Part shown: positions 1 through 64,000 of the stretch, one piece after another
Layout: the number at the start of each line of letters is the position of its first letter
Numbering within the stretch: the first letter of the stretch is position 1
Source: Desulfuromonadales bacterium
GTDB taxonomy: Bacteria > Desulfobacterota > Desulfuromonadia > Desulfuromonadales > Geopsychrobacteraceae
Length of the DNA: 64,000 bases
Direction: 5' to 3'
Assembly: GCA_016931615.1 (NCBI GenBank)
Contig: JAFGEL010000065.1
Coordinates: forward strand, 1-64,000
Made by a program: the position numbers and the translations under genes
The notes under the pieces: generated by a model
Seen by the model: only the letters and a program-made list of their open reading frames with translations
Told to the model about the DNA's origin: nothing
Databases searched by the model: none

Positions 1-23
1 AAAACCGTTTGGCCTGAATTCAT
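1..23 (-). CDS. 5' end of a CDS continuing off the left edge (MNSGQTV...), presumably a thiamine biosynthesis/transport gene
   Basis: Minus-strand ATG at 23..21 with GGGAGG just upstream; lies downstream of a TPP riboswitch and terminator. Only 7 codons visible. Confidence 0.4.
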
Positions 24-24
24 T

Positions 25-52
25 GATACCTCCCGCGATAACGGAAGGTATC
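25..52 (-). promoter_or_regulatory. 11-bp hairpin sequestering the Shine-Dalgarno of the edge CDS
   Basis: Minus strand GATACCTTCCG-TTATCG-CGGGAGGTATC, one G-U wobble; SD GGGAGG lies in the 3' arm. Confidence 0.6.
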
Positions 53-170
53 TCCCCATATTGGTGGGACGAATTCAAATCGAAAACGAAACAGTTATGT
101 CAAAGAACAAATCTTGTTAACGACTTACGTCATTATCCGATTTTTTAACCGGACAGTAGTGGTTTAGCAT

Positions 171-196
171 AAAAAAAGCCGCGCAAATGGCGGCAC
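171..196 (-). terminator. Intrinsic terminator of the TPP riboswitch expression platform
   Basis: Minus strand GCCGC-catttgc-GCGGC followed by TTTTTTT. Confidence 0.65.
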
Positions 197-211
197 TCAG
201 CTGTTGACTTC

Positions 212-308
212 AGGCCGCTTCCCTACGCCGGTATCAACCGGATCAGGTTCAAAGGGTCGTTCTGCTGTTCACAGAACTCTCAGTAACAATGACGCCCCTA
301 GCGAAACT
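212..308 (-). ncRNA. TPP riboswitch (THI element)
   Basis: Minus strand contains CTAGGGGCG...CTGAGA...ACCCTTTGAACCTGATCCGGTTGATACCGGCGTAGGGAAGC, the conserved TPP aptamer core. Confidence 0.95.
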
Positions 309-443
309 ACAATACCTGATAAAATTAACAGTCTGAGATTGCTTAAGTCAACATGTAAGCGGAAACCCTGCAGCAATTGATTGATTTGTTATGTTTTGAT
401 CGCGTAGGATAGCAGCTTTGTTAACTGGCCGGAAAGGATACCC

Positions 444-764
444 ATGTCGATTTCAGACCGCTATCGTCAGCTTATCGATCAAATCGAAAATGATGTTGAT
501 CGTCTTTATGAAAACCTGCCGGATACGACCGCGAAAGCTCTGCGCCTGGTCGACATGGCTGTCGAAGAGATGCAGGATATGGCAGAATCTGTCGGTGAAA
601 TTCCGCAAATACAGCTTGAACACAAGCTTTCACCGGTGCTGTTGAAAGCTCATGAAAAGCTCGATCGGGCCAGGGTGATGCTTGAAGAGGCGGGTCATAA
701 GAACGCCGGAGGGAATATCTGGGAACTGGAACAGATGATTTATCGCCTGCTGAACGATTTGTAG
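444..764 (+). CDS. Hypothetical protein (106 aa, helical)
   Basis: ORF with upstream SD (GGAAAGG); no recognised domain. Confidence 0.7.
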   Translation: MSISDRYRQLIDQIENDVDRLYENLPDTTAKALRLVDMAVEEMQDMAESVGEIPQIQLEHKLSPVLLKAHEKLDRARVMLEEAGHKNAGGNIWELEQMIYRLLNDL

Positions 765-815
765 CGGTTGTCATTTATTCGACTATTCTTCAAGCTTCTA
801 AAAGAAAGGGCGTCT

Positions 816-1124
816 GTGGTGGATAAATTGAAAGAGCGGGAAATCAAACTGGAAATACAGATGGATGATCAGGTTGCGAGTGGACAGTATATCAATATGG
901 TGGTTGTCAATCACAATGACAGTGAATTTGTCATCGACTGTATTTATGTTCAGCCTCAGGCGCCCAAAGCCAGAGTCCAGTCAAGATTGATCACCTCTCC
1001 ACGACATGCCAAACGACTTCTCGCGGCACTGCAGAGTAATATCGAGCGTTATGAAAAGCACTTTGGAGCAATAGCTATGGTCGCAGATGAGAGCAAGTCA
1101 TTTGTTGATACCCCGATACATTAA
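816..1124 (+). CDS. DUF3467 family protein
   Basis: IQMDDQVASGQYINMVVVNHNDSEFVIDCIYVQPQAPKARVQSRLITSPRHAKRLLAALQ... pattern; GTG start at 816/819 inferred. Confidence 0.75.
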   Translation: MVDKLKEREIKLEIQMDDQVASGQYINMVVVNHNDSEFVIDCIYVQPQAPKARVQSRLITSPRHAKRLLAALQSNIERYEKHFGAIAMVADESKSFVDTPIH

Positions 1125-1788
1125 GTCGGCGCTGAGATTCGCTCCGAGCTTATTCATTGCCGCCATGGTGCTGCCGGCAGCACCGCCGGCGGTCGACGCG
1201 CAAACTCAAAGTTTAGCTGTTGACTCCTTTGATCAGGGCCTTTCAGGCTGGGATGTCCAGACATTTGAAGGAGCAACGACCTATCGCATCGTCGTTGATG
1301 AAGATGGAAATCGGGTGCTTTTTGCCGACAGTCATGCCGGCGCTTCAGGCTTGATAAAGCGGATATCAATTGATCCGCACGGGTTTCCCCTGTTGCGCTG
1401 GCGTTGGAAAATAAATGGCATTGTCACGCATGGCGATGCGCGGACTAAAGAAGGCGATGATTACGCAGCGCGAATTTATGTCGTCTTCCCTCATTGGATC
1501 AAACCGCTTACCCGGACCATCAATTATATTTGGGCCAATCAATTGCCCACCGGTGAAGCGGTGCCCAACCCGTATTTTTCCCGGGCGATGATGCTGGCCG
1601 TCGAATCGGGGAATGCAAAAGCCGGTCAGTGGATCAATGAGGAACGCAATATCGTCGATGACTTTCGTCGGCTGTTTGGTGAAGACCCCCCACAGGTTGG
1701 AGGGGTCGCCATTATGACGGATACAGACAATACCGGCAGCAGCGCTCAAGCCTGGTACGATGATCTGGCGTTTTTCTCGCCGCAGTGA
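1087..1788 (+). CDS. DUF3047 domain-containing secreted protein
   Basis: Signal-peptide-like N terminus; RWRWKINGIVTHGDARTKEGDDYAARIYVVF and WYDDLAFF motifs. Confidence 0.8.
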   Translation: MRASHLLIPRYIKSALRFAPSLFIAAMVLPAAPPAVDAQTQSLAVDSFDQGLSGWDVQTFEGATTYRIVVDEDGNRVLFADSHAGASGLIKRISIDPHGFPLLRWRWKINGIVTHGDARTKEGDDYAARIYVVFPHWIKPLTRTINYIWANQLPTGEAVPNPYFSRAMMLAVESGNAKAGQWINEERNIVDDFRRLFGEDPPQVGGVAIMTDTDNTGSSAQAWYDDLAFFSPQ

Positions 1789-1805
1789 CCTCCTTGGCCC
1801 GACTT

Positions 1806-2855
1806 TTACCTGGCGGCCAATTTATCAGCAGCGCGTTTCAGCATTTCGGCCGTGGTGGACCAGTCGACACATTTGTCGGTGACCGAAACGCCGTATTTGA
1901 GCTGGCTGAGATCCTCAGGAATCGGCTGATTCCCGGCATTGAGGTTGCTTTCAATCATGACTCCGGTAATTGAACCCGGGTTTTCCCTCAACTGATCGAT
2001 GACATTGTCCAGAACCTCTCTCTGGAGGTTGTGATCTTTGCGTGAGTTTGCGTGACTGCAGTCGACCATGATCGCTGATGGCAAACTGCGTTCTTTGAGC
2101 TGTTCTGCCGTGCGGCGAATATCTTCCGGATAATAGTTGGGAGCGTCGTTTCCACCACGCAGGACGATGTGGACATCCGGATTGCCGGTCGTCTTGATAA
2201 TCGATGTGCGTCCCTCATAGTTAATTCCGAGGAAACTGTGTGGACGGCAGGCTGCGGCCATGGCATCCAGGGCAATCTGCAGACCGCCGTCAGTACCATT
2301 TTTGAAGCCGACAGGAAAAGACAGTCCACTCGACATTTCTCTGTGGGTCTGCGATTCCGTCGTTCTGGCCCCGATTGCTCCCCAACTGATCGTGTCCGCA
2401 AGGTATTGGGGAGTAATCGGATCGAGCATTTCACTGGCGATCGGTAGCTGCAGGTCGGTAATTGAGCAGAATAAGTGCCGGGCAATTCCCAGTCCTTTGG
2501 ATATGCGGTGGGTTTTATCCAGATCCGGATCATTAATGATCCCTTTCCAGCCGACGGTTGTGCGCGGTTTCTCAAAATAAACCCGCATGATGACAAATAT
2601 CTGCTCGTGAATTTCCCGGGCCAGTTGGGACAGGCGCTGGGCATATTCAAGCGCGGCCTTCTCATCATGGATTGAGCAGGGGCCGACGATCGCCATCAAG
2701 CGCGGGTCTTTTCCCTGAAGAATGTTCTTGATGGTGTTGCGGCTGTTGTTGACGAATGTCGCTCCCTGCTCTGAAAGGGGGAATACCTGTTTCAAGTGAA
2801 ATGGTGAAATAATCGGTTCGACGTGCGTCACTTTTAAGTTGTTGGTTTCAACCAT
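1806..2855 (-). CDS. aroF: 3-deoxy-7-phosphoheptulonate synthase, class I
   Basis: GPCSIHDEKAALEYA, RVYFEKPRTTVGWKG, GARTTESQTHREMSSGLSFPVGFKNGTDG motifs. Confidence 0.95.
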   Translation of the reverse strand: MVETNNLKVTHVEPIISPFHLKQVFPLSEQGATFVNNSRNTIKNILQGKDPRLMAIVGPCSIHDEKAALEYAQRLSQLAREIHEQIFVIMRVYFEKPRTTVGWKGIINDPDLDKTHRISKGLGIARHLFCSITDLQLPIASEMLDPITPQYLADTISWGAIGARTTESQTHREMSSGLSFPVGFKNGTDGGLQIALDAMAAACRPHSFLGINYEGRTSIIKTTGNPDVHIVLRGGNDAPNYYPEDIRRTAEQLKERSLPSAIMVDCSHANSRKDHNLQREVLDNVIDQLRENPGSITGVMIESNLNAGNQPIPEDLSQLKYGVSVTDKCVDWSTTAEMLKRAADKLAAR

Positions 2856-2979
2856 GCTGTTTTTTCTCCTGCATATCGTCGACAGACAACGATAAGGGCA
2901 TTGTGTCAGTTAAATTTATGGCGGCAATTTAACGGTTTTTGCCGGTGAAGTCAAAGCGTGCTATGGTTGCGCGTTTGAT

Positions 2980-3007
2980 TTGACAGGGTTATAACTTTCA
3001 TTATAAA
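2980..3007 (+). promoter_or_regulatory. Sigma-70 promoter for the yggT-divIVA operon
   Basis: TTGACA-N16-TATAAA. Confidence 0.6.
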
Positions 3008-3057
3008 AACGCTCAATTAAAGAGTTATTTATATTCTCATTGAAAGGTTTTCCAGCT

Positions 3058-3342
3058 ATGAGTGTGTTGATTCTTGCCGTTGCCAGAATTCTGGACCTGG
3101 CATTCAATATCTATATTTTCATCGTTATCGCCAGGGCTCTGATCTCATGGGTGAACCCCGATCCCTATAATCCGATCGTACGTTTTCTTCATAATGCGAC
3201 AGATCCGGCTCTTTATCGCTTAAGACGTCTGATACCGTTTCTGCAGGCAGGAGCTTTTGACTTTTCTCCGATAGCTCTGCTCATCCTGTTGTCGGTTGTC
3301 CAGCAGGTTGTGGTGTCTTTTCTTTATCAACTCGCTCATTAA
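3058..3342 (+). CDS. YggT family membrane protein
   Basis: SVLILAVARILDLAFNIYIFIVIARALISWVNPDPYNPIVRFL. Confidence 0.9.
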   Translation: MSVLILAVARILDLAFNIYIFIVIARALISWVNPDPYNPIVRFLHNATDPALYRLRRLIPFLQAGAFDFSPIALLILLSVVQQVVVSFLYQLAH

Positions 3343-3362
3343 GGCCGTCAGGACAAAACGCT

Positions 3363-3893
3363 ATGCGGATCACACCGATAGAAATTCAGCAACATCAGTT
3401 CAAGACCCGACTCATGGGCTACGACACCTCGGCTGTTGATCATTTTCTTGAAATGCTGGCTGACGAACTGGAAAGGCTTCACAAACAGAACAATGAGTTG
3501 AAAGAATCCCTCGCGCGAACCCGATCGTCTCTGGATCAGATGCGGGAGCGGGAAAAGGCTCTTCAGCAGACGCTGATGACGGCCCAGCAGGTGACTGAGG
3601 AGTTGAAGGAAAATGCCCGCAAGGAGGCTGAGCTGGTTGTTGCTGACGCCCATCTTGAAGGAGAACGGGTCATTCGGGATGCCCATGAAAGAAGGCTTCA
3701 GTTGATCAGTCAGATTCAAGAAATGAAGCGTCAGAAACTGTCGTTTGAGGGTGGCTTACGGGCTCTCATCGACAATCATCTCAAGTTGCTCGATATGGAT
3801 AGTCTGTTGCTTGAAGAAGATTCTTCTGCTGCCCAGTTACCAGAACCTTTGATCAGTGATGATGATATTGATGAGCAGGTGGATTTTCCCTGA
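3363..3893 (+). CDS. DivIVA domain-containing protein
   Basis: RITPIEIQQHQFKTRLMGYDTSAVDHFLEMLADELERL followed by coiled coil. Confidence 0.9.
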   Translation: MRITPIEIQQHQFKTRLMGYDTSAVDHFLEMLADELERLHKQNNELKESLARTRSSLDQMREREKALQQTLMTAQQVTEELKENARKEAELVVADAHLEGERVIRDAHERRLQLISQIQEMKRQKLSFEGGLRALIDNHLKLLDMDSLLLEEDSSAAQLPEPLISDDDIDEQVDFP

Positions 3894-4195
3894 TGCTTTC
3901 CTGTCTGGACGATTCCCCGCAAGGCGTCATCATCAGGCTTAAAGTCCAACCGCGTGCGAGTAAAAACCAGGTTGTCGGTCTCCATGGAGATGATCTGAAA
4001 ATCAAGCTGACTGCTCCGCCGGTTGATGGTGCAGCCAATCAGTATTGTTGCGCCTTCCTGGCTAAACTGTTCGGGGTCGCCAAATCTCATGTCAACATTG
4101 TCAGTGGAGAACATGCGCGGAGTAAAAAAGTCCGCATTGACCATATGGATTCTTCATGCGCCGAGAAAATCCTCAGGACAGTTCTGCACAGTTAA
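3893..4195 (+). CDS. DUF167 (YggU) family protein
   Basis: VQPRASKNQVVGLHGDDLKIKLTAPPVDGAAN motif. Confidence 0.9.
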   Translation: MLSCLDDSPQGVIIRLKVQPRASKNQVVGLHGDDLKIKLTAPPVDGAANQYCCAFLAKLFGVAKSHVNIVSGEHARSKKVRIDHMDSSCAEKILRTVLHS

Positions 4196-4273
4196 ATACG
4201 CCCTTGACAGGAAATCGGCAAGCCATTTATGATCCTAGGTTGTTTGATCAATAAATTCTGGAGGTGATGCATT

Positions 4274-4528
4274 ATGCCGTTGTACGAATACCAATGTGAA
4301 GACTGTGGCCGGCGTTTTGAAGTGAGACAGAAATTTTCCGATGCGCCGGTCAGTGAGTGTGTCCAATGTGGTGGCCGTGCCAGAAAAATGGTTTCTCGTG
4401 GAGCCTTTACCCTTAAGGGTGGGGGCTGGTATGATCAGGGCTACTCACAAGCCGCAAGCTGTTCAGCCGCGTCATCCGGCAGTGAAGCCTGTGCCTCCTG
4501 CCCTGCTGCGAAGGCAGCGAACGGCTGA
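4274..4528 (+). CDS. FmdB family zinc ribbon protein
   Basis: MPLYEYQCEDCGRRFEVRQKFSDAPVSECVQCGG. Confidence 0.92.
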   Translation: MPLYEYQCEDCGRRFEVRQKFSDAPVSECVQCGGRARKMVSRGAFTLKGGGWYDQGYSQAASCSAASSGSEACASCPAAKAANG

Positions 4529-4551
4529 CCTCAATTTAAAACTGTGTCTTC

Positions 4552-4586
4552 GATCCCCGACAGGAACTCTGTCGGGGATTTTTTTT
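4552..4586 (+). terminator. Intrinsic terminator
   Basis: ATCCCCGACAGgaactCTGTCGGGGAT followed by a T tract. Confidence 0.9.
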
Positions 4587-4609
4587 GTTTTTTTCCGCTG
4601 ACCCTTTGC

Positions 4610-4638
4610 TTTACAAAGGCCTGTTGCTCTCGTATAGT
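4610..4638 (+). promoter_or_regulatory. Sigma-70 promoter for the folD-met-gcv operon
   Basis: TTTACA-N17-TATAGT. Confidence 0.55.
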
Positions 4639-4713
4639 CAGACCTTGGCAAGCGGCCAACGTAGGCGATAAACAACCACCTAAAACTGTTGCAACATATA
4701 GAGGAGGATTCAA

Positions 4714-5565
4714 GTGGCAGAGCTTATTGACGGGAAAGCCATCGCTGCGGAGTTGCGTCAGGAAATCGCAGCGGATACCCAATCTCTGGTCAGTAAAGGG
4801 GTCACTCCCGGATTGGCTGTAGTCCTTGTCGGCGAGGATCCGGCCAGTCGGGTTTATGTCTCGATGAAGGAAAAAGCTTGTGCCGCCGCGGGGATTTTTT
4901 CCGACGAACACAAACTTGCGGCAGACACCAGTGAGCAGGATCTTCTGGCACTGATAGCCCAATTGAATGCTGATGAGCGTATTGACGGGATCCTTGTGCA
5001 ACTGCCCCTGCCGGACCACATTGATGAGTCAAAAGTATTAGAGGCTATTTCACCGGACAAAGATGTTGACGGTTTTCATCCCTATAATGTCGGTCGACTG
5101 GTCACCGGGAATCCTCTTTTCCAACCCTGTACACCTTTCGGCGTGATGAAAATGCTGGAACGTACCGGGGTCGAATTGAAAGGCAAAGAGGTTGTGGTCG
5201 TTGGCCGCTCGAACATTGTCGGCAAGCCCGTTGCCCTCATGTGCTTAGCCGAGCACGCGACAGTGACGATCTGCCATTCACGAACCCGGGAACTGGACAA
5301 AAAAGTCGCAGCAGCCGATGTTGTTATTGCTGCCGTCGGACGACCGGAAATGATCAAGGGTGATTGGATCAAGCCGGGTGCAGTGGTTATCGATGTGGGG
5401 GTGAACCGTGTCGGGGATAAAAAACTGGTCGGCGATGTCGAGTTTGATGCGGCCTGTCGAAATGCCGCAGCGATCACTCCAGTTCCGGGAGGGGTCGGAC
5501 CGATGACCATCACCATGCTGCTTTATAATACGCTGGTCAGTGCCAAGCGCAGGTCCGAGCGATAG
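4714..5565 (+). CDS. folD: Bifunctional methylene-THF dehydrogenase/methenyl-THF cyclohydrolase
   Basis: [61 protein letters not shown] motifs; GTG start with GAGGAGG SD. Confidence 0.97.
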
Positions 5566-5574
5566 TCATTCTCG

Positions 5575-6243
5575 ATGATTATCAGTTCCCCAAAAAAGAG
5601 AGCCTCTCTTGAGGCCCTGATGAAAGACTATCAGGCGGTATTTCTGGTTGGTTGCGGTTCCTGTGCGACGGTCTGCAAGGTCGGTGGGGAAGAAGAGGTT
5701 TTTGCCACTCAGGAGTGGCTTGAAGAATGTGGTCATGAAGTGACCGGCAGTATGATTCTTGATGAGGCCTGTCATATCATGCGTGCCGCACGTGAAATCA
5801 GGCGCTTTCGTGATCAGATTGCCGATGCCGATGTGTTGCTGGTGTTGTCATGCGGTGCGGGCGCCCAATCGATTTCTGATTGTACGGATAAACCGGTTTT
5901 GACCGGGGTTGACCCGCTATTTCTCGGCAATGTACGGCGCTTTGGTCAATACGAGGAAAAATGTTCGCTGTGCGGCGACTGCATTCTCAATGAGACGGCC
6001 GGTATCTGCCCGGTAACCACCTGTGCCAAGGGTTTGCTGAATGGTCCCTGTGGGGGGATGGAAGATGGCTATTGTGAGGTCGATCGACAACAGCAATGTG
6101 CCTGGGTAAGAATTTACCAGCGCCTTGAAAAACAGCAGCGGGGAGTTTTCAGCCGGGTTGTAGAGCCAAAGGACTGGAGCCGTAAGTTTAAACCGGGGAA
6201 ACATTTTATCGACAGATGTTCAGGTAAAAATTCAGACTTATGA
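5575..6243 (+). CDS. metV: Methylenetetrahydrofolate reductase C-terminal domain protein (MetV-like)
   Basis: Cys-rich CSLCGDCILNETAGICPVTTCAKGLLNGPCGG motif; adjacent to metF. Confidence 0.85.
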   Translation: MIISSPKKRASLEALMKDYQAVFLVGCGSCATVCKVGGEEEVFATQEWLEECGHEVTGSMILDEACHIMRAAREIRRFRDQIADADVLLVLSCGAGAQSISDCTDKPVLTGVDPLFLGNVRRFGQYEEKCSLCGDCILNETAGICPVTTCAKGLLNGPCGGMEDGYCEVDRQQQCAWVRIYQRLEKQQRGVFSRVVEPKDWSRKFKPGKHFIDRCSGKNSDL

Positions 6244-7097
6244 GCGGTCTAGCTGAAAAACTCAAGGCCGGTCGGTTTGTCATAACTGCAGAGGTCGCTC
6301 CCCCCAAGGGAGGAGATGTTGCACCGGCGCTCAAAACGGCTGAAAAACTTAAACATGTTGACGCCATTAATGTCACGGACAATCAGGGGGCGTGCATGCG
6401 TATGTCTCCTGTTGCTGTAGCGCGCTGTCTTGTGGAAGAGGGTTTTGAGCCGATTCTGCAACTGACCTGCCGTGATCGCAACCGTATGGCGTTACAGTCG
6501 GAGCTGCTCGGGGCCGCCGCTTTGGGAATTAAAAATCTCCTGGTATTGACTGGAGATCATCCGCGTTTTGGTGACCACAAAGCTTCCCGGCCGGTATTTG
6601 ACCTGGATTCGATCCAATTGTTGCAGGGCATAAGGAAACTTGAGAGCGGTTTCGACATGGCCGGCAATGCCCTGATTTCGTCTCCCGGTTTTTTTGTCGG
6701 AACTGCAGCTGCTCCGGCTGCCGAGCCACAGGATCTCGTCCTGCAGAAAATTCGCAAGAAAATAGCTGCCGGGACTGACTTTTTTCAAACCCAGGCGGTT
6801 TTCAGTCGCACCCAGGTCGCTGCATTCAGTACTGCCGTCAGAGCCGAAAAGATTCCGGTGGTCCTTGGTGTCGTGCTGTTGAAGAGTCTGCGCATGGCCG
6901 AGTTTCTCAATGATCAAATTCCTGGTGTACAGGTGCCTCAGGATTTGCTAAAACGCCTAGATGACGCAGACGATTCCCTTGCCGAGGGGGTGAAGATTGC
7001 GCGTGAAATGGTCACTTGGGCTCGGGATCTGTGTCAGGGTGTTCATTTGATGACGTTTGGCCGGGAAGATCTGATTCCGCAGATTATGACCGAATAG
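6240..7097 (+). CDS. metF: Methylenetetrahydrofolate reductase
   Basis: FVITAEVAPPKGGD, LQLTCRDRNRMALQSELLGAAALGIKNLLVLTGDHP. Confidence 0.92.
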   Translation: MSGLAEKLKAGRFVITAEVAPPKGGDVAPALKTAEKLKHVDAINVTDNQGACMRMSPVAVARCLVEEGFEPILQLTCRDRNRMALQSELLGAAALGIKNLLVLTGDHPRFGDHKASRPVFDLDSIQLLQGIRKLESGFDMAGNALISSPGFFVGTAAAPAAEPQDLVLQKIRKKIAAGTDFFQTQAVFSRTQVAAFSTAVRAEKIPVVLGVVLLKSLRMAEFLNDQIPGVQVPQDLLKRLDDADDSLAEGVKIAREMVTWARDLCQGVHLMTFGREDLIPQIMTE

Positions 7098-7120
7098 TTG
7101 CTCTTTTCAGGAGGTCCGAG

Positions 7121-8206
7121 ATGAGAAAAACCCCTTTAAACCAGTTGCACAGGGATTTAGGTGCGCGCATGGTTGAGTTTGGCGGCTGGGATATGCCGGT
7201 TCAATATTCTGGAGTCATCAATGAGCATCTGGCTGTTCGCAACGCTGCCGGCCTGTTTGATGTGTCGCACATGGGAGAGATTGAAGTTTCAGGGCCCCAG
7301 GCTTTTGAATTTTTGCAGTACGCCACAACGAATGACGTTTCCAAGCTCATTGATGGCCAGGTTCAATACACCGCCCTCTGTTATGAAAGTGGCGGCGTTG
7401 TCGATGATCTGACCCTCTATCGTTTTTCTGCAGACCGCTATCTGCTCTGCGTCAATGCAGCCAATACCGATAAGGATTTTGCCTGGCTGCAGGGCCTCCA
7501 TCGGGACAGCTCATTTGCCGATCTGACTCTGGTGAATCGCAGTGACGATTACGCCCAGTTAGCCCTGCAAGGGCCCCAGGCTGCAGCTATCCTGAATAAA
7601 TTGACGGATGTCGATCTGAGTGCGTTGAAGTATTATCATTTTGCCATTGGTCCGGTGGCGGGAATCGAGATGATTATCTCGCGTACCGGCTATACGGGCG
7701 AAGATGGTTTTGAGCTTTATTGCTCTGCGGCAGATGGCCCAGCCCTGTGGCAGCAGTTGCTCGCGGCCGGGGCTCCTCTGGGGCTGATTCCTATAGGGCT
7801 GGGGGCGCGAGATACCTTGCGGCTTGAAAAGGGGTATGCTCTCTACGGGCACGAAATCACGGCTGATATCATGCCGCTTGAAGCCCGTCTGGCCTGGATA
7901 ACCAAATTGAATAAAGGGCCATTTGTCGGTCGTGAAGCGATGCTCAACGCCAAACAAGCCGGTCTCCCGCGTCAGCTGGTTGCGGTCAAATTAGCGGCGG
8001 CCGGCGTGCCCCGAGAAGGGTATCCGGTTTTTTGTGACGGTAAAGAAGTGGGTTATGTTGCCAGTGGTACGATGTCTCCGAGCCTGAAACAGGGCATTGC
8101 CTTGGCTTTGATCGACTCTGCGGTCGCTGCAAGTGATGCCCAATTGGAAATAGCGATTCGTCAACGGCATGTTCCGGCTGATAGGGCCGCATTGCCTTTT
8201 GTCTAA
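7121..8206 (+). CDS. gcvT: Glycine cleavage system T protein (aminomethyltransferase)
   Basis: RKTPLNQLHRDLGARMVEFGGWDMPVQY; SD AGGAGG before ATG at 7121. Confidence 0.97.
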   Translation: MRKTPLNQLHRDLGARMVEFGGWDMPVQYSGVINEHLAVRNAAGLFDVSHMGEIEVSGPQAFEFLQYATTNDVSKLIDGQVQYTALCYESGGVVDDLTLYRFSADRYLLCVNAANTDKDFAWLQGLHRDSSFADLTLVNRSDDYAQLALQGPQAAAILNKLTDVDLSALKYYHFAIGPVAGIEMIISRTGYTGEDGFELYCSAADGPALWQQLLAAGAPLGLIPIGLGARDTLRLEKGYALYGHEITADIMPLEARLAWITKLNKGPFVGREAMLNAKQAGLPRQLVAVKLAAAGVPREGYPVFCDGKEVGYVASGTMSPSLKQGIALALIDSAVAASDAQLEIAIRQRHVPADRAALPFV

Positions 8207-8248
8207 ATCTGACTTGTGTCAAACCCTGACTATTGAGGAGGAATAACG

Positions 8249-8632
8249 ATGGATTTTCCTGAAGAATTAAAATACACCGAAGAGCATGAGTGGGTGCTTG
8301 TTGAAGATGATGTGGCAACCATCGGTATTACCGATTTTGCCCAGGAGCAATTGGGGGACGTGGTTTTTGTCGAGCTCCCTGAAGTCGGCGACCGTTTTGA
8401 TGTCGGTAAGTCTTTTGGTGTTGTCGAATCGGTCAAAGCGGTTTCCGATGTCTATGCGCCGGTCAGCGGTGAAGTTGTCGAAATTAACGAAGAACTGCCG
8501 GATGAACCGGAGATTCTGAACAACTCACCCTATGAAGACGGTTGGATGGTGAAAATCAGACTCGCCGATGCGGCTGAGCTGGACGATTTGATGGATGCGG
8601 CAGCTTACCAGGAGTTTGTCGAGAAAGATTGA
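8249..8632 (+). CDS. gcvH: Glycine cleavage system H protein
   Basis: [40 protein letters not shown]...[15 protein letters not shown] lipoylation motif. Confidence 0.98.
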
Positions 8633-8687
8633 CGTATTATCAGTCAGTTAACGATATATTGCTACATTTGACATGAAGGAAGAGACT

Positions 8688-10037
8688 ATGCGCTATCTGC
8701 CTCATACTGACGTAGAAGTGCAGCAGATGCTCGAGCGTATCGGCGTATCGAGTATGGAAGATTTGTTTTCCGGTGTCCCGGAGAACTGTCGGCTGCAAAA
8801 GCCACTGGACTTGCCTGCGGCACTCTCCGAAGCGGAAGTGATGGCCCAGTTGAGATCTCTGGCCGAGAAAAATAGTGGGATTTCTGACTGGGATGCCTTT
8901 CTGGGAGGAGGGGCTTATAACCATTTTATTCCTGCAGTGGTTGATCAGCTGGTCAGCCGCAGTGAATTCTATACGGCCTATACTCCTTATCAGCCGGAGA
9001 TCAGCCAGGGAACCTTGCAGGCGATATTTGAGTTTCAGACCATGATCTGTCAGTTGACTGCTATGGATGTCGCCAACGCTTCCATGTACGACGGTGCCTC
9101 TGCCTGTGCGGAGGCTGTTCTGCTGACGATCAGGGCCGCTAAGAAACGCCGCAAGGTTCTGCTTTCAGAAGCGCTTCATCCGCAATACCGTGAAACTGTT
9201 GCGACCTATTGTCGTTATCTCGACGTTGACCTGGTGACGGTTCCTTTTGAGAACGGGGTCACGGACCTGTCTGCTCTGCAGTCTGGACTGGATGATCAGG
9301 TGGCTTCTGTGGTTGTTGGCTATCCCAATTATTTCGGTCAGGTCGAAGATCTTGCCGCAATCTCTGAAATGACTCAGAACGCCGGAGCCAGAGTTATCGC
9401 TGCGGTTGCAGAACCCCTGTCCCTGGCGTTGTTTAAAGCTCCCGGCGAACTGGGGGCGGATGTGGTTGTCGGTGAAGGTCAGAGCTTCGGCATACCGGTG
9501 TCCTATGGTGGGCCAGGTCTGGGTTTTTTCGCCGTCAAGAAAAAGGACATGCGAGTTCTGCCGGGGCGTCTCGTCGGTGAAACGGTTGATCAGGACGGTA
9601 AGCGGGGATTCGTTTTGACCCTGGCGACTCGTGAGCAGCATATTCGCCGTGAAAAAGCGACTTCTAATATCTGCTCGAACCAGGGAATGTGCACACTGAT
9701 GGTCGGGATCTACCTGGCTTTGCACGGTAAACAGGGGTTGCGGCAACTGGCTGAGATGAATTATGCCAAGGCGGCTTACGCCAGGGATCAGATCGCTGGT
9801 CTTGAAGGTTACGAGATCGCCTTTTCCGGTGAGGTTTTCAACGAGTTCGTCGTCAATTGTCCGGAGCCTGTCGCTGACATCAAGGCCCGTTTGGAGCAGC
9901 AGGGAATTCTTGCGGGAATTGCTTTAGGGCGTGATTACCCAACCCTGAAGCAGGGCTTGCTGGTCTGCGTCACGGAGCAGAACAGTCGCGAACAGATTGA
10001 TCGCCTGGTTTCCGCATTGGCTGGAGGTGAGCTATGA
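8688..10037 (+). CDS. gcvPA: Glycine dehydrogenase (decarboxylating) subunit 1
   Basis: [64 protein letters not shown]. Confidence 0.97.
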
Positions 10038-11491
10038 TCAGCACAGAAGGTCGTGGTTTGGTGCTTGATGAAAAACTGCTGTTTGAACAGTCGCAGCCCG
10101 GACGCATCGGGTATAGTCTGCCGAACCTCGATGTGCCGGCCGCAACTCCCGCAAAGCAGTTGCTGCGGAACGAGATAAGCGGCTTTCCCGAGCTTTCAGA
10201 AGTGGATGTCGTCAGGCATTATACCCGCCTGTCAACCTGGAACTACGGCGTTGACAGCGGTTTTTATCCTTTGGGCAGTTGTACGATGAAATACAACCCC
10301 AAGGTCAATGAGGCTGCGGCTCGCTTGCCGGGTTTCATGGATATCCATCCACAAACACCCGAAGCCCTTAATCAGGGGGCTTTGGAGCTGATGTACAACC
10401 TGCAGCGCGATCTTGGTGAGGTTTCCGGTTTCCCGGCGATCACTTTGCAGCCGGCTGCTGGAGCCCAGGGAGAGTTTGTCGGCATGCTGACGATCCGGGC
10501 TTGGCACGAAGCCAACGGCCAGAAGCGCCATAAGGTGATCATTCCCGATACGGCCCATGGGACCAATCCGGCTTCGGCGGCTCTCTGCGGTTATGAGGTG
10601 ATTACCGTGGCTTCGGATGGAATTCTCAGTAAAGAGGCTGTGGCGGAGCTCATGGATGAGGATGTCGCAGCGCTGATGGTCACCAATCCGAACACTCTGG
10701 GTCTGTTTGAAGCTGATATCCGGGCCATCTGCGACCTGGTTCATGAGCGCGGGGGGCTGGTCTACAGTGACGGGGCGAACCTGAATGCTCTGATGGGGAT
10801 CAGCCGTCCCGGCGATATCGGTATTGATGTCATGCATTTCAACCTGCATAAAACCTTTTCTACCCCTCACGGCGGGGGTGGTCCCGGGGCCGGCCCGGTC
10901 GGAGTGGTGAAAAGGCTGGAGCCTTTTCTCCCCAAACCCGTGGTTATCAAAGACGGTGATTCCTTTCGCTTGGACTACGACCGACCAGATTCAATCGGGC
11001 GGGTGAAGTCATTCTACGGTCATTTTGGGGTTCTGGTTCGCGCCTACAGTTACATCCTGTCCATGGGTGGGGCCGGGTTGAAGCGGGCTACCGAAATGGC
11101 GGTGCTGAATGCCAATTATATTCGTGCTCGACTGGAAGGTGAGTATGATCTGCCGAATCAGCAGCGTTCATTGCACGAAGTGGTGTTTTCTGAGGCAGCT
11201 CTGGCGAACGGTTGCCATACGCTGGATGTTGCAAAACGCCTGATCGACTATGGCTATCATCCGCCGACGATCTATTTTCCCCTGGTGGTTCATGGTGCGC
11301 TGATGATCGAACCGACGGAGACAGAGAGCAAGCAGACCATTGATGAATTCTGTGATGCCCTGCTGGCGATTGCTGAAGAAGCAAAAACGCAACCGGAAAA
11401 ACTCAAGATGGCACCTGTGCGGGCTAAAGTGAAAAGGCTTGATGAAGCGACTGCCGCGCGCAAACCGAAACTGCGTTGGGAAGAAGACTGA
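10034..11491 (+). CDS. gcvPB: Glycine dehydrogenase (decarboxylating) subunit 2
   Basis: [37 protein letters not shown] (PLP lysine). Confidence 0.97.
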
Positions 11492-11509
11492 AGATTGGCT
11501 GATGAATTT

Positions 11510-11540
11510 AAAAGACGCCCGTTTCAAGCGGGCGTCTTTT
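11510..11540. terminator. Bidirectional intrinsic terminator between gcvPB and tonB
   Basis: AAAAGACGCCCGtttcaagCGGGCGTCTTTT. Confidence 0.9.
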
Positions 11541-11543
11541 GTG

Positions 11544-12545
11544 TCAGCGCCCGTAGATATACTTGCCGACAATGGTATAACGAAAGTGAGCTCTGATATT
11601 CAGCTGCTCATGAGGATAGTGTTTGGTCAGCGGCCCGAAAGGGGCAGCGCGGTAGACGGCTTGGATCGCTTCAAAATCGAGGATGTCGGAACCACTGCTC
11701 TGACGCAGATCAACATCGAGCAATTCCCCTTGTTTGTTCACCACAATCAACAGTTCTAAAGTTCCCTCAATACCCGCCTGAGCAGCTTCGGGGGGATAAT
11801 TCCAGACCCGTTCAATCTGATCATGAAAGCGGCGGAAAAAAGATACCAGCAGGTCATGCTGGAGATTGAGCCAGATTGTGTCGCCGATTTCTACGTCATC
11901 CCGTTGCTTGACACGTTCGCGATCTGAGGTCTCACCCCTGGCGATCTGATCAAGTGTACTCAGGTCTGGACGCAATTGCTCGGGGGTCAACAACGGCAGA
12001 GGAGGTGATGCTTCAGGTGTTAACTGAACCGCCGGGGCTGATGGTGACGGCATCGGGGATTTTTTATTCTCATCTGGTACCAGAGACCTGTCCTGCGGTA
12101 TTTTGCTCGCAGATTTCGTGGCGGGCGCGGGTTGCCGCGGTGTTGTCGGCGGAATCGGCTGAGGCCGTTGCTGCGCAGAAGGTTTGGCGACGGATTGATC
12201 CCGAACATCCTCTCCTCTGGGTGCTTCTTCCTTGATAACCCGTTGATCACGTTCCGCTTTGCGGAATGATTCGACCGGTTCCTGCGGCACAGGCAACTGT
12301 GGCTGTTGATCAATTTCGAATTCCGCCGGTTTCTCAACCTGTGGCTGTTCCTGGGGCCTGGGACGGTCGATCAGGCGTACGATGGTCGGCTGTTGAGCGA
12401 TCTTGATGGGCGGTTTTGAAGAAAAGATTGCCAGTGCGACCACTATCAGGATATGCAGGCTCAGAGAACCCAGCAGGCAGTAAATCAGGAGTCTGGAAGG
12501 GTGATTGTTTGATCGCTGTAATTTTGAAGCCGGAAGGATGTCCAT
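11544..12545 (-). CDS. Energy transducer TonB
   Basis: N-terminal TM, Pro-rich linker, C-terminal GIEGTLELLIVVNKQGELLDVDLRQSSGSDILDFEAIQAV. Confidence 0.9.
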   Translation of the reverse strand: MDILPASKLQRSNNHPSRLLIYCLLGSLSLHILIVVALAIFSSKPPIKIAQQPTIVRLIDRPRPQEQPQVEKPAEFEIDQQPQLPVPQEPVESFRKAERDQRVIKEEAPRGEDVRDQSVAKPSAQQRPQPIPPTTPRQPAPATKSASKIPQDRSLVPDENKKSPMPSPSAPAVQLTPEASPPLPLLTPEQLRPDLSTLDQIARGETSDRERVKQRDDVEIGDTIWLNLQHDLLVSFFRRFHDQIERVWNYPPEAAQAGIEGTLELLIVVNKQGELLDVDLRQSSGSDILDFEAIQAVYRAAPFGPLTKHYPHEQLNIRAHFRYTIVGKYIYGR

Positions 12546-12610
12546 GATGTCTGGATTATAGCTTCACAGAGAAAAAAGGCCTAGCCCGATTCAACGAAAA
12601 TGAAAAAGCA

Positions 12611-12640
12611 TTGACCCTGTGATTTGCCATTAGGTATAAC
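12611..12640 (+). promoter_or_regulatory. Sigma-70 promoter for pta
   Basis: TTGACC-N18-TATAAC. Confidence 0.5.
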
Positions 12641-12711
12641 CGGAGCTTGAAAGATAAGCGCTTTTAAAATAGTCAATTTTTATTCGTGAAAATATCCTTC
12701 AGGAGGTTGAA

Positions 12712-13713
12712 ATGCATCTTGTAGACCAGATCAAGGCTAAAGCCCGTAAAAATTTACAGACTGTTGTTTTACCTGAAGGTTATGATGACCGGATGGTGGA
12801 AGCCGCAGCCCGGATTGTTGAGGACAAACTGGCAAAAGTCGTGCTACTGGGTCAGTCTGAAAGACTTTCTGCCAAAGCCTCGGAACTGGGAGTTTCCCTG
12901 GCTGGGGTGACGCTTATTGACCCCGGAACTTCCGACCTCCTGGACGATTATGCCGATGAGCTGGTGGAACTGCGCAAGAAAAAAGGCTTAAGCCGTGATC
13001 AAGCCATCGCACTTTTGACAGCAGAAGACAACCTCTACTTTGCCGCGATGATGGTTCATAAAGGCGATGCCGGTGGGGCGGTTGCCGGGGCATTCAATAC
13101 CACCGGTGACGTGTTGCGCGCAGCGTTCCAGGTTATTGGTACGGCCCCCGGGATGAAAACCGTTTCTTCGGTTTTTTTGATGGTGACCAAAACTCCTGAG
13201 TTCGGTGAAAACGGCGTGCTCTGTTTTGCGGATTGTGCCGTCAATCCCAACCCCGACGCTCAGGCCCTGGCTGAAATTGCCGTCAGTACGGCAGCCAGTT
13301 GCAAAAGCTTTCTCGGGGTTGATGCCCGTGTGGCGATGCTCAGTTTTTCAACCAAGGGCAGTGCCAGTCATGATGATTGTGACAAAGTTCTCAAGGCGTT
13401 GGACATCGCCAGACAGCTGGCTCCTGAGCTGGCTATTGATGGTGAACTTCAGGCCGATGCGGCTTTAGTCCCAAAAGTTGGCGACAAGAAAGCGCCCGGC
13501 TCAGGGGTTGCCGGAAAAGCGAATACCCTGGTGTTTCCCGATCTTGATGCCGGCAACATCGGCTATAAGCTGGTTGAACGCCTGGCCGGGGCCGAAGCGG
13601 TTGGGCCGATTATTCAAGGTCTGGCCAAACCGGTGAATGATCTTTCGCGCGGTTGTTCCGTGGACGATATTGTCAATGTTTCCGCGATTACGGCGGTTCA
13701 GGCTCAGGGTTAA
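12712..13713 (+). CDS. pta: Phosphate acetyltransferase
   Basis: [76 protein letters not shown]. Confidence 0.95.
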
Positions 13714-13752
13714 TGCCGTTGCCTCAATACCGGGCCTGATTGTGTTATCACC

Positions 13753-14427
13753 ATGATTCAACTCTATAACGTGACGAAAAAATACAGCAGCGACTCCGTT
13801 GCTGTAAAGGACCTGACTCTGCAGATCGATAAGGGCGATTTCGTTTACATTACCGGAGCGTCGGGAGCGGGAAAAACGACTTTTCTGCGAATGCTTTACG
13901 CTGCCGAAAAGCCGACCCGTGGGCAGATCCTTGTTGACCGGAAGAATATTACCCGTATTCGGGGCAATCAGATTCCTTATCTGAGGCGTAAAATCGGCGT
14001 TGTTTTTCAGGATTTTAAACTTCTGCAGAGCCGGACCGTCTACGAAAATGTCGCTTTTGCCCTTGAAGCTCAAGGAAAAAAACGTTACGAGGTGAGTAAA
14101 AAGGTTTACCAGGCTTTAAAAGAAGTCGGTCTGGAGCATCGTCTGCAGCGCAAGCCTCTGGAACTCTCTGGTGGCGAGCAGCAAAGGATTGCCATTGCCC
14201 GGGCCCTGGTGGTGGACCCCCTGATTCTGCTGGCTGATGAACCGAGCGGCAATCTGGATCTGGGGGTGACCCTGGAAATCATGGAACTGTTCAAGCGTGC
14301 GAATGCCCGTGGGACGACGGTTCTTCTGGCGACCCATGATCACAGTTTAAACCAGCGCTTTCCGCGCCGTATTATTACTCTGGATAAAGGCAAACTGGTC
14401 GGTGACCAACGGCCGTTACCTGGTTAG
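13753..14427 (+). CDS. ftsE: Cell division ATP-binding protein FtsE
   Basis: Walker A GASGAGKTT, LSGGEQQRIAIARALVVDPLILLADEPSGNLD; followed by ftsX. Confidence 0.95.
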   Translation: MIQLYNVTKKYSSDSVAVKDLTLQIDKGDFVYITGASGAGKTTFLRMLYAAEKPTRGQILVDRKNITRIRGNQIPYLRRKIGVVFQDFKLLQSRTVYENVAFALEAQGKKRYEVSKKVYQALKEVGLEHRLQRKPLELSGGEQQRIAIARALVVDPLILLADEPSGNLDLGVTLEIMELFKRANARGTTVLLATHDHSLNQRFPRRIITLDKGKLVGDQRPLPG

Positions 14428-14470
14428 TGCTCTTTAGCCGACAGCTCGTAAGGTTCTGGAGGTTCCAGCG

Positions 14471-15367
14471 GTGCTGGAAAACATTCGTTACTTCATTCTT
14501 CGTGCCCTGCGCAATATGCGTCAGTGGCCGTTTCTTTGTTCGGCGGCCATCCTGACAATGGCCGTCGCTCTGGCGACAGTTGCGACTTTTTTTCTTGTTG
14601 TCATTAACGTTGAACAGCTGGCGCAACGCTGGACGGAAGAGATCCAGGTGATCGCTTATCTGCGCAAACCGGTGCCCCAGCGGGACCTTGCCGGGATAAT
14701 CGAAACATTGAAAAACTATCCTGAAATTGCCGAGGTTCATTACGTTTCACAGCAGGACGCCATGGCCCGTTTTCGTACCCGGCTGGCGGATGACGCCAGT
14801 CTCCTCGACAGCATGGATGCCGATGTCCTTCCGGCTTCCTTTGAACTGGGGATACGGCCCAGTTTCAGGAATCAGGAGGGGATTGACCGGATCATTGAAC
14901 GCCTCGAAAATACCCTTGAACTGGACGATTTGCGTTACGGGCAAAAATGGCTTGAACGCTTTAACAGTTTTGTCAACATGCTGAGGTTTGTGGGGCTGGT
15001 TCTGGGGAGTTTTCTGTTGCTGGCAGCGCTATTTATCGTTTCAAATACGATAAAGCTCACACTCTATGCCCGGCGGGATGAATTGGAAATAATGGCCCTG
15101 GTGGGCGCTACAATGCGCTTTATCAAGGTTCCATTCCTGCTGGAGGGGGCTATTCAAGGGTTTCTGGGTGGTTTGATTTCGCTGCTCTTTCTCATGCTTT
15201 CTTTTAATCTTCTGATATCCCGCAGTCTCACCTCTTTCTGGTTGACCCCTGGAGATTTTCAGCTCCTGTTCCTGACGCTGAATCAGCAACTGGGATTGGT
15301 TTTTTCAGGCGTAGTGCTCGGTGTTCTCGGTAGCTTGTCCTCCTTAAGGCGGTTTGTCCGTATCTGA
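14471..15367 (+). CDS. ftsX: Cell division permease FtsX
   Basis: FtsX-type architecture with four TMs and PEIAEVHYVSQQDAMARFR. Confidence 0.93.
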   Translation: MLENIRYFILRALRNMRQWPFLCSAAILTMAVALATVATFFLVVINVEQLAQRWTEEIQVIAYLRKPVPQRDLAGIIETLKNYPEIAEVHYVSQQDAMARFRTRLADDASLLDSMDADVLPASFELGIRPSFRNQEGIDRIIERLENTLELDDLRYGQKWLERFNSFVNMLRFVGLVLGSFLLLAALFIVSNTIKLTLYARRDELEIMALVGATMRFIKVPFLLEGAIQGFLGGLISLLFLMLSFNLLISRSLTSFWLTPGDFQLLFLTLNQQLGLVFSGVVLGVLGSLSSLRRFVRI

Positions 15368-15370
15368 ATC

Positions 15371-16510
15371 ATGCAGAAAATAACTGTCATGCTGACTGTT
15401 TGTCTGGTTTTGTTCATGCCGCTGTGGGGTTTTGCGGATATTGAAGAGAATCAGGCTGAGTTGGAAAAAATCAGGATCAGGATAGAAAAGGCCGAAACTG
15501 AACTTAAACAGAAACGCCAATCAGAATTGGCCATCAGTCGTGAACTGGTTCTGTTAAAAAAGACCCTGCAGAATATCGATGCGAAAATCAGTGACCTGAC
15601 AGCGCAGCAGGAGCAGGTCCAGAACGATATATCCCGACAGAATCAGTTGATCAACGACAACCAACAGCGAATGCGGGCGACAACCGGACGGTTGAAAAAA
15701 AGGTTGGTCGCCCTTTACAAAGAAGGAGAAATGGGCGCGCTGAAAATTCTTTTTTCTGCCGACTCGCCTACTGAGATGGTTCAGCAGTATCATTACCTGA
15801 CCAAAGTTCTTGAGCACGATAATGTTCTGTTGAGTGAGTACCGTGACCTTTTTCATATCCAGAAACAGCAGCTTGCCGACTTGGAAAAACTGCAGGATAA
15901 AAAACTGAAACTTCTTGAAAATGAGCAGCATCAGCGTCAGATCGCTGCAGATGGTCGGCGTTTGCAGACCAGGCTGCTCAGACAGGCGCGCAATGAAAAA
16001 GAAACACTGAGCCGGGAACTGACGCAACTCAAGGAAAATGCCGCCCGGCTGAAACAACTCATTATCCGTCTTCAGGAACAACCAAAGAACAGTTCGGTCC
16101 CCGCTGCTGATTATTTTGCTGTCGGTCGGGGGAAATTGAGATGGCCCGTTGAAGGTCGGGTTGTCATCGGCTTCGGCACCCAGAAAGATGATAAGCTGGG
16201 CACCTATTATGAAAGCAACGGTATCGAAATTGCGGTGCAACCAGGAAAACCCATCAGTGCCGTCGCTTCAGGGAAAATAGTCTTCGCCGATTATTTTAAG
16301 GGTTATGGAAACCTGTATATCCTCAGCCATCCGGGAGGCTATCATTCCCTGTACGCTCATACAGATCGTATGCAAAAAAAATTGGGGGAAGAGGTTTCGG
16401 CGGGGGACCTGCTTGGTTATAGTGGTCTGGGGGGCCGCGAGAGTATCTATTTTGAGATTCGTTCACAGGGATCTCCCGTCAATCCACTGTCCTGGTTGAT
16501 GAAACGTTAA
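15371..16510 (+). CDS. envC: Murein hydrolase activator EnvC-like M23 protein
   Basis: Signal peptide, coiled coil, degenerate LytM domain (GIEIAVQPGKPISAVASGKIVFADYFKGYGNLYILSHPGGYHSLYAH). Confidence 0.88.
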   Translation: MQKITVMLTVCLVLFMPLWGFADIEENQAELEKIRIRIEKAETELKQKRQSELAISRELVLLKKTLQNIDAKISDLTAQQEQVQNDISRQNQLINDNQQRMRATTGRLKKRLVALYKEGEMGALKILFSADSPTEMVQQYHYLTKVLEHDNVLLSEYRDLFHIQKQQLADLEKLQDKKLKLLENEQHQRQIAADGRRLQTRLLRQARNEKETLSRELTQLKENAARLKQLIIRLQEQPKNSSVPAADYFAVGRGKLRWPVEGRVVIGFGTQKDDKLGTYYESNGIEIAVQPGKPISAVASGKIVFADYFKGYGNLYILSHPGGYHSLYAHTDRMQKKLGEEVSAGDLLGYSGLGGRESIYFEIRSQGSPVNPLSWLMKR

Positions 16511-16523
16511 TCGTGAGGCTTTT

Positions 16524-17822
16524 ATGGATGCTGTTAAAAGATTGAAAGTTTATTTCCTGGCGATGCTGATCGTAATGAATGCGGGCTACGCTTTTTGCCG
16601 GCAATCATCGGTCAATCAGGCGGATGACTATAAAAACCTGGAAATCTTTACCGACGTGTTATCGCTGATTCGCAACAGTTATGTCGAGGATGTTCAGACT
16701 CAGGACCTGATTTACGGAGCGATCAACGGAATGTTGCAGACCCTTGATCCGCACAGCAGTTTTTTAACCCCGGAAATGTACGAAGACATGCAGGCCGACA
16801 CCCATGGCGAATTCGGTGGCCTGGGCATTGAAATCACCATTAAAGACCATTCGCTGATCGTGGTTTCGCCGATAGAAGACACACCCGCTTATCGCGCCGG
16901 TATTAAGGCGGGGGATCGGATCGTCAAAATCAACGACCAGTTGACTCAGGATATTGAAATTATGCAGGCCGTGCGCTTGATGCGTGGGCCCCAGGGGGAT
17001 CCAGTCACCCTGACTATTGAGCGGGCGGGTGAAAAGAACCTGCTGGTCTTCACAATTGTCCGCGCCATTATTCAGATTGAAAGCGTCAAAAGTCGCTTGC
17101 TCGAAGGGCATTATGGTTACGTCAGGCTTTCCCAGTTTCAGGATCGCTCCGCCCAGGATTTGAAGAATCATTTGCAGCGCCTGGGCTCGGGAGAGCGAGA
17201 TAGCTTTTCCGGATTGATTCTCGATCTGAGAAATAATCCGGGAGGACTGCTCGACCAGGCGGTCGCGGTGGCCGACCTTTTTCTTGAAGAGGGCCTGATC
17301 GTTTACACCGAGGGGAGGGATGAGGAGGCTCAATTAAAGTTTGCGGCCAAGAAAGCCGAAACAGAGCCGGGATATCCCCTGATCGTCCTGATTAACGGTG
17401 GCAGTGCGAGTGCGGCAGAAATTGTTGCCGGTGCATTGCAGGACCATGGGCGAGCGATTGTTCTGGGTGAGCAGAGCTTCGGTAAGGGATCGGTTCAGAC
17501 GATTATTCCACTGGGCGATGATTCGGGATTGCGGCTGACAACCGCTCGCTACTTTACTCCCTCAGGGCGATCGATTCAGGCCAGAGGCATCACTCCTGAT
17601 ATTGTCGTGGCCCCCCTGATTCCGCAACTGTCGGAGACCTCTGCACCATTGAGGGAAAAGGATTTGGAAAATCACTTTGAAGCCGAAACCGATACCTCGG
17701 GAGAATCGTCGACAAGTTTCGGTGAAACAGAGGACAGTGCCGAGGATAATCAATTAAATCGCGCCCTTGAGCTTTTAAAGGGTTATGAAATACTGCAGCA
17801 CAGCACGAATAAAGCTGCCTGA
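16524..17822 (+). CDS. ctpA: S41 family C-terminal processing peptidase
   Basis: PDZ domain and LILDLRNNPGGLLDQAV, NGGSASAAEIVAGALQDHGRAIVLGEQSFGKGSVQ. Confidence 0.95.
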   Translation: MDAVKRLKVYFLAMLIVMNAGYAFCRQSSVNQADDYKNLEIFTDVLSLIRNSYVEDVQTQDLIYGAINGMLQTLDPHSSFLTPEMYEDMQADTHGEFGGLGIEITIKDHSLIVVSPIEDTPAYRAGIKAGDRIVKINDQLTQDIEIMQAVRLMRGPQGDPVTLTIERAGEKNLLVFTIVRAIIQIESVKSRLLEGHYGYVRLSQFQDRSAQDLKNHLQRLGSGERDSFSGLILDLRNNPGGLLDQAVAVADLFLEEGLIVYTEGRDEEAQLKFAAKKAETEPGYPLIVLINGGSASAAEIVAGALQDHGRAIVLGEQSFGKGSVQTIIPLGDDSGLRLTTARYFTPSGRSIQARGITPDIVVAPLIPQLSETSAPLREKDLENHFEAETDTSGESSTSFGETEDSAEDNQLNRALELLKGYEILQHSTNKAA

Positions 17823-17869
17823 AAATTAATGATCATCGGGTCGTCCCGAGGTTGAAAGATAAACCCACT

Positions 17870-19039
17870 ATGGCGTCTGCTAAAAAAACAACCGCTAAAA
17901 AAAGTCGCTCGAAAAAACCGCAACCCCCCCAAATGACTCAGGGCATGCGTTTGCTCTTGGCCAGTGTGTTCCTGCTGGGTTTCGTGTTCTTGTGTCTGCT
18001 GACGCTCGTCAGTTTGAGAGACCGACTGCTGCCGGGTGAGGTTTTTGTTTACGAGGAGCCGGAGCACGAAATTCTTGAAAAAGCCTATCAATACGGTGAC
18101 ATCTACAAGTTGGTCGAGCACCAGTTGATGAACGGACCGCAATCGATGGGCTGGCAGAAACTTCCTGCTTCAGGAACAACCCAGGTGCGAAAAGTTTTTG
18201 GTGAGTTTCCGTCACCTTTGTTCCTCGCCGAACTGAGCGCCCACATCGATCAGACGATGAGTCCGGCAGAGTTGAAAGTCCAGCGGGACAAGGGACTTAT
18301 TCAACTTTACTGGCAGGATCAGCTGCAACTGGAATTGCGTTACAGCATACCCGAACCGATGCAGGTCGAGAGAGGCCGCATCGCGATTATCATGGATGAC
18401 ATGGGTGGCTCCCTGGCAACTTTTCGCAAGCTTCTCGATCTTGATCTGCCTGTCACTCCGGCAATTCTGCCCGGTACTCCTCAGGCGACGGCGGCGACAT
18501 CACTTCTTCAATCAGCTGATCGTGAATACATGATTCATATCCCGATGCAGCCGCGCAGCTATCCGAAAACCGATCCCGGGGCCAATGCCCTGTTGTTGGG
18601 GCAGTCTGACGATGAAATTCGTCGTCTTGTCCGCTCTTACATGAAAACGGTTCCCGGGGCTGTTGGCGGCAATAATCATATGGGCTCACGTTACACTGAA
18701 GAAGCCGATTTGATGAGGATTGTACTGGATGAGCTGAAGCAGCATGGCCAGTTTTTCATTGACAGTCGGACCATCGGCAGCTCGGTTGCTTTTTCCGAAG
18801 CTCGTAGAATGGGTTTAAGGACCGCGTCCAGAAATATTTTTCTCGATAACCGGGATGATGTCGGCTACATACGTGAACAGATTCGTAAAATGGTTCGATT
18901 GGCGGGTTCGAATCGTGAAATTATTGCGATCTGCCATCCCCACAAGGAAACCCTTGAAGCCCTGCGGCTTGAAATGGACTGGTTGAAAAAACAACCGGTT
19001 GATTTCGTCCCGGCTTCAAGCCTGGTTCATGTCTACTGA
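17870..19039 (+). CDS. Divergent polysaccharide deacetylase family protein (YibQ-like)
   Basis: IAIIMDDMGGSLATFRKLLDLDLPVTPAILPGTP, NHMGSRYTEEADLM, FFIDSRT. Confidence 0.9.
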   Translation: MASAKKTTAKKSRSKKPQPPQMTQGMRLLLASVFLLGFVFLCLLTLVSLRDRLLPGEVFVYEEPEHEILEKAYQYGDIYKLVEHQLMNGPQSMGWQKLPASGTTQVRKVFGEFPSPLFLAELSAHIDQTMSPAELKVQRDKGLIQLYWQDQLQLELRYSIPEPMQVERGRIAIIMDDMGGSLATFRKLLDLDLPVTPAILPGTPQATAATSLLQSADREYMIHIPMQPRSYPKTDPGANALLLGQSDDEIRRLVRSYMKTVPGAVGGNNHMGSRYTEEADLMRIVLDELKQHGQFFIDSRTIGSSVAFSEARRMGLRTASRNIFLDNRDDVGYIREQIRKMVRLAGSNREIIAICHPHKETLEALRLEMDWLKKQPVDFVPASSLVHVY

Positions 19040-19047
19040 AACGGCCG

Positions 19048-20448
19048 TCATCCTTCATGTTGACGGGATATGTCATCAATCTCGATGCGGTTGAGGGTCG
19101 TCAGCCAGGAGAGATAGGGCTGGTGTTCTAGGATGTGAAAGGGATTTGCTCCACAACGCTGCAGCAGCAATGTCTGAGTTCCGGTGTTCTGCTCAGGGTA
19201 AGCCTGGCTGAACAGGTCACCGCTCGTGTCCTGCTTATGCTGCTGATGGAAGCTGCTTTCCAGCACCTCAACACTGCGCCCGGAAATCTTTTCTCCCTGA
19301 TGATCTAGACGGTAAAGCTCAAGCCGTGTTTGTTCCCGGTCAAGTCTGGTTTTCTGCAGCAGAAGATATCCTCTCCTCGTCGGATCATAGAGAAAATCAC
19401 CTAAAAGGCTCTGCTGGTTTGTGCCTGTCAATTCCCTGAAGTAATGTTGCAGCAGCAGTTTGAACAGACAGCGCTCTTCAATGAAACCACAGTAGCTGCT
19501 GTCGATACTTTCCAGGTAATACAGGTCTGGCCAGATAGCGTCTGTAGGTTCGATGGCTGTTCCACAGTAAAGACAGCCGCTTGGTATTCTTTGACGGCGC
19601 TGACGAAATTGAGCAGCATGAAGTTCCTGCTGCTCAAACAGATAATTGGCGATTTCTATGAGTCGCGTCGGGCCGTTTTCGAGATAGTCGAGATAAACCT
19701 GGCGGGCAAGATGAGACAATTGCAGGTGAACCTCGGTCTGACGTGCATGGGTAATGACCGGATAGATTTTGCCACTGGGGTTGGTGCTCAGGGTCTCAAC
19801 TTTTGGACTTTTGGCAATAAATCCTTCATAACAGCGATATCCCCGGTTGATGGCATAGGCCTTCAAAAGCTGGTAGGAGTTGCGGAACGGGCCGTCAAAG
19901 CGAATACGTGTGTCGATCAGGCATGGGAGAATTTTCAGCGTGGTTTTCGGACGCTGACTTTGAGAGAGAAAATCGGCCAGATGACGACAGTTTTCCAGCG
20001 AGGGCGCGTCTTTTATCGGGACAATAATACGATCTGCCGCATAAAGGGCACTGCGGGTATAGATGTCGAGAACGGGACTGGTGTCAATGATCAGAATTCC
20101 CTGCAATGCCGATTCAGCCACTTTCAGGGCCAGCTGATCAACGGATTGGATATGCTGAATAAAGTCGTAAAGCCGGCTGTTGGAAGGGATATAGTTGACC
20201 CCGTATTGACCGGTTGAAATCAGGTTTTCCGGTTGCAGCCCGGTAAACAGTTGACCGACATGGTGCTCAGAAGGAGTTTTTTTCAGGCGGAACATCTGAT
20301 CAACAGTAAAATGGTTATCAAAGCTGAACAGGGTGACCGGCAGGTCTTCGACCAGGGCTTTCAGGTAGATTGCCAGATTTGTCGCCAGGGTGGTTTTGCC
20401 GACACCGCCTTTTTCACTGGCAATGGTGATAACGTACGGACGAGCCAT
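19048..20448 (-). CDS. ParA/MinD-like ATPase with about 190-aa C-terminal extension
   Basis: MARPYVITIASEKGGVGKTTLATNLAIYLKAL Walker A; start at 20448 supported by GAGG SD; C-terminal CLYCG...C...C region of unknown function. Confidence 0.85.
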   Translation of the reverse strand: MARPYVITIASEKGGVGKTTLATNLAIYLKALVEDLPVTLFSFDNHFTVDQMFRLKKTPSEHHVGQLFTGLQPENLISTGQYGVNYIPSNSRLYDFIQHIQSVDQLALKVAESALQGILIIDTSPVLDIYTRSALYAADRIIVPIKDAPSLENCRHLADFLSQSQRPKTTLKILPCLIDTRIRFDGPFRNSYQLLKAYAINRGYRCYEGFIAKSPKVETLSTNPSGKIYPVITHARQTEVHLQLSHLARQVYLDYLENGPTRLIEIANYLFEQQELHAAQFRQRRQRIPSGCLYCGTAIEPTDAIWPDLYYLESIDSSYCGFIEERCLFKLLLQHYFRELTGTNQQSLLGDFLYDPTRRGYLLLQKTRLDREQTRLELYRLDHQGEKISGRSVEVLESSFHQQHKQDTSGDLFSQAYPEQNTGTQTLLLQRCGANPFHILEHQPYLSWLTTLNRIEIDDISRQHEG

Positions 20449-20567
20449 AGAATCCTCATTTGTGGTTAATGCGGTTTTATAGGGCATTACGGTAAAGCTG
20501 TCAATGTCGGGCAAAGCTCGCTACAATAGTGTTTTTTATGCTGAGAAAGGCAGGTTGAAGTCTATCA

Positions 20568-21773
20568 ATGGAGAGTGCTGCTGCTATACCCGTCTCGACC
20601 CTTATTTCTCATGTTCAGGAACTGGTGGAAGATAATTTTGTCGAAGTGCTCGTGCTGGGCGAATTGAGTAATGTTTCGCGTCCGGCATCCGGCCATTATT
20701 ACTTCACTTTAAAGGATTCTCTGGCGCAAATTCGTTGCGCTATGTTTCGCAGTCATGCTCGAAATCTGCGATTTTCACCAACCACCGGCATGGCCGTAGT
20801 TTGCCGGGGAGGGCTGTCTGTCTATCCCCAGCGTGGAGATCTGCAACTGGTTGTCCGAGAGCTTGAACCGGAGGGGATCGGCAGCCTGCAATTGGCTTTT
20901 GAGCAACTGAAACAAAAGCTCCAGTCTGAAGGTTTGTTTGACCAGGAGCGGAAGCAACCCCTGCCGACTTATCCCACAACGGTCGGCGTTGTTACCTCGG
21001 CTACAGGTGCGGCAATCCGCGATATCATCAACGTCCTCAGCCGTCGCGCCGCCGGGGTAAACGTCCTGCTGCGTGCGACGAGCGTTCAGGGGGATGGGGC
21101 CGCCGCGGAAATTGCTCAAGCCATCAAGGAAATGAACCAGGACGGGAGTTCAGATGTCCTGATTGTCGGGCGGGGCGGGGGATCACGCGAGGATCTCTGG
21201 GCGTTTAATGAAGAAATTGTTGCCCGTGCGGTGTTTGCTTCGCGTATTCCGGTGATATCCGCCGTAGGACATGAGACAGATTTTTCAATCGCCGATTTTG
21301 TTGCTGACCTGAGGGCTCCGACACCGAGCGCTGCAGCCGAACTGGTGGTGAAAAACCGCCTTGATCTGGAGCGTCACCTTGATCAGCTGATCCTGCGCCT
21401 GGGCGATAGAATGACGGCTCAATTAGCGTTGTTGCGCAGTCGCCTGCAGGGCCTGGAAAAAAGGTTGAGAGCGCCGGGAGATCTGATCAGGATTCTGACT
21501 CTGCGCTTTGGTCAGCTTGAGATGCGGCTGAAACAGGCTATCTGCGGAACGCTGGAGCACAGGCGTCAGCATGTCAATATGCTTGGCCGCCAGCTTGATG
21601 GTCTTTCTCCTGCCGGGGTGCTGGCCCGTGGCTATGCTATCGTCCGCAGGCGTGATTCGGGCGCCGTTATCCATGCCTCTGAGGAGGTTGAAGAGGGTAG
21701 TGCTGTGACGATTCATTTGGCGCGAGGAGAACTTGTGGCGACTGTCACAGAGAGGGTCAACGAGCAAGAGTAG
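20568..21773 (+). CDS. xseA: Exodeoxyribonuclease VII large subunit
   Basis: LGELSNVSRPASGHYYFTLKDSLAQIRCAMF; GRGGGSREDLWAFNEE; GHETDFSIADFVADLRAPTPSAAAE. Confidence 0.97.
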   Translation: MESAAAIPVSTLISHVQELVEDNFVEVLVLGELSNVSRPASGHYYFTLKDSLAQIRCAMFRSHARNLRFSPTTGMAVVCRGGLSVYPQRGDLQLVVRELEPEGIGSLQLAFEQLKQKLQSEGLFDQERKQPLPTYPTTVGVVTSATGAAIRDIINVLSRRAAGVNVLLRATSVQGDGAAAEIAQAIKEMNQDGSSDVLIVGRGGGSREDLWAFNEEIVARAVFASRIPVISAVGHETDFSIADFVADLRAPTPSAAAELVVKNRLDLERHLDQLILRLGDRMTAQLALLRSRLQGLEKRLRAPGDLIRILTLRFGQLEMRLKQAICGTLEHRRQHVNMLGRQLDGLSPAGVLARGYAIVRRRDSGAVIHASEEVEEGSAVTIHLARGELVATVTERVNEQE

Positions 21774-21892
21774 CTTGCGGTTGTCTCCTTGACTCCAATA
21801 AGGCCATAAAAGACTTTCCGGGAGCCTGAAAGCGGCATTCCCGAACACAACTTGAGTGAAATGGACAATCAGAAAATAAATTGGATAAGTAC

Positions 21893-21922
21893 TTGACGTA
21901 GGCTATGCAGGCTCTCGATAAT
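21893..21922 (+). promoter_or_regulatory. Sigma-70 promoter for xseB-ispA-dxs
   Basis: TTGACG-N18-GATAAT. Confidence 0.4.
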
Positions 21923-21951
21923 TGAACTCTTGCATTAAAGGTAACAAGCCA

Positions 21952-22179
21952 ATGGCGACGATGAAAAATTTTGAAACAGCTCTGAAAAAACTTGAAGAAA
22001 CGGTAGAACAGCTGGAATCTGGGGATTTGCCCCTGGAACAGGCTCTCAAGGTGTTTTCCACCGGCGTCAAACAGGCTGAAATCTGTCGTGAATCCCTTAA
22101 GGATGCCGAGTTGAAAGTTCAACAGTTACTGCGACAGGATGACGGCAGTTTTCAGCGGGACACTTTTGATGACATCTGA
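21952..22179 (+). CDS. xseB: Exodeoxyribonuclease VII small subunit
   Basis: NFETALKKLEETVEQLESGDLPLEQALKVFSTGVK. Confidence 0.95.
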   Translation: MATMKNFETALKKLEETVEQLESGDLPLEQALKVFSTGVKQAEICRESLKDAELKVQQLLRQDDGSFQRDTFDDI

Positions 22180-23074
22180 ACATTGGGAATTGCAGACCTA
22201 TCTGAACGAGCGTATCAAGTTGATTGACAGGGCATTGGACCACTATCTTCCTGCCGCTGATACCCTGCCGTCGCGTCTGCATGCCGCCATGCGTTATTCG
22301 ATTTTTGCCGGGGGGAAGCGGATCCGTCCGATTTTGCTGCTGGCGGCCTGTGAGGCCGTTGGTGGAGACCTTCACCGAGCGTTGCCGGCGGCCTGTGCCG
22401 TGGAAATGATTCACGGATATTCCCTCATTCACGATGACCTGCCGGCGATGGACGATGATGATTTGCGTCGCGGCAAGCCGACCAACCATAAAATCTATGG
22501 CGAGGCGACCGCTATTCTGGCGGGCGATGGCCTGCTGACCGAAGCCTTTATTCTCCTGTCTAACCCGGAAATGTGGGTCGATACAGATCCGGAGCAGAGT
22601 CGTAAAATCATTCATATCCTGGCCAAAAGTGCCGGCTCGCGGGGCATGGTCGGTGGCCAGGTCGTGGATATGGAATGCGAAGAAAAACTTGTTGATCTGC
22701 CGACCCTGGAATATATCCATACGCATAAAACCGGAGCCCTGATTCTGGCGTCCATAGAAATGGGCGCGGTTATCGGTGGCGCCACGGCAGACCAGCAACG
22801 CGCGTTGTGCCGTTTCGGCGAAGCGGCCGGACTGGCTTTTCAGGTTGCCGATGATATTCTTGACATAGTTGCGGATGAGACGGAACTGGGAAAGGATGTC
22901 GGTAGTGACAGTCAACGGGGGAAGGCAACATACCCTTCTCTGCTCGGCCTGCAGGGCGCACGGCAGCAGGCTGCCGAGTTGCAGCAGCTGGCCATCTCAG
23001 CCCTGGATGTTTTTGACGAGTCCGCACAGCCCTTACGAGAAATAGCGAATTATATTGTTGAACGGTCATTTTAA
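22169..23074 (+). CDS. ispA: Polyprenyl (farnesyl) diphosphate synthase
   Basis: GGKRIRPILLLAACEAVGG, HDDLPAMDDDDLRRGKPTNH, DDILD. Confidence 0.95.
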   Translation: MTSEHWELQTYLNERIKLIDRALDHYLPAADTLPSRLHAAMRYSIFAGGKRIRPILLLAACEAVGGDLHRALPAACAVEMIHGYSLIHDDLPAMDDDDLRRGKPTNHKIYGEATAILAGDGLLTEAFILLSNPEMWVDTDPEQSRKIIHILAKSAGSRGMVGGQVVDMECEEKLVDLPTLEYIHTHKTGALILASIEMGAVIGGATADQQRALCRFGEAAGLAFQVADDILDIVADETELGKDVGSDSQRGKATYPSLLGLQGARQQAAELQQLAISALDVFDESAQPLREIANYIVERSF

Positions 23075-23133
23075 CGTTCCGTCGGGATGGGCTTTCCCGG
23101 CAGCTGGTAAATAAATCTGTCTAGAGGATCAAA

Positions 23134-25032
23134 ATGGCATCATTGCTTTCACAAATCCACTCGCCGGCCGAGTTGAAAAGGCTGTCTAAACATCAGTTGC
23201 CGGCGCTTGCTGCGGAATTACGTGAACAGATCGTATCAACGGTTGCTGAGAATGGCGGTCACCTGGGCAGTTCTTTGGGTGTTGTTGAGCTGACCATTGC
23301 CCTGCATCGGGTTTTTGACTCGCCTAACGACCAGATTATCTGGGATGTCGGCCACCAGGCTTATGCTCATAAGCTGCTCACCGGTCGTCAGGACCAGTTC
23401 GGGACGCTGCGCCGGCTGAACGGGATGAGCGGGTTTCCTAAACGCTCAGAGAGTGAGCATGACGTATTTGGCGTCGGGCACTCGAGTACCTCGGTTTCGG
23501 CGGCTCTGGGGATGGCTGCGGCGGGGGACATCCTCTCTGAGGATAATAAGGTTGTGGCTGTTATCGGTGATGGCTCATTGACTGCGGGCATGGCTTTTGA
23601 GGGTCTTAATCATGCCGGTCATCTCAAACAGAAGCTGGTTGTTATTCTCAATGATAACGAAATGTCGATTTCTCCCAACGTCGGGGCGCTTTCCTCATTT
23701 CTCAGCCGTAAAATGACCTCCGATACCTTTATCCGCTTCAAGAAGGAAACAGAACACCTGCTGAGCTATGTACCCGGCATCGGCAAAGATCTCGTTAACC
23801 TGGCCAAGCGAGCCGAAGAGTCATTGAAGAGTTTTATGACTCCCGGGATGTTGTTTGAAGGGTTCGGTTTCGACTATTTCGGCCCTCTGGATGGACATAA
23901 CCTCGAAGAGTTGACGGAGACACTGCACAATGTCGCTCAGATCAAAGGGCCGGTTTTGCTTCATGTTTTGACCAAAAAAGGCAAAGGCTATCCTCCTGCC
24001 GAGCAGAACCCACCTAAATTCCACGGTGTCGGTCCCTTTGATGCTGAGACCGGGACAGTCAAAGGTGGCGGATCTGTGACCTATACCAGTGTTTTCAGCG
24101 ATACTCTGGTCAAACTGGCTGAGCAGGATTCGCGGGTCGTCGCGATTACCGCCGCGATGACTGAGGGGACCGGCCTGAAAAAATTCGCCGAGGTTTTTCC
24201 CGAGCGTTTTTATGATGTCGGCATTGCCGAACAGCATGCCGTCACTTTCGCTGCTGGGCTTTCCTGCCGCGGCATGCGACCGGTTGTGGCCATTTATTCG
24301 ACATTTATGCAGCGAGCCTACGATCAGGTCGTTCATGATGTGTGTCTGCAGAATTTACCGGTGACTTTTGCGATGGATCGCGGTGGCCTGGTCGGTGCAG
24401 ACGGGCCGACCCATCATGGTGTTTTTGACCTTTCCTTTTTGCGCCATGTGCCGAACATGGTTTTCGCCGTACCCAGAAATGAGGTTGAGTTGCAGCGCAT
24501 TATGCAGACGGCCAGTCAGTTTGATGGCCCCTTTGCTTATCGCTACCCTCGAGGGTCAGGTGAAGGAATGGTTCTTTGCGAGAAGATTGAACCTTTGGAT
24601 ATCGGCAGGGGGGAACTCTTGCAGGAAGGTTCCGATGGCCTCATTATTGCTCTGGGACCCCTGGTCAACGAGGCGCTCAGTGCTGCAGAGTTGATGAAAA
24701 AACGGGGGGTGTCGATTGCTGTTGTGGATGCTCGCTTTGTCAAGCCCCTGGACTCAGAGCTCATGCTTTCTCTGGCTGAAAAGGTGTCTTTTGTGATCAC
24801 TGCGGAGGAAAATGCTCTTCAGGGAGGTTTCGGAGCCGCAGTTCTGGAACTTTTCAGTGATCATGGTGTTGTGCTACCGGTAAGTCGCGTGGGGATCCCC
24901 GATTATTTTATTGAACAGGGCTCTCAGGCGGAGTTGCGGGATCGTCTGGGATTGACCGCCGCCGGCTTGTGCGAAAAAATTGCCCAGATGCAGGCGCTGG
25001 TTGGTCATGAGCAAAAGGTTTCGGCCAGCTGA
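23134..25032 (+). CDS. dxs: 1-deoxy-D-xylulose-5-phosphate synthase
   Basis: [52 protein letters not shown]. Confidence 0.98.
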
Positions 25033-25072
25033 TTGAGGTGTTGTTGATTATAATTCAGGTCAGGGTGGAAAA

Positions 25073-25474
25073 ATGGAGACTTTAAGGATTTGTATCGGAA
25101 CCAATGATGGCGAACATATTGCCGGTACACATATGGGGGATACCGAAACTTTTGCAATTTATGATCTCGATAAGAAAGAAAGTATTCTGGTGGATCAGAG
25201 GCAGAATCACGTCAAGGATCTGGATCATGCGCAGTCAGATAAGATGCAGCAGATCCTCAACATTGTGAAAGATGTCGATGTCCTGATTGCTCAACAGAAA
25301 AGCCCGAATTTTGTCAAAATTGCCGAAAAGACCAGATATCAACCTGTGGTCATCAAAAGCGCGACGATTCAATCGGTCCTGAGTGTTATCCAGGCGCACT
25401 TTGATCATATTCACGCTCTTGTGGAACAACGTCAAAAGGGCGAGTTTGCTGAAAACATTCCGGTTCTGGAATAA
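25073..25474 (+). CDS. NifB/NifX-type iron-molybdenum cofactor-binding-like domain protein
   Basis: RICIGTNDGEHIAGTHMGDTETFAIYDLD fold pattern. Confidence 0.65.
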   Translation: METLRICIGTNDGEHIAGTHMGDTETFAIYDLDKKESILVDQRQNHVKDLDHAQSDKMQQILNIVKDVDVLIAQQKSPNFVKIAEKTRYQPVVIKSATIQSVLSVIQAHFDHIHALVEQRQKGEFAENIPVLE

Positions 25475-25475
25475 A

Positions 25476-26711
25476 TCACTTTTTTTCAAGCGGTTGTTTC
25501 AAAGAGGTCTCGATCATGACCTCTGAATGCATGGTCTGGTGAACCGGACAGCGGTCAGCGATCCTGGTTAAACGCTCCTTCTGACTGTCAGTCAACGCGC
25601 CATGCAATTCCAGTTCTCGTTCAAAGCGATCAATTTTTCCCGTCCCGGTTTCACAAATCTGACAATCAGTGGCGTGAATTTTACTGTGGTTCAGGCGTAC
25701 GACTGCTGATGTGAGCGGCCATTTTTTCTTCCGTGCGTACATCTGTAAGGTCATTCCGGTGCAGGCACCGATGGCGGCCATGAGATAATCGTAAGGGGTT
25801 GGACCGCGTTCCGTGCCGCCGTAACTGATCGGTTCGTCGGCGGTAAGGGCAAATCCCTTGGCCTGTATTTCGGTATAAAAGCCGCCGGAATCTGTTCTGA
25901 CCGTCACGTGGTTGTCCACGTGCTGGTTGGATTGCGGAAGCTTTGTTCCCATATCGACATAGCGTGACGCCCAGTCGGCAATCATATTGCCGACATAGAT
26001 GGCGTCCTCTTGATTGGTGAGCAGATGATCGGTCTTATCCAGGCTGATAAAAGATTTAGGATGCTTTGCCGCCTGGTAGATCAGGCGGGCATTTTCAATG
26101 TTGACGGTATTATCGCTTGGAGAATGCATCACCAGCAGTGCTGCTGCGAGATTCTTGATGCGCTCCTGTGACTGATGAGTCGCCAGGTCTGAGATGAATT
26201 CCTTCCCGATGGTGAATTCTCTGCCGGCAATGGAAACCCGACTTTCACCATGTTTGTCGATCGTGTTCAGAGATGGGCCGATCAGATGGGTGATGTGTTG
26301 CGGATCATAGGGCGCAGCAATGGTGACCACAGCTTTAATCCCATCAGCTCGTGCGGCCATCTGTAAAACCGCAGCTCCCCCGAAAGAGTGTCCAATCAGA
26401 ATTTCAGGCATCTCATAACGTGTTTCAAGCCATTGCGCCGCGCAGAGTAGATCATCTACATTGCTGCTGAGACTCGATGTCGAAAAATCCCCCTCGCTTT
26501 GTCCAATCCCGGTAAAGTCGAAACGCAGGACAGCAATTTTTCGTAGCGTCAGTGCTCGACAGATATGGCCCATTGACTTCAGGTTTTTTCCACAGGTGAA
26601 ACAGTGAGCAAAAAGTGCCCAGGCAACCGGTTTTTCATCCTCGGGAAGATCGATCCGTCCTGATAGCGTGAGATTTTTTCGATTTTTGAAGCGAATTGAC
26701 TGGCTTTTCAT
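25476..26711 (-). CDS. Fused alpha/beta hydrolase-OsmC family protein
   Basis: N-terminal hydrolase (GHSFGGAAVLQM) and C-terminal OsmC domain (YDYLMAAIGACTGMTLQMYARKKKWPL...CPVHQT). Confidence 0.92.
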   Translation of the reverse strand: MKSQSIRFKNRKNLTLSGRIDLPEDEKPVAWALFAHCFTCGKNLKSMGHICRALTLRKIAVLRFDFTGIGQSEGDFSTSSLSSNVDDLLCAAQWLETRYEMPEILIGHSFGGAAVLQMAARADGIKAVVTIAAPYDPQHITHLIGPSLNTIDKHGESRVSIAGREFTIGKEFISDLATHQSQERIKNLAAALLVMHSPSDNTVNIENARLIYQAAKHPKSFISLDKTDHLLTNQEDAIYVGNMIADWASRYVDMGTKLPQSNQHVDNHVTVRTDSGGFYTEIQAKGFALTADEPISYGGTERGPTPYDYLMAAIGACTGMTLQMYARKKKWPLTSAVVRLNHSKIHATDCQICETGTGKIDRFERELELHGALTDSQKERLTRIADRCPVHQTMHSEVMIETSLKQPLEKK

Positions 26712-26837
26712 TGTCTGCTCCTTTAATTGTCTATACTTATAACAGAAATATATTTATACGTCGGCATGGTCTTCAATCTGTGACATTGCTGTTAATTCTG
26801 TTGAGCGATTGCCGATAATAAATAAGGAGCAATAACT

Positions 26838-27932
26838 ATGGCACGTAAAGTTTTTATCGCGGCGACCGGCATGAATAGCGGAAAGACCACCACCAGTCTT
26901 TCTCTCATGTATATGGCGAAAAAGAAATATGCGCGGGTTGGTTTTGTCAAACCGATCGGTCCTAAGCCGGTTGAATTTAATGGGCGCTACGCTGATAAGG
27001 ATGCCGTGCTGATCGCGCGCTATTTTAATCTGACCGATGACCTGCCATTGATGTCTCCATTTGTTCTGCAACAGGGAGATACACGAAGAATTATGGATGG
27101 GCAGCTGAACAGAGAGGCCATCTCCCGGCAAATGCTGGATGCCATTGCAGAGCTGGATGCCAAAAATGATTTTCTGATTATTGAAGGGGCCGGGCATACC
27201 GGGGTGGGAACTCTTTTCGGTTGCAATAACGCCAGAATAGCGAGAGAAACAGGGGCCACTGTGTTGATGGTCACCGGAGGTGGCCTGGGCAATGTGGTTG
27301 ACGCGTCACAGATGAATCTGGCCCTGTTTCAGAAAGAGCAGGCCAGGGTTAAAGCGATTCTGGTCAATAAAATCATACCGGAAAAACGCGAGCAGACTTT
27401 GAAATATCTTGATATGGCTTTTGCCGACGAGGATATTAAGGTTATCGGTGGTTTCAATTACCAACCGATTCTGGCCAACCCCACAATGCGCCGTATTGCC
27501 GGTGTTCTTGATATCAAACTGCATGCGACAGAAGAAGAGGGTCAACGGATTGTTCACAATGTTCAGATCGGTGCAGCATCGGCACAAAGGGTTGTCGAAT
27601 TATTGAAAGAATCAACCCTCGTTATCGTCAACAGCAGTCGCGATGAATTGCTGGTCACGATTTCGAATCTGTATCAACTTGATGAATACCGTGACAAAAT
27701 TGCCGGTATCATCATCCCAGGTGTCGGTTCGATCAGTCATATTACACAAAAAATTATTGACAGCAGCGGCATACCATACATGCGTGCCGGCAGGACCTCC
27801 TCAACCGTGTTTGAATTGATTCGTGATGATGTTTCAAAATTGACGGCAGAGGATACTCATAAAATTCGTTTGATTACCGAACTGGCTGAGAAAAGATTTG
27901 ACTTTGAAGCTATTGACGCTCTTTTGAATTAG
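26838..27932 (+). CDS. BioD-like N-terminal ATPase with DRTGG domain (phosphotransacetylase-family-like)
   Basis: MARKVFIAATGMNSGKTTTSLSLMYMAKKK P-loop; C-terminal DRTGG-like region. Confidence 0.8.
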   Translation: MARKVFIAATGMNSGKTTTSLSLMYMAKKKYARVGFVKPIGPKPVEFNGRYADKDAVLIARYFNLTDDLPLMSPFVLQQGDTRRIMDGQLNREAISRQMLDAIAELDAKNDFLIIEGAGHTGVGTLFGCNNARIARETGATVLMVTGGGLGNVVDASQMNLALFQKEQARVKAILVNKIIPEKREQTLKYLDMAFADEDIKVIGGFNYQPILANPTMRRIAGVLDIKLHATEEEGQRIVHNVQIGAASAQRVVELLKESTLVIVNSSRDELLVTISNLYQLDEYRDKIAGIIIPGVGSISHITQKIIDSSGIPYMRAGRTSSTVFELIRDDVSKLTAEDTHKIRLITELAEKRFDFEAIDALLN

Positions 27933-27947
27933 GCTGACGGAGGTTAT

Positions 27948-28154
27948 ATGTTGATTCGTGTACGTTTTAAAGATGGCCGTATCGATCTGATCCCATCGCG
28001 AAAGCTTGATGAACTTATTGTCATGAGTGAAATAGATCAGTTTGAACGTGCTTCAGGATGGGTGATGGTCGGCAGGGATCCGATCCGCAGCACACTGCGT
28101 GGTGGCTATGCCGGGCCGGAGCGCCGAAAAAATAAACCATCACAGGTGGAGTAG
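27948..28154 (+). CDS. Small GPERR-motif protein 1
   Basis: 68 aa, SD GGAGG; shares GW..(G).DPIR...GGYAGPERR with the 28285 ORF. Confidence 0.75.
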   Translation: MLIRVRFKDGRIDLIPSRKLDELIVMSEIDQFERASGWVMVGRDPIRSTLRGGYAGPERRKNKPSQVE

Positions 28155-28284
28155 CATGCCGACTTTTAAAAGTGTTAGCTGAGCTCAATGAACCTGTTGA
28201 TATGACAGGGCTTTTAACTCTTTACTCTTTCCTTGTTGTCATCTCAATGATATAATGTAAAAAAATGTCGAGGAGGTCACAGAT

Positions 28285-28476
28285 ATGAAAGAAGTGCCTG
28301 TCGTTTATCAGGATGGCATGATGGATATGGTTGAGCCTCAGGTTTTGCAGAGCCTGATTGAGAATGATGGCATCATCAAGTTTCAGCGCAACGATGGTTG
28401 GGTTTATCCCGGTATCGATCCGGTAAGGCGCATGGCCAGCGCCGGTTATCGTGGTCCGGAACGGCGTTTAATGTAG
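28285..28476 (+). CDS. Small GPERR-motif protein 2
   Basis: 63 aa, SD GAGGAGG; GWVYPGIDPVRRMASAGYRGPERR. Confidence 0.75.
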   Translation: MKEVPVVYQDGMMDMVEPQVLQSLIENDGIIKFQRNDGWVYPGIDPVRRMASAGYRGPERRLM

Positions 28477-28500
28477 TCCTTTTACGGCGTTTTGAAATCA

Positions 28501-28536
28501 AAAGCCCGGTCTGTATTCTTGTACAGGCCGGGCTTT
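28501..28536. terminator. Intrinsic terminator between convergent genes
   Basis: AAAGCCCGGtCTGTA...TACAGgCCGGGCTTT. Confidence 0.75.
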
Positions 28537-28552
28537 GCTGTTTAGGGATGGA

Positions 28553-29410
28553 TCAGGGATGGAGATTTGTCAGTTTCTGACGATATTGATCAAGGACCCT
28601 GAAGACTTTGAGTCTTTGCTCCTGGCCGATTCTCAGCAGAAGTTTTTGCCCGGAGGATAGATTCTCCAGAATAGGATCTGCGTAAGTGTAGAGGACAGAA
28701 GGCTGGGCCAGAAGGATCGGATCGGCAGGATTAGGGGTATTCAGCAGGTGATCAATAACAAAAACCAACCGGTCGTTGAAGTAGGCATTTTTATATCCGA
28801 GTTGCTCATAGGCCGACTGGAACAGGGGATAAAAATGAATATATATTTTAATCGCCAGGTCCTGGTCGATGGCCTCCAGAAGCTCGACATAAGGGCTGTA
28901 GCGTTTATAATTTCTCGCACTCATCTGTGGAGCGTTTTCTGTCCCTGAAACAATAAACTTCCCTCCGGGAGCTTTGATTGGAAGGTGCGCTCTGGGCAAT
29001 TTTTTCTCCGGCAGATTGTCGATTGTGACGACAACTTTCTGAATAAAATTTTCCATGAACAACAGTTGAAACAAGGCATTTCCGCCGGCAAGGTTTTCAA
29101 GCGCCTGCTGAATGCTTTGATCGCTCTCCTGAACAATGGGAAGCGCCTCGGGGAGAGACGGCGACTCTTTTTCAGTTTGTTGAGGTTCGACGACCTGTTG
29201 CTCATCCGCCAGGGGCTGCGCCGGCGTTGCCGGTTCCGTTTGCGGTACCGGGTAGTGAACAATAGCTTTTTTGATCGGCTCGGGGGGTAATGACGGTGAT
29301 ACGGTTGTCACTGTCTCTTCCTGCCCCGGCCCGTATTGCAGATAGATGGCAACACCCAGGGCAATGATCAAAATCAATAAAATACAGATCAGCAGATTGG
29401 TTTTTTTCAT
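28553..29410 (-). CDS. DUF3014 domain-containing membrane-anchored protein
   Basis: N-terminal TM and LPIVQESDQSIQQALENL...FIQKVVVTIDNLPEKKLPRAHLPIKAPGGKF pattern. Confidence 0.8.
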   Translation of the reverse strand: MKKTNLLICILLILIIALGVAIYLQYGPGQEETVTTVSPSLPPEPIKKAIVHYPVPQTEPATPAQPLADEQQVVEPQQTEKESPSLPEALPIVQESDQSIQQALENLAGGNALFQLLFMENFIQKVVVTIDNLPEKKLPRAHLPIKAPGGKFIVSGTENAPQMSARNYKRYSPYVELLEAIDQDLAIKIYIHFYPLFQSAYEQLGYKNAYFNDRLVFVIDHLLNTPNPADPILLAQPSVLYTYADPILENLSSGQKLLLRIGQEQRLKVFRVLDQYRQKLTNLHP

Positions 29411-29508
29411 TGATCTTGCTCCTCGATAGGTTTTTGCCATTATGATCTTTTTAATCCAGCTTTTCCAGATGTTAATGATGAACGGGGGCTTTTCAGTGGA
29501 GATGAAGT

Positions 29509-30420
29509 GTGCATGCTCTTGAACTTGAAATAGCCAGGCAATGTAAAGCCCTGGGTGAGGCCTGTCGGCTGTTTCATGGCCGCGGCCACCGCTTTCCAGG
29601 GTATGAGGATCTGTTGATCGACTGGTTTGAGCCGGTTGTCCTGATCACTCTTTACCAAGACAGAAGCTCAAGCTGGCTGAAACAGCTGGTGGTTTATTTG
29701 ACAGGTCAGATCTCCGGAGTGAAGGCTGTCATCCTGCAACAACGTTTTCTGCCCCATAGCCCCAGTATTATTCTGGACGGTTGTTTGCCGGAAAAGGTTC
29801 ACGCCCATGAAATGGGGCTTAAATATCGACTGGTATTAAACAACTCTCAAAATATAGGGTTTTTCCCTGATGCCGCGGTTGTGCGGTCATTGCTCCGCGA
29901 GTGCTGTGAAGGTAAAAAAGTGCTCAACCTGTTTGCCTACAGCTGCAGTTTTTCTGTCGCCGCTCTGGCCGGAGGAGCTCGTCAGGTCGTCAATGTGGAT
30001 ATGAGTAAAAATGCCCTGGCACTGGGGAAATTGAACCATGAAATAAACGGGATTGATTCCAGGGCCGTAAGTTTTCTCGGGCTAGAGATTTTTCGCAGCT
30101 TCAGCAGATTGAAAAAACTCTCCCCCTTTGATCTGATTGTCTGTGACCCTCCGGCTGAACAGGGGAAAAGTTTCCTTGCCTCGAGGGATTGGCCAAAGCT
30201 GGTAAAAAAATTACCTTTATTGCTCAAGACGGGTGGGGAAATTATCACTTGCACCAGCAGTCCGCATGTTTCACCACGGTATATTCAAGGTTTGTTTCAA
30301 GTCCATTGTCCCCAGGCCGAACTGCTGGAGCGATTAAGGTCAGGTGAGCGTTTCCCTGAGGTTGACGATGACAAAGGACTCAACGTGCTCCGTTACAGAA
30401 TGCGCCACAGGGAAGACTAG
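29509..30420 (+). CDS. Class I SAM-dependent rRNA methyltransferase-like protein (RlmI-like catalytic part)
   Basis: KVLNLFAYSCSFSVAALAGGARQVVNVDMSKNALALGKLNHEINGID; FDLIVCDPPAEQGKSF. Confidence 0.88.
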   Translation: MHALELEIARQCKALGEACRLFHGRGHRFPGYEDLLIDWFEPVVLITLYQDRSSSWLKQLVVYLTGQISGVKAVILQQRFLPHSPSIILDGCLPEKVHAHEMGLKYRLVLNNSQNIGFFPDAAVVRSLLRECCEGKKVLNLFAYSCSFSVAALAGGARQVVNVDMSKNALALGKLNHEINGIDSRAVSFLGLEIFRSFSRLKKLSPFDLIVCDPPAEQGKSFLASRDWPKLVKKLPLLLKTGGEIITCTSSPHVSPRYIQGLFQVHCPQAELLERLRSGERFPEVDDDKGLNVLRYRMRHRED

Positions 30421-30719
30421 AATTGTCCGAACATTTTGCGGGCGGCATCTGCGGTCATCCGTTCAAGGGCTGGCGGGCTTTCTGCTGCCATGCCTGGTGC
30501 GACCAGGTAATGGTGCCACAGCGAGTCATCGGCAGGATTTCGATAGAGTGCCCCTTTGTCGCTGTCGGATTCAATGACTTTTTCCAGACGGTTGTTCAAC
30601 AACCACTCAATCCTGACCCATCCTGAATCCTTTTCCACTCTGCTCCCCAGGTCGATCCAGAATCCCTGAATGCCTTCAGTTTCCGTGGTCAGTTCGAAAT
30701 CATCTGATTGAATACTCAT
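30417..30719 (-). CDS. Imm27-like protein (putative orphan immunity-family protein)
   Basis: ETEGIQGFWIDLGSRVEKDSGWVRIEWLLNNRLEKV...NPADDSLWHHYLVAPGMAAESPPALERMTADAARKMF resembles the remembered Imm27 pattern. Confidence 0.55.
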   Translation of the reverse strand: MSIQSDDFELTTETEGIQGFWIDLGSRVEKDSGWVRIEWLLNNRLEKVIESDSDKGALYRNPADDSLWHHYLVAPGMAAESPPALERMTADAARKMFGQF

Positions 30720-30906
30720 GCGCCAAGTCTCCGTAAACAGAATAAAATTCTTGCAGTTGTTTTTTTTGGGGTGCGAAACAGCTTTACTGGTTTTCGGCCG
30801 GATACTAGCTTATAATCATTCGGGAGTAAATCATTTGACAGTTGCTTCTTTTTTTTCAGAAGTTATACTCAAAAATCATCTAGCCTGAGTTTGAAGGAGG
30901 TCAATC

Positions 30907-31104
30907 ATGCCGGTTGTGACTGTGCGAACAGTTGAAGGAATCAGCGTCGAAAAAAAAGAAGAGTTAATGGATCGTATTACCATCGCCATGAAAGATGTTC
31001 TCGGTAAGAATCCGGAAGCGACTCACGTTATTATCGAGGAGGTGCCAGCAGAAAACTGGGGTATCAGGGGGAAGACCGTCGCGGCGATTCGGTCGGGAAA
31101 GTGA
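30907..31104 (+). CDS. 4-oxalocrotonate tautomerase family protein
   Basis: MPVVTVRTVEGISVEKKEELMDRITIAMKDVLGKNPEATHVIIEEVPAENWGIRG. Confidence 0.93.
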   Translation: MPVVTVRTVEGISVEKKEELMDRITIAMKDVLGKNPEATHVIIEEVPAENWGIRGKTVAAIRSGK

Positions 31105-31124
31105 TTTTTCTAAACGTTTGTGTT

Positions 31125-31155
31125 AAAAAGGCCGTCCGTTCGGGCGGCCTTTTTT
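31125..31155. terminator. Intrinsic terminator
   Basis: AAAAAGGCCGtCCGttCGGgCGGCCTTTTTT. Confidence 0.92.
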
Positions 31156-31162
31156 GTCCAGA

Positions 31163-31480
31163 TCAGCTGCAGGAGATGGTGTCTCCGAAGATTGCTCCGA
31201 CGATGCGGATTGCCTCCGGGGATGTGACCTGGTAGTAGACCTCAACCCCTTCACGGCGACCTGTAATGATATCTTTGTTTTTCAGTAGAGCCAGATGCTG
31301 AGAGACGGTAGCCTGGGGCAGCGCTAGACATTCCCAAATTTTTTTCACGTTGCAGGATTGTGACATGAGTCCGGCAACAATTTTAAGACGAATCGGATGG
31401 CCGAGCACCTTTAGAATTTCGGACTCGCGATCGTAATCCTGCTCCGTATCAAATGGCAGTTTCTCAGTTGCATCAGTCAT
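31163..31480 (-). CDS. ArsR/SmtB family transcriptional regulator
   Basis: ILKVLGHPIRLKIVAGLMSQSCNVKKIWECLALPQATVSQHLALLKNKDIITGRREGVEVYYQV. Confidence 0.93.
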   Translation of the reverse strand: MTDATEKLPFDTEQDYDRESEILKVLGHPIRLKIVAGLMSQSCNVKKIWECLALPQATVSQHLALLKNKDIITGRREGVEVYYQVTSPEAIRIVGAIFGDTISCS

Positions 31481-31618
31481 GTTAGAATCTCCTGTGATAT
31501 TTTGAATATATGGATATTAGTTGTAACGACTATTTTCGTCAAGAAATAGATTTCGGCTGTTTATCTATTCTGTTCTGCGGACAGTATTTTGTTTTGTCTG
31601 CCGGTCTTGGACCTTATG

Positions 31619-32452
31619 CTGACACGAAAAGTTGCTCTTTCTGTGCTGCTGATTCTAAGCTGCGAACTCTGTGCGGTCGCTGTCTTTGCCGATACCCAGT
31701 CCCGCACGTTGAATGATCAGCATCACCCGGTCGAAGCCCTGCTCAACGAACGTCTTGTTTATGATATTTCTTTTCTTTGGTTCGATCATCTGGCCGAAGG
31801 CTTTATCGAATGTACTCCGGGTCCCGACGATGGAACTTTTCTGGTCACTATGGAGGCTAAAACTCTGGGTGTGGCAGCATTTTTTACTCGAAACCGGGTT
31901 GAAAAATTTCAGACCCTGATGCGTATCGGCGATCAGGGTCTGCTCCAGCCATTGTGGCACAGTTCCCACACGTTGCGAGACAGGGCTGAATCACGTAGCG
32001 AAAAAATCACTCAATACACGTTTGACTATAAATCACGGCAGGTTCGCTTTCAGAAAATAAAAAATGGCCAGGCTTATGCCGACCAGTGGTTTGATATGGT
32101 TGATGAACAGATTTTTGACATCCTGTCTGCGCTTTATAACCTGCGGCTGGGGTTTTTCGGTCCTGTCGGTCAACAGCGTATTCTGATCCCGACCTTTCAT
32201 CGCAAGGGGCGACAGGAGATTATCGTCGCTCCGTTGTTGAACATCAGTAAAAAAGATGAACGTTTTTTTGCCCCGGATCCGATCCGTACACGAATTCTGG
32301 TCGATCCATCTGTTTTTGGTACCAAGGGCCGGGATATCTTTGCCGGCTTTGATTCATCGCTGAGACCGCAAAGAGGTATTATTAAAAATGTGATCGGACT
32401 GGGAGATGTCAAGGGGGTTTTGCGCTCTCCAGCTCACCATCAAGGAGGTTAG
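31619..32452 (+). CDS. DUF3108 domain-containing secreted protein
   Basis: Signal peptide; LLNERLVYDISFLWFDHLAEGFIE; DILSALYNLR pattern. Confidence 0.8.
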   Translation: MTRKVALSVLLILSCELCAVAVFADTQSRTLNDQHHPVEALLNERLVYDISFLWFDHLAEGFIECTPGPDDGTFLVTMEAKTLGVAAFFTRNRVEKFQTLMRIGDQGLLQPLWHSSHTLRDRAESRSEKITQYTFDYKSRQVRFQKIKNGQAYADQWFDMVDEQIFDILSALYNLRLGFFGPVGQQRILIPTFHRKGRQEIIVAPLLNISKKDERFFAPDPIRTRILVDPSVFGTKGRDIFAGFDSSLRPQRGIIKNVIGLGDVKGVLRSPAHHQGG

Positions 32453-32454
32453 CC

Positions 32455-34110
32455 ATGTCGGAGCATGATAGAATTTTCGTCATTGGACATCGTAATCCCG
32501 ATACGGATTCAATCTGCAGCGCAATTGCCTATGCCGAGCTCAGACGTCAACAGGGGTTGGCCGGTGTTCAGCCGGCCCGCGCCGGAAACATCAATCACCA
32601 GACCCAGTTCATTCTGGATCATCTCAATGTCGCTATCCCCCAGCTTCTCTCCGATGTGCATCCACGTATCAGGGATGTGGTGACCGAGAAGGTCATATCG
32701 ATTCATGAGTCAGCCCCCATGTCAAAAGCGATTGAGTTGTATCACAGGCATCACATCAGGATGCTGCCCGTTGTCGACGACGACCAGCGTCCGAAAGGGC
32801 TGCTGATGCTCAAGCAGGCAACGGAGTTCTTCCTGGTACCTGCCGAGCCGCAAAAGCTGCGGCGCGTTCGGGCTACCCTTAATTCGATTCAAGACTGTCT
32901 GGGAGCACAAGCTTATTCTCTGATAGATGCGGACCGGCTCGATGATTTAAACCTTTATGTGGGGGCCCGCCGGGAAGCGAGCTTCAAGCGTTGGGTTGAC
33001 GAAATCATTCCTGAACGGACAATTCTGATCACTGGTGACCGGCCCGGCATCCAGACTCTTGCCGTTGACGCAGGTGTTCGTTTGCTGATTATTTCCGGCG
33101 GCTCCAAAGTAGAACCGGAACTGCTTGAACGTGCTGAGGAAAAAGGTGTTTCAATTCTTGTCAGTCAATATGATACGGCCAACTGCGTCTGGTTGACGCG
33201 GATGGCGATGCCGGTCGGTTCGTTGATTGATGATAATTATATGGTCATTAAACCGAACGAGTTGTTGGAGGATTTACGCTTCAAGCTCGCTCACGGCAAG
33301 CAGGCAGGAGCAATTGTCTGTTCACCTGACGGGCGGGTTGAAGGCATTGCGACGAAAAGTCATTTGATCAAAACGTCGCCACTTAAGCTGATTCTGGTTG
33401 ATCATAATGAGCTCTCACAGGCCGTTCCGGGAGCTGATAAAGTTGAAATTATCGAAGTGATCGACCATCATCGGCTGGGCAATTTCCATACTGACCTGCC
33501 GATCAGGTTCATCAATCAACCCCTGGGCAGTACCTGCTCGCTCGTGGCGACTCTTTACCAACAGGCCGGAATTGAACCGGATAAGAAGGTTGCCGGCTTG
33601 CTGCTGGCGGGGCTGTTGTCGGACACGGTAATTCTGAAGTCACCGACCGCAACTGATATTGATCGCCAACTGATTCCCTGGCTGGAAAAGCTTTCCGGCC
33701 TCGATCACCAGGAGTTCGGTTCCCAGCTGTTCGCGGCCGGAAGTCCAATGGCCAGTGGTACTCCGGCGCGTAAGCTGATCTTTACCGATTTCAAAGAGTA
33801 CCAGGTCAATGATCATGTGCTCGGTCTCGGGCAGGTTGAAGTGGTCAACTTTCATACCTTTTATCAGCGTCAGGACGAGTTGACGCAAGAGTTGAAAAAA
33901 ATCCGCGATGAAAAAAATTACGAACTTGCAGCCCTGTTGGTCACGGACATTGTCATGGAGACCAGTCTGCTGGTCACTGCCGGACCGAATGAACTGCCGT
34001 TTATTATCGGTTATCCTCAGGAGGGTGAAAATCTCTACCGTTTAAAGGGCGTTTTGTCGCGTAAAAAGCAGTTGGTTCCTCATCTGCTGAAAGTTTTCAA
34101 AGGGGCGTGA
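32455..34110 (+). CDS. Manganese-dependent inorganic pyrophosphatase, CBS/DRTGG-regulated family II
   Basis: [24 protein letters not shown] regions, [32 protein letters not shown]. Confidence 0.95.
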
Positions 34111-36161
34111 CGTTGAAGAAGACGCTCCAGCTCTTCGGCGCTGGTAGTCGCGGGTAAACAACTTTTGGCTGTGCATAACCAGGCGGTGGTGCGGTTGTTC
34201 AGGCACGTCTTGTCAGCACACCAGGGAACAAGCCTGCCGATTTCATTGGTTTCGTCGACGATCAGAGTCAGCAGTTGCGGCCGGAACTGACTGACCACCG
34301 AATGCCACTTAGCATCCAATTGTTTACTGTTGCGGACAATGACCAGGGTCAATTGCTCTGATAATGAAAGGTCAAGAGCCTGAAGCAGAAAGGCAAAAGC
34401 GGTCGGATAGCTGTCGGCCTGGCTGAGATGGAGCTCAAGAAGCTTGTTTCCCTGGGTTTCCAGCGTCTTCTGCCCTGTCAGCCTGGCGAGGCGCAGCAGA
34501 TTGAAAGCGGTGACCGAAGCTGCGGCCGGGACCGCACCATCCTGCCGGTTGCGGCCTCTTCCCATGCCCGGGGTGAAGGCCCGCTCCGCATCAAAGTACT
34601 CCCCATTGTTGCCGCGAAATTTTTCATCGCAGATTTTATTGAGTTTCAGGGCTGTTTCAAGATAACGCCGGTCAGGTTCAGCTAAAAAAAGCTCGGTCAG
34701 GCCACGAATAAAATAAGCATAATCTTCGTGAAAGCCTTCAACCGCGGTTTCGCCATCACGATAGCGTCGCTTGAGTGTTCCGTTGGTGAAAAGGGTGTTG
34801 TTGATAAAATCGACGGCTGCGCGGGCTGCGCTCAGGTAATCGTCACGCTCAAAGAGCAACCCGGCCCGAGCGAGTGAGGCGATCATTAAACCGTTCCAGC
34901 CGCTCAATATTTTATCGTCAAGGTGGGGATGTGGTCGTCGCTCGCGATTGTTCAGCAGCTTGGTCCTGATCTGATTCAATTGTGCAGACAGTTCGTCTTC
35001 ACTCAGCCGATTCTGTTCGGCCAGTTGTTTCAGGGACCGGGTGCGATAAAGGATATTACGTCCTTCGAAGTTGCCTTCAGCGGTTATATTGTAGACGGTT
35101 GAAAATAAATTTTTCTCTTTCGCCGACAGAACTGAACCAAGCTCATTCAGGGACCAGAGATAGTAAGTTCCTTCGGCTCCCTCCGAGTCGGCATCCTCGC
35201 CACAGTAAAAGCCGCCCTGAGGATGTTGAAGTTCGCGAAGTACGTAATCGAGAACATCTTCGGCGGCCCGTTTGAAATGTTTTTGACCGGTGACCTGCCA
35301 GGCGTCCAGGTAGGCGTCACTGATCAGGGCCTGATCGTAGAGCATCTTTTCGAAGTGTGGAACCAACCAGCGCTCGTCAACCGAATAACGATGAAGTCCA
35401 CCTCCCAGCTGATCGGTTATCCCCCCCTGTGCTATGCTGTTCAGGGTTTCAACTGCCATCCACTGAGACTCGGCATTGTCGAAGCGTTGGGCCAGCCGCA
35501 GCAGTAGTGCAGGGTTATGGGGTTGCGGGAACTTAGGCGGTGATCCGAAGCCTGCGTGCTTGGTGTCAAAAAGACTGCGATAGCTGTGTAGTACATTGCC
35601 AAGGATTCTTTGCGACAATTCCCGTTCGCTTCGGGTATTTTCAAACTCTTCCAGGGCTTGCGAAAGTTGCTTGCCCGCGTTGATCAGATCTTCCCGTTGA
35701 GACGCCCAGAGTTCAGCAACTTTATCAATAATGTCAGTAAAACCTGGAGAACGTCCCTGCGCCAGTTTTGGAACGTAGGTCATGGCGTAAAAGGGGAGTC
35801 CCGTCGGAGTTAAAAATAGATTCAGGGGCCAGCCTCCATGACCATTCATCATATGACAGGCATGCATGAAACTGGCGTCGATATCGGGACGCTCTTCTCT
35901 GTCAACCTTGATGGAAATACAGTGCTGATTGAGTTTGGTGGCGATCTGCTCATCTTCAAAGGATTCATGAGCCATGACATGGCACCAGTGGCAGGTCGAG
36001 TAACCGATAGAAACGAATATCGGTTTGTTCTCTTCCTCAGCTTTTTTCAGGGCCTCCTCACACCAGGGATACCAGTCAACCGGATTCTCGACATGCTGCA
36101 ACAGGTAGGGACTCTTTTCGTCTTTGAGATGATTCAATTTATTGGGAGCAGTCGTCATCAT
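34080..36161 (-). CDS. Thioredoxin domain-containing protein (YyaL/SPATA20 family)
   Basis: [62 protein letters not shown]. Confidence 0.96.
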
Positions 36162-36228
36162 ACCATCCTCACTAAGTCTGTTATTTTATTATCAGCGAGT
36201 GAATATGGCTAAGACAAGTGTTGAAGGC

Positions 36229-36300
36229 AAAAAATAGCCCCGCGTCAGGAGGGAGAACACGAGGCAAAAATCTTTCTTGAGAGAGAGTTTACTTACCTTT
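36229..36300 (-). ncRNA. Candidate small RNA A (about 72 nt) with anti-Shine-Dalgarno terminator loop
   Basis: TTGACT-N16-TATAAT at 36334..36307 (minus); terminator GCCTCGTGTT-CTCCCTCCT-GACGCGGGGC-TATTTTTT; no supported ORF; contains CTCTCTCTC. Confidence 0.6.
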
Positions 36301-36306
36301 AAGGCA

Positions 36307-36334
36307 ATTATACTCAGATAAAAATTAAAGTCAA
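36307..36334 (-). promoter_or_regulatory. Sigma-70 promoter of candidate small RNA A
   Basis: Minus strand TTGACT-N16-TATAAT. Confidence 0.65.
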
Positions 36335-36370
36335 TTAAATAATAAAAAAAAATAAATATAGATAAATGAG

Positions 36371-36401
36371 ATTGGTCGAGCTGGTTTGAAGCTCGACCAA
36401 T
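36371..36401 (-). terminator. Perfect 12-bp hairpin downstream of the cytochrome gene
   Basis: ATTGGTCGAGCT-ggtttga-AGCTCGACCAAT (plus-strand reading); T-rich but not immediately adjacent tract on minus strand. Confidence 0.6.
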
Positions 36402-36446
36402 CAGAGAGATGCAAGTGCTCAAGTGGTCATCGATGCTGCTGAAAAG

Positions 36447-36767
36447 TTATTTAATATGGCATTCCTTGCATTTGGTGGGACCCTTTTGAGATTCTTTGTG
36501 GCAGTCTTTGCAAAGCTGGTGAAAAGCATCTTTTGCTTGCGGTGCTTGCGGATCGACGCCATGACAACTCTTACACTGGGCAAAATCACCCGTGTGGTGG
36601 CAGGTTGCGCAATCGGTGTAAGACTGATGTGCAGCATGTTGGAACGTCACGGTTCCCATTTTGGGTGTGTACTTGACTTCTGGTGGCCCCTGGCTTTCAG
36701 CAACAACAAATGTCGCCACTGATAGTGCAAGAATCACACTTGAACAAAGAATCCAGAACTTAGACAT
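36447..36767 (-). CDS. Small periplasmic multiheme cytochrome (c3/c7 family, four CxxCH)
   Basis: Signal peptide; CATCH, CKSCH, CKDCH, CKECH; SD AAAGGAGGT before ATG at 36767. Confidence 0.92.
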   Translation of the reverse strand: MSKFWILCSSVILALSVATFVVAESQGPPEVKYTPKMGTVTFQHAAHQSYTDCATCHHTGDFAQCKSCHGVDPQAPQAKDAFHQLCKDCHKESQKGPTKCKECHIK

Positions 36768-37015
36768 GTTTGACCTCCTTTTAATGATTGTCGAGTGGTA
36801 TCTGGTGCGTGACTGAACTATTTCATATTTTTTGGGGTGTTTCATCAGACATCGCATTGAATGTCGTAAGATGTCGACAAAGAATTACCTGATTTCAGTC
36901 AGTTGGGAAAATTATCGGAAAGACCAGAGCCAAGCATGGCGAACGGGTATTCCTATGTTTACAGCATGACCGGCACTCTGTTAGAATCCTGCAATCCTCT
37001 TTTTTAAGGCGTTTC

Positions 37016-37933
37016 ATGGACTCAATACCATCTCAATCTGTTGCGATCGATGGTCACAGTGTTCGCAGGATCAGAGAAGAAAAGCGCTTGACCCAGCTCT
37101 ACGTAGCCAAAGTGGTCGGGGTCACAACAGATACGGTTTCGCGCTGGGAGAATAATCGCTATCCGACAATTCGTCGTGACAACGCGATAAATCTGGCCGA
37201 GGCTCTTGAGGTGGAGCTCGATGATATTCTCAAGCACGATCTCGAAACCGACGCTTCTTTGGCTGAGTTACCGCGTGAAAGTAGAAATGTCTATAAAAGT
37301 GTCATCACCGGGGTCGCCCTGCTGGTTATATTAATAGCAGCGATACTTTTGTGGGTGCGACAGCAACCCGGGGCCTCTCCACTGATTCAAGCGCGAAGGA
37401 TTGTTCCGAATTTCGGGGCGGATGGCAGCCGAATTTTAATTCAGGTTCAGATTTCGAGTGGAAAGCCGCTGAAAGGGATGATCCTGAAGGAGAAATTTCC
37501 GCCGGGCTGGCAGCTGATTGACTCGGTTCCCGTTGCCTCGAGCGTGGAGGCTGAAGCGGGTGGCGCACGGTGGATTTTCAGAAACCCCGCCCAGGAGATG
37601 AAAGTCTATTATCTGCTCCGGATAGACCAGCGCGATGGGGTGGATGATGAGGCCCAGATCAGCGGTGAAGTCATCGCCAATCCGGATGGTTCGCATACCG
37701 TGGTGGCCCTTGAACAGGATGGCCGGATCAAGATCAAACCACGCCACTGGGCTGACCGCAACGGTGATATGGTTATTGATGACCTGGAAATTCTGGCCGT
37801 ATCTGAGTTAACGGAAACCACCGGGGACCTTGATCTTGAATGGGACTTGATTGAAGAAATCTGGGAAGAGGGGAGTTATTCCTGGGATCCCGAAAAAAAA
37901 GTCTTCACCCCGGTCCCGCAGCCAAACGATTAA
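37016..37933 (+). CDS. XRE-family HTH regulator with TM segment and extracytoplasmic C-terminal domain ending in an EF-hand
   Basis: RIREEKRLTQLYVAKVVGVTTDTVSRWENNRYPTIRRDNAINLAEAL; TM SVITGVALLVILIAAILLWV; DRNGDMVIDDLE. Confidence 0.88.
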   Translation: MDSIPSQSVAIDGHSVRRIREEKRLTQLYVAKVVGVTTDTVSRWENNRYPTIRRDNAINLAEALEVELDDILKHDLETDASLAELPRESRNVYKSVITGVALLVILIAAILLWVRQQPGASPLIQARRIVPNFGADGSRILIQVQISSGKPLKGMILKEKFPPGWQLIDSVPVASSVEAEAGGARWIFRNPAQEMKVYYLLRIDQRDGVDDEAQISGEVIANPDGSHTVVALEQDGRIKIKPRHWADRNGDMVIDDLEILAVSELTETTGDLDLEWDLIEEIWEEGSYSWDPEKKVFTPVPQPND

Positions 37934-37957
37934 ATTTTCTACGCGAATAAAAAGACT

Positions 37958-37986
37958 TTGACAACCTTTGGCGTGGTTTTTAGAAT
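37958..37986 (+). promoter_or_regulatory. Sigma-70 promoter for the polyprenyl synthase
   Basis: TTGACA-N17-TAGAAT. Confidence 0.7.
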
Positions 37987-38069
37987 ATCGGTTCCGCTGG
38001 GTGTCTTGAGGTGGGGCGAGGCTGAATGAGAATCTTTTTCTTTATATTTTAAAGGCTTGTGCATTTATT

Positions 38070-39038
38070 ATGGAATCAGTCGTTGCTCTGTTGAAAGATG
38101 ATATGCTCGCTGTTGAGAAGCAGTTTGAAAAACACCTGGCTTCCGATGTGCAGTTGATCAGCCAGGTAGGTCAATATGTTCTTTCCAGCGGCGGTAAGCG
38201 TATCCGTCCCATGCTGCTCATCCTGGCGTCCCGCCTGGGTCATTATCGCGGCGATAAGCATATCGAACTGGCCAGCGTGGTTGAATTTATTCATACTGCC
38301 ACCCTGCTGCATGATGATGTTGTTGATAGTGCCAGTCTGCGTCGGGGCAACCGTTCAGCTAATTCTGTCTGGGGAAATCAGGCCTCCGTGCTGGTGGGGG
38401 ATTTTCTTTTTGCCAAATCCTTTTCGGTGATGGTCGGTTCTGAAAGTCTTAAAATCCTGCAGATTCTTTCGGATACCACAACCCAGCTGGCGGAAGGTGA
38501 AATCCTCCAACTGATTAATACCTGTGACCTTGATGTCAATGAGCAACGTTATCTGCAGGTCGTCCGTGATAAAACCGCCATTCTGATCGCTGCCGCCTGT
38601 CAGGTCGGAGGGGTTCTTGCCGGCGTTGACGAACAGAAAGAAGCTGCTCTGCGCGAATTCGGTCTGGAAATCGGCACGGCATTTCAGTTGATGGATGATG
38701 CTCTCGATTACGTGGCCGATCAGGAAGATTTCGGTAAGGAAAAAGGGCACGACCTGTATGAAGGCAAGATGACTCTGCCGCTTATTCACGTCTATGCTTC
38801 AGCGGATGATGGAGAGCGGCGTGAAATTGCCAGAATCGTTGAAGCGGAAGAGCTGAGTAAGCAGGACCTTGCCTATGTTTGTCAGCTGATTGAAGTGCGC
38901 GGCGGGATCGAATACACGCGGAAAAAAGCCCAGGAGAGAATTGACAAAGCCAAACGACAGCTCGAGATCTTCCCTGATTCACAGATTCGACAGGCACTCT
39001 TTACCCTTGCCGACTTTGTTGTGGCCCGCAATAAGTAA
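38070..39038 (+). CDS. ispB: Polyprenyl (octaprenyl-type) diphosphate synthase
   Basis: SSGGKRIRPMLLILASRL, LLHDDVVDSASLRRG, LMDDALDYVADQEDFGKEKGHDLYEGKMTLPLI. Confidence 0.94.
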   Translation: MESVVALLKDDMLAVEKQFEKHLASDVQLISQVGQYVLSSGGKRIRPMLLILASRLGHYRGDKHIELASVVEFIHTATLLHDDVVDSASLRRGNRSANSVWGNQASVLVGDFLFAKSFSVMVGSESLKILQILSDTTTQLAEGEILQLINTCDLDVNEQRYLQVVRDKTAILIAAACQVGGVLAGVDEQKEAALREFGLEIGTAFQLMDDALDYVADQEDFGKEKGHDLYEGKMTLPLIHVYASADDGERREIARIVEAEELSKQDLAYVCQLIEVRGGIEYTRKKAQERIDKAKRQLEIFPDSQIRQALFTLADFVVARNK

Positions 39039-39101
39039 CTCACTTCTGCAGCCAGCCTCTGCCGCTAGGACTCAGTCGCGTTTTCGTCTATACTCCCAAT
39101 C

Positions 39102-41624
39102 ATGTTACGTTTGAATCTGCATAGAAAAGTCCTTGGGGCCTTCCTTCTCTTATCCCTGGTTCCCCTGGGATTTCTGCTGTTCAATTCACAACACAGTTTA
39201 CGCCTGGTTGAAGGGATTCTGCGTCAAAGAACGACTGAAGCGTTGGATTCCCAGGCGGCCAGAGCCCTTGAACAAAGGGCGCAAATGGTGGCGCTTCAGG
39301 TTTCCTCTTTTCTCCATGAGGTTGAAGGTGATCTTCTTGATTTAGCCCTGTTGCCCCAAGCAGAAGAGGTGTATCTCGATTTCTGCTGGAGCCATCAGCG
39401 TGACCTCTGGTTTCGTCGCGGAACCAACCAATCTCCGATCGAAGTTCGTGAAAAGATGCTTCTCTACAGCGAACTGACGTATATCGATTCTTCAGGAATG
39501 GAAAAACTACGTGTCGTAGATGGCCGTCCCAGTCACCAGTACCGTAATGTCGCTGACCCCCGACAGACAACTTACAAGCATGAAACCTATTTTCAGCAGA
39601 CGGCCAAACTCATCAAGGGTCAGATCTGGGTTTCACGCCTGAATGGCTGGTATGTCAGCCGCGATGAGCAGTTGAGAGGCGCGGAAACGCCCCTTGAAGC
39701 CGTTCAGGGGACACCCTACCGCGGTGTGATCCGTTTCGCCACGCCGATATATCGCGATGAGCAATTTCAAGGGATTGTGATGCTGTCCCTCGATCACCGC
39801 CATCTGATGGAATTTACCCAGCACATCAACCCGATTGGCGACGAAGACGTGGTTTTTCCATCTTATGCCAGTGGTAACTATGCCTTCATGTTTGATGATG
39901 ACGGGTGGACGATTGCTCATCCGAAATACTGGGATATACGTGGTTATGACTCCACGGGAAAACTGGTCCCGGCTTATACCGAACAAACTCCAGAGGAGGA
40001 CATTCGGGCAGGTAGAATTCCTTTTAATTTGCTGGCTGCCGGATTTATTCACCCCAACTATCCCAAAGCGGCCGAGGCCGTCAGGCTGGGCAAGTCGGGC
40101 GTTCTGGACACGACAAATATCGGCGGTTCTAATAAAATCATGGCCTTCGCCCCGATTCGTTACGCCCAGGGGGTGTATGAACAATTCGGGGTTTTCGGTG
40201 GTATCACTATCGGGGCGGAAATCGATCAGTTTCACCAGCCTGCTGTTGCGGCTGCCGAGTTGATCGAGCATGAAATCAATAATTACCTGATGCAGTCCTG
40301 GCTGGTGATCTCGTTGACGATCTTTTTTGTTGTCGCTTCAGCGTATATGTTGTCGAACAGTATTGTTCGTCCGCTGCTGTCATTGACGGAGGGGACGCGA
40401 AGAATGATTCACGGACACATGACTCCCCAGGTCAAGGTGCGCACAAACGATGAAGTCGGAGCCCTGGCGGAATCCTTCAACAATATGGTTGATGAGCTCA
40501 ATCAGCGACGTCAGAGATTGCTGCAAACTCTTCAGGCCTTGCGTCTGTCGCGTAAAGAAATTATCCGTGAGCGTAATTTCAAGGATACGGTCTTTGAAAA
40601 TATAGAAACGGGGCTCATGACCTTTGATGCCGAACGTAAAGTCACATCGGTCAATGGACCAGCCTGCCAGATCCTGCACGTCAGCAGGCCGGGCAAGAAT
40701 TGTGACTGGCAGACTTTGCTGGCCGACTGGCCTGAGCTGCTTGATGTGCTGAGAGACTGGTTTTCCGCCAGTGAAGCCGGGGAGGAGAGGACGTTCCGCC
40801 TCTATGTGCCCCTGGAAAGGCAGGGGCAGCATCTGACCTATCGCATTGCCATGTTCCCCCTGAGTTTCCGTCAGCAGGACGGTTGGCTGGTGACTATCGA
40901 AGATTTAACCGAACGGGTCAATATGCGTCAGCAGATGGCGCGCATGGACCGTCTGGCGTCACTGGGGCGGATGTCGGCGGGGATTGCCCATGAAGTACGT
41001 AATCCGCTGACAGGTGTCAGCCTGCTGCTTGATGAACTGCATGATCGTCTGCTGGGGCAGGAAACGGACCAGCAGCTGATTCGGCGCGCGCTTGGGGAGA
41101 TTGAACGGCTCGAAGCTCTCGTCAACGAAATGCTGCATTTTTCGACCATGCCGGAACCACAGCTCGCTATGGGACAGATTGCCGAGGTCATTCAGGACTC
41201 GCTCTTTCTTCTGCGTAAGCAGTGCCAGAGGCAGAAGGTCGTTCTGGTCGAAAAGATAGCGCCGGATCTTCCTGATATTATGATGGATGCGGACCGCATT
41301 AAGCAGGTGCTTCTTAATCTTTTCAACAATGCCCTGGAAGCGATGCCCCAGGGAGGGGAATTAACCATCCATGTCCGGTCGTTAAAAGATTCTATCCAGA
41401 TAGAAATCAAAGATACCGGCGTGGGGATTGCTGAAGAACGACTGCCGTTGATTTTTGAGCCGTTTTTTACCAGCAAAGGTCAGGGGACCGGTCTCGGCCT
41501 GGCCATAAGTTACAATATTATCTCTGATCATGGCGGTGAGCTGAGTATCAACAGTAAACTCGGTTCTGGAACCATTGCTGTGATCAGCCTTCCCATCAAA
41601 TCTTATGGCGAAAATAAGCCATGA
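39102..41624 (+). CDS. Sensor histidine kinase (periplasmic sensor, HAMP, PAS-like, HisKA, HATPase)
   Basis: [67 protein letters not shown]. Confidence 0.95.
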
Positions 41625-41750
41625 GCTAAGGATCTCCCAGGTATCTTCGCAGCCATTTTTTTCGAAATGGCTAAAAATCACCATTTTTCTTGAGAATTTT
41701 AAAAATTTCTGATTTTATCTGTGCATATCTGACGTGGCTGGAGTTGACGC

Positions 41751-43121
41751 ATGGAAAAAATCCTGATTGTAGATGATGAAGCTTTTATTCGTGAAAATCT
41801 TGAGCGAATTATTGCCGAAGATGGCTACCGACCGCTATCGACTGACGATCCGGAGCACGCTATTCGGATTGTCGCGGAGGAAGACATCAGCCTGGTGCTG
41901 CTTGATCTGAATCTCGGCAGCAGTAGCGGTCTCGATGTGTTACGCTCAATGCGTGAGGTTGATCCTGATATTCTGGTCATCATCATTACCGGTTACGGAA
42001 CGGTAGAAAGTGCTGTTGAAGCATTAAAAATCGGGGCTTACGATTACATCAAAAAGCCTTTCAAGGCTGACGCCATTCACCTGATTGTTAAACTGGCCCT
42101 TGAAGCGCAAAATTTAAGACGCAAAGTTCGGCGCCTGTCAAAAGACAGCGACGGCATCAATATGGTTGGCAACAGCCCGGCGCTGTTACAGATTTTTCGC
42201 CAGATCCGTGAAGTGGCGAAACATGAATCGGCAACTGTTCTGATCACCGGTGACAGTGGTACAGGAAAAGAACTTGTGGCCCAGGCTATCCATAATTTGT
42301 CTCCCCGAAATGAGAAGCCCTTTGTTGAAATCAACTGTGGTTCGTTGCCTTACAATCTCCTTGAATCTGAGTTGTTCGGCCATGAACGGGGCGCTTTTAC
42401 CGATGCAAAAAACCGCAAGATCGGGTTGTTTGAAGAAGCTGACCACGGGACAATTTTTCTCGATGAAATCGGTGAAATGGACTTGAGCCTGCAGGTCAAG
42501 CTGCTGCGCGTTCTGGAGGATCGCAAAATCCGCCGGCTCGGCGGCAATCGTAATATTGACATCAATGTTCGTATCGTCGCAGCGACCAATGCTGAACTGA
42601 AGGAAGCGATTGAGCATAAGGAATTTCGTGAAGATCTCTATTACCGTCTAAACGTTTTTCCCATTCATATCCCCCCGCTCAGAGAACGGCGGGAGGATAT
42701 CCCCATTCTGCTTGAGTATTTCCTGCAACGTTTCAGCAAGGAATTCAACCGCTCGATGAAGGGTTTCAGCCGTGACGCACTCGATCTGATGATGCGCTAT
42801 CATTGGCCGGGAAATGTGCGTGAGTTGCGTAACGTCGTTGAGCGGATCTGTATTATGCACAACGTTGAAAAAATCCAACCGGCTCAGCTCCCCAGAGAGA
42901 TCTGGGGGGAGGCACCCCAGAGTGAAATGCCGTTTAACTGTGAAATTCCCCCCGAAGGGATTGTCCTGGATGATGTTGTCTGCCAGGTCGAAAAAGAACT
43001 GGTTGAAAAAGCGTTTAAGATAACCGGCGGTAATGTTGCGAAGACAGCACGTCTCCTCAATGTGCCCCGTGGAACTCTGCGGTATAAATTGGAAAAGTAT
43101 CAGTTGGGTCCGGATCTTTAG
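41751..43121 (+). CDS. Sigma-54-dependent response regulator (NtrC family)
   Basis: Receiver KILIVDDEAFIRENL; GDSGTGKELVAQAIH; ESELFGHERGAFTDA; C-terminal Fis HTH. Confidence 0.97.
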   Translation: MEKILIVDDEAFIRENLERIIAEDGYRPLSTDDPEHAIRIVAEEDISLVLLDLNLGSSSGLDVLRSMREVDPDILVIIITGYGTVESAVEALKIGAYDYIKKPFKADAIHLIVKLALEAQNLRRKVRRLSKDSDGINMVGNSPALLQIFRQIREVAKHESATVLITGDSGTGKELVAQAIHNLSPRNEKPFVEINCGSLPYNLLESELFGHERGAFTDAKNRKIGLFEEADHGTIFLDEIGEMDLSLQVKLLRVLEDRKIRRLGGNRNIDINVRIVAATNAELKEAIEHKEFREDLYYRLNVFPIHIPPLRERREDIPILLEYFLQRFSKEFNRSMKGFSRDALDLMMRYHWPGNVRELRNVVERICIMHNVEKIQPAQLPREIWGEAPQSEMPFNCEIPPEGIVLDDVVCQVEKELVEKAFKITGGNVAKTARLLNVPRGTLRYKLEKYQLGPDL

Positions 43122-43289
43122 CCATGCGGCAGCAAAGTGTCAGCATGGCTTATTTCCGCCACAATGCGCCATTTTTGAATATTTTTACTCAAGCAATGAA
43201 TGGTTATGCTCTTCCAGGAAACAGCTCAATGCCCGATGTGAAGGGGAAAACACCAGTTTATCAGGCCTGTCGGATTAAAGTCTGAAATT

Positions 43290-43303
43290 GGTACAGGGTT
43301 TGC
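43290..43303 (+). promoter_or_regulatory. Candidate sigma-54 promoter
   Basis: TTGGTACAGGGTTTGCTTT: GG at 43290-43291, N10, GC at 43302-43303. Confidence 0.55.
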
Positions 43304-43314
43304 TTTAGGTTGAA

Positions 43315-43400
43315 CAGAATATACACAGCTCTCTCTCGTCCAACTTGATATTTGGACTTTAGCCCCGTTCCCGCCTCCTCCGGAACGGGGCATTTTTTTT
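43315..43400 (+). ncRNA. Candidate small RNA B (about 86 nt) with anti-Shine-Dalgarno terminator loop
   Basis: Begins 12 nt after the sigma-54 GC; CTCTCTCTC at 43329-43337; hairpin GTCCAA-cttgatat-TTGGAC; terminator GCCCCGTTCC-CGCCTCCTCC-GGAACGGGGC-ATTTTTTTT. Confidence 0.5.
43362..43400 (+). terminator. Strong plus-strand intrinsic terminator with CGCCTCCTCC loop
   Basis: Perfect 10-bp stem followed by A then T8; no T tract on the opposite strand. Confidence 0.95.
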
Positions 43401-43406
43401 ATCTCT

Positions 43407-45251
43407 TTAGATGCCTGTGCCGAGATCCTTGATTTCCCGATCAAACACTTCCCAGACCTTTGTGCTCAGTTCCGCCATAAATGTCGGATCGGCGAGGTTG
43501 GGCAGTTTGATGTGGGGATTGGGGTCTTTGCCGGCTTCTGCGGGCAGGCAGAACTCTTCCTTGGTGTAACCCTGGCGGAATTCCATCGTCATGCCTCGTA
43601 TGAAGGAGCGCCGCACGGCGTCCTTGATCTTTAAGGGGTCCACGTCAAGATTGAAGTCGCTCTTGAGGCAGTCGACAACCATCTGGGTGCCGATGCCTTG
43701 GGTGATGTCAAAGAATTTGCACAGGCCGATCAGGTCAAAACCGACAATATGCAGTTTGTCCTGAGTAATCGCCTGAACCCAGGAATCGATATCGGACTTG
43801 CCTTCGCGGATCAGGGTGCCGTAGGAGCCCATCGACATGTGGCCGCCGGCAATCGCCCAGCAGTAGCCGGGGTTGGTTTCCGGTTGGTAGGCAGGAAGTT
43901 CAAGGCCTTTGACATGGTAGGCGTATTCGGTGTCTCCGGTCTGGTGGGAGAGGCGCATGGAGCCCTGTCCGATCTCGGGATACTGGCCTTCTCCGGCGCC
44001 GATGATCAGGTCACGGATCTTGGCATAATCCCCGAAGGTCGCGCCATTGAGCAGCGGCTGTTCGGGGTGGCGTTCGTTGTAGGACAGCACATAGGCAACC
44101 GTGACGCCGAGGGAGATGGCGTCCATGCCGTAGTTGTCGCACAGCTGGATCAGTCGGCCGCCTTGACCGGCGTCGTGAATGCCGATATTGGTGCTGAGCA
44201 GGTTGAGGGGTTCATAGTCAAACTTGGCGATGAATTCCCCCTTGCTGCCGTCGGGGTTCTTTTCTGAAATATAGTTGTGACAGGTAATTCCGCAGCGGTA
44301 GCAGGCGGCGGATTCGATGTCATAGTCTTTCTCGACATTTTCCCGCAAGAGTTTTTCCGGCAGGTCATTGCCCTGGGGGCGGTAGTTGTTGACCGGTACG
44401 GCATGAAAAGGCTGCATGACATCGTAAGCAGCCCAGGTGCCGCCACCACCACCGCGTTTGATCGGCTGCAGGCGGGCGGAACCGCCGCCTTTGACGACAT
44501 TGATATTGACTTTTTTGACCGCGTCGGTCAGAGGTTTATTCTTGTCGTCACTCTGGGCGACCAGGGCGAGGACATTTTTATATCCCATGATGCTGCCCAT
44601 ACCGCCACGGCCGGCGAAACGCAGTTTGTCTTCTCCCGATTTGAGCTGATTCTCCGTTGATAAGGCGACGGCACCCATGTAGTTATTTTCCCAGTTTTCT
44701 CCGGCCTGGCCGATGGCGGCGAAGTGAGCGTCAGCATACTCTTTCTGCAGAACCATGATTTTGGCGTGGGTGCCCAGTCCAAGTAAATGATCAGCGGGTT
44801 TGAGCTCGATCTGCGGGCCGTTGGGGGTTTCTTTGATCAGCAGATAGACTGGTGCGCTGGAACGCTTTTCGAGGATCAGTTCGTCGAGTCCGGTCCATTT
44901 GAATTTGGCCCCGAACTTGCCGCTGCCGGTCGACCACATGGCGGCAGGCTTGCCGGCCAGGGAGCCTTTGATCGGGCTGTAACTGGAGAAGTAGGTGCGC
45001 AGGCCGGTCATGGCGCTGCTGCCGGTGAGCAGCCCGGTATTGATAATCAGGGGATTGTCTTCACAGTAGGCGCTGGTGATGGTGCGTTGGGCGAGCTGTT
45101 GAAAGGAGCGGCCGAAGCCGCCCAGAACGTCTTCTAGGTTCTGGCAGGGGACCTCTTCGAAGCGCTGCTCGCCGGTTTCCAGATTCAAGGTACAGCGGCG
45201 ATAGAAAATCAGTTCGGGATGAGCAACCGGGTCGGTGGTTTCAAAACGCAT
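43407..45251 (-). CDS. aor: Aldehyde:ferredoxin oxidoreductase family protein (tungsten/molybdenum pterin)
   Basis: RFAGRGGMGSIMGYKNVLALV, CYRCGITCHNYISEKN, DAISLGVTVAYVLS. Confidence 0.93.
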   Translation of the reverse strand: MRFETTDPVAHPELIFYRRCTLNLETGEQRFEEVPCQNLEDVLGGFGRSFQQLAQRTITSAYCEDNPLIINTGLLTGSSAMTGLRTYFSSYSPIKGSLAGKPAAMWSTGSGKFGAKFKWTGLDELILEKRSSAPVYLLIKETPNGPQIELKPADHLLGLGTHAKIMVLQKEYADAHFAAIGQAGENWENNYMGAVALSTENQLKSGEDKLRFAGRGGMGSIMGYKNVLALVAQSDDKNKPLTDAVKKVNINVVKGGGSARLQPIKRGGGGGTWAAYDVMQPFHAVPVNNYRPQGNDLPEKLLRENVEKDYDIESAACYRCGITCHNYISEKNPDGSKGEFIAKFDYEPLNLLSTNIGIHDAGQGGRLIQLCDNYGMDAISLGVTVAYVLSYNERHPEQPLLNGATFGDYAKIRDLIIGAGEGQYPEIGQGSMRLSHQTGDTEYAYHVKGLELPAYQPETNPGYCWAIAGGHMSMGSYGTLIREGKSDIDSWVQAITQDKLHIVGFDLIGLCKFFDITQGIGTQMVVDCLKSDFNLDVDPLKIKDAVRRSFIRGMTMEFRQGYTKEEFCLPAEAGKDPNPHIKLPNLADPTFMAELSTKVWEVFDREIKDLGTGI

Positions 45252-45284
45252 GAATGGTCTCCTTGGAATAACACAGTCTCCAAG

Positions 45285-46893
<1,609 letters not shown>

Positions 46894-47034
46894 TTATCCC
46901 CGAACTATAACTTTGGGGGCTTGTGCCTGCAAGTTTTTTGGGCCAAACCAAAGGTAAAATTTATCGGGGCCATCAGCTGTGAATTTATGTAGAATGAAGT
47001 AAACGCTTCGGGTCTTTTTAAGGGGAGTCAATTG

Positions 47035-47919
47035 ATGACGACAGATAAAAAAAAGATATCTCTCGTGCTGGGAAGCGGTGGGGCAAGAGGGCTCGCTCAT
47101 ATCGGCGTGATCCAGGTGCTGGAAGAAAAGGGTTATGATATCTGTTCTATCTCGGGATCGTCCATGGGTGCTTTGATTGGTGGAATTTACGCGGCCGGTG
47201 AATTGGACACTTATGCCAAATGGGTCTGCGCTCTGGATCGTCTTGATGTCTTGCGGCTGTTGGATTTTTCTTTCAGTTGGTCTTCGTTGTTCAAAGGAGA
47301 AAAAATCATCAACGCCCTCAAGGAATTGATCGGGGACCGTTATATCGAAGATCTGCCGATCTCTTTTACCGCAGTTGCCACAGATCTGGATGAAAGCAAG
47401 GAGGTGTGGTTATCAAAAGGCCCTCTTTTTGATGCCATTCGCGCATCTATAGCTTTTCCGACGATTTTTTCCCCTTTTGAATATCAGGGTAAAACCCTGG
47501 TGGATGGGGGGCTGTTAAATCCGATCCCGATCGCCCCGACATTGCGTGATATGACCGATATGACCATCGCCGTCAGCCTCAGCGGTAAACCGAGAAAGGT
47601 GCCTGAGGTCCCCCCCTGTCCCCCCGATCCCCCTGAAAAGCGTCAGAAATATCATCAGAAAGTTCTCGATTTTATCGATAGCCTGCAGCGCCGCGGAAAC
47701 GCAAGAGATGTCGAAGACGAGGGTTTTTTCGATATTATTTCGAAAAGCCTGGACGCTATGCAGTCGACCATCGCGGGCTTCAAGCTGGCGTCTTATACCC
47801 CTGACCTGACCATCGAAATACCTAAGAACGTATCATCTATTTATGAATTTGAACGGGCCAAAGAATTGATAGAGATCGGCCGCTGCCGCGCTGAAGAAGT
47901 GCTGAAAGAACAGTTATAA
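47035..47919 (+). CDS. Patatin-like phospholipase family protein
   Basis: LVLGSGGARGLAHIGVIQVLEEKGYDI...GSSMGALIGGIYAAG; DGGLLNPIPI. Start taken at 47035 (ATG); 47032 TTG also possible. Confidence 0.93.
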   Translation: MTTDKKKISLVLGSGGARGLAHIGVIQVLEEKGYDICSISGSSMGALIGGIYAAGELDTYAKWVCALDRLDVLRLLDFSFSWSSLFKGEKIINALKELIGDRYIEDLPISFTAVATDLDESKEVWLSKGPLFDAIRASIAFPTIFSPFEYQGKTLVDGGLLNPIPIAPTLRDMTDMTIAVSLSGKPRKVPEVPPCPPDPPEKRQKYHQKVLDFIDSLQRRGNARDVEDEGFFDIISKSLDAMQSTIAGFKLASYTPDLTIEIPKNVSSIYEFERAKELIEIGRCRAEEVLKEQL

Positions 47920-47923
47920 TCCG

Positions 47924-50329
47924 TCACTCTTTGGCGTCTTTTTTATCGGAACTGTTCTGGGCAATGTCTGCAAAGGCCAACAGTTGCTGGTTGACCAGAT
48001 CATTGACCGATCCTTGCGGCCAGGAACCGTTTTCCAGTTTTTCTCCCGCCGGAGTCCCGGTGAGAATTTCAATTCCCTCGTCGATGGTTTTGACGCTCCA
48101 GATCTGGAATTCCTTACGTTCTACAGCGGCAACGATCTCCTTTTTGAGCATCAGGTTTTTGCGATTGGATTCAGGAATGATCACGCCCTGTTCCCCGTTT
48201 AACCCGGTGAGCTTACAGACGGCGTAGAATCCTTCGATTTTTTCATTGACACCCCCGATAGCCTGAATCTGGCCATGCTGATTGACCGAACCGGTCACGG
48301 CTATCCCCTGTTTGATCGGCAGCCCTGAAAGACTGGACAGCAGCCCGTAAAGTTCGGTACTTGATGCGCTGTCGCCTTCAACCCCGGAGTAGGATTGTTC
48401 AAAGCAGATCGATGCCGACAGGGAAAGCTGTTTATCGCGTGCGTAACGCTCTCCAAAGAAGCCGTTCAGAATAAGCACGCCCTTGTCATGGAGAGGGCCG
48501 GACAGCTTGACTTCCCGTTCGATATTAATCACTCCGCCTTTGCCGAGGAACGTTCTCACAGTCAGCCGGGTCGGCATGCCGAAGCTGTAATCTCCCAATT
48601 GCAAGACGGAGAGACCGTTAATCTGGCCGACAGTCTTTCCCTGTGTGTCGATCAGCAGAGTGTTTTCAGCAATCATCTCACGAATACGTTCTTCAAGTTT
48701 GTTGGACCGGTAAATGCGTGATTCCAGAGCCTGTTCAACATGCCGACTACTGACAATGGTACTTTGGTCACGTTCGGCATAATAAGCCGACTCACGGATC
48801 AGATCGGTAATGTCAAAAAAGCTCGATGAAAGATGCCGCTGGTCTTCGATCAGGCGCGCGGAGTACTCGACTGTTCTGGCAACGCCGCTTCGGTCAAAGT
48901 GAAGCAGCTTCTCCTCGCGACATTTTGAACCGATAAACAGGGCATAGAGGTGAATGTTATCCCGAGTGTTTTTCATCATCTGATCGAAATCAACTTTAAC
49001 TTTGAAGTATTTGCGAAAATCGGGGTCAAGTTGATACAGCAGGTAATACAGCGTCGGTGTGCCGATAAGGACAATCTTACAATTCAGGGGGATCGGTTGC
49101 GGTTTAAGGCTGGCGGTAGCGATCAGGCGGTATTGCTCGGTCATATCCTCCAGCCTGATTTCGCGATTACGAATAGCGCGCTTCAAAGCTTCATAGGTAA
49201 ACAGGTTTAACAGGACTTCACGACAATCAAGGATCAGGTAGCCGCCATTAGCTCGGTGCAAGGCTCCAGGTTTTATCATCTGGAAGTTGGTCATGGCGCT
49301 GCCCATGTGGATGATGTGTTCTATGCGCCCGAAGACATTGAAATAGGTCGGGTTGGCTTCGTGAACGACGGGCGCCCCCTCAAGGTCAGCATGATCGATC
49401 AGCAGGTTGACCCGGTAGCGGTCAAAAGAGGGTTCCTGCTGTGCATTACCCAACCCGGCCAGTGTCAATTGTTGGGCCTTCGGCAGCTGGATCTCCTCCA
49501 TCTGGCTGATGATATCTTTTTTACAGCGTTCAAAGTGTTTGATGAGGGCTGGATATTGGGCGTATTTGTTCTCCAATTCGGCAAACAGGTGACCGATCGT
49601 GTATTGCAGGATACTTCTGCCGATTTCGCGGATTTTTTCCCGTTCCTCTTCATCGAGTTGACGAACCTTGCTCAGCACGTCATCAATCCGCTCCTGCAGT
49701 TCCTCGCCTTTTTTTTCAAAATGTTCTTTTTCCTCATCGGTCAGTTTTTCAAACTGTTGTTGTGATAAGGGCTCGTTGTTCTTCAACGGCACCAGGATAA
49801 ACCCGCTGGCCAGTTGTTGCAGGGCAAAATGGTTGATTCTGGCTTCCTGTTCGAGTTGCTGAAAAAGAATTTTTTTTCTGTCCTGATAAATGGTTGCAAT
49901 TTTTTTCTTCTGTTCTTCGTAGTCTTTATTTTTAAAACTTTTTGGGACATCAGCAGACAGGCGCTCAACCAGGTGATCAACATCTTTTTTAAGCTCATGT
50001 CCTGTGCCCGCTGGAAGGTTGATCGCGCGCGGCCCATTCGCTTCCTCAAATCCATGGACATAACACCAGTCATCCGGACGTGGTTTTTTCCGGGCCCGGG
50101 CATCAAGGATTTTTTTGATCGTTGATGACCGACCGCTGCCGGGTTGCCCGAAAATGAACAGGTTAAAGCCGCTGTCTTTTATTCCCAGGCCGAAATTGAT
50201 GGCAGTGATGGCCCGCTCCTGGCCAATGGTTTCCAAAAGAGGGGGCAGGTCTTCGGTTGTTTTAAAGTCAAACCACTGGGGATCACATCTCCAGATCAGA
50301 TCCTCTGGTCGCAGCAGGTTGGTATTCAA
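47924..50329 (-). CDS. Lon-like ATP-dependent protease (LonB-type)
   Basis: FGQPGSGRSSTI; VEGDSASSTELYGLLSSLSGLPIKQGIAVTGSVNQHGQIQAIGGVNEKIEGF catalytic Ser/Lys region. Confidence 0.93.
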   Translation of the reverse strand: MNTNLLRPEDLIWRCDPQWFDFKTTEDLPPLLETIGQERAITAINFGLGIKDSGFNLFIFGQPGSGRSSTIKKILDARARKKPRPDDWCYVHGFEEANGPRAINLPAGTGHELKKDVDHLVERLSADVPKSFKNKDYEEQKKKIATIYQDRKKILFQQLEQEARINHFALQQLASGFILVPLKNNEPLSQQQFEKLTDEEKEHFEKKGEELQERIDDVLSKVRQLDEEEREKIREIGRSILQYTIGHLFAELENKYAQYPALIKHFERCKKDIISQMEEIQLPKAQQLTLAGLGNAQQEPSFDRYRVNLLIDHADLEGAPVVHEANPTYFNVFGRIEHIIHMGSAMTNFQMIKPGALHRANGGYLILDCREVLLNLFTYEALKRAIRNREIRLEDMTEQYRLIATASLKPQPIPLNCKIVLIGTPTLYYLLYQLDPDFRKYFKVKVDFDQMMKNTRDNIHLYALFIGSKCREEKLLHFDRSGVARTVEYSARLIEDQRHLSSSFFDITDLIRESAYYAERDQSTIVSSRHVEQALESRIYRSNKLEERIREMIAENTLLIDTQGKTVGQINGLSVLQLGDYSFGMPTRLTVRTFLGKGGVINIEREVKLSGPLHDKGVLILNGFFGERYARDKQLSLSASICFEQSYSGVEGDSASSTELYGLLSSLSGLPIKQGIAVTGSVNQHGQIQAIGGVNEKIEGFYAVCKLTGLNGEQGVIIPESNRKNLMLKKEIVAAVERKEFQIWSVKTIDEGIEILTGTPAGEKLENGSWPQGSVNDLVNQQLLAFADIAQNSSDKKDAKE

Positions 50330-50555
50330 GGTTGGCCTCCCTCAGCAAAAGTATGGGAGTAAGATGCTGTGGTGCTCTTATTTCAGATTATCATTTTCCG
50401 GGAACATCGCAATCTTTGGACGGGGTCGGGCAGGGGAATTTCGAAGTGCTTTTAGCGCAGGCGGTTCTTACTCTAGAGAGAAAAGATTACGCCGTGTCTG
50501 TTACCGGTGTCGGGGCACAGGTCGATCGCCCGTGCCCCTGTTGAAGAGCCGAGGG

Positions 50556-51518
50556 TCAGACCGATAACTGGTTCGCCAGCCGTGGAAACATCGGGTTGAT
50601 GGGCCTGATGCCGGCACTTGTCACCGTAGCCAGATCGGTGAGGATGATACTGGAGCCCTGGATGCCAACCATTTTTCCGGTATTGTTCAGCATCAGATTC
50701 TCAACGGCAGCCTGGCCGAAGCGGGCACCGAGAAGCCGGTCAAAAACCGTGGGTGAACCACCCCGCTGGTAATGCCCCAGGACAATAACGCGGGTCTCAA
50801 AACCGATCCGGTCTTTGATCTGATTGGCAATATTCTCAGCCTTGCCGGCTCCTTCAGCGACCATGATGATCGAATTGGTGCGCCCCTCCTGATAACGTCT
50901 GCGCAGATCAGAACAGATCTGATCAAGATCATAGGGCTCTTCGGGGATAAGGCTGTATTCAGCGCCGGCGGCAATCGTCGCAACGACAGTCAGATAGCCG
51001 CAATTGCGGCCCATAACTTCAACAACGAAGGCGCGATCATGAGAGGATGCGGTGTCCTTGAGATTGTCGACGGCGCGGATAATGTTATTCAGGGCGGTAT
51101 CAACCCCCAATGAAACGTCCGTGTAGGGAATATCGTTGTCAATAGAACCGGGGATGCCGATAACCGGAACCCCGTGCTGATGAATGGCGTAGGCGCCCTT
51201 TAAAGAACCATCGCCGCCGATGACGACCAGACCTTCAATGCCCAACCCCTTGAGGTTGTCGCTGGCCAGACGTAAACCTTCGTTGGTGCGCATTTCCTTG
51301 CAGCGGGCACTCTGTAGAAACGTCCCCCCGCGCTGCAGCACATTACTCACGGAACGAGTTGACATGGTTTCGTAATGGCGGTCAATCAGGCCTTGAAAGC
51401 CTTTCTGAATGCCGATTACTTCCAATCCTGAAGCCATCCCGGCGCGGACGACGGCCCTTACAGTGGCATTCATTCCTGAGCAATCCCCGCCACTTGTGAG
51501 TACGGCAATACGTTTCAT
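50556..51518 (-). CDS. pfkA: ATP-dependent 6-phosphofructokinase
   Basis: MKRIAVLTSGGDCSGMNATVRAVVR; GIPGSIDNDIPYTDVSLGVDTALN; VMGRNCGYL. Confidence 0.96.
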   Translation of the reverse strand: MKRIAVLTSGGDCSGMNATVRAVVRAGMASGLEVIGIQKGFQGLIDRHYETMSTRSVSNVLQRGGTFLQSARCKEMRTNEGLRLASDNLKGLGIEGLVVIGGDGSLKGAYAIHQHGVPVIGIPGSIDNDIPYTDVSLGVDTALNNIIRAVDNLKDTASSHDRAFVVEVMGRNCGYLTVVATIAAGAEYSLIPEEPYDLDQICSDLRRRYQEGRTNSIIMVAEGAGKAENIANQIKDRIGFETRVIVLGHYQRGGSPTVFDRLLGARFGQAAVENLMLNNTGKMVGIQGSSIILTDLATVTSAGIRPINPMFPRLANQLSV

Positions 51519-51717
51519 GGTCTCTCCTTGAAGCTCCCGTCGAATAAGATTGATCCTGTAAATCAGCAATATATAGGACAAAGTTTAAAAGTAAAGGACT
51601 CATCCGGCGGGTTTGATTCTTGTTGCAGCAAATAAGCCGGCCAAATCTAGATTCTTTGAATCATCCTGAGCTATTATACCAGTTCAATAACATCTTTAGC
51701 CCTTTACGAGGTTCGTT

Positions 51718-53196
51718 ATGATGCGCATATACATTATTTTTGTAAGCGTTTTTATTTTTACGGTGAGTTCGGTGTCAGGGCAGACGCTTGCGGAAAACGT
51801 CAAGGAACATCAACTCGCAAACGGCGCGAGCCTGCTCATGGTCGAGCGTCGTGATTCTCCGACGGTTGCGGCTTATATCAGTTTTCGGGTCGGGGCTGTC
51901 AATGAAACCAGCTCGGAACGCGGGACCGCCCATCTGCTTGAACATATGCTCTTCAAAGGCACCAAGACCCTGGGGACAACCGATTATGCCCAGGAAAAAA
52001 GGCTGATTGACCAGTGTGAAGCGCTCGGCCGGAAAATTGATGAGCTGAAAAACGATCCTCACGCGGATCCTCAGGAACTTCAGCGTCTGCATGCGCGTCT
52101 GGCCGAGATGCAGGAAAAACATCGCAGGTTCGTAGTGAAAGATGAATTTTCGCGTATTTACGCTGAAAACGGGGGTGTGGGTTACAATGCTTTTACCGGT
52201 AAGGATCAAACTACCTATCTGATTAATCTGCCGGCCAACAAGCTTGAACTCTGGGCGGCTATTGAATCGGACCGCCTCCAGAACGCCGTGTTCCGTGAAT
52301 TTTACACGGAACGGGACGTGGTTCGTGAAGAGCGCAGGCGTTCATACGAAACAAATCCGGATGGACTGCTGTATGAGACCCTGCTTGCCACCGCTTATAA
52401 AGTCCATCCTTATCGCGATCCGATAATCGGCTGGGAATCGGACATCGAAAATTTGAGTCCCGATAAGATTCGCAGTTTTTTTTCAAAATATTATACTCCG
52501 GTCAACATGGTGATTACCCTGGTGGGTGATTTCGACAGCACAGAGGCTATCGCTTTGGTGGAAAAATATTTCGGCAGACTCGCTCCCGGGGTGCCGGTAC
52601 CCCGGGTTGTCGATAAAGAACCGCCGCAGAGAAGCGAAAGGCGCGTGGCCATCGATTTTGATGCGGAACCGCGGCTGATGATCGCTTTTCACAAACCGAC
52701 CATGCCTCATCACGACGATTATGTTTTTGATATCATCATGCAGGTTTTGACCGACGGCCGGACTTCAAGGCTGTACCGGTCCCTGGTGGTGGAACAGGAA
52801 CTGGCTTCTGATGTCGGAGTTTTCGGAGCTCCTGGATCACGCTATGACAACCTGATGGTTCTCAGCCTGACCCCGAGACACACTTGCTCCTGTAGTGATG
52901 TCGAACAAGCCGTTTACAAGGAACTTGACCGGCTGAAGACGGAACCTCTCAGTAATTCAGAAATCGACAAGGCGCGCAAACAGATCACAACCTCTATGTT
53001 GCGTGGACTCAAAAATAACAGCGGCCTGGCCAGAACCCTTTCTTCCTATCATGTCCTTGGTGATTGGCGCTACCTGGTCGATTATGAAAAAAAATTAAAA
53101 ACTGTCAGCGCTGAGGACATCATGGCTGTTGCAAAGCGTTATCTCCATGCCGATAACCGCACCGTTGTCTCTCTGAGTAAAGGAGAGCAGGGATGA
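51718..53196 (+). CDS. M16 family metallopeptidase (active subunit-like)
   Basis: HLLEHMLFKGTKT carries HxxEH. Confidence 0.94.
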   Translation: MMRIYIIFVSVFIFTVSSVSGQTLAENVKEHQLANGASLLMVERRDSPTVAAYISFRVGAVNETSSERGTAHLLEHMLFKGTKTLGTTDYAQEKRLIDQCEALGRKIDELKNDPHADPQELQRLHARLAEMQEKHRRFVVKDEFSRIYAENGGVGYNAFTGKDQTTYLINLPANKLELWAAIESDRLQNAVFREFYTERDVVREERRRSYETNPDGLLYETLLATAYKVHPYRDPIIGWESDIENLSPDKIRSFFSKYYTPVNMVITLVGDFDSTEAIALVEKYFGRLAPGVPVPRVVDKEPPQRSERRVAIDFDAEPRLMIAFHKPTMPHHDDYVFDIIMQVLTDGRTSRLYRSLVVEQELASDVGVFGAPGSRYDNLMVLSLTPRHTCSCSDVEQAVYKELDRLKTEPLSNSEIDKARKQITTSMLRGLKNNSGLARTLSSYHVLGDWRYLVDYEKKLKTVSAEDIMAVAKRYLHADNRTVVSLSKGEQG

Positions 53197-54620
53197 AAAA
53201 CCTTTTTGTCGGTCTGTTGTTGGTTGTCTTTGTCGGGGGATGCTCTGCGCCGTTTTCTCAACACCCACAGCGTCCGGATGAATTGAAGTTTTCTCCGCTG
53301 GAGTTCCATTTCCCAGAAGTTGCCAGATACAGGCTCAACAACGGAATGAAAGTCTACCTGAGGGAAAACCATGAGCTTCCCCTGGTTGATCTGACACTGA
53401 TGGTTGCGGGCGGCAGCATCTATGACCCTCTTGATAAAAGCGGCCTCTCACAGCTTTTTGCCGCTGTTCTTGAAACCGGAGGGAGCCTCGGACTGACTCC
53501 TGAGGCGCTAGAAGCAGAACTGGAATCAAAAGCCATTGTACTGACTGTTTCGAGTTCATCTTACACGTATGAAATCAATCTTTCTCTTCACAAAAATGAT
53601 CTTGAACGGGGCCTGACCATCCTGACTGATCTGCTGCAACGACCTAGCTTTGATGAACAGCGGCTCGAACTGGCGCGTAAACAGCTGCTTGAAGCGATCC
53701 ATCGAAAGAATGATGATCCCGGGGAACTTGCCGGACGTCTGCTTGCCGAGGCCGTCAACCCCGGACATCCTTTCGGAGCTTATCCAACCCTGTCCGGCGT
53801 CAACAGCCTGACCCGTGAGGATCTGCTGAACCTGCACAAGCGCTATTTCTACCCGAATAATTTCTGGCTGGCGCTATCCGGAGATCTTGACGGCAACGAG
53901 ATTATCCGCCTGCTGGAAGAGCGGTTTGCTGGATGGGATCAGTCGAAAACTTTCGCCCAGAGCTTTCCTCCCTTGCCTCAGGAACCGCTGGCGGGGGGGA
54001 TTTATCTTGCCGAGAAGGATATTCCCCAGACCACAATTCTGATGGGACATGCCGGAATCAGCAAAGATAATCCGGATGCTTTTGCCTTGCGGGTGTCCAA
54101 TTATATTCTCGGTGGTGGTGGTTTCAACTCGCGACTGATGCGGGAAATCAGGTCAAATCGTGGCCTGGCCTACTCCGTTTATTCTTACTTCCAGGTCGGA
54201 CGCCACCTCCCGGGACTGTTCATTGCCGGCAGCGAAACCAAACGCGACTCGACCGTTGAAGTGGTAGAGTTGATGCGGCAGATCATGCGGCAATTGATTG
54301 ACCAGCCGGTCAGTGAAGCTGAACTGGAGCTGGCAAAAAACAGTCTGATTAATTCGTTTGTTTTCGCCTTTGAAGATACCCATTCGGTCGTCAGTCGGAC
54401 AGCCCGTCTCGATTTTTATGGCTATCCTGAAAATTATATGGAAACATATCGGCAGCAGATCTCGGCAGTGAGTGTCGCCGACATTCAGCGGGTTGCCCAG
54501 CGCTACTTGCATCCGGAGCGGTTACAGATTGTTTTAGTTGGTGACAGCAGGACTTATGCAACTGAGCTGCTAAACTTGTCTTTGACGATTCACGACGTCG
54601 ATTTGGAAGAAAACCAATAG
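53193..54620 (+). CDS. M16 family peptidase homologue (inactive subunit-like lipoprotein)
   Basis: GLSQLFAAVLETGG in place of HxxEH; lipobox-like VVFVGGCSA. Confidence 0.92.
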   Translation: MKNLFVGLLLVVFVGGCSAPFSQHPQRPDELKFSPLEFHFPEVARYRLNNGMKVYLRENHELPLVDLTLMVAGGSIYDPLDKSGLSQLFAAVLETGGSLGLTPEALEAELESKAIVLTVSSSSYTYEINLSLHKNDLERGLTILTDLLQRPSFDEQRLELARKQLLEAIHRKNDDPGELAGRLLAEAVNPGHPFGAYPTLSGVNSLTREDLLNLHKRYFYPNNFWLALSGDLDGNEIIRLLEERFAGWDQSKTFAQSFPPLPQEPLAGGIYLAEKDIPQTTILMGHAGISKDNPDAFALRVSNYILGGGGFNSRLMREIRSNRGLAYSVYSYFQVGRHLPGLFIAGSETKRDSTVEVVELMRQIMRQLIDQPVSEAELELAKNSLINSFVFAFEDTHSVVSRTARLDFYGYPENYMETYRQQISAVSVADIQRVAQRYLHPERLQIVLVGDSRTYATELLNLSLTIHDVDLEENQ

Positions 54621-54637
54621 ACCTTCAAGGGAGATCC

Positions 54638-56032
54638 ATGTCAGCGGAAGGCAAATCCGAAGGTTCTGTCCCTACGCGTATAAGGCACGTGCTTTGGGAG
54701 CTCAACCCTAATGAGTTGTCTCCCTGGCGCAGGCTTTTACTTCGGCAGCTTCAGACCGCGGTCCTGGTCTTTCGCGATTTCAAAGTCAATCAGTGTCTGT
54801 TGCGAGCCGCGGCACTGACTTACTATACCATGCTTTCTCTGGTCCCTCTGCTGGCCCTGACATTTGCGCTGTTGAAAGCGTTCGGCGTACAGAACCTTCT
54901 TCAGCCGCTGATTATCGAAAAACTTAATGTCGGTGACGGGCAAATAGCCGAAGCGATTCTCAGTTACATTAACAATACCCAGGTCGCTCAGCTCGGCACC
55001 TTTGGTCTGGTTTTCCTCATTTTTGCCGTTGTCTCCCTGCTGACCAATGTCGAAAAGGCCTTTAATCATGTCTGGGGGGTTAAAGAAATCCGCCCGGTTT
55101 TGAGGCGTTTTTCAGATTATCTTTCCGTCATTCTTGTCGGTCCCGTGCTGATTATCTCTGCAATATCGATGACATCAACTCTGGCCAGCAACAACCTGGT
55201 TCAGAAGCTCATCGAAATGCAAATGGTCGGCAACGTTATTCTGCTGATGTTCAAGGTTGCGCCATTCTTTTTTATGTGGCTGGCTTTTACCGGGTTTTAT
55301 ATCTTTATGTCCAATATCAGGGTCGAATGGCGCGCAGCTTTTATCGGCGGTGTTGTCGGCGGAACGCTGTGGCAGGTGGCTCAGGTCGGCTATGTCTATT
55401 TTCAGGTGGGTGTAGGGCGCTACAATGCCATTTATGGAACGATGGCGGCGCTGCCGATTTTCATGGTCTGGCTCTACCTTTCGTGGGTCATCGTCCTTTT
55501 CGGTCTGGGTGTGACTTATGCCAATCAGAACCTGAGAACGGGTGGGCGTGATCTCAAGGGCTCTGAAGTCAGTCGAAACAGTTTTGAACAGGTTGCGCTG
55601 GCGTTGCTGGTGACTCTGGCCGATCTTTTTGAGCGCGGGGAGCCGGCGCAAAGCCATGAACAGCTGGCGAAGCTGTTGTTTGTTCCGCCGCGGCTGTGCC
55701 GCAATATCATTGAAACTCTGCAGGCCCTGGGTTTCGTCTCAGAACACTGTACTCAGGCAGGACGCTGCCGGTATCAGCTCGGTCGTTCCGCTGAAACACT
55801 TCTGCTGGCGGATATTTTTAAAGAGTTGCGTGATTATGGTCAGGAAGCCCTTTACCTCTATCCTCATCCCCAGACAGGCATCGCTTTGGAAACCTGTGCA
55901 AGGATCGAACAGCTGATCAATGAGGGAATGGCAGGAAGAACCTTAAGTGATCTGGTGGCCCAGTGTCATCAGCGCGAAGGTGAGGCACTGACGATCGTTT
56001 CTGACGATCAGAAGGCTGATCAGCCGGCGTAG
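54638..56032 (+). CDS. YihY/BrkB family inner-membrane protein with C-terminal winged-helix-like region
   Basis: RAAALTYYTMLSLVPLLALTFALL; WGVKEIRPVLRRFSDYLSVILVGPVL; YGTMAALPIFMVWLYLSW. Confidence 0.92.
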   Translation: MSAEGKSEGSVPTRIRHVLWELNPNELSPWRRLLLRQLQTAVLVFRDFKVNQCLLRAAALTYYTMLSLVPLLALTFALLKAFGVQNLLQPLIIEKLNVGDGQIAEAILSYINNTQVAQLGTFGLVFLIFAVVSLLTNVEKAFNHVWGVKEIRPVLRRFSDYLSVILVGPVLIISAISMTSTLASNNLVQKLIEMQMVGNVILLMFKVAPFFFMWLAFTGFYIFMSNIRVEWRAAFIGGVVGGTLWQVAQVGYVYFQVGVGRYNAIYGTMAALPIFMVWLYLSWVIVLFGLGVTYANQNLRTGGRDLKGSEVSRNSFEQVALALLVTLADLFERGEPAQSHEQLAKLLFVPPRLCRNIIETLQALGFVSEHCTQAGRCRYQLGRSAETLLLADIFKELRDYGQEALYLYPHPQTGIALETCARIEQLINEGMAGRTLSDLVAQCHQREGEALTIVSDDQKADQPA

Positions 56033-56724
56033 GTTTTCAGAGTGATCCGGCCGTCGACCATTTCCGCGTAAGAAAACTGGCTGATCCAGTCTCCCAGAGC
56101 GATTATCTTGGTGTTGTGATGTTCGTTTTCAGTCGGATAGTGATAGTGTCCACAGACAACGATCTGACAGTTACTGAAGTCTTCCTTTTCGATAAGGTTT
56201 CTCAGGTAAGGCGTCGGGTCACTGTGGAGCTTATGAGGATCATTTTTGGAGCTTTTGTTGCTCAGCCACAGGGCGAACGCCCAAACCAGGTCGGGGTGGA
56301 TTATCCGTGACAGCAGCTTGACCGGTGCGCTGCGCCAGAAGGCCCGTAATCGCCGATAGCCTGCTGAGGGGTTCAGCAGGTCTCCATGACAGATCAGGAT
56401 GTTGTGGCCATCCCAGTCAATGATTTGCTGATCCGGCACCAGGGTGCACTGCAGGGTTTCGGTGAAATATGGGCCCATGTTGAAATCGTGATTGCCTTCG
56501 ACAAAATAAAGTTTTGTTCCCGCATCCGTTAAGCGGCGAAGCGTTTCAAGAATGGGGATATAGACACTGAATATCAAATGCTTGTATCCCAGCCAGAACT
56601 CGAAAATGTCACCAAGCAGGAACAGGGCATCAAGATCTTTTTGCTGCTTGAGAAAGTCGATTAACAGCTGATAGTTTCGGTCTTGCGGGTTGCGTAGATG
56701 GGCGTCCGATAAAAATATGGCTCT
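56020..56724 (-). CDS. lpxH: UDP-2,3-diacylglucosamine diphosphatase-like metallophosphoesterase
   Basis: MRAIFLSDAHLRNP; LLGDIFEFWLGYKH; VEGNHDFNMGPYF; HGDLLNP; GHYHYP. Confidence 0.88.
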   Translation of the reverse strand, partial: RAIFLSDAHLRNPQDRNYQLLIDFLKQQKDLDALFLLGDIFEFWLGYKHLIFSVYIPILETLRRLTDAGTKLYFVEGNHDFNMGPYFTETLQCTLVPDQQIIDWDGHNILICHGDLLNPSAGYRRLRAFWRSAPVKLLSRIIHPDLVWAFALWLSNKSSKNDPHKLHSDPTPYLRNLIEKEDFSNCQIVVCGHYHYPTENEHHNTKIIALGDWISQFSYAEMVDGRITLKTYAG

Positions 56725-56789
56725 CATGCTGGCGACTATAATGAGCCGGTTCACGAAAGTCAATTCATCCTGTTGATAAGGAGCTGAAT

Positions 56790-57179
56790 ATGGAATATCC
56801 AATGATTCACATCTGTTATAGGGTTATGGATCTCGAAGCGACGGAAAAATTTTATCGCGAAGCTTTCGGGTTTGAGATTTCACGAAAAAAAGATTACCCC
56901 GATGGACGCTTTACCTTGTGCTACATGACCTCGGCAGGGTTGCCCTTTGAACTGGAGTTGACCTACAACTACGATCAGGTTGAACCCTACGTGATCGGCA
57001 ATGGCTATTCGCATCTGGCGGTGGGTGTGACGGACCTGGAAGCTTCACATCAGCGGCACAGTGAAATGGGGCTGGAGATCACCCCCTTGAAAGGATTGAC
57101 GGCAGGCCAGCCGCGCTTCTATTTTGTCACCGACCCGGATGGCTATCGGGTCGAAGTTGTGCGTCGCCCATCATTGTAA
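56790..57179 (+). CDS. gloA: VOC family protein (lactoylglutathione lyase-like)
   Basis: HICYRVMDLEATEKFYREAFGFEISRKKDYPDGRFTLCYM. Confidence 0.93.
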   Translation: MEYPMIHICYRVMDLEATEKFYREAFGFEISRKKDYPDGRFTLCYMTSAGLPFELELTYNYDQVEPYVIGNGYSHLAVGVTDLEASHQRHSEMGLEITPLKGLTAGQPRFYFVTDPDGYRVEVVRRPSL

Positions 57180-57192
57180 GGGGGAAGTTTTT

Positions 57193-57963
57193 ATGTCAGC
57201 TGAAAAACTATTGGATCAGGGCCTTCTGGCTCTCGAAGAGGGCGATGTGCGATCGGCTATCAAGTGTTTTCAGCAAGCTCTTGAACTGCAGGATTCCGTT
57301 GAAGGGCGTCTCCTGCTGGCAGAAGCACAGATCGAAAATGGCGCATTTGCTCAGGCGCACAAGAGTCTGGCTGCTGGGTTGCGGCTGGACCCGCAGTGCA
57401 TTGAGCTGTTGTTTTCCCTGGGCGATCTGTATCTCGAAGAAAACCGGAATGCCGAGGCCATTGCAACGTATCAACAGCTTATTGATCTGGATCCGGATGA
57501 GACTGACGCCTGGGTGAGCAAGGCGATGGCATACGCCAATAACGATGATTTTGAAGCTGCCGAAGAGGCCTGCCGAAAAGCCCTGGACGTCGATCCCGAC
57601 TCTGCTTTTGCCCTGAATGCCCTGGGTGACATTCATGTTGCCAAGGCTCGTCCTGAAGACGCGATTCAGTGTTTTCAGCGGGCATTGGAACTGGAGCCTG
57701 AAAATCCTCAACCCCATTTAAGTCTGGCCGAACTCTTTTATGATCTGAAAAAATTAGAGGAAGCAGAAGCTCATTGCCTGAAAGGTCTGGAACTTGACGC
57801 CAGTCTTCCCGGTGGTTATCTGACTCTCGGCAATATCTGTCTGGATCAGGACCGCAGTCAGGAAGCGGTTGAAAACTACCAGCAGTTCCTGCGGCTTGAA
57901 AAGAGCCCTGCTGCGCGGCAGATTTGCGATGAGGTCTCTGCTGTTATTGAAGGGCTGAAGTAG
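57193..57963 (+). CDS. Tetratricopeptide repeat protein
   Basis: Multiple TPR motifs (AIATYQQLIDLDPDETDAWVSKAMAYANNDDFEAAEEACRKALDVDPDS). Confidence 0.92.
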   Translation: MSAEKLLDQGLLALEEGDVRSAIKCFQQALELQDSVEGRLLLAEAQIENGAFAQAHKSLAAGLRLDPQCIELLFSLGDLYLEENRNAEAIATYQQLIDLDPDETDAWVSKAMAYANNDDFEAAEEACRKALDVDPDSAFALNALGDIHVAKARPEDAIQCFQRALELEPENPQPHLSLAELFYDLKKLEEAEAHCLKGLELDASLPGGYLTLGNICLDQDRSQEAVENYQQFLRLEKSPAARQICDEVSAVIEGLK

Positions 57964-58031
57964 AACCTCTGCCGGATTGCCATGGAGAGGCTGTTCAGCT
58001 TTGCAAGTGAGAGAGATTTTTTAAGATTTAT

Positions 58032-58059
58032 GCTGCCTAAGACGGCAGGGCAGCTTTTT
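58032..58059 (+). terminator. Intrinsic terminator after the TPR gene
   Basis: GCTGCC...GGCAGC followed by TTTTT. Confidence 0.55.
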
Positions 58060-58076
58060 GATTCCGGGTTTTTTTC

Positions 58077-60005
58077 ATGGGGATAGCAGCTGACATCGTC
58101 ATCATTGTCGTTGCAGCACTGATCGGCGGCCTGGTGGCCCAGCAATTCAGGCAGCCTCTGGTTCTCGGGTACATCCTGGCCGGGGTGGTGATCGGGCCGT
58201 TTTCCGGAGGCATGACGGTATCAGACCCTCACGAAGTTGAGAAGCTCGCTGAAATAGGGGTTGCCCTGTTGTTGTTTGCGCTGGGCCTTGAATTTTCCCT
58301 GCGTGAACTGAAGCCGGTTAAATATGTTGCTCTGATCGGCGGTCCGATACAGATCATCCTGACCATTCTCTACGGTTATGTTCTGGGACGCTGGATGGGC
58401 TGGGACAGCGGGCCGGCGCTGTGGCTGGGTGGGCTCGCTTCATTGTCGAGTACCATGGTGATCCTCAAGACCCTGATGGCCCAGGGGATGATGGGAACCC
58501 TCTCCAGCCGTGTGATGATCGGCATCCTGATTGTTCAGGACCTGGCCGTCGTGCCCCTGCTTATTCTGTTGCCTCAAATCACCAACCCCGCAGCGGGGCT
58601 GCCGGCCCTCGGCGTCGCGCTGCTCAAATCGGTCATTTTTCTGGCCATGATGCTGTTGCTGGGGACCCGTCTTTTACCCAGATTCCTGGCGATGATCTCG
58701 CGCTGGAACTCACGCGAGCTGTTTATCCTGACGATTACCGCAACCGGACTCGGTATCGGATATGCGACCTACCTGGCGGGACTTTCCTTCGCTTTCGGGG
58801 CCTTTGTTGCGGGTATGGTGTTGAGCGAATCCGACTACGGCCATCAGGCGTTGAGCGATATTATCCCGCTACGCGACCTCTTTGGTCTGTTGTTCTTTAC
58901 CTCCGTGGGGATGCTGCTTGATCCCGCTTTCCTGTTGGCGCAGTGGCCGGGGGTGCTGCAGCTGGTGCTGCTGGTTGCGCTTGGAAAAGGCTTGATTGTG
59001 GCCGGTATTGCCCGTGGCTTCGGCTACGGCAACGTTATTCCCCTGGCTGTCGGTCTGGCGATGTTTCAGATCGGGGAATTTTCCTTCGTTCTGGGGCAGG
59101 TCGGTTTCAGCGGTGGTTTTTTGAACGCTGAGCAACATGCCTACATTCTGGCGGCGACGATTATCAGTATGTTGCTGACGCCCATGGCTTCGGGGTTGAC
59201 CGCACCCCTGTATGGCTTGAAAAAACGTTTGAGCAAGAAAGAACTGCTGGAAACCATGAACCTCCCTGAAGATGGGCTCCATGATCACGTTGTCATTGCC
59301 GGGGGAGGGCAGGTCGGTCAGCATATCGCCACTATCCTCAGGCAACTGAACGTGCCTTTTGTTGTCATAGAACTTGCGCACCGGGCCGTGGATGAATGCA
59401 AGAGGAGGGGTCTCCCGGTTATCTACGGTGATGCCGGTCATCAGATCGTTCTCGAAGCTGCTCAGCTGTCCGATGCCAAGCAGGTACTGATTACCATCCC
59501 GCATATCACCACAACCGAGACCATTGTCCGCTATGTCCATCAGCATTTTCCCCGCTTGAAGATCGTCGTGCGCTCTGTGGGTATTGAGCAGTTGCGTTCG
59601 CTCTACGAAGATGGCGTTTATATGGTCATCCTGCCTGAGCTGGAGGCTGGCCTCGAGATTGCGCGGCAGGCGCTGTTGAATCTGAATCTGCCGGTTACGG
59701 AAATTCAGAAGTTTACCGACGCTGCCCGCCGGGATCATTACCATCATGCCTATGCGGATCAGGAACATCTCAAGCATATTCGTTCGCTGAAAAATGCCTC
59801 GGACCTGCTGCAGCTTAGATGGCAGGAATTGAATCAGGACAGCTTGCTGGTTGGACGTAGTTTACGTCAGCTGGATATGCGTCAGTTAACGGGAGCTTCT
59901 GTCGTTGGTGTTTTGCGCAATGGCCAGTTCATGGCCAATCCATCGGCCGACTTGGTTTTTCAGGCCGGGGATATGGTGGCCCTGATCGGTAGTGGCCAGG
60001 AATAA
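58077..60005 (+). CDS. Monovalent cation:proton antiporter-2 (CPA2) with TrkA-N/TrkA-C domains (YbaL/KefB-like)
   Basis: Many TMs; [51 protein letters not shown]-terminal TrkA-C. Confidence 0.95.
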
Positions 60006-60028
60006 CCGGGTTGAAAATCACCAATAAG

Positions 60029-60055
60029 AAAGGCCGCCTGAATAAGGCAGCCTTT
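60029..60055. terminator. Hairpin terminator between convergent genes
   Basis: AAAGGCcGCCTgaatAAGGCaGCCTTT. Confidence 0.6.
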
Positions 60056-60083
60056 CGATTGACTATGTCGTGGACTGAATGAA

Positions 60084-60374
60084 TTATTTCTTTTTGCCGG
60101 CCGCAGCCCGCTTGGCAGCTTTGAGTGGGTTTACCCTGACATCGTCGGATTTGATGTCCACTTTCTTGTGAGTGGCAAAATTGCAGAGACCACTGGCCCA
60201 CTTTGCGGCAGGGTTGGGAAACGAGGTACACACGTCGCCAATGCTTCCTTTGGCGATGCGATCGCAACCCTGACATTCTTCAACAATCACCTGGCAGCTG
60301 CCGCCTTCGGCGGAACAACCGGTTTTTTTCCAAAAAGTACACTCTGTACCGGGGAGAACTGTTTGACACTGCAT
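60084..60374 (-). CDS. PxxKW family cysteine-rich protein
   Basis: Nine or more Cys and NPAAKW motif; Lys-rich C terminus. Confidence 0.85.
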   Translation of the reverse strand: MQCQTVLPGTECTFWKKTGCSAEGGSCQVIVEECQGCDRIAKGSIGDVCTSFPNPAAKWASGLCNFATHKKVDIKSDDVRVNPLKAAKRAAAGKKK

Positions 60375-60486
60375 GGTATTATTCCTCCTAGCTTAGCGCT
60401 TTGGTTCGTGTTCAGAACGCCTAGATATAGCTAATTCGAATGATCGAGTCAACGCTTTTTTGCTTGTCCCGGGAGCGCTTTTTTCT

Positions 60487-61641
60487 TCAGGCTTCATGCT
60501 GAAATTGCTGTTTGTTGAGTTGCAGCAGGAGGATGGCTGCTAAAATAATCATTCCGATGATTGAAAGGGGGATTGTGAAACTGCCGCTGCGGTCATAAAT
60601 ATACCCGGCGAACAAAGGTGCCACAGCACCGGGAATATTTGAGGAAAAAAGCCAGCCATAGATTGATCCGACCTTGTCAGCTCCCCAGATGCGGGCTACG
60701 GAACCCGCGTATATAACAAGCACACCGCCATAGTTGAAGCCGGATAAAATCGCAAAGATCTGTAATCCCGTTGCCGAAGTCAGAATGAAGGGCGACATAA
60801 ACAGCAACACGGCCTGTGACAGCAGGTTGATTTGAATCATCGATTTGCTGTTAACGCGATCGAAAATGCTGCCCCAGGTGACTCGTCCGATCGCATTCGC
60901 GATGGCAAAAAAGGAAACGGCGCTGACACCACTCAACAGGCTCGCTGATTTAAACAGTTCCTTGATGTTGGCATTGACGGCAAAGCCGGCGGACAGGCCG
61001 GTAAACATGGCAAAATACAGAATAATGAAGCGCCTGTCGGTGATGACTTTGGTAAATTTGAGTTTAATCGTGCCGGTTGCGGAAAAATCAGGTGGATTTT
61101 TCATGAACAGTCCGGCAAAAATGATCAGCGCTAAAAATATGCCGCCCAGGTAGGCAAAGACCTGGAAAGGGGAATATCCGACTTTAAGCAGATACCCGGC
61201 AAGGCTGCTGACCAGGGCCGCGCCACCGCCGAAGCCGGCAACTGCAATCCCAGTGACCAGCCCTTTATTGTTGGGAAACCACTTTATGCAGGTCGAGATC
61301 GGAACGATATAGGCGATGCCGGCCCCGATACCGGCGATCACCCCGTTGCCGAGAATGGTCAGGGTGAAGTTCCCGGCGCCGCATGAGGAGAGGATCCATC
61401 CGCTTCCGAACAACAGGCCCCCGAGGATTGTCGCGGCCCGCGGGCCGATTTTTTCGACCAGGGTTCCGGAGAAGATCATGGTTGCCGGAAAGATAAAATA
61501 GAAAACCGAAAAGGGCACCTGAGCCTGTGCCTGGGTTATGCCGAGTAAGGACTTGAGGTGATGAACGTAAACCGACCAGGAGTAGGTTGCTCCCAGGCAG
61601 ACCTGCATCAGTAGAGCGGAAAGAATAATCATGACGCGCAT
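60487..61641 (-). CDS. OFA-family MFS transporter
   Basis: 12-TM MFS; GATYSWSVYVHHLKSLLGITQAQAQVPFS; YIVPISTCIKWFPNNKGLVTGIAVAGFGGGAAL. Start at MRVMIILSAL (61641) favoured over 61659. Confidence 0.9.
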   Translation of the reverse strand: MRVMIILSALLMQVCLGATYSWSVYVHHLKSLLGITQAQAQVPFSVFYFIFPATMIFSGTLVEKIGPRAATILGGLLFGSGWILSSCGAGNFTLTILGNGVIAGIGAGIAYIVPISTCIKWFPNNKGLVTGIAVAGFGGGAALVSSLAGYLLKVGYSPFQVFAYLGGIFLALIIFAGLFMKNPPDFSATGTIKLKFTKVITDRRFIILYFAMFTGLSAGFAVNANIKELFKSASLLSGVSAVSFFAIANAIGRVTWGSIFDRVNSKSMIQINLLSQAVLLFMSPFILTSATGLQIFAILSGFNYGGVLVIYAGSVARIWGADKVGSIYGWLFSSNIPGAVAPLFAGYIYDRSGSFTIPLSIIGMIILAAILLLQLNKQQFQHEA

Positions 61642-61709
61642 AGATGGATCCTTGTACATTGAAAGTGGCGAGTTGGTTAAGATGAAGTGTTTACCGATTT
61701 TTGGTCATA

Positions 61710-61737
61710 TTGGCACTTGGTCTGACCAGATTATAGA
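61710..61737 (+). promoter_or_regulatory. Promoter overlapped by TTGGTCTGACCA operator-like palindrome
   Basis: TTGGCA-N16-TATAGA (plus); TTGACA-N15-TATAAT on minus; TGGT-CTG-ACCA at 61718-61728. Confidence 0.45.
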
Positions 61738-61803
61738 GTTGTTCACAGTCTGTCAATTCCCGGCTATGTACGGTTGTAAAAAATCTGATCGGAGTGCTGT
61801 GGT

Positions 61804-62076
61804 ATGTCTCTGAAAAAGCTCCAGGCTGACGAATGGGAGCGCATCTGTGAGCGTTGTGGTCGTTGCTGTTATGAAAAGTACGCTTACCGGGGGAAGATAT
61901 TTTATTCCAAGACGCCGTGTCCCCATCTTGATACAAAAACTCAGCTGTGCAAAATCTATCATCAACGAGCCAAACTTCACCCGGAGTGTGTGCAGTTGAC
62001 CCCGGAGCTGGTTCGTGCCGGAATATTGCCGGATGATTGTCCTTATGTAAGACTTATCAGCGGTGAAGATGATTAG
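61804..62076 (+). CDS. YkgJ/YcgN-like cysteine-cluster protein
   Basis: CERCGRCCYEKYAYRGKIFYSKTPCPHLDTKTQLCKIYHQR...HPEC. Confidence 0.85.
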   Translation: MSLKKLQADEWERICERCGRCCYEKYAYRGKIFYSKTPCPHLDTKTQLCKIYHQRAKLHPECVQLTPELVRAGILPDDCPYVRLISGEDD

Positions 62077-62150
62077 ATTTTCCGGACGAAATTTAACTCT
62101 GTGCTATCATTATGTATTGAAACTTTATAGACCTATTGAGAGGGAGAGTT

Positions 62151-63572
62151 ATGACCCAAATAAAATTTGGTACTTCAGGCTGGCGCGGCATTGTTTGTGA
62201 TGAATTTACTCTGGCGAATGTTCGTGTGGTCACTCAGGCAATTGCTGATTATCTGCACGATCAGAAGCTGGCTGAAAAGGGCGTCGTTGTAGGCTATGAC
62301 GCCCGTTTTATGGGTAAGGACTTTGCCCGCGAGACGGTGCGTGTGCTTGCCGGTGCGGGGATCAAGGCTTTTCTCTGCAATCGCGATACACCGACACCGG
62401 TTATTTCTCATGAATTGATCCACCGTCAGGCTGCGGGGGCGATTAATTTCACCGCCAGCCACAATCCTTATGACTATAACGGGATTAAATTTTCCCCGGC
62501 ATGGGGTGGACCGGCCCTGCCCGAAACAACCGGAGATATCGAAAAACGCGCCAATGCGATGCTGGGTGAAATCGTATTTAAAGATATGCCGCTGGACGAA
62601 GCGGAAAGCATGGGACTTTTTGAAGAAATTGACCCGCGCGAAGAGTATTTTTCGACCATGCGCGGCCTCATTGATTTCAAGGCAATCGCCCAATCGGGGA
62701 TCAGGATTGCCGTCAATCCCCTGTTCGGCTCAGGGCGAGGTTATCTGGATCGCCTGCTGAGCGAGGCCGGTGTCGATATCGTAACGATGAACGACCACAC
62801 GGATCCCTACTTTGGTGGGGAACCCCCGGAGCCTGCCGAGGCTCATATTCAGGATTTCATCAACCTGATCAAGTCGGACGCTGATATCCGTTTGGGCCTG
62901 GCGACGGATGGTGATGCCGACCGCTTCGGCATCGTTGATGGTGACGGGAGCTATATTGAGCCCAATTACATTCTCGCCCTGCTGTTCGATTACATGATCC
63001 GCAGCAAGGGTCTGAAGGGTAATGCGGCGCGGAGTGTTGCGACTTCCCACTTGATCGATGCCGTCGCTGAATACCATGGTGTCGAAGTTCTTGAGACCCC
63101 GGTCGGGTTCAAATTTATCGGTGAATATATCAGTGAAAACCGGATTCTGATTGGTGGTGAGGAGAGCGCAGGGCTGAGTATTCAGGGTCATGTTCCGGAG
63201 AAGGACGGCATTCTGGCCTGTCTGATGGTTGCAGAGATGGTCGCCGTTGAGAAAAAGTCGCTGCAGCAATTACTCGACGACCTTTATGCCCGGGTTGGTG
63301 AAATTCATACCAAGAGGATTAATATTCGACTGTCGCCAGAAGTCGAAACCAGGCTGCCTGCCAAGTTTGCCAATCCGCCAAAACAGATCGGCGGGCATGA
63401 TGTCATCCAGGTTATTCGGGTTGACGGAAACAAATACCTGTTTGACGATGGCTCCTGGATGTTATTCCGCAAATCGGGAACCGAACCGGTCGTCAGGTTG
63501 TATTCCGAGGCTAAAACGGCTGGAAGGATGAGGGAGTTGCTGGATTTGGGGCAGCGCTTTATTTTGGAGTAG
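62151..63572 (+). CDS. Phosphoglucomutase/phosphomannomutase family protein
   Basis: KFGTSGWRGIVCDEFT; FTASHNPYDYNGIKFSPAWGGP; ATDGDADRFGIVD; GGEESAGLS. Confidence 0.95.
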   Translation: MTQIKFGTSGWRGIVCDEFTLANVRVVTQAIADYLHDQKLAEKGVVVGYDARFMGKDFARETVRVLAGAGIKAFLCNRDTPTPVISHELIHRQAAGAINFTASHNPYDYNGIKFSPAWGGPALPETTGDIEKRANAMLGEIVFKDMPLDEAESMGLFEEIDPREEYFSTMRGLIDFKAIAQSGIRIAVNPLFGSGRGYLDRLLSEAGVDIVTMNDHTDPYFGGEPPEPAEAHIQDFINLIKSDADIRLGLATDGDADRFGIVDGDGSYIEPNYILALLFDYMIRSKGLKGNAARSVATSHLIDAVAEYHGVEVLETPVGFKFIGEYISENRILIGGEESAGLSIQGHVPEKDGILACLMVAEMVAVEKKSLQQLLDDLYARVGEIHTKRINIRLSPEVETRLPAKFANPPKQIGGHDVIQVIRVDGNKYLFDDGSWMLFRKSGTEPVVRLYSEAKTAGRMRELLDLGQRFILE

Positions 63573-63619
63573 TCACTGGTGTCCAGGGAAGGCTTGACAG
63601 CCTTCCCTCGACCTCTCTT

Positions 63620-64000
63620 TCAGTGGGCCGCGAGTTCTTCCGCAATTTCATGGCTGAAGATATCAAGACCGCGACTCAATTCTAAAGCCAGGTTGCTGTA
63701 GCCCTGGCCAAGCGGATGCTGATAGCTGAAGTTCCCGCGATCAATTGTGCTTCCAGCCTTTCTGACCAGCCAGTTTATGTCGATATTTACCTGATCCCCG
63801 AATCTCCCGGAAAAATCATTGATCAGCAACTTCACCTGCAGTGCTTCAGCCGGCCTTTGTTCCCAGGGGCTGACGGTCACTGTTGCTTCGGGAAGCAGCT
63901 GATAAAGGTTTCTTCGCAGAACCCGCATCAGACTATCAGGCAGAGGGTCTGCCCAGCGTGCCGCTGAAGCTATTTTTATACTGTTGTCCCGGTTTCTGGT
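63620..64000 (-). CDS. PqiC-like ABC-transport auxiliary lipoprotein (partial, continues off right edge)
   Basis: Reading frame is open to 64000: TRNRDNSIKIASAARWADPLPDSLMRVLRRNLYQLLP... Confidence 0.7.
   Translation of the reverse strand, partial: TRNRDNSIKIASAARWADPLPDSLMRVLRRNLYQLLPEATVTVSPWEQRPAEALQVKLLINDFSGRFGDQVNIDINWLVRKAGSTIDRGNFSYQHPLGQGYSNLALELSRGLDIFSHEIAEELAAH

Follow-up and report, generated by a model that had tools for sequence, protein, structure and literature searches.

The alpha-r14/NfeR1 and cuckoo RNAs of the alphaproteobacteria carry an ultraconserved CCUCC-type anti-Shine-Dalgarno (anti-SD) motif in the loops of hairpins whose stems differ in sequence; in the alpha-r14 RNAs there are three such hairpins, CCUCCUCCC being unpaired in every one, and for NfeR1 the silencing of translation by pairing at the initiation region has been shown (PMC10746234). 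NmsRA and NmsRB of Neisseria meningitidis, an Hfq host, have two UC-rich anti-SD regions, in a single-stranded linker and a loop, and repression of their targets has likewise been shown (PMC5362039). A further motif, the atoC RNA (Rfam RF01733), comes from the same bacterial class as the locus described here and was reported by Weinberg et al. (2010; PMC2864571); it has been filed as probably cis-regulatory. For Desulfuromonadales or Geobacter we found no base-pairing small RNA (sRNA) family described in the open-access literature, which does hold work on CsrA and predicted CsrB-like sRNAs.

The sequence studied, positions 1-64,000 of contig JAFGEL010000065.1 (assembly GCA_016931615.1) from a Desulfuromonadales bacterium, is the 64,000-nt stretch referred to below as the window. 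An earlier note, made from the letters alone, had proposed an unannotated sRNA on its minus strand, and all of the coordinates and sequences given there for the element were right on direct reading (Table 1). The promoter it called near-consensus, TTGACT-N16-TATAAT, agrees with the consensus at 11 of 12 positions and is the joint-best promoter match of the region, and the A/T-rich stretch in front of it, which in relatives ends in a conserved TTTTTAG, is a possible UP element or factor site. The terminator reads GCCTCGTGTT-CTCCCTCCT-GACGCGGGGC and then the T tract on the minus strand, with the same 10-bp, wobble-containing stem, 9-nt loop and U tract as had been described, and the loop CUCCCUCCU is indeed the reverse complement of a consensus Shine-Dalgarno (SD) sequence, AGGAGGGAG. 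The RNA was assigned to the minus strand because it is there alone that a T tract comes after the hairpin, and because three stem pairs are U-G, which become A-C mismatches on the opposite strand. The statement that no supported ORF lies between promoter and terminator also stands, the sole ORF spanning the element being an unsupported one of 76 amino acids with a TTG start; no start codon in the 5' part of the element is conserved across relatives.

Table 1. Positions of the element, its neighbours and a second RNA in the window.
Feature	Positions	Strand	Basis or remark
DHH-type inorganic pyrophosphatase-like gene	32455..34110	+	tblastn with window protein; function named from sequence
DUF255/Thioredox_DsbH protein, downstream neighbour	34080..36161	-	starts 68 nt beyond the sRNA hairpin
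Predicted small RNA, ~72 nt	36229..36300	-	promoter, terminator and conservation
U tract (T tract in DNA)	36234-36229	-	direct reading; conserved in relatives
Intrinsic terminator hairpin, 10-bp stem	36237..36265; arms 36265-36256 / 36246-36237	-	reading, family alignment, covariation
Exposed 9-nt loop CUCCCUCCU (DNA CTCCCTCCT)	36255-36247	-	complementary to AGGAGGGAG (anti-SD)
Single-stranded CUCUCUCUC, second pyrimidine-rich candidate pairing site	36279..36287	-	type-A conservation
-10 hexamer TATAAT	36312-36307	-	direct reading; TATAAT in 20/23 aligned type-A loci
Promoter spacer	16 nt, between -35 and -10	-	direct reading
-35 hexamer TTGACT	36334-36329	-	direct reading; promoter scan; TTGACA in most relatives
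A/T-rich stretch upstream of -35	36335..36360	-	in relatives ends in conserved TTTTTAG
Terminator-like hairpin belonging to the cytochrome	36402-36370	-	
Class III cytochrome c (PF02085), upstream neighbour	36447..36770	-	
Sigma-54-type -24/-12 of second RNA, TTGGTAC-N5-TTGCT (GG-N10-GC)	43288-43304	+	
Second anti-SD-loop RNA, same design (CUCUCUCUC, hairpin, terminator loop CGCCUCCUC)	~43315-43400	+	5' end inferred

The element resembles the alphaproteobacterial RNAs in its loop motif but has, unlike alpha-r14, one stable hairpin, which is the terminator, with the loop CUCCCUCCU and a CUCUCUC linker, and it does not belong with the alpha-r14/cuckoo RNAs. It has the linker-and-loop arrangement of NmsRA/NmsRB, yet these form three stem-loops and come from an unrelated lineage, and no sequence relation to them was found. 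When Rfam was searched with the element no family reached its gathering threshold: the nearest, the atoC RNA, scored 20.9 bits (E 0.086) against a gathering score of 50 and the other matches were at chance level, which rules out a known Rfam family, and the proteins of the window do not match those of the 30 best atoC loci, so that the neighbourhood is not the same either. The element represents a previously undescribed family of predicted non-coding RNAs, absent from Rfam. Elsewhere in the window, a TPP riboswitch scores above its Rfam gathering score (203-309, minus strand).

There is one copy of the element in its own genome (blastn). Matches by blastn were found in 27 of 60 relatives, all within the same Geopsychrobacteraceae-like family, and the covariance model of the hairpin, R1, matched 42 of the 44 family genomes, at least 34 of the 44 at E <= 1.4e-9. 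Carriers include Malonomonas, with Malonomonas rubra DSM 5091, as well as Pelovirga terrestris M08fum and Desulfuromusa MAGs. The aligned family loci have in common TTGACWTTAAT, TATAAT, CTCTCTC and a near-unchanged terminator, and CCTCCTG in the loop is invariant (28/28 family loci). The 5' half has CUCUCUC in type A and, in genus g5 (type B), a GCUCGACGGAGC hairpin. Across 23 type-A loci, with the window's own left out, mean ungapped identity was 93% for the -35 region, which is kept as the 11-nt block TTGACWTTAAT, and 85% for the -10, whereas the promoter spacer reached 40%, the sequence further upstream 34% and that downstream 29%, a pattern that argues for selection on the promoter and the RNA and not on the DNA stretch itself. 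Identity was 67% over the A/T-rich 20 nt before the -35 and 34% in the block before that, and CTCTCTC was present in 19 and CTCTC in 22 of the 23 type-A relatives. The earlier note would have counted a loop and promoter that were not conserved beside conserved flanking genes against its proposal; the outcome was the opposite, as nothing else between the genes is as well conserved as promoter, CUCUCUC and loop.

Across the order Desulfuromonadales, the covariance model of the hairpin matched 107 of 136 genomes; of ~389 genomes sampled evenly from elsewhere in the phylum it matched 5, all weakly. At E <= 1e-5 the matching genomes were 72 from the order and one other from the class, a sharp boundary at the order. 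In an alignment of 88 order-wide matches, 98.1% of stem cells were paired, the stem held 119 double-change cells where shuffles gave 32.1 +/- 6.2 (none of 500 reaching 119) and CCTCC was kept in 85 of the 88 loops. Because the alignment was fitted to the model and the model favours CCTCC, the stem and loop figures are both biased in this direction. Slid controls and unrelated genomes speak against such bias as the full explanation. Inside the family alone covariation was weak (3 double-change cells; 6/500 shuffles), and it turned strong only when the order-wide matches were added, on the model-fitted alignment. Hairpins extracted by pattern, for which pairing and a CTCC loop had been required, were left out of the evidence. 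The Desulfuromonadales family that had earlier been offered as an inference exists by the covariance model, and its paralogues and tandem copies make it bigger than had been suggested.

A CAUGUUCCC hairpin makes up the 5' half in several further families of the order. This half varies from branch to branch, so that what all branches have in common is the terminator hairpin alone. The gene order of the window, XRE regulator - cytochrome - sRNA - DUF255 - pyrophosphatase, recurs in whole or part around matches in other order families (e.g. L074, L266, L267, L272, L274, L281 and L293), and the matches with a differing 5' half are therefore positional orthologues. In the window, as in several other order families, the element lies directly upstream of DUF255 in the same orientation, the position expected of a 5' leader or attenuator of that gene in which the hairpin terminates or lets transcription read through. 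DUF255 is, however, gone from beside the sRNA in most family genomes, where the pyrophosphatase gene is the convergent next neighbour and the element and its promoter nonetheless persist, which largely refutes a leader and excludes it as the general role; nor was a conserved anti-terminator alternative structure seen, the 5' part being variable, and we regard such a role as highly improbable. Genome comparison at the sequence level shows that promoter and terminator are conserved, that the stem covaries while the loop stays fixed, that the element is restricted to the lineage and that it is independent of the downstream gene.

The hairpin is the most conserved part of the element, and similar CCUCC loops are found on some 3'-UTR terminators in the order, as they might be if the element did no more than terminate transcription efficiently or end the cytochrome operon, its C/U-rich loop being kept for termination efficiency or for protein binding. 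Against this, a conserved promoter belonging to the element lies immediately upstream, a separate terminator-like hairpin serves the cytochrome gene and the dispersed copies of the hairpin adjoin other genes. Moreover, none of the 109 intrinsic terminators sampled over 340 kb of one related genome had a CCTCC loop, which rules out such a loop as a general property of terminators, and we think an explanation by termination very unlikely. Folding of the single sequence gave a modest MFE z-score of -1.0 and was uninformative as evidence; support for the predicted structure of the sRNA is comparative, not thermodynamic.

We propose instead, with a probability of about 0.8, that the element is a trans-acting sRNA which would repress translation by pairing with SD regions. 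In keeping with the anti-SD sRNA class, it has its own promoter and intrinsic terminator and no ORF, its single-stranded anti-SD motif is more constrained than the surroundings, it is not tied to one downstream gene, and Hfq is encoded in its own genome, as in 40 of the 41 genomes searched. RNA polymerase with the housekeeping sigma factor would start near 36300 and be halted by the hairpin near 36229; the resulting RNA, ~72 nt long, would have a U-rich 3' end of the kind that Hfq binds. The terminator loop CUCCCUCCU would then pair with purine-rich, AGGAGG-type SD regions of several mRNAs, probably assisted by the single-stranded CUCUCUCUC, and by hiding the ribosome-binding site would lower the translation and stability of the mRNA. 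NfeR1 and NmsRA/NmsRB provide precedents for this mechanism. Transcription, the use of Hfq, the mRNA partners and the repressive outcome are the inferred parts of the account, and the variable 5' part, the modest folding score and the target results below weigh against it.

In the window, the energy of loop-to-start-site pairing correlated with ordinary SD strength (r = 0.76), so the loop would act as a generic anti-SD; any specificity would have to lie in the flanking bases, in abundance or in Hfq. Only two perfect 9-nt AGGAGGGAG sites stand before an ATG in the own genome, the better candidate being that before livM; this site is real there, but when looked for in the livM of relatives it was not kept, and livM is therefore not proposed as a conserved target. 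The upstream cytochrome was ruled out as a special target, its SD being the generic AAGGAGG. The loop also complements AGGA and GGAGG motifs in general, and Geobacter has CsrA and predicted CsrB-like sRNAs (PMC11934962), so that a C/U-rich loop acting as a sponge for purine-rich RNAs away from start sites, such as GGA-rich, CsrA-titrating sRNAs, can be envisaged. The extended CUCCCUCCU nevertheless matches start sites of the AGGAGG type more closely than it does single GGA motifs, and we consider a sponge very unlikely.

A second predicted RNA, built like the putative sRNA, is present in the window (Table 1), preceded by a sigma-54-type promoter and lying between the gene for an AtoC/NtrC-type sigma-54 activator (response regulator) and an aldehyde ferredoxin oxidoreductase gene. 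It has an extra hairpin and a fold z-score of -4.6, and the arrangement of regulator and then RNA is kept in four relatives (G008, G009, G015 and G052). In one family of the order, f12, the hairpin model matched up to 11 dispersed sites per genome (multi-copy loci of f12 and its neighbours: L062, L066, L068, L259-L265 and L285-L289), and many f12 RNAs have two anti-SD motifs, one in a linker (UACCUCCUAA, TACCTCCTAA) and one in the terminator loop. Another family, f14, has two or three hairpin RNAs in tandem, each with its own terminator (L069, L070, L270, L290 and L291). In other families, one transporter-like gene likewise has a CCTCC loop in its 3'-UTR terminators (L136, L137, L139, L140, L142 and L144-L147), possibly a 3'-UTR-derived sRNA.

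Of 279 genomes from the class, 187 carry the atoC RNA by the Rfam model (L102-L131 are among the RF01733 matches), and a divergent atoC-like copy is present in the own genome (L079). It differs from the element in its stem, 5' hairpin and gene neighbourhood but resembles it in being a short RNA with a promoter-like start and a CCCUCCU terminator loop followed by U7. On account of this promoter-like start, the hairpin and the CCCUCCU-loop terminator with U7, we infer that the atoC RNA is probably a free-standing sRNA rather than a cis-element. The own genome also contains a terminator with the loop CCCCCCCCTCC (L246:2698-2728; G000:C95, ~106.7 kb) that matches the atoC model weakly and is possibly another C-rich-loop sRNA.

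A wider reading, which we put forward tentatively and at somewhat less than even odds, is that a single module underlies a class-wide system of RNAs with an anti-SD terminator loop. To it would belong the ancestral syntenic copy (the 36229-36334 element), copies beside AtoC-type regulators that are driven by sigma-54, sets of as many as 11 per genome in tandem or dispersed form, and the atoC RNA as a misfiled sRNA. Different promoters would bring different signals to the same pairing motif, and the RNAs would compete for overlapping mRNA start sites. The Desulfuromonadales, an order of metal- and sulfur-reducing bacteria that encode Hfq, are drivers of metal and sulfur cycling and of extracellular electron transfer. 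What emerges for them is a defined RNA family that is present in cultured strains and has a clear, testable loop; the Rfam atoC motif, too, deserves a fresh look as a possible sRNA rather than a cis-element.

Follow-up and report, generated by a model that had tools for sequence, protein, structure and literature searches.

Does the short stretch that follows a sigma-54 activator gene in this Desulfuromonadales genome hold an RNA gene of its own, or does it only end the mRNA of the regulator? The stretch belongs to a window of 64,000 nucleotides (the whole piece of DNA that was analyzed), in which a sensor histidine kinase (39102-41624, forward strand) with a dCache-like sensor region and HAMP, PAS, HisKA, and HATPase_c domains is followed by an NtrC-type response regulator (41751-43121, forward strand) with Response_reg, Sigma54_activat, and HTH_8 domains. 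A sequence-only reading had proposed a sigma-54-dependent regulatory RNA downstream of these genes, and as far as sequence goes, the proposal is supported, with promoter, proposed enhancer, and RNA conserved in relatives. We consider it quite probable that positions 43315-43400 are a free-standing sigma-54 small RNA (sRNA) gene activated by the regulator, whose product would be a trans-acting anti-Shine-Dalgarno (anti-SD) repressor tied to carboxylate uptake.

The predicted small RNA gene

The predicted gene (43315-43400, forward strand, about 86 nt) was delimited by covariance model matches, fold, and covariation, and its conserved core of two hairpins spans about 43327-43400. A single-stranded CU-rich stretch, CUCUCUCUC (43329-43337), similar to stretches in many relatives, leads into hairpin 1 (43338-43357), in which GTCCAA (43338-43343) and TTGGAC (43352-43357) form a 6 bp stem around an 8-nt loop. 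The intrinsic terminator (43362-43400) has a 10-bp stem (43362-43371 and 43382-43391), an anti-Shine-Dalgarno loop, CGCCUCCUCC (loop positions 43372-43381, CGCCTCCTCC), and a T8 run (43393-43400). The fold of the RNA at 43315-43400 was calculated at -27.6 kcal/mol, with a z score of -5.2 against dinucleotide shuffles. All of these elements, together with the GG-N10-GC motif upstream, had been placed correctly to the base by the sequence-only reading. Its description of some 86 nt lacking a supported open reading frame (ORF) also agrees with our direct reading of 43315-43400, in which no ATG-initiated ORF was found, and the same inspection confirmed that no T tract follows the terminator hairpin on the opposite strand. 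With a conserved structure outside coding frames and a U-rich terminator tail, the RNA, whose transcription is predicted, shares these features with trans-acting Hfq-type sRNAs.

Covariation and distribution of the RNA family

Among 38 distinct regulator-linked sequences, changes on both sides were seen in 15 of 16 base pairs (all six pairs of hairpin 1 among them), and standard pairs make up 94% of the pair cells. The covariation score was 0.508, compared with 0.17 for shuffled and at most 0.09 for slid alignments; the alignment was fitted to the covariance model and thus leans towards the structure, with both controls falling far off. Strong covariation of both hairpins was reproduced on a second sequence set, and this implies an RNA-level constraint on 43315-43400. 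On the covarying stems, the terminator loop CCUCCUCC, an anti-Shine-Dalgarno sequence containing CUCC, is nearly invariant, and a CUCC loop occurs in few of about 40 strong terminators outside the family (404 kb). Because it lies within the terminator, the loop could owe part of its conservation to termination.

When 41 genomes were searched at the DNA level, 11 relatives gave matches to the last 70 nt. Within the order, a covariance model and then a refined one recovered the family from about 96 of 136 genomes; in the remaining class it was found in 8 of about 143 genomes, and in the remaining phylum in 6 of about 290. By these sequence matches, the predicted family is confined to the order. 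A pattern scan of named genomes gave three true relatives (metagenome-assembled genomes labelled Deltaproteobacteria and Geobacteraceae, and Desulfuromonas sp. BM304), while the other five matches look like chance. One genome, G057, carries four family matches of equal score (40.8 bits) on contigs C20, C35, C54, and C87, perhaps a repeated or mobile copy. At the Rfam gathering threshold, no match to the small RNA was found in the 64-kb window or at 11 loci. The family is new and absent from Rfam; its proposed mode of action is that of known anti-SD sRNAs, and the arrangement of its control is new.

Promoter and predicted enhancer

A sigma-54-type promoter, TGGTACAGGGTTTGCT, lies on the forward strand at 43289-43304, with GG at 43290-43291, GC at 43302-43303, and 10 bases between (TTGGCAC-N5-TTGCW), and predicts a transcription start at about 43315. 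The match alone is not significant (for TGGYRYN5TTGC, 1.5 chance matches are expected per 64 kb and 1 was observed), and its weight comes from conservation. The promoter TTGGCAYN5TTGCT was present at 39 of 91 orthologous regulator loci, its TGG and TTGC being fixed by the search pattern itself, and the reverse strand of those loci, used as a control, gave 2 matches in 408,542 nt. Flanking bases that the search did not require are kept as well, with T after TTGC in 39/39 and T before TGG in 37/39. Conservation of the GG and GC positions had been set beforehand as a point on which the proposal could fail, and it held: in 12 genomes, spread over several families, the RNA is immediately preceded by a sigma-54 consensus, with RNA lengths predicted at 82-122 nt. 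Both promoter and RNA are absent from many of the 91 regulator loci. The RNA copies of G004 and G092 lack a promoter, score weakly, and resemble relics. In genus g34, the RNA has no sigma-54 site and a sigma-70-like TTGCTG-17-TATAGT instead, so sigma-54 control is not universal. The loci of this genus and its kin (L149-L154, L156) combine the sigma-70-like promoter with an extra 5' hairpin, GTTGCTAAGCC..GTCAGCAAC, in an apparent promoter switch.

The predicted activator site is an exact TGGC-N8-GCCA dyad, TGGCTTATTTCCGCCA (43146-43161, forward strand), which lies 143 bp 5' of the promoter with no mismatches, within the 80-250 bp upstream range taken for an enhancer-type site. Dyads with at most one mismatch occur at about 27 of 38 promoter loci, against roughly 0.1 expected per locus. 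They are found about 85-240 bp 5' of the promoter at recurring distances (-102, -112, -131 to -137, -143 to -146, -158 to -160, -221 to -224, and -239 to -241). Promoter and dyad are both missing 3' of most regulators that lack the RNA and the transporter described below, and among 19 strong sigma-54 sites in the genome of the window, an exact dyad lies upstream only at that of the small RNA. Right after the regulator stop codon, at approximately 43120-43151 on the forward strand, a hairpin (AGCCATGC...GCATGGCT) overlaps the dyad and might weakly terminate the regulator mRNA. At four loci in relatives (L104, L109, L069, and L145 of G100, G028, G015, and G029), the dyad falls within an apparent hairpin-plus-T-run terminator of the regulator gene, and one DNA element there seemingly serves as both terminator and enhancer.

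Further dyads were found on the forward strand at the end of the kinase gene (TGGCGAAAATAAGCCA, 41606-41621) and, about 62 bp away, at the kinase-regulator junction (TGGCTAAAAATCACCA, 41668-41683). Since 28 of the 91 loci have an exact dyad at this junction, some of them in genomes that lack the RNA, the junction dyads suggest a site of the regulator's own, with predicted autoregulation. Paired junction dyads recur in many relatives.

Gene order and the carboxylate transporter

Clear regulator orthologs were found in about 91 genomes, and layouts were read from the 3.6 kb downstream of each. The order regulator, dyad, sigma-54 promoter, and RNA is seen in the genome of the window (G000) and in G008, G009, G015, G016, G028, G029, G040, G100, G101, G131, and G135. 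In about 16 genomes, the regulator, dyad, and promoter are followed by a DASS carboxylate transporter gene (TIGR00785, PF00939) and the RNA comes directly after its stop codon, so that the small RNA is the 3'UTR of the transporter mRNA in these relatives. The transporter gene can also lie elsewhere: in G009, a DASS gene away from the regulator is served by a sigma-54 promoter of its own and ends in a plain terminator, and the RNA with its own promoter stays beside the regulator, while G005 and G012 have no RNA at the regulator locus and a relocated DASS gene that has a promoter and dyad and lacks the CCUCC loop. The genome of the window, about 89% complete, yielded no DASS gene. The layouts are intermixed on the unrooted regulator tree, with 15 changes, which indicates that transporter and RNA separated several times, through either loss or insertion of the transporter.

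Besides the kinase-regulator junction, a dyad search of the genome of the window located a dyad upstream of a TRAP operon, dctP-dctP-dctQ-dctM, whose sigma-54-like site, ATGGCATCATCTTTGCC, follows the start of the dyad by 134 nt. Finding this operon led us to abandon the initial idea of a regulator that acts on the sRNA alone.

Proposed mechanism and alternative explanations

From the promoter, dyad, RNA structure, gene order, and separation from the transporter, all established by sequence comparison, we infer the following mechanism. The response regulator would bind the dyad at 43146-43161 and activate transcription of 43315-43400 by sigma-54 RNA polymerase. The exposed CCUCCUCC loop of the terminator would then pair with Shine-Dalgarno sequences of target mRNAs, perhaps joined by the CU-rich 5' stretch, and Hfq would probably assist at the U8 tail; Hfq was found in the genome of the window and in 30 of 31 genomes searched. 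The signal may be a carboxylate because the other predicted targets of the regulator are carboxylate-type transporters, the substrate being read from the transporter family only. Because the two-component system would govern carboxylate uptake, through DASS in relatives and the TRAP operon in the genome of the window, the RNA probably dampens competing functions in the presence of the preferred carboxylate. An anti-SD loop pairs with many mRNAs. A pairing check over the 56 ORFs of the window gave favorable but generic matches to several Shine-Dalgarno regions and no specific target among them. Silencing of the kinase or regulator mRNA, as by NfeR1, was not favored, with -5.4 kcal/mol at the kinase start region and a middle rank for the regulator.

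The sequence-only reading had itself offered a simpler account, in which the hairpins do no more than end the regulator mRNA as its terminator (3'UTR) and no separate RNA gene exists. The terminator does lie 240 nt 3' of the regulator stop codon on the same strand, and two relatives have a degraded copy behind the regulator without a sigma-54 promoter in the interval. This account nonetheless leaves unexplained the intervening promoter and dyad, conserved in 12 genomes, and a near-invariant CCUCCUCC loop that a terminator does not need. The same RNA also ends transporter mRNAs elsewhere, and in several relatives the regulator gene seemingly has its own hairpin and T-run ahead of the promoter, and we find the account very unlikely. 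Hardly probable, in our estimation, is that the RNA is mainly a stability or termination element in the 3'UTR of the transporter mRNA, left over without function where the transporter was lost. Its position directly 3' of the DASS gene in many relatives would fit such an origin, but several lineages have copies without the transporter that retain the promoter and dyad as well as the loop and both hairpins; the degraded look is found in two promoterless copies, and the CCUCC loop is missing at the DASS genes that lie elsewhere in G005, G009, and G012.

A different kind of doubt concerns how a sigma-54 sRNA would act. Anti-SD pairing is proposed from the loop motif only, and the RNA might instead bind a protein or serve as a sponge for another RNA. 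The loop is, however, complementary to the Shine-Dalgarno sequence GGAGG, and RNAs already known to carry loops of this kind are translational repressors (PMC10746234). The multiple GGA hairpins of a CsrA-type sponge were not seen, and we regard this option as unlikely. The free-standing, anti-SD sRNA remains our preferred reading. A wider hypothesis extends it: one order-wide family may switch between transporter 3'UTR and free sRNA gene by repeated transporter loss behind a shared promoter, and may be one of several anti-SD sRNAs per genome (in the 3'UTR of a Lut-like operon and as sigma-70 genes) within a carbon-priority network. Here the chances seem to us evenly balanced.

Other RNAs in the window and genome

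A second anti-SD-type RNA was noted in the window at 36228-36312 on the reverse strand, with CUCUCUCUC, a terminator loop containing CUCCCUCCU, and a TTGACT-16-TATAAT promoter (36307-36334). It lies 67 nt upstream of a DUF255/YyaL-like gene and could be an sRNA or a leader; L050, with three in tandem, and L058 also have similar RNAs beside a yyaL-like gene. Elsewhere in the genome, an anti-SD terminator RNA (G000:C56:4008-4067; L063, 1501-1560) forms the 3'UTR of an operon encoding LUD and Fe-S/cysteine-rich-domain (LutB-like) proteins, a layout repeated in G010, G013, and G014, and a similar RNA is found 3' of the same genes in G012. On the same contig, a free-standing paralog (G000:C56:14186-14242; L065) has a sigma-70-like TTGACA..TATAAA promoter and the loop CCCCCUCCU. 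Terminator hairpins with C7-8 UCC loops (CCCCCCCUCC) at G000:C72:15315, C39:17104, and C95:106687 possibly represent a second loop type of the family. The window also contains a TPP riboswitch (RF00059, 74.8 bits) at 203-309 on the reverse strand.

Comparison with known systems

The locus adds a computationally well supported RNA family, absent from Rfam, in metal- and sulfur-reducing bacteria for which little sRNA work was found, and it connects an anti-SD RNA with a sigma-54 two-component system. The intermediates (transporter with RNA, RNA alone, the two separated, and degraded copies) bear on how 3'UTR sRNAs become independent genes. In the open-access literature, we found no description of an anti-SD RNA controlled by a sigma-54 promoter plus enhancer, none of an RNA alternating between 3'UTR and free gene behind the same promoter type, and no papers on sRNA and RpoN in Desulfuromonas.

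NfeR1/alpha-r14 ("cuckoo") of the Rhizobiales carries CCUCCUCCC in three hairpins and represses ntrBC; it is transcribed from a sigma-70 promoter, activated by LsrB, repressed by NtrC, and independent of Hfq (PMC10746234). The RNA described here shares with it near-invariant anti-SD loop motifs of the CCUCCUCC type, variable stems, and a link to an NtrC-family two-component system. It differs in having two hairpins and one clear loop motif where NfeR1 has three of each, in its sigma-54 promoter and enhancer, and in that the local kinase and regulator mRNA is not a favored target. Membership in alpha-r14/cuckoo (RF02344) was rejected at 16.1 bits against a gathering cut-off of 58.8.

The Burkholderia double-hairpin RNAs (RF02278; ncS03/05/27/62) are CU-rich and multi-copy, with predicted targets in carbon metabolism (PMC5688073). 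Likewise, our family has two hairpins, unpaired CU-rich regions complementary to ribosome binding sites, and several homologous copies per genome. The RF02278 consensus comes from different bacteria, and its CU-rich parts occupy the 5' tail together with hairpin 1 rather than the terminator loop. Membership in this family (Betaproteobacteria toxic sRNA) was also rejected, at 24.1 bits against a cut-off of 50.

The GlmY and Qrr genes encode sRNAs and are transcribed from sigma-54 promoters under the control of an NtrC-type response regulator, the same pairing as is proposed here, although no similarity of sequence or structure to them was found in Rfam, and targets and partners are other ones. 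The best NCBIfam matches of the regulator and kinase are AtoC (457 of 714 bits) and AtoS (297 of 646 bits), both below the equivalog cut-off, and an AtoS/AtoC identity was therefore rejected; no solved structure resembles the sensor region of the kinase by sequence. In DctB/DctD, a membrane kinase and a sigma-54 activator control dicarboxylate transport. The system described here likewise places a kinase and a sigma-54 activator over a predicted carboxylate transporter, DASS or TRAP, and differs in that its output would include an sRNA.
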